From contig JAATVT010000009.1 of NCBI GenBank assembly GCA_014523685.1, forward strand, positions 1 through 15,184: a stretch of 15,184 nucleotides of DNA, read 5' to 3'. The DNA comes from Nitrososphaerales archaeon TH5893. GTDB taxonomy: Archaea; Thermoproteota; Nitrososphaeria; Nitrososphaerales; Nitrososphaeraceae. The position numbers and the translations under genes were made by a program. The notes beneath the pieces were generated by a model, which searched no databases, was not told the DNA's origin, and was given only the letters and a program-made list of their open reading frames with translations. Shown one piece after another: positions 1 through 15,184 of this stretch; within the stretch, counting starts at the first letter, position 1; every line of letters begins with the position of its first letter.

Positions 1-59
1 CTTGATGGACATCGTAGCGTACCGCTAATTCTTGACTTTTCTATTCGAATACTAATCAA
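1..59 (-). CDS. aroA: 3-phosphoshikimate 1-carboxyvinyltransferase (EPSP synthase), N-terminal fragment
   Basis: This is the first 19 codons of a gene that runs off the left edge. From a TTG at 59-57 the minus strand reads MISIRIEKS then RISGTLRCPS. That matches the opening of EPSP synthases, where a KxxISGTxxxPxSK segment precedes the phosphoshikimate/PEP site. EPSP synthase joins shikimate-3-phosphate and PEP, the step after AroK. The TTG overlaps the last codons of aroK (stop 54-52), which fits translational coupling at the end of a shikimate operon. No clear Shine-Dalgarno sequence is visible, so the exact start is uncertain. The identity rests on about 15 residues plus the expected position after aroK. 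Confidence 0.7.
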   Translation of the reverse strand, partial: MISIRIEKSRISGTLRCPS

Positions 60-909
60 CTATTACTTCGAAACTTGCCTTATTATTATTGGCTTTGGAA
101 ACAAGAGTTACACCATTATATTTATCATATATTTGTGTAATGTCATCTATGTGTTCTTTATACGTGACAGCAGCTATAGATGGACCATTTCCTGAGATAC
201 TAGCTGACAACGCTCCTCTCTGTAAGGCCGTCAAAATGGGTTTGTAGTCGCCGGATAATGCAGAGGCAGTAAGTAAGCCATTCAATTTCATGGCCTTCCA
301 ATATTGTCGAGACTTGGCTAGGTTAAATGCATCAATAAAGAGGTCTGAAAATAAGTACAGATTACGAATATTTCCGTATCTGTTATTATTCGGGAGAAAT
401 ACCACAGCGTATAAATCGGCTGGTGCCTCTTCTCGTTGGATAAGTTCATATTCGTAGTTATTAGTTACTACAATTCCTCCAAAATAACATGCGGTAGAAT
501 CATCATATGCTCCAGTTATTGTAACTCCGGCATCTAGTGAAGCACGTACTGCCAAATTCAGAATAATCTTGTCGTCTAGTTCATTTCCAACAAGGGCATT
601 ACAGGCTAGCGCGGTAGCGCTTGATACTGCGCTGGAACTTTTCAGACCCATCCCGGCTGGAATTTGTGAGTCTACCTTTATAACTAATAGGTTGTTTTTT
701 GTTATTTCTTTTGGGAGACTTCTATTAATTATATTTCTGAGCAAGGGAGTTCCTCCTTCGGGTTGAAATAGTATTCCGTTGCCCTCTTGTAATTCCACTT
801 CGACTCTTACCTTCAAAGAAATGCCTAGGGCCGATCCACAACCAGTAGCAATCGCATTAACTAACGATATTGCACCATGTACAGTTGATCGAACCTTAGT
901 ATTTAACAA
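52..909 (-). CDS. aroK: Archaeal shikimate kinase (GHMP kinase family)
   Basis: A 285-residue protein that phosphorylates shikimate at the 3-hydroxyl using ATP. It belongs to the GHMP superfamily (galactokinase, homoserine kinase, mevalonate kinase), which replaces the bacterial P-loop AroK in archaea. The diagnostic ATP-binding motif is at residues 83-98 (IPAGMGLKSSSAVSSA, the PxxxGLGSSAA-type loop). The N-terminal TVHGAISLVNAIATGCGSALG stretch is typical of the archaeal enzyme, and near the C-terminus SISGNGPSIAAV is the third GHMP motif. It starts at TTG 909, overlapping the end of aroE by 7 nt, with AGGTGA just upstream on the minus strand, so it is probably coupled to aroE. The protein is complete with no missing motif. 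Function is inferred from family plus operon position. Confidence 0.93.
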   Translation of the reverse strand: MLNTKVRSTVHGAISLVNAIATGCGSALGISLKVRVEVELQEGNGILFQPEGGTPLLRNIINRSLPKEITKNNLLVIKVDSQIPAGMGLKSSSAVSSATALACNALVGNELDDKIILNLAVRASLDAGVTITGAYDDSTACYFGGIVVTNNYEYELIQREEAPADLYAVVFLPNNNRYGNIRNLYLFSDLFIDAFNLAKSRQYWKAMKLNGLLTASALSGDYKPILTALQRGALSASISGNGPSIAAVTYKEHIDDITQIYDKYNGVTLVSKANNNKASFEVIVD

Positions 910-1754
910 ACTTCACCTACGGTTCCAAGTAACGCTTTTTTCATACCATCGATTGGAGCAGATATTCCAGTCCATATTTCAAATGACCTCGCGCCTTGAT
1001 AGAGCAGCATCTCGTATCCATATATTACTTCTGCTCCGGCCTGTTTCGCGTTTTCTAGGAGGGCGGTGTGTACAGGTTTGTACACTATATCGTAGACTAT
1101 TGCATGTTTCTTTATATTCTGATGTTCGACTACACTAGGTTCGCTGTTCATTCCAACGGTAGTTGCGTTCACAATCAGTTCTGCCGTCTTGGAAAATACG
1201 GGTATTTTTTCCCATGGTACAATCTTGCAATTCAGACCAAAGGGAACAGATACTTCCAATAAAAGTCTTGCATTTCCTTCTGAGCGGTTTGCTATGTTTA
1301 CCTCCGAAATTCCATTTTCATCTGCAAGCGCTGCCAATGCAGCCCTCGCAGCACCCCCGGCTCCGATCAGAAGTACCTTCATTCCGTCAAAATTAATCTT
1401 GCGTAAATGCAAGGGATGAATAAAACCATAGATATCTGTGTTGTATGCCTTTAGTACACCTCCCACGTTGTGTACAGTATTTACTGCGTTTGCTCTGCGT
1501 GCGCTGATGTCAAGCTCATCAAGGTATTTCATCGCTTCAACCTTGTGTGGCACCGTGATATTGAATCCAGACACCCCGATAGCGCGGAGGGATTCAATAG
1601 ATTCCTTTAGCTCATCCTTCTTGACTCTAAATGCAATATACGTGCTATTCAGTCCTAGCTTATTGAATGCAACATTTTGCATTGCCGGCGAAAGTGAGTG
1701 TTGAATAGGATCGCCAATGATACAATATGTTTTGTTATTATCTTTATTTTGCAT
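903..1754 (-). CDS. aroE: Shikimate dehydrogenase
   Basis: NADP-dependent reduction of 3-dehydroshikimate to shikimate. It begins with the substrate-binding half: YCIIGDPIQHSLSPAMQN carries the SLSP motif, NITVPHK the catalytic lysine, and AYNTDIYGF the conserved aspartate. The Rossmann half follows with the dinucleotide loop LLIGAGGAARAA, then NRS and NATTVGM, and ends with GYEMLLYQGARSFEIWTG, a C-terminal AroE signature. I chose ATG 1754 because the first beta strand (KTYCIIG) follows within eight residues. The frame is open to a TTG at 1790 preceded by AGAAGG, which would add 12 residues and give 295 aa, and this cannot be excluded. It overlaps aroD (11 nt with the chosen start) and aroK, so it is part of one transcript. 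Confidence 0.94.
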   Translation of the reverse strand: MQNKDNNKTYCIIGDPIQHSLSPAMQNVAFNKLGLNSTYIAFRVKKDELKESIESLRAIGVSGFNITVPHKVEAMKYLDELDISARRANAVNTVHNVGGVLKAYNTDIYGFIHPLHLRKINFDGMKVLLIGAGGAARAALAALADENGISEVNIANRSEGNARLLLEVSVPFGLNCKIVPWEKIPVFSKTAELIVNATTVGMNSEPSVVEHQNIKKHAIVYDIVYKPVHTALLENAKQAGAEVIYGYEMLLYQGARSFEIWTGISAPIDGMKKALLGTVGEVC

Positions 1755-2448
1755 TTGGTCTGGAATAACAAATTGAGTTAATTCTGTCAAACAACCTTCT
1801 CATGCGACTAAGGTCTAGTTGACCGGGAGCCGTATTACTGCTTACTGACGTGTATGTGAATGGCGCATTGCCTATCATAGTGCAGAGAATTCTCGAGATA
1901 ACACCAAACTCGCCCATAGCAAAGGCAATCAACTCTAATCCTGTAACACCCTCATAAAGATCAAGTACTCGCAATGCGTCATGTGTTTCCCTAGCTGTTG
2001 TCACTATTTTTGCATAATTACTATATATTTTCATTCCGTTTAGGACGTCTAGCAATCGATTTTTTGGGGGGGTGCATTTGAAGTCATGCCAAGATATAAG
2101 AATAGGTGTTTGCTGGCTTGTCAAAAAATCTGCCAAGTAATTGTTATTTTTGATGGTACGATACTCAACGTCCAGAAGCATTGGTCTAGCCATAGACAAT
2201 TTTTCCAACAATTCAACTCTTTCATTCTCGGTTCCTTTGAATTTCCCTCCTTCTCGCGCAGACCTTAATGTAAATATTGCCTTAGCCTTTGTTGACTCGG
2301 CAATTCTTATAGCATGTTCTATATCCGAAGTTTTAAGAAAATCGAAACGGATCTCTATGTAGTCTGCTCCCAAAGTAAAAGCCTTCCTTATCTGGCTTCT
2401 TAGACCATCAACACTTTTGGCCCCTATCGATCCACAAATTCTTGCCAA
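1744..2448 (-). CDS. aroD: 3-dehydroquinate dehydratase, type I
   Basis: A 234-residue class I (Schiff-base) dehydroquinase that converts 3-dehydroquinate to 3-dehydroshikimate. Family landmarks are all present: YIEIRFDF (substrate-binding Glu/Arg), FTLRSAREGG, SWHDF with the catalytic histidine, AKIVTTA with the Schiff-base lysine, and the C-terminal SSNTAPGQL segment. The start is TTG 2448, which lies about 27 nt downstream of a TATA box and has no Shine-Dalgarno, so the mRNA is probably leaderless. This makes aroD the first gene of an aroD-aroE-aroK-aroA transcript although ADH synthase and DHQ synthase lie upstream beyond a methyltransferase. A C7/A6 homopolymer near 2060-2073 sits inside the gene, but the frame is intact across it. 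Confidence 0.94.
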   Translation of the reverse strand: MARICGSIGAKSVDGLRSQIRKAFTLGADYIEIRFDFLKTSDIEHAIRIAESTKAKAIFTLRSAREGGKFKGTENERVELLEKLSMARPMLLDVEYRTIKNNNYLADFLTSQQTPILISWHDFKCTPPKNRLLDVLNGMKIYSNYAKIVTTARETHDALRVLDLYEGVTGLELIAFAMGEFGVISRILCTMIGNAPFTYTSVSSNTAPGQLDLSRMRRLFDRINSICYSRPNAK

Positions 2449-2470
2449 TCAAGGTCGTTTGTTTTTGGTC

Positions 2471-2480
2471 ATTTATAAAA
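2471..2480 (-). promoter_or_regulatory. TATA box of aroD (leaderless)
   Basis: On the minus strand this reads TTTTATAAAT. Its centre is about 27 nt before the TTG start of aroD and no ribosome-binding site intervenes, the geometry of an archaeal promoter driving a leaderless mRNA. It implies that aroDEKA can be transcribed independently of the methyltransferase and of the two upstream shikimate genes. Confidence 0.6.
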
Positions 2481-2706
2481 TACGCTCTTCTATTCTCAAA
2501 AAGTAAATCATGATTCAATTGGACTTGGTAAGAATATGTGTTTGAAATCAGTCTCATTATATGATAATGCATTATTTGTTTCATTGTCACTTCGGCCAAA
2601 AAATGTTTTTATTATTGGACGTAGGCAGATTTTTGGGAACGTAATCGGTATTTGGCCAGTAGAAATCAGCAACTGAGAAAATGAGTTTTAGCGCACTTTC
2701 TACGAC

Positions 2707-3585
2707 TTAACCCAAGTTCTTATAATGAGATGGGATTTTTTTCCACTTTGCGATTAGTGCTTCTGGTCTTATGTGAATCTTTTCCTTAGCAAGGCGACTT
2801 AAAGCCAGCCTATTGTATTGTTCCATTATTTCAATGCCAATATAGCGACGGTTAAAATTAAAGGCGACCTTAGTAGTCTGTCCGCTGCCGTTAAATGGGT
2901 CCAGTATAACATCATTTTCATAAGAATACAATTTCATTAGACGATAAGGAATTTCCTCTGGAAAAGGACAAGGGTGATCAATAAATCCAGGAGGAACTGG
3001 CGGAACATGCCAGATGGAATTTGCTATTTCTTTTGTCCATTCCTCGTGAGTAGCTGGTAATGTTTCTCCTTTATTTGTTCTTCCGCTTGTAACATCTCCT
3101 TTCCGCAACACCAAAACAAATTCATGCATGATATTTGCTCTATAGTATTTTGGATAAGGATTGATGACAAACGAGCCGTACCTGTTGGTTCCACCAGTTA
3201 CTTTGTGCCATATGATTTCTTCATGAAGACTCCAGTTACCTGCGGGTTGGACAATTTTTGAGAGTAACATATGAGGGAGTGGCAGAATAGTGCCACTGAC
3301 TACTTCGTTGCCGATTACAATACAACAATACCCACCCTCTTTAGTTGCCCGATAAATGTAATTGTTGAAAATCTCAGACATGTCATCTAGGTAAGCTGAA
3401 GTTCCTATCTTAGTTTTCCCTCTAAAGTACTGCCCCTTACCAGAGACATGCAGATTATAATCAATGGCGTTTCTGTACGGAGGAGAAGTAATGGTTAGTT
3501 GAACAGAATCAGCAGGAATTTCTAAAAGGACAATCTTGCAATCTCCTGTGATGATTTGATCTACAAAATTCCTATTAAGAAGCAT
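2707..3585 (-). CDS. Site-specific DNA methyltransferase, probable N4-cytosine type
   Basis: An AdoMet-dependent DNA methyltransferase with the beta-class motif order: catalytic motif IV TSPPY at residues 33-37 comes first, and the AdoMet-binding motif I DPFNGSG at about 229-235 comes near the C-terminus. SPPY rather than DPPY favours N4-cytosine. The segment IWHVPP...HPCPFPEEIPYRL just before motif I is typical of this group. I chose ATG 3585 (292 aa) because MLLNRNFVDQIITGDC resembles usual family N-termini and a TATA-like TATTTTAAAG lies at 3630-3621. The frame is open to ATG 3672, which would add 29 residues unlike the family. No restriction endonuclease is visible next to it, so it is solitary. 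It sits between aro genes and interrupts that cluster. The target sequence cannot be read from the protein. Confidence 0.88.
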   Translation of the reverse strand: MLLNRNFVDQIITGDCKIVLLEIPADSVQLTITSPPYRNAIDYNLHVSGKGQYFRGKTKIGTSAYLDDMSEIFNNYIYRATKEGGYCCIVIGNEVVSGTILPLPHMLLSKIVQPAGNWSLHEEIIWHKVTGGTNRYGSFVINPYPKYYRANIMHEFVLVLRKGDVTSGRTNKGETLPATHEEWTKEIANSIWHVPPVPPGFIDHPCPFPEEIPYRLMKLYSYENDVILDPFNGSGQTTKVAFNFNRRYIGIEIMEQYNRLALSRLAKEKIHIRPEALIAKWKKIPSHYKNLG

Positions 3586-3620
3586 GATCTTGAATAGGTC
3601 AGCCACGCATATTCGGCATA

Positions 3621-3630
3621 CTTTAAAATA
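3621..3630 (-). promoter_or_regulatory. Possible TATA box of the methyltransferase
   Basis: The minus strand reads TATTTTAAAG, centred about 40 nt before ATG 3585. It would give a leader of roughly 14 nt. It lies inside the longer possible reading frame and is one reason for preferring the shorter start. A weak call. Confidence 0.3.
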
Positions 3631-3686
3631 TTGAACTTTCAGATAAAAAGAGATTATCTGCCTCCCTAACATGAAACCTAGCGTTT

Positions 3687-4748
3687 TTATTTTTCTAGAA
3701 TATACTCATCAACCTCCATCCCAAAATGGCGGCCGGCTTGTCGTAACATATGGGCTAGGATTTCGTTTCCAACCTTTAGATCTGTTACCGAGACTAATGA
3801 TCCTTCCTTAGTAACTACTCGTATTGTTTCTGCGTTTTGGAGGATAATACTGCCGTGTTCACCATTTATTTCGGCCTTTATCAAACGCAATGGCCGGGTT
3901 TCAATTTTCGATCGTCCTACTACTACCTGCCGCGACACACCTTCCTTGTTAACTATTAGAACCTCGGCACCTGATTCAACTTCAGAGAGATACTTTGTTT
4001 TACCGTCAGGCAACAGCGTATAGCAGTAAACCGCTCCCGCATTTACTCTGAACGGACGGGGTGATGTGAATGATGAACCCACAGATTCGTTGTGGATAAG
4101 GAAGAGGAAGTTTGCTTTGCTACCGACTAGTAATCCTTCGCCCGTCTTGAGCATCGAGGCTGTGTCTATACATACTCTCTCTCCTGGTCCCACATCCTTA
4201 ATTTCCACTATTTTAGCAGCTTGAAGTGGAAAGTTGACATTTTCCAAAAATGATCCTAACTTACTCACCTGATTTTCATCGTTAGTTGTGAAAATCACCC
4301 CGTCGGTGCCTAATTCCAATACTGAGAACATCGTTCTTACTTCATCGACACTATTCGCAGTAGTGTAAATTTTTGTACCTGATTTATGCAGCCTGGCAAT
4401 AATATTCTCCAACGGAATTATTTTCCAATCGGTAGCCTCAATTATTACTAGATCCGGGCCTATGTCTGACGCTGTAACAATCTCATCTAAATCATCATTA
4501 CTGTACACCTTCTTTGCAAATCCGCAAGACTTATTCAGTAACTTTATTCTCCTTAATTCTTCAATCGTTTCACATATGACGATATCGGCTTGATCCGAAG
4601 GATAGATAGTCTTAAAGTCCGTTCCGACAACAAGCCTAGGATCCAGATATAAAAGTTTAACATTGCTTCTTCTCATATTTGAGAGAAAACCATTTATGTC
4701 ACTGATGGATTTCGTGGGCTTGACCACTAATTCTTTACTCTTGTGCAC
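3687..4748 (-). CDS. aroB': 3-dehydroquinate synthase II
   Basis: The archaeal type II DHQ synthase (MJ1249-like), which oxidatively deaminates and cyclises 2-amino-3,7-dideoxy-threo-hept-6-ulosonate to 3-dehydroquinate. Recognisable stretches are GTDGVIF, the VGPGERVCIDTASML block, GEGLLVGSKANFLFLIHNE, and RPFRVNAGAVYCY. The C-terminal domain (VGRSKIETRPLRLIKAE) is also characteristic. I start it at GTG 4748 (353 aa). GAGGTG lies 7 nt upstream (4761-4756), and the product then begins with the usual short HKSKELVVKP strand. The frame is open to ATG 4775, adding 9 residues. Either start overlaps the ADH synthase gene, so the two consecutive enzymes are probably translationally coupled. Confidence 0.93.
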   Translation of the reverse strand: MHKSKELVVKPTKSISDINGFLSNMRRSNVKLLYLDPRLVVGTDFKTIYPSDQADIVICETIEELRRIKLLNKSCGFAKKVYSNDDLDEIVTASDIGPDLVIIEATDWKIIPLENIIARLHKSGTKIYTTANSVDEVRTMFSVLELGTDGVIFTTNDENQVSKLGSFLENVNFPLQAAKIVEIKDVGPGERVCIDTASMLKTGEGLLVGSKANFLFLIHNESVGSSFTSPRPFRVNAGAVYCYTLLPDGKTKYLSEVESGAEVLIVNKEGVSRQVVVGRSKIETRPLRLIKAEINGEHGSIILQNAETIRVVTKEGSLVSVTDLKVGNEILAHMLRQAGRHFGMEVDEYILEK

Positions 4749-5529
4749 TACGGAGCACCTCAAATGCCTCGTCATGGCTTACACCTTCTATAATCACCCT
4801 GCGCAGCGCGCGGACGATGGAAACCGGATTTTCGTGTTGGAAAATATTGCGTCCGAATGTCACTCCCTTTGCGCCTGCCTTCATTGCACTTTCACACATT
4901 TCTAGGATTTCATAATCAGTATTAATCTTCGGACCCCCTGCTATCACTATGGGTACCGGACATGCCTTTGTGACTTTTCTAAATGAATCAATATCACCAG
5001 TGTAAACTGCTTTGACGATGTCAGCTCCAGCCTCTCCACCAATTCTTGCGGCGTGGGCTACGACCTCGACATTGTAAGGATCCTTGATATTCTCCCCTCT
5101 TGGGTACATCATTGCTACCAATGGAACATTCCACTCCGTGCATTCATCTGAAACAAGTCCCAAATCATGTAACATGTCCGGTTCTTCCTTCGCACCGATG
5201 TTGACATGAACCGAAACTGCATCGGCTCCAAGTCTTATGGATTCCCCTACTCTCCCCATCAAGACTTTCTTATTTGGGGATGGACCGAGAGAAGTACTGG
5301 CAGACATATGGGCTATCAAACCAATCCCGATTGGTCTCGGCATGGCCCTTATGATACCTTTATTAACTAAAACACAGGTTAGGCCGGCATGTTCGCATTT
5401 ATAGATCAAACTTAGGGGATCCTCTAGCCCCATAATAGGACCGTTACTTATTCCATGATCCATAGGTATACACAACATCTTTCCATCCTTCAAAATTCGA
5501 TTTAGTCGAATTTCTCTACCTATGACCAT
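4735..5529 (-). CDS. aroA': 2-amino-3,7-dideoxy-D-threo-hept-6-ulosonate (ADH) synthase
   Basis: A class I aldolase of the DhnA/archaeal fructose-bisphosphate aldolase family. ADH synthase condenses a 6-deoxy-5-ketofructose phosphate with aspartate semialdehyde, the entry to the archaeal DAHP-independent shikimate route. Visible signatures are CIPMDHGISNGP at the N-terminus, MMYPRG with the catalytic tyrosine, ADIVKAVYTGD with the Schiff-base lysine, and VIAGGPK followed by GVTFGRNIFQ, the phosphate-binding end of the barrel. The adjacent, overlapping DHQ synthase II gene distinguishes it from plain fructose-bisphosphate aldolase. I chose ATG 5529 because a TATA box is centred about 25 nt upstream, giving a leaderless mRNA. 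An in-frame ATG at 5538 would lie only about 15 nt from that box. Confidence 0.92.
   Translation of the reverse strand: MVIGREIRLNRILKDGKMLCIPMDHGISNGPIMGLEDPLSLIYKCEHAGLTCVLVNKGIIRAMPRPIGIGLIAHMSASTSLGPSPNKKVLMGRVGESIRLGADAVSVHVNIGAKEEPDMLHDLGLVSDECTEWNVPLVAMMYPRGENIKDPYNVEVVAHAARIGGEAGADIVKAVYTGDIDSFRKVTKACPVPIVIAGGPKINTDYEILEMCESAMKAGAKGVTFGRNIFQHENPVSIVRALRRVIIEGVSHDEAFEVLRSAQE
4756..4761 (-). promoter_or_regulatory. Ribosome-binding site deciding the aroB' start
   Basis: The minus strand reads GAGGTG, complementary to the end of archaeal 16S rRNA, 7 nt before GTG 4748. It lies inside the last codons of the ADH synthase gene and downstream of the alternative ATG 4775, so it supports the GTG. 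Confidence 0.6.
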
Positions 5530-5548
5530 AGGTATCATTTTTGAAACC

Positions 5549-5558
5549 TATTTAAAAG
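5549..5558 (-). promoter_or_regulatory. TATA box of the ADH synthase operon
   Basis: The minus strand reads CTTTTAAATA. The box centre is about 25 nt before ATG 5529, with no Shine-Dalgarno in between, consistent with a leaderless transcript carrying ADH synthase and DHQ synthase II. Confidence 0.55.
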
Positions 5559-5999
5559 TGATATGTTTCAGGAACAAATTTGAACCAGAAGATAAGGTAG
5601 CAAGGGATAAGTCAGATCTCTCTATGCCGAGTTCCACAGTCGGATACTTGATAGTCATAGGATTCCATTGTTTTTGGGGGCTTCTCTCAGGCGGAGCATT
5701 TCGGGAAATAATTTCACGAGTATAGAATAAATGTCTGTCAAATATGATCATATCCCAACAGATTCTCGACTTTTCAAACAGATTAATTCGATGGATGCAT
5801 TGCAGGCAATTCTCTAGGCTTATTTCAAAATGACCTTATCACAACTGAAATTATTCTAATAGATAATACCATATTTGGTCATCAGATAATCAATTTTTAC
5901 ATTCGACATCGTTGTTAGTTCATACGTATGCAAGAATATGATGGAGGGAGTCAACTCATATTTGTTTTCATCAGCTATGATTTTCAGGATGAGAATAAC
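5559..5999. other. Long divergent intergenic region with two palindromes
   Basis: About 440 bp between the ADH synthase promoter and the rps25e promoter, with no gene I can support. Two short reading frames overlap here (67 codons on each strand, near 5522-5751) but neither resembles a protein I know, and one of them runs through the TATA box. I see no tRNA, no clear box C/D pair and no rho-independent-like terminator. Two perfect palindromes stand out: ATATGATCATAT at 5742-5753 and CATACGTATG at 5921-5930. They could be binding sites for a dimeric regulator. Confidence 0.5.
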
Positions 6000-6007
6000 T
6001 TATAAAA
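6000..6007 (+). promoter_or_regulatory. TATA box of rps25e (leaderless)
   Basis: TTATAAAA, centred about 25-26 nt before the ATG at 6029, with no Shine-Dalgarno between them. The geometry indicates a leaderless mRNA for the ribosomal protein. Confidence 0.65.
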
Positions 6008-6028
6008 TGAATCAGCCACTATAACCGC

Positions 6029-6355
6029 ATGGGAACAAACAAAAAGAAATCCGGTGCCTCTTCTGAAAGAGCAGGTTCAAATGCAGCTGGAGATAAAAAG
6101 AAGGAAGGGGTAGATAATGCCAACAAGATGGAAGATAAGGGGAGACAAAAACAAAAGCTTGCAGTATTCGTGGAGGAGGCCCAGGGTAGAAAGACACTTC
6201 AGGGCATGCGGGCTATTACGGCACAAGGATTCGCTAGAGCCGCTGGTGTTAAAGTATCAGTTGCGAACAACTTCATAAGATCGTTAGAATCAAAAGGAGT
6301 ACTATCTAATATCGGCGGATATAGTGGCCATTGGGTATACAAGTTGATTAAATAA
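6029..6355 (+). CDS. rps25e: Ribosomal protein eS25
   Basis: A 108-residue small-subunit protein of archaea and eukaryotes. Residues 1-45 are a lysine/serine-rich, probably disordered tail. The rest is a winged-helix-like domain: an ITAQGFARAAGVKVSVANNFIRSLE stretch in two helices (helix-turn-helix) followed by SKGVLSNIGG and a short beta wing ending WVYKLIK. This is the architecture of eS25, where the basic tail contacts rRNA. The start is ATG 6029, set by the TATA box 26 nt upstream. It is a single-gene unit, with the next gene on the opposite strand. A stand-alone winged-helix DNA-binding protein is an alternative, but the tail plus compact domain and length fit eS25 better. Confidence 0.8.
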   Translation: MGTNKKKSGASSERAGSNAAGDKKKEGVDNANKMEDKGRQKQKLAVFVEEAQGRKTLQGMRAITAQGFARAAGVKVSVANNFIRSLESKGVLSNIGGYSGHWVYKLIK

Positions 6356-6435
6356 GAGTGACTGTTTGTTGATGCACAATTCCTAAGCTGATTGAAAAAT
6401 ATGTTGCTCTGATAATACGATCGCTGGATTTGAAC

Positions 6436-6816
6436 TTAAGATTGCCGATTTATGGTAATCAGGTCTCCCGGTACGATTGTCTCTAGCATCTCTAGATGGG
6501 TTGTTACCACCCCTAGTGGATTCATTGGTGTAGAAATGGTATCATTTAGAAATACACATACTGAACCGTGAAAAGTCATGAATGCCAAATCACCCCTTTT
6601 AAAGTTAGTTCTTTGTTTTTCTCGCCCCAGAGCTAGCTCCGTTTCTATGTATACAAATCTATCTTTGAACTTGTTTGCTCTTCTCTGGATTGGCAATGAC
6701 TTCAGTATTGCCAAAGAAGTTAGAGGAGAGAGATGACGTACTATGTGGCCTTGGGAAACACCTTTTCCTGAAATTTCAAGAATTACTTTGACCTTCGAAA
6801 TTGAACCTACATCCAT
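6436..6816 (-). CDS. Cyclophilin-like-fold protein (TM1367/DUF369-type)
   Basis: A 126-residue protein resembling the small cyclophilin-like beta-barrel family common in archaea. These have the cyclophilin fold but not necessarily prolyl isomerase activity. Supporting features are an initial beta strand KVKVILEI, the helix segment LTSLAILKSLPIQRRANKFKDRFVYIET (family pattern: alanine-rich helix, LPI, xRAN, WGDxxYFET), the GDLAFM strand, and a C-terminal loop PLGVVTTHLEMLETIVPGD. The cellular role is unknown. It is divergent from rpoK. A TATA-like TTTATATTTT at 6863-6854 would give a leader of about 16 nt, with GAGTG a few bases before the ATG as a possible ribosome-binding site. The family assignment is by pattern memory, with no search done. 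Confidence 0.65.
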   Translation of the reverse strand: MDVGSISKVKVILEISGKGVSQGHIVRHLSPLTSLAILKSLPIQRRANKFKDRFVYIETELALGREKQRTNFKRGDLAFMTFHGSVCVFLNDTISTPMNPLGVVTTHLEMLETIVPGDLITINRQS

Positions 6817-6853
6817 TCTGATTACACTCTAGCACGACATGAGAATTAATACC

Positions 6854-6863
6854 AAAATATAAA
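6854..6863 (-). promoter_or_regulatory. Probable TATA box of the cyclophilin-like gene
   Basis: The minus strand reads TTTATATTTT, about 42 nt upstream of the ATG at 6816, so the mRNA would have a short leader. A second AT-rich stretch (6850-6843) is closer, so the assignment is tentative. Confidence 0.35.
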
Positions 6864-6906
6864 TTAAAACGACCTAATCGGTATTTGCAAAATTCGCAAC
6901 ATTTAA

Positions 6907-6916
6907 TTATATATTT
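6907..6916 (+). promoter_or_regulatory. TATA box of rpoK (leaderless, defines its start)
   Basis: TTATATATTT, centred about 25 nt upstream of the TTG at 6936. This places the upstream part of the open frame (from 6885) in the promoter, so the start is not there. Confidence 0.6.
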
Positions 6917-6935
6917 ATTATCTTTTGCAGTGTTC

Positions 6936-7466
6936 TTGGTAGTAAAATCTTCAAGTAAGTCCAATCCCCACAAGAAGACTACACAACCAAAACAAAAATC
7001 TACCAGGGTTACAAAACCTAAACAAAAACCTGCCAAGAAGGCTACTTCGGACAGGAGCAAAGTAAATTCTCGCAACGCCTCCAAGAGGAGCCCTGTCAAA
7101 ACCCTTGTTGAGAGAAAAACAGATCAGCAAGAACGCTCACAGGAGATTAAGAAAAGTTCTCGTCCAGAAGACGAAGTTGTTACATATACCGAGATTGATT
7201 TCCAACTCCGAGAGATAATTCCTAGCGGAAAGCAAGTTTTGGTAGGTCCTCCATCGCTTACAAGATTTGAGAGAGCAAGGATAACAGGGGCGAGGTCATT
7301 GCAATTATCATTAGGAGCTCCTGCACTTTTGAAAATTCCGGAGGAAATTAAAGATTCAGTAGCTCTAGCGTCCCTGGAGCTATATGCCAAAGCGCTGCCA
7401 ATCTCAATTAGAAGAGTTTTACCAAATGGGATGTACCAGGATATACCAGCTAACTGGTTAAACTAA
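6936..7466 (+). CDS. rpoK: DNA-directed RNA polymerase subunit Rpo6/RpoK with long basic N-terminal extension
   Basis: The C-terminal ~75 residues match Rpo6 (archaeal homologue of bacterial omega and eukaryotic RPB6), which clamps the largest subunit during polymerase assembly. The signature is PSLTRFERARITGARSLQLS then LGAPALL, followed by LPISIRRVLPNG near the end. Before it lie about 100 residues, very rich in Lys, Ser, Thr and Pro early on (HKKTTQPKQKSTRVTKPKQK and similar) and more acidic just before the core (RPEDEVVTYTEIDF). They look disordered. I start at TTG 6936 (176 aa) because of the TATA box ~25 nt upstream. The frame is open back to 6885, but those 17 residues (LIIYLLSFAVFLV) are translated promoter, not a membrane segment. 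It is monocistronic, and carA has its own upstream gap. Confidence 0.88.
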   Translation: MVVKSSSKSNPHKKTTQPKQKSTRVTKPKQKPAKKATSDRSKVNSRNASKRSPVKTLVERKTDQQERSQEIKKSSRPEDEVVTYTEIDFQLREIIPSGKQVLVGPPSLTRFERARITGARSLQLSLGAPALLKIPEEIKDSVALASLELYAKALPISIRRVLPNGMYQDIPANWLN

Positions 7467-7626
7467 GTCCACAGCAGCAGATACCGTAGATATTATCCCT
7501 TGGCCTCATTATGAATTATTTCACTTACATTAGTCGAAAAACCGACTCCATACTATGTATGCGGAAATGATATCTTGTGCCATCAAGTGTAACACTTAAA
7601 TTCCCATTTTAGAAATTATTTTTGGG

Positions 7627-7634
7627 TTAAAAAT
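7627..7634 (+). promoter_or_regulatory. Possible TATA box of carAB
   Basis: TTAAAAAT about 20 nt upstream of the carA TTG at 7651. The spacing is slightly short for a strictly leaderless start and no ribosome-binding site is obvious, so the promoter call is tentative. The gap after rpoK (7467-7650) shows nothing else. Confidence 0.35.
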
Positions 7635-7650
7635 TCCTACACTAGAGAAA

Positions 7651-8856
7651 TTGTATAGTGGCTATAAGGCCAAACTGATGCTTGATGACGGAAGTTCATA
7701 TCCAGGCATCGGATTTGGATATCCTTATGATAATGCGGGTGAGGTGGTTTTTAATACGGGTATGGTAGGGTATACAGAAACACTAACCGATCCATCATAC
7801 AGGGGGCAAATCGTATGTATAACCTATCCACTTATCGGGAATTACGGGGTCCCTAGCAAGAAGATACTGGATTCCTACGGCCTTCCAAAATACTTCGAAT
7901 CAGACAGGATTCAAGTGAAGGGACTACTGATCCATAGGTTATCGAGCGTCGCTAGTCATTGGGCCTGTATCAAAACTCTGGATCAGTGGCTTTACGAGGA
8001 AAGAATTCCGGGAATCTTTGGAATCGACACAAGAGAGCTAACGAAGAAATTGAGAGCTAGAGGAGTGATGATGGGGGCAGTATCTGTATCCGAAAATCGG
8101 TTAACTGATGACACGCGATTATCAGAGCTGATGGATATCGAAAGGTATGAGGGCAGAAATTTTATGGCCGAGGTATCGGTGCGTAATGCTCGTCAGTATG
8201 GAGATATAATGGATAACTGCATTGTGCTTTTAGATACTGGAACAAAATATAGCATAATACGAAACATCATAAAGTCTGGATATAGAGCCGTTATACTACC
8301 TTGGGACTCTCCTATAGAGGAGATTATGAAATATGAACCTGCAGGTGTTATAATTAGCAACGGACCGGGGGATCCCACACGTTGTCCAGAGACAATTAAG
8401 ACTGCAGCCAAGTTGATCGATAGCTCCACTCCAACACTTGGCATATGTCTGGGAAATCAGATATTGGCTCTTGCCGCGGGCGCTAAAACTTATAAATTGA
8501 AATTTGGGCATAGGGCACAAAATAAACCTTGTAAGGATTTAAACAATGGTCAAACCTATATCACATCCCAGAATCACGGGTATGGAATTGACCCGGAGAG
8601 CCTGAAAGGCAGTGGATTTCGAGAATGGTTTTCAAATATTGACGATACTACTGTAGAAGGTATAGAACATGAAAAAAAACCAATTATAGCAGTTCAATTT
8701 CATCCCGAGGCTTCTCCAGGACCTTACGACTGCACATTTGTGTTTGATAGGTTTAAGAAATTGATAGAGAACAGCGACAAATATGTAGAGAAAGATGGTC
8801 TGAAACAAACAAATAATGATGGCAAATTGTACGGAGGAAAAATTGCCCAAGCATGA
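7651..8856 (+). CDS. carA: Carbamoyl-phosphate synthase small subunit (glutaminase)
   Basis: A 401-residue glutamine amidotransferase subunit that releases ammonia from glutamine and channels it to CarB to make carbamoyl phosphate for pyrimidines and arginine. The N-terminal CPSase domain (GYKAKLMLDDG, GEVVFNTGMVGYTETLTDPS) is followed by the class I amidotransferase domain. That holds the GPGDP oxyanion loop, the nucleophile elbow GICLGNQ (catalytic Cys) and QFHPEASPGP carrying the catalytic His and Glu. It starts at TTG 7651, where the product begins YSGYKAKL as expected. The last ~25 residues form a hydrophilic tail. Its 3' end encodes the ribosome-binding site (GGAGG 8833-8837) and the TTG start of carB, which overlaps it by 14 nt. 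Confidence 0.96.
   Translation: MYSGYKAKLMLDDGSSYPGIGFGYPYDNAGEVVFNTGMVGYTETLTDPSYRGQIVCITYPLIGNYGVPSKKILDSYGLPKYFESDRIQVKGLLIHRLSSVASHWACIKTLDQWLYEERIPGIFGIDTRELTKKLRARGVMMGAVSVSENRLTDDTRLSELMDIERYEGRNFMAEVSVRNARQYGDIMDNCIVLLDTGTKYSIIRNIIKSGYRAVILPWDSPIEEIMKYEPAGVIISNGPGDPTRCPETIKTAAKLIDSSTPTLGICLGNQILALAAGAKTYKLKFGHRAQNKPCKDLNNGQTYITSQNHGYGIDPESLKGSGFREWFSNIDDTTVEGIEHEKKPIIAVQFHPEASPGPYDCTFVFDRFKKLIENSDKYVEKDGLKQTNNDGKLYGGKIAQA
8833..8837 (+). promoter_or_regulatory. Ribosome-binding site that fixes the carB start
   Basis: GGAGG, 5 nt before TTG 8843. It sits inside carA and points to a start in the reading frame that encodes the conserved CarB N-terminus. The frame open at 8874 has no such site. 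Confidence 0.75.
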
Positions 8857-11800
8857 TACAATAAGAAAAGTTCTTGTTATTGGAAGCGGCGCGATTAAGA
8901 TCGGAGAAGCGGGCGAAAGTCATTAAGTCTGACCGTCAATTTGACTACTCCGGTTCACAGTGCCTTAAAGCATTAAGAGAAGATAATGTAAGAAGCGTTC
9001 TAATTAATCCCAACATTGCTACAATCCAAACCGACAGCAGATTTGCCGATAGAGTGTACATACTGCCTATCAATGCGATGTATGTTCAAAAGGTTATAGA
9101 AAAAGAGAGACCAGATTCTATCATGTTGAGTTTCGGAGGACAGACCGCACTCAACTGTGGAGTGTCTCTGGAGGGAGAAGGGATCCTAGGTAAATATGGA
9201 ATAAGGGTCCTGGGTACACAAATAGATAGCATCAGAATTACAGAGGACAGGAAGCTATTCAAGGAGGCAATGCAGAAAAGTGACGTCCCTGTTCTGCCTA
9301 GTGCTCCGGCGTATTCTCTAACAGAGGCCAGGGAAATTGCTAAGGAAATAGGATTTCCAGTTATTATTCGTGTCGCCTACACCCTTGGGGGAAAAGGCGG
9401 TGGCGTCGCCTACAATGAATACGAATTAGAGGAAATTGTGCAGCGTGGATTGACCCTCAGTGTAGTCCGTCAGGTCTTAGTTGAAAAATATGTTGGAAGC
9501 TGGAAGCAGATCGAGTACGAAATAATGCGTGACAGCCATGGAAATAATGCAGTTGTTTGCAATATGGAAAATGTCTTAGCAATGCGAGTTCATACAGGAG
9601 ATAACATTGTAGTTACGCCATCTCAAACTCTCAACAATATCGAATATCATAAACTCCGCTCTGCGGCACAGAGGGCTGCTTCTCAGTGTAATATAATCGG
9701 AGAATGTAATATTCAGTTTGGTCTAGATCCGACTTCTGAAAAATATTGTGCCATTGAAATCAATGCAAGACTTTCGAGATCATCTGCTTTAGCTAGTAAA
9801 GCTACTGGATACCCACTTGCATACATGGCTGCAAAGATTGGTCTTGGGTATGCTTTACCAGAGCTGGTTAACACAATAACCAAAGTTACTACTGCTTGCT
9901 TTGAGCCCTCTCTTGATTATATTACTTTGAAAATGCCCCGATGGGATTTTCAGAAATTTGAGCGTGTTAAGCGGAGGCTAGGGAGTACAATGAAATCAGT
10001 GGGAGAGGTAATGGCTATTGGCCGAAATTTTGAAGAGGTAATTCAGAAGGCAATTAGAATGTGCGATATAGATAAGGATGGATTAACGTCATGTCTGGAC
10101 AACAATGAAATTTACCCCCCTGATGAAATTGAAAAAATTGAACAATCCCTTCTTCAACCTGATGATGAAATAATGTTTACGGTTGTTCGAGCATTGAGAG
10201 CAGGAATTGATATTCATAGAATAAACCAGTTATCCCACATTGATCCATGGTTCCTTCTATGTATAAATAATATCGTAAAAATGGAAAATCGGTTACGCAC
10301 TGAAGCTTTTGATGAATCCTTGATTTTAGAGGCAAAAAAAACAGGTTTCTCTGATAAACAAATTGCAAGTTGTATGAACATTGCTGAGATGCAGGTAAGA
10401 AGCTTGAGAGACAAATTTGGAATAAGACCAGTGATTAAGCAGATAGATACACTTGCTGCTGAATGGCCCGCGAAAACTAATTATCTCTACATGACCTATG
10501 ACGGCGATGGTGACGATGTCGAATTCGACAAAGTGGAAAAGAGTACGATAGTTCTTGGGGCCGGTCCTTATAGGATAGGAAGCAGCGTGGAATTTGATTG
10601 GGCTACCGTTAACATGGTATGGAGCTTAAAAGAAAATGGGGTCGAGAATGTATCGGTAATTAATTGTAACCCAGAAACTGTTTCAACTGATTATGATGTC
10701 TCGGATCGGCTCTATTTTGAAGAGTTAACTTTTGAGCGGGTGCTGGATATATACGAAAGGGAGAAGGCATGCGGGATTGTTACGTGTGTTGGAGGACAGG
10801 TAGCAAATAATCTAACGCCTAAATTATCAAAAGCAAAAGTAAAAATCGTTGGAACGAGTAGCGAAGATGTAGATAGGGCAGAAGATCGTGTTAAATTTGG
10901 AAAACTATTAGATACATTAAATATCAAGCAGCCCGCATGGAAAAGATTTTCGGATGTAACAGAAGCAAAGAAATTTGCCAAAAGAGTAGGATATCCGGTT
11001 CTGGTTAGACCTTCGTATGTTCTTAGTGGCGCAGCTATGAAGGTTGTCTGGGCAGAGCACCAATTCGAACAGTTCTTGACTACTGCAACAAGTATTAGCA
11101 CCGAACATCCGGTTGTAATAAGCAAATTCATTCAAGATGCGGCGGAAGTAGAAGTAGATGCTGTGTCAGGAAAGAAGACTGTCATAATCGGATCAATCAT
11201 AGAACACATAGACAATGCTGGGATTCATTCTGGTGACGCGATAATGTGTATTCCTCCGTGGAGGCAAGACAGAAAGACTCTGGAAACTATTAAAGAATAT
11301 TCGTTTAAAATAGGACAGGCCCTCAATATCGAAGGACCATACAACATTCAATATTTGGTGAAGAATGAAGAAGTATTTGTCATCGAAGCCAATGTACGAG
11401 CTTCAAGATCCATGCCTTTTGTTTCAAAGTTTATCGAAGCTAACTTGATAGGCCTCTCAGCAAGAGCTATGATGGGCAGAGATCTTCCTGATTCCGCCAA
11501 AGACTTATGGTGGAAGACCACAGGTTTTGGGATTAAAGTTCCCCAATTTTCGTTCATGCAGTTAGAAGGTGCAGATATTGTACTCGGGGTCGAGATGCAT
11601 TCTACTGGAGAGGTCGCCTGCTTTGGAAACAGCTTTTATGACGCCCTTTCTAAGGCCTATTTGGCAGCAGGATACTCGCTTCCACAGGCGGGATCGGCAC
11701 TAATCAGTGTTGGAGGACAGAAAAATAAGGTTAGGCTTCGCTATCTAATTTCTCTCATATCATCGTTAGGATATCAAATTATGGCAACCGAACACACCGC

Positions 11801-12119
11801 CGAATTCTTAGAATCAAGCCTTGTAAGACCAGTGCAAAAAGTCTACAAAATCAGCGAACCTGACAGAAAACCCAACATTGCCGACTTATTATTCGAACGG
11901 AAAATTGACTTTATAATTAATATCCCTTCTACGTCGACAATCGAAAAGTATGTTGGAATGCTTTATGACGAGTATTTGATAAGGAGAAAGGCTGTCGAAA
12001 TGGGTGTCCCTGTATTAACTACTATAGAAGGTGCAACCTCTTTTGCAAAAACACTTGAGTGGCTTGCTTCGTCACAACCAACAATAGACTACCTAAAACC
12101 ATATAAAAGACTAGGATGA
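8843..12119 (+). CDS. carB: Carbamoyl-phosphate synthase large subunit, interrupted by a 22-nt intron-like insertion
   Basis: The synthetase subunit uses two ATP to make carbamoyl phosphate from bicarbonate and ammonia. The first exon (8843-8917) encodes MPKHDTIRKVLVIGS then GAIKIGEAGE, the classic CarB opening. The second (8940-12119) continues FDYSGSQCLKAL. Joined, the product is 1084 aa, normal for CarB. The order is: first ATP-grasp half (glycine loop TLGGKGGGVAYN), oligomerisation region around residues 400-550, second half opening TIVLGAGPYRIGSSVEFDW, and a C-terminal allosteric MGS-like domain ending before the stop at 12117. Without removal of 8918-8939 the frame ends at TAA 8924 after 27 codons. 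The only long uninterrupted frame starts at TTG 8874 and would replace the conserved N-terminus with an unrelated sequence. The 3' end overlaps the convergent phosphoesterase gene by 9 nt. Identity is certain; the splicing is inferred. Confidence 0.93.
8918..8939 (+). other. Candidate bulge-helix-bulge mini-intron in carB mRNA (22 nt)
   Basis: These 22 nt lie exactly between GAA (Glu25) and TTT (Phe26) in the invariant EFDYSG motif and contain an in-frame TAA (8924-8926). They fold as an archaeal tRNA-endonuclease substrate. Central helix H is GGCG 8912-8915 with CGTC 8934-8937 (one G-U). The 5' bulge is A8916 A8917|A8918. The inner stem is GTCA 8919-8922 with TGAC 8930-8933 around a 7-nt loop. 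The 3' side has A8938 A8939|T8940. Cutting after the second base of each bulge removes exactly 8918-8939 and restores the frame. The outer helix is not adjacent: ATCGGAG 8900-8906 pairs with CTCCGGT 8948-8954 beyond an internal loop, so the motif is a relaxed form. Splicing itself is inferred. Confidence 0.8.
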
Positions 12120-12917
12120 TTTGGCTTTCCTTTGAAAATTAAATGGCATATCTTCTTCCAGACAGGATAAATCGGCGACTATGGCACCATCAAGTGTCAA
12201 TAGTTGCATCTCTTCAATGGCACGATATTTTACGATACGTTCAATTATTGGCGGCATCATTTTCCACCTATTGTAACGAAGAGGTGCATTATGATTATCA
12301 TGAAAAGAGGGCATTATTATTATTTCCAAATAACCAACTCCATCTGAAAAAACCGCTCGCTTTCTAACCTTCATATATATCCATATTCTTTGTCCATTTA
12401 CAATGTTATTAGGTCTTAGAAAGATAGGATGAATGTGCCCCATTATTATCCTCCTAACAGAGGATCTGGTGGCAGATGGCATTGTGTGTCCGTGAATTAA
12501 GAGTATATCTCCTAAAACCATACCACCTGAAGAAATTAGATTGACATTATCTGGCGTGACATATTTCATGAAACTATCATGATTACCCGGTATAAGATAC
12601 ACCTCTGCGTGTTGCGAAATTGATGTAAGAATCACAGGTATAATGTCCATCTCTATTTGGGTTATTTTCGAAATACTTGATTTGAGATCTCCGAGTAATA
12701 TTATCCCATCCGCCTTCGTTAATTCAACTAATTTATGGAAACGGTTGCTTATACTCTCAATATGAACCTTGGCACTCAGGGTAACTCCATTCATTTTTCC
12801 GTAGGTTTCAGATCCTATATGAAGGTCAGCTGCCACAATAAATTTTCTATGTTGTTTTTTTAGATTACCATCTATTAGTAACACAGGCTCTAAACTGAGC
12901 GGTAGAACCTTAAACAT
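12111..12917 (-). CDS. SbcD/Mre11-related archaeal metallophosphoesterase
   Basis: A 268-residue calcineurin-like phosphoesterase of the archaeal SbcD-related (ICC-like) type. The dimetal motifs are in order: ADLHIG near residue 30, LLGDLKSS, IPGNHDS, LIHGHTMP and MGHIHP. Most members are thought to act on nucleic acids or nucleotides and often neighbour Lhr-type helicases, but no helicase is visible here. It starts at ATG 12917, overlapping by 8 nt the end of a 38-codon open stretch that follows rps8e. The gene lies downstream of rps8e on the same strand and is probably cotranscribed. Its stop (12113-12111) lies within the last codons of convergent carB. The substrate is unknown. Confidence 0.82.
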   Translation of the reverse strand: MFKVLPLSLEPVLLIDGNLKKQHRKFIVAADLHIGSETYGKMNGVTLSAKVHIESISNRFHKLVELTKADGIILLGDLKSSISKITQIEMDIIPVILTSISQHAEVYLIPGNHDSFMKYVTPDNVNLISSGGMVLGDILLIHGHTMPSATRSSVRRIIMGHIHPIFLRPNNIVNGQRIWIYMKVRKRAVFSDGVGYLEIIIMPSFHDNHNAPLRYNRWKMMPPIIERIVKYRAIEEMQLLTLDGAIVADLSCLEEDMPFNFQRKAKSS

Positions 12918-13026
12918 AGTTGTGGGGTCGAGGAACCTCTTCGGCCTTCAACACTATTTTTCTCGTATCTGATTCAGCTTGCAATTTCTCTGCAATTTCT
13001 AGCTCTTTCGAATTTAATCTGCAACA
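12910..13026 (-). other. Unassigned 38-codon open stretch between rps8e and the phosphoesterase
   Basis: Immediately after the rps8e stop, the same frame stays open for 38 codons and ends at TAA 12912-12910, overlapping the phosphoesterase start. The translated segment is E/K-rich and looks protein-like (KELEIAEKLQAESD, then TRKIVLKAEEVPRPHNYV), but I do not recognise it. There is no ATG or GTG early in this frame. The ATG at 13027-13025, overlapping the rps8e stop as TAATG, lies in another frame that ends after 17 codons. A one-base shift after its third codon would join it to the open frame. It may be a tiny gene with a TTG start (24 aa), a gene broken by an indel, or chance. Confidence 0.3.
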
Positions 13027-13413
13027 TTACTGCTTCATAAGAACTGCGTTAATACACCCATCTTGTCCGGGCCTTGAGACCACTTTTGCCATACCAGACT
13101 CTGTCTCCAGCAACGCTCCCTTGCTAATAACTCCTCTTCTTTCGTAGTCCCTATTGGCAGGATTCTTAACTACTTGTAAAATTTTGGAATTCGTTATTTT
13201 CTTCGAAACAGGGTCAGCAATGTTTACAAATGTTCCAAATTTCAATGCCGTCTTCCTGTTATTACCTCTAGTACGCCTCGTTTTCATATATTTGTCACCT
13301 AATACTGCTTCATTGGGATACCTATCGATTTCGTACTTACGTCTCCCCCTCATAGCGACTTTGCGCCCGCCCGTATATTTCCGCTTAGATAGGTTTTCTA
13401 TTGATTTACGCAT
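13027..13413 (-). CDS. rps8e: Ribosomal protein eS8
   Basis: A 128-residue archaeal/eukaryotic small-subunit protein of normal length. The N-terminal KRKYTGGRKVAMRGRRKYE is the eS8 signature, followed by RTRGNNRKTALKFGTFVNI and the conserved C-terminal part NPANRDYERRGVISKGALLE. It is highly basic and binds 16S rRNA. It starts at ATG 13413, with a TATA box centred about 26 nt upstream and no ribosome-binding site, so the mRNA is probably leaderless and starts a new transcript after scpB. The phosphoesterase follows downstream. Confidence 0.95.
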   Translation of the reverse strand: MRKSIENLSKRKYTGGRKVAMRGRRKYEIDRYPNEAVLGDKYMKTRRTRGNNRKTALKFGTFVNIADPVSKKITNSKILQVVKNPANRDYERRGVISKGALLETESGMAKVVSRPGQDGCINAVLMKQ

Positions 13414-13434
13414 GGAAATCGAAAGACCTCTTCG

Positions 13435-13444
13435 TTATTATTAA
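13435..13444 (-). promoter_or_regulatory. TATA box of rps8e (leaderless)
   Basis: The minus strand reads TTAATAATAA, centred about 26 nt before ATG 13413. Confidence 0.55.
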
Positions 13445-13468
13445 TGCTTCTGTATGTTATTGTAGAAT

Positions 13469-13990
13469 TTAGCTTTTAGTACTTAACAGATTTCCCTTCA
13501 ATGCGTTAACGTCTTGTATACCAAAATAATCTTGAAATTTCTTACTAGTCTTGAAAATTTTAAGTCTTCCCACTTTCTCGTATTGGATAAAGCCAACGCG
13601 TTCAAGTTCTTTTAGATGAGAATAAACTTGACTTCCTCTGATTTGAACAAGCCTTCTTGAAAGAACTGGTTGTTCATAAGTTACGTACGACAAGGTCTTG
13701 AGTGCACCTCCAGAGACCATAGGCTGATTTGCAAATTTTCTAATAATAGGGGTGTATTGAGACTTCAACTGAAATACAAAAGTCCCGTCCTCTAGATGTG
13801 CAATTTCTAGAGCTTTAAAAACGGTTCTTGTTTTTTCCATCAAGTCAGAAATTATCTTTAAAGTGTTATCCCTAGAATTTGTTCCACTTGCTTTAACAAG
13901 CTCATCTACTGTTAGTGGTCTTCCAGCCGAATAGAGAGCTGCCTCTATTCTAGCGCTATTTTCATTGTGGGTGAACACTTGGTTACGCAA
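13469..13990 (-). CDS. scpB: Segregation and condensation protein ScpB
   Basis: A 173-residue kleisin-associated protein built of two winged-helix domains. ScpB dimers bind ScpA and help load SMC-ScpAB condensin onto DNA for chromosome organisation. The first domain has the typical ARIEAALYSAGRPLTVDELVKASG opening. The second contains ALKTLSYVTYEQPVLSRRLVQIRGSQVYSHLKELERVGFI, the strongly conserved ScpB core (the bacterial TLAIIAYxQPITRxxIxxIRGV pattern). It is shorter than many bacterial ScpBs. It starts at TTG 13990 with AAGGG close upstream; GTG 13978 is an alternative. It follows scpA by 38 nt. No smc gene lies in the window. Confidence 0.9.
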   Translation of the reverse strand: MRNQVFTHNENSARIEAALYSAGRPLTVDELVKASGTNSRDNTLKIISDLMEKTRTVFKALEIAHLEDGTFVFQLKSQYTPIIRKFANQPMVSGGALKTLSYVTYEQPVLSRRLVQIRGSQVYSHLKELERVGFIQYEKVGRLKIFKTSKKFQDYFGIQDVNALKGNLLSTKS

Positions 13991-14028
13991 GAACCCTTCG
14001 GTGATATAAACTGAATTTCAATTCTGGA

Positions 14029-14724
14029 TTACCTATTTGTAAGGATTAGTTTTATGTCATCACCTTCTTCTCTTTGCTCTATATCAAGCAGATTGCTCAT
14101 GCTCAAATAAAGAACCGCTATAAATGTTCTAACTATTTCTATGGGTTGTAGACCTGCAATTAGTTCCTTGAAATATTTTGATCCGTCAACTTTTAGGGAA
14201 TCCAAAATTTGGTTTTGATATTGTTTCAATATCTCCTCGAGTTTCGTCAAATATTGATTAAAATCGAATGTGGGGTTAGCTTCCAAATCAATCTGTTTCT
14301 TCTTCGGCCTTGGATTCGTTAGTTCACTGATCATATTTTCTAAGACGTGCAATAAATCCGTTAAAGAGACAGGATAAGTTGATTCAAATCTAAAGGGGAC
14401 TTCAATTGACTTAAGCTCTGGGATGGTGTCATGTTCCTTTGGGAATTCTGGACTTTTATGCTGCATCGCTATTTTCTGAAGGTCGAAAATACTCTCTACT
14501 TTTATTCTATGAATTATTGCTGCTGACAGAGCTGCGATTCCACAAAGCCTCAAATCCTTGCTGTCGGCCCGGCTAATAATTTCAAGAAGCATTTCCAAAA
14601 GAGTCGTGATATTTATATTCCAAATATCTTTCTTATTAACAAAGTTTGGATTGAATAGGAGATTCAATGGCGGTGTGGCAATGAGTTTATTCGCATCATT
14701 CTCTACTGATACTGGTCTCGACAA
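14029..14724 (-). CDS. scpA: Segregation and condensation protein ScpA (kleisin)
   Basis: A 231-residue kleisin that bridges the two SMC heads in archaeal condensin. The N-terminal half carries PPLNLLFNPNFVNKKDIWNI and LLEIISRADSKDLRLCGIAALSAAIIHRIK, resembling the ScpA pattern in which a short helix precedes the SMC-neck-binding helices. The middle is charged and probably flexible. The C-terminal ~80 residues (FKELIAGLQPIEIVRTFIAVLYLSMSNLLDIEQ) form the winged helix that contacts the SMC cap. It starts at TTG 14724, 31 nt from a TATA box, so the leader is at most a few bases. With scpB it forms a two-gene operon. Confidence 0.85.
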   Translation of the reverse strand: MSRPVSVENDANKLIATPPLNLLFNPNFVNKKDIWNINITTLLEMLLEIISRADSKDLRLCGIAALSAAIIHRIKVESIFDLQKIAMQHKSPEFPKEHDTIPELKSIEVPFRFESTYPVSLTDLLHVLENMISELTNPRPKKKQIDLEANPTFDFNQYLTKLEEILKQYQNQILDSLKVDGSKYFKELIAGLQPIEIVRTFIAVLYLSMSNLLDIEQREEGDDIKLILTNR

Positions 14725-14750
14725 TACCTTGTGCTAGTTATTATCTGACT

Positions 14751-14759
14751 AATATAATA
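14751..14759 (-). promoter_or_regulatory. TATA box of scpAB
   Basis: The minus strand reads TATTATATT, centred 31 nt before TTG 14724, so transcription would start within a few bases of the start codon. Confidence 0.5.
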
Positions 14760-15184
14760 GCCTAGTGCCGAATATTAGACTTGTAACTCAAAATTCTCTC
14801 CAATAACAGAAATTCAATTGCGAAGTAAGATCTTGAATTCTTACGATATGGTTTTGATTTTATTTCGAATCTAAAGCGTCTTGAATGCTTGATTTGGAAA
14901 TTGCTATCGTTAGATTTACAAAGCATCTCGATGTTATTCATGTGGACATTTCCGTTTATCATAGTTACTTTAATGGACGACCCAAATTATCTTTGTATTG
15001 AGCCCGACCAGTGATCGCATAGCATTTTTCGTCTGAATGTTAAGGCACTGTGAATTAAGTGCGGATTAATTTAAATAACGTAATATTGCAACATAGCTAA
15101 GATTGCAGCAGAGTAAGGTTCGTGTAGAGAGAAAATTTGTTCTATTTCTTATTCATACACCATTTGGCTTAAATTTTTTCGATA
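14760..15184. other. Right-end region without a supportable gene
   Basis: About 425 bp upstream of scpA. A 66-codon frame on the minus strand (14962-14762) is basic and matches nothing I recognise. It has an AT-rich GATAATTT about 25 nt upstream that could be a promoter, so a small gene is not excluded. Within it is a small hairpin: GTAAGA (14825-14830) with TCTTAC, loop of 8 nt. I see no tRNA, terminator or repeat. The next gene probably lies beyond the window. Confidence 0.35.

Follow-up and report, generated by a model that had tools for sequence, protein, structure and literature searches.

How is the large subunit of carbamoyl-phosphate synthase (CarB) made from a gene whose reading frame breaks off after 25 codons and resumes in another frame 22 nt further on? 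The question is raised by a 15,184-nt stretch of DNA from Nitrososphaerales archaeon TH5893, which we refer to as the window. A sequence-only reading of the window had proposed that the 22 nt form a bulge-helix-bulge (BHB) intron. Our comparative analysis of the locus indicates that carB very probably does carry a 22-nt BHB-type archaeal pre-mRNA intron, one that would be spliced by the tRNA endonuclease.

The carAB locus and the position of the insert

The locus comprises the following features.

7651..8856, + strand: carA, small subunit of carbamoyl-phosphate synthase (CPSase) (ORF; PF00988 and PF00117)
8833..8837, + strand: GGAGG, likely ribosome-binding site of carB (read from the sequence)
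8843..8917, + strand: carB exon 1, 25 codons with a TTG start (translation; in intron-bearing relatives, amino acids conserved and third positions freer)
8918..8939, + strand: putative 22-nt BHB intron with an in-frame TAA at 8924-8926 (sequence, model matches, junction comparison)
8940..12119, + strand: carB exon 2, 1059 codons plus stop (ORF and domain match; CPSase large subunit intact from Phe26)

The TTG at 8843, with GGAGG ahead of it at 8833-8837, opens LPKHDTIRKVLVIGSGAIKIGEAGE (8843-8917). Continued past 8917, the exon-1 frame reads Ser, His and then a stop, the TAA at 8924-8926; FDYSGSQCLKAL starts at 8940 in a different frame, which remains open to a stop ending at 12119. When 8918-8939 are deleted, GAA and TTT are joined to give GEAGE/FDYSG. 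Direct reading, the ORFs and translation agree to the base with the sequence-only reading on the start, the stop, the reopening at 8940 and the canonical GEFDYSG that is obtained by removing exactly these 22 nt. Owing to AA repeats, cuts moved 1 or 2 bases to the left would give an identical product.

The end of carA and the start of carB overlap by 14 nt (8843-8856), and the intron lies ~60 nt past the carA stop. Translation of the two genes is probably coupled at this overlap, in which case splicing would compete with ribosomes.

Predicted fold at the junction

The predicted fold of the window's junction consists of these elements.

8899..8911, + strand: outer exon helix, 5' strand, with 8907 unpaired (predicted fold; helix 1 of alignment A1, 97.2% of cells paired)
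8912..8915, + strand: central 4-bp helix, exon strand GGCG (predicted fold, pair counts, covariation analysis)
8916..8918, + strand: 5' bulge AA/A, predicted cut 8917/8918 (predicted fold, pair counts)
8919..8922, + strand: inner intron stem, 5' strand GUCA (covariation)
8930..8933, + strand: inner intron stem, 3' strand UGAC (covariation)
8934..8937, + strand: central helix, intron strand CGUC (predicted fold, pair counts, covariation analysis)
8938..8940, + strand: 3' bulge AA/U, predicted cut 8939/8940, with 8941 unpaired too (predicted fold, pair counts)
8942..8955, + strand: outer exon helix, 3' strand, with 8944 and 8947 unpaired (predicted fold; helix 1 of A1)

All four pairs of the central helix GGCG/CGUC form, one of them a G-U pair, and the inner stem (8919-8922 with 8930-8933) closes a 7-nt loop. 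The 3' unpaired stretch of the predicted fold is 4 nt long (8938-8941). This is the arrangement of central helix, AA/A bulge, inner stem with 7-nt loop and AA/U bulge that the sequence-only reading had described, to which we add a helix between the exons outside the motif (8899-8911 with 8942-8955) that it had missed. The energy of the single-sequence fold is weak (z = -1.42, with 19 of 200 shuffles equally good) and would be too weak as proof by itself; the comparative evidence is decisive. A search of the window returned no Rfam match at the gathering threshold, and a tRNA scan of the window was also empty. We rejected a group I or group II intron, given the absence of such a match and a length of 20-40 nt, which is too short.

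Distribution of the insert among relatives

We collected CarB loci, 48 of them from named genome contigs, together with those of 60 relatives and of the window's own genome, and a script took the insert length as the spacing between the GEAGE codons and the FDYSG codons. To judge from the nearest named relatives, the window's genome is of Nitrososphaeraceae type. An insert was found at the identical site in Nitrosocosmicus, Nitrosopumilaceae and Cenarchaeum records and in several further genera, and GAR and TTY are joined directly, with no insert, in other Nitrosopumilus bins, in Nitrosocaldus and in some further lineages.

A covariance model of the exon-intron-exon region (R1), built from 45 sequences, was then run on 400 genomes sampled from a larger set of the class and matched 231 of them at E<=0.01. 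Of these matches, 27 are weak (E>1e-6) and the others strong (E<=1.1e-9); all 18 of the weak matches that we re-examined span 36 bases, i.e., they are intronless junctions. The strong matches cover 204 of the 400 genomes, single-contig genomes included, and these 204 are counted here as intron-bearing, most of them by R1 score alone. In the family of the window (f1), 57 genomes match R1 and, among the misses listed, at least 5 do not: G180 has a complete carB with no intron, G279 has only the 3' part of carB, and G014, G282 and G369 gave no CarB match at E<=1e-30. In a sample of the phylum, R1 matched 44 of 300 genomes, with 30 strong matches, all within the window's order. Of the 14 weaker matches, 13 cover 36 bases; the last one (G602; 96 bases, E 0.0045) is doubtful and was taken as a chance match, no CarB having been found in that genome at E<=1e-30. 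A carB intron of 23 nt was also seen in a genome (G087) of a different order of the same class.

Two close relatives, with end branches of 0 and 0.012 in the tree of CarB proteins (L055 of genome G025 and L057 of genome G031), differ in intron length at this site, 33 versus 22 nt, which points to fast turnover of the intron loop. In G001, a relative of the same genus, and in L045, a near relative, carB is truncated ahead of the junction, and both are therefore uninformative on the intron. Collectively, the carB insert is lineage-wide and not an oddity of one genome. The sequence-only reading had suggested an alignment with carB of related archaea; in that comparison, the insert is absent from 51 junctions, and in the other 81 its sequence varies and the fold is kept.

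Conservation and covariation of the fold

The comparison comprised 132 distinct junctions, 81 intron-bearing and 51 intronless. Loci without a junction found by the script and rows with less than 96 nt before the junction or less than 60 nt after it were left out, among them L068, L101 and L133, which lie at contig ends with the intron visible, and five loci with a varying exon-1 motif were added by hand. The 81 inserts are 20-40 nt long, most often 21, 22 or 26 nt, and their lengths modulo 3 are 0, 1 and 2 in 30, 32 and 19 cases, respectively.

With the borders that restore the frame, at least 7 of the 8 BHB pairs form in all 81 junctions, and all 8 form in 60. Among 162,000 shuffled introns, the same levels were reached by 0.41% and 0.028%, respectively, rates that are not probabilities and, as with the shuffles of A1 below, overstate significance, since shuffling ignores relatedness. 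The second rate is of the same order as the ~0.04% chance that the sequence-only reading had estimated for both helices. The central helix has four pairs in 65 of the 81 junctions and three in the other 16, where the outermost central pair is missing and the motif is thus relaxed. The 81 junctions contain 65 distinct introns and 34 inner-stem combinations. Furthermore, a cut in the BHB register (behind the second of the three bulge bases) yields GEAGEFDYSG at every one of the 81 junctions, and at 18 of them no other register does so.

In alignment A1 (45 sequences, 43 of them distinct), 96.3% of the cells are paired, compared with 19-49% when the structure is slid along the alignment. A1 has 42 double-change cells versus 12.2 in shuffles, and four of the five inner pairs show double changes; two of five covariation measures are not above the shuffles, namely, the number of pairs with double changes (reached in 140 of 500 shuffles) and the number of pair types (reached in 297 of 500). 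The same helices were recovered independently by RNAalifold, except that it paired column 13 with column 61. In one of the 81 junctions (L154), the exon has GGT for GGC and the intron has A for G opposite, a compensating substitution that spans the 5' splice site; in one further row, a T faces G. A chance fold was rejected on the grounds of recurrence in relatives and covariation, and the alignments point to selection on the fold of the carB insert.

Synonymous constraint in the exon codons

The exon halves of the fold also show codon constraint. At the six exon-1 codons that belong to the fold, third-position entropy is 0.33, 0.29, 0.47, 1.44 (GCN), 0.17 and 0.61 bits in intron-bearing genes and 1.65, 1.93, 0.85, 1.98, 1.91 and 1.0 bits in intronless ones, two sets that differ in taxonomic make-up. 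The exon-2 codons GAY, TAY and TCN follow the same pattern (0.47, 0.38 and 1.0 versus 1.0, 0.98 and 1.73 bits), and the two sets are similar at codons 11 to 15 upstream of the junction (0.99-1.97 versus 0.99-1.95 bits). Codons 9 and 10 upstream of the junction, which are not part of the named fold, likewise have lower entropy in intron-bearing genes (0.93 versus 1.82 and 1.32 versus 1.95 bits), and the codon effect may therefore partly reflect relatedness within the sample or an extension of the fold that was not modelled.

Frame logic and competing explanations

Retention of the insert breaks the frame in all 81 intron-bearing junctions; the first in-frame stop after exon 1 lies inside the intron in 67 of them and in exon 2 in the other 14. 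In the window, unspliced mRNA yields just a 27-residue dead-end peptide, so that CarB would depend on splicing.

Ribosomes might instead hop over the insert, guided by its hairpin, with no splicing at all. A compact hairpin directly behind the last exon-1 codon and the many inserts with a stop codon are what such programmed bypassing would lead one to expect. Bypassing as in T4 gene 60, however, needs matched take-off and landing codons, and the last triplet of the insert is GAA or GAG in none of the 81 cases, leaving the ribosome without a landing codon. Nor does a hop account for the pairing of the 3' end of the intron with exon 1, for bulges that sit exactly at the borders, or for constrained exon-2 codons that pair with exon 1. 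The compensating change in L154 is predicted by a fold that exon and intron share and not by bypassing or by decay of the gene, and we regard bypassing as highly improbable. We consider it still harder to believe that translation of CarB starts inside or behind the insert, so that the protein does not include the upstream reading. The window does have a TTG at 8874 in frame with exon 2, and database records might seem to agree with an internal start: GEAGEFDYSG occurs in none of the best 120 of 7993 scored CarB proteins (one of which is the window's ORF), 101 having other residues before FDYSG and 19 starting further in. However, only 9 of the 81 intron-bearing genes, one of them in the window, have an ATG, GTG or TTG downstream of the last stop from which exon 2 could be read in frame; in the remaining 72, internal initiation therefore cannot make the conserved FDYSG end. 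Exon 1, moreover, is kept as protein in intron-bearing genes, with freer third positions. Five of the database proteins (P0005-P0009; 89-90% identity) have annotated starts with a frame-shifted exon-1 signature, EKRAKV...DRQFDYSG, and the absence of the spliced N-terminus leads us to regard the CarB starts as misannotated in all of those 120.

The probability of an assembly error or a decaying carB copy is close to nil. A functional carB elsewhere, which the sequence-only reading had named as a finding that would speak against an intron, could be missing from a genome that is a fragmented bin of 258 contigs, 79% complete, but this assembly contains no second CarB, only two weak relatives with 27% and 22% identity. 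In addition, exon 2 is open for all of its 1059 codons, and the insert site is common to the 204 intron-bearing genomes, which include single-contig ones.

Splicing machinery and proposed mechanism

The window's genome encodes two PF01974 splicing-endonuclease subunits, on contigs C47 and C75. The C47 protein is nearest to PDB chain 3p1z_B (E 1.5e-41), presumably from Aeropyrum pernix, with alignment across a region containing Tyr, His and Lys, which we take to be the catalytic residues. The C75 protein is a weaker PF01974 match, with no His at the aligned position in the alignments. Two PF01974 matches were found in 18 of the 21 genomes searched (the window's genome included), one in G005 and in G010, and none in G043. 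By homology, the endonuclease would be of the alpha2beta2 type, able to cut relaxed motifs outside tRNA. A review assigns alpha2beta2 splicing endonucleases to Thaumarchaeota (PMC4090602), and a study of the cbf5 intron connects crenarchaeal enzymes of the alpha2beta2 type with relaxed motifs in RNAs other than tRNA (PMC2738675). The genome of the window also has two RtcB-family matches (G000:C12:6627-7934 and G000:C217:3-1376), and by analogy RtcB is presumably the exon ligase.

In the mechanism that we propose, the folded carAB transcript would have the GGCG of exon 1 base-paired to the 3' portion of the intron, a hairpin formed by the intron itself and, outside it, a helix between the two exons. 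The two-subunit endonuclease (alpha2beta2-type) would then cut each bulge behind its second base, at 8917/8918 and 8939/8940, and the exons would be joined by a ligase (presumably RtcB), which would bring Glu25 next to Phe26. The site, the fold, the codon constraint, the precisely intronless relatives and the presence of endonuclease and ligase genes all fit the earlier suggestion of a tRNA-type intron in an essential metabolic mRNA.

Probable origin and loss of the intron

A FastTree phylogeny was built from 130 CarB rows, 80 with and 50 without the intron, after rows shorter than 420 residues and duplicates had been dropped. Intron presence changes at least 9 times on this tree, in which 30 of the 127 inner branches are open. 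Intronless rows are nested within intron-bearing groups, as is G180 (local support 95). Two intronless loci look as if they had lost the intron precisely and recently: L159 (G398) keeps all 6 of 6 intron-type codon marks, and L169 (G288) keeps 4 of 6. The intron is thus probably old in Nitrososphaeria, to judge from its placement on the tree, and has probably been lost precisely on more than one occasion; independent gains or gene transfer may be alternatives. Its persistence is most likely a matter of being tolerated and difficult to lose, not of a special task.

A regulatory role appears unlikely to us. The intron would then act as a gate that ties carbamoyl phosphate synthesis, and with it pyrimidines and arginine, to splicing capacity or to competition of the ribosome with the endonuclease 25 codons into the gene, behind the carA stop, and ammonia-oxidising archaea might have several such mRNA introns that have gone undetected.

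Relation to known archaeal introns

The closest known case is the intron in the cbf5 pre-mRNA, reportedly described by Watanabe in 2002. Yokobori 2009 (PMC2738675) describes the cbf5 intron of Desulfurococcales and Sulfolobales as a short BHB intron in an open frame (16-44 bp), with a mostly unconventional motif, a cut predicted between the second and third bulge bases, a hetero-oligomeric endonuclease, ancestral gain with independent losses, and a record of being overlooked or misread by annotators, in all of which the carB intron resembles it. The size range given there means that 22 nt is not exceptional, and we do not uphold the earlier claim that the carB intron is among the smallest in a protein gene. 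The two differ in host gene (carbamoyl-phosphate synthase rather than a pseudouridine synthase), site and lineage, and cbf5 splicing is backed by cDNA in several species, whereas the carB intron is recognized here from genome sequence. A table in that paper gives an intron size of 0 for cbf5 of Cenarchaeum and Nitrosopumilus (PMC2738675). Membership in the cbf5 intron family was rejected, the host gene being carB by domain matches.

Other precedents are more distant. According to PMC7714728, the 5' UTR of HVO_1309 in Haloferax volcanii is likewise an mRNA site cut by the splicing endonuclease at a BHB, but that site lies in the 5' UTR and the carB intron within a reading frame. The 12-bp inserts of a rudivirus and inserts of Sulfolobus are also short, located in protein genes and thought to be introns; PMC2738675 gives them as predicted, with splicing not demonstrated by 2009. 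Archaeal tRNA introns (11-175 nt in the same source) are similar in motif, size range and enzymes, whereas the host RNA of the carB intron is an mRNA, and the exon halves that pair also encode a conserved peptide. The same paper on HVO_1309 (PMC7714728) states that the cbf5 mRNA was the only additional archaeal BHB intron reported up to 2020. We found no report of a carB intron in the open-licence literature that we searched, in line with the sequence-only reading, which knew of none; an earlier mention is possible.

The carB intron is of a very rare known type and comes with unusually rich comparative evidence. If confirmed, it would be the second conserved BHB intron in an mRNA, in a central metabolic gene of lineages that include ammonia oxidisers, and archaeal protein-gene introns would not be just a crenarchaeal curiosity. 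The carB introns would also constitute a large natural data set on presence, absence and exon constraint, and competition between splicing and coupled translation would become testable in culture.

Survey for further introns and additional observations

Two related complete genomes were compared in search of further introns, with 400 kb taken from each and 230.9 kb aligned. A filter without a fold test reduced 859 frame-changing indels to 229 candidate places, too many to be of use, and a filter with a loose BHB test reduced 1444 indels to 50 candidate pairs. Both recovered the carB intron (33 versus 22 nt). Six G-C pairs in both genomes are found only in carB registers, a cut-off seen after the fact.

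In ten f1 genomes (G003, G008, G010, G016, G017, G022, G023, G028, G029 and G035), CarB aligns in 2-3 pieces near residue 385-397, and the open frames are 1124-1191 aa long, which suggests a lineage-specific in-frame insertion between CarB domains. Elsewhere in the window, positions 52-5538 on the minus strand hold an apparent shikimate-pathway cluster, in which 3-dehydroquinate synthase II matched PF01959 and the other gene names are ones that we assumed from the appearance of the ORFs. At 2707-3672, a gene for a DNA methylase (PF01555) interrupts this apparent cluster.
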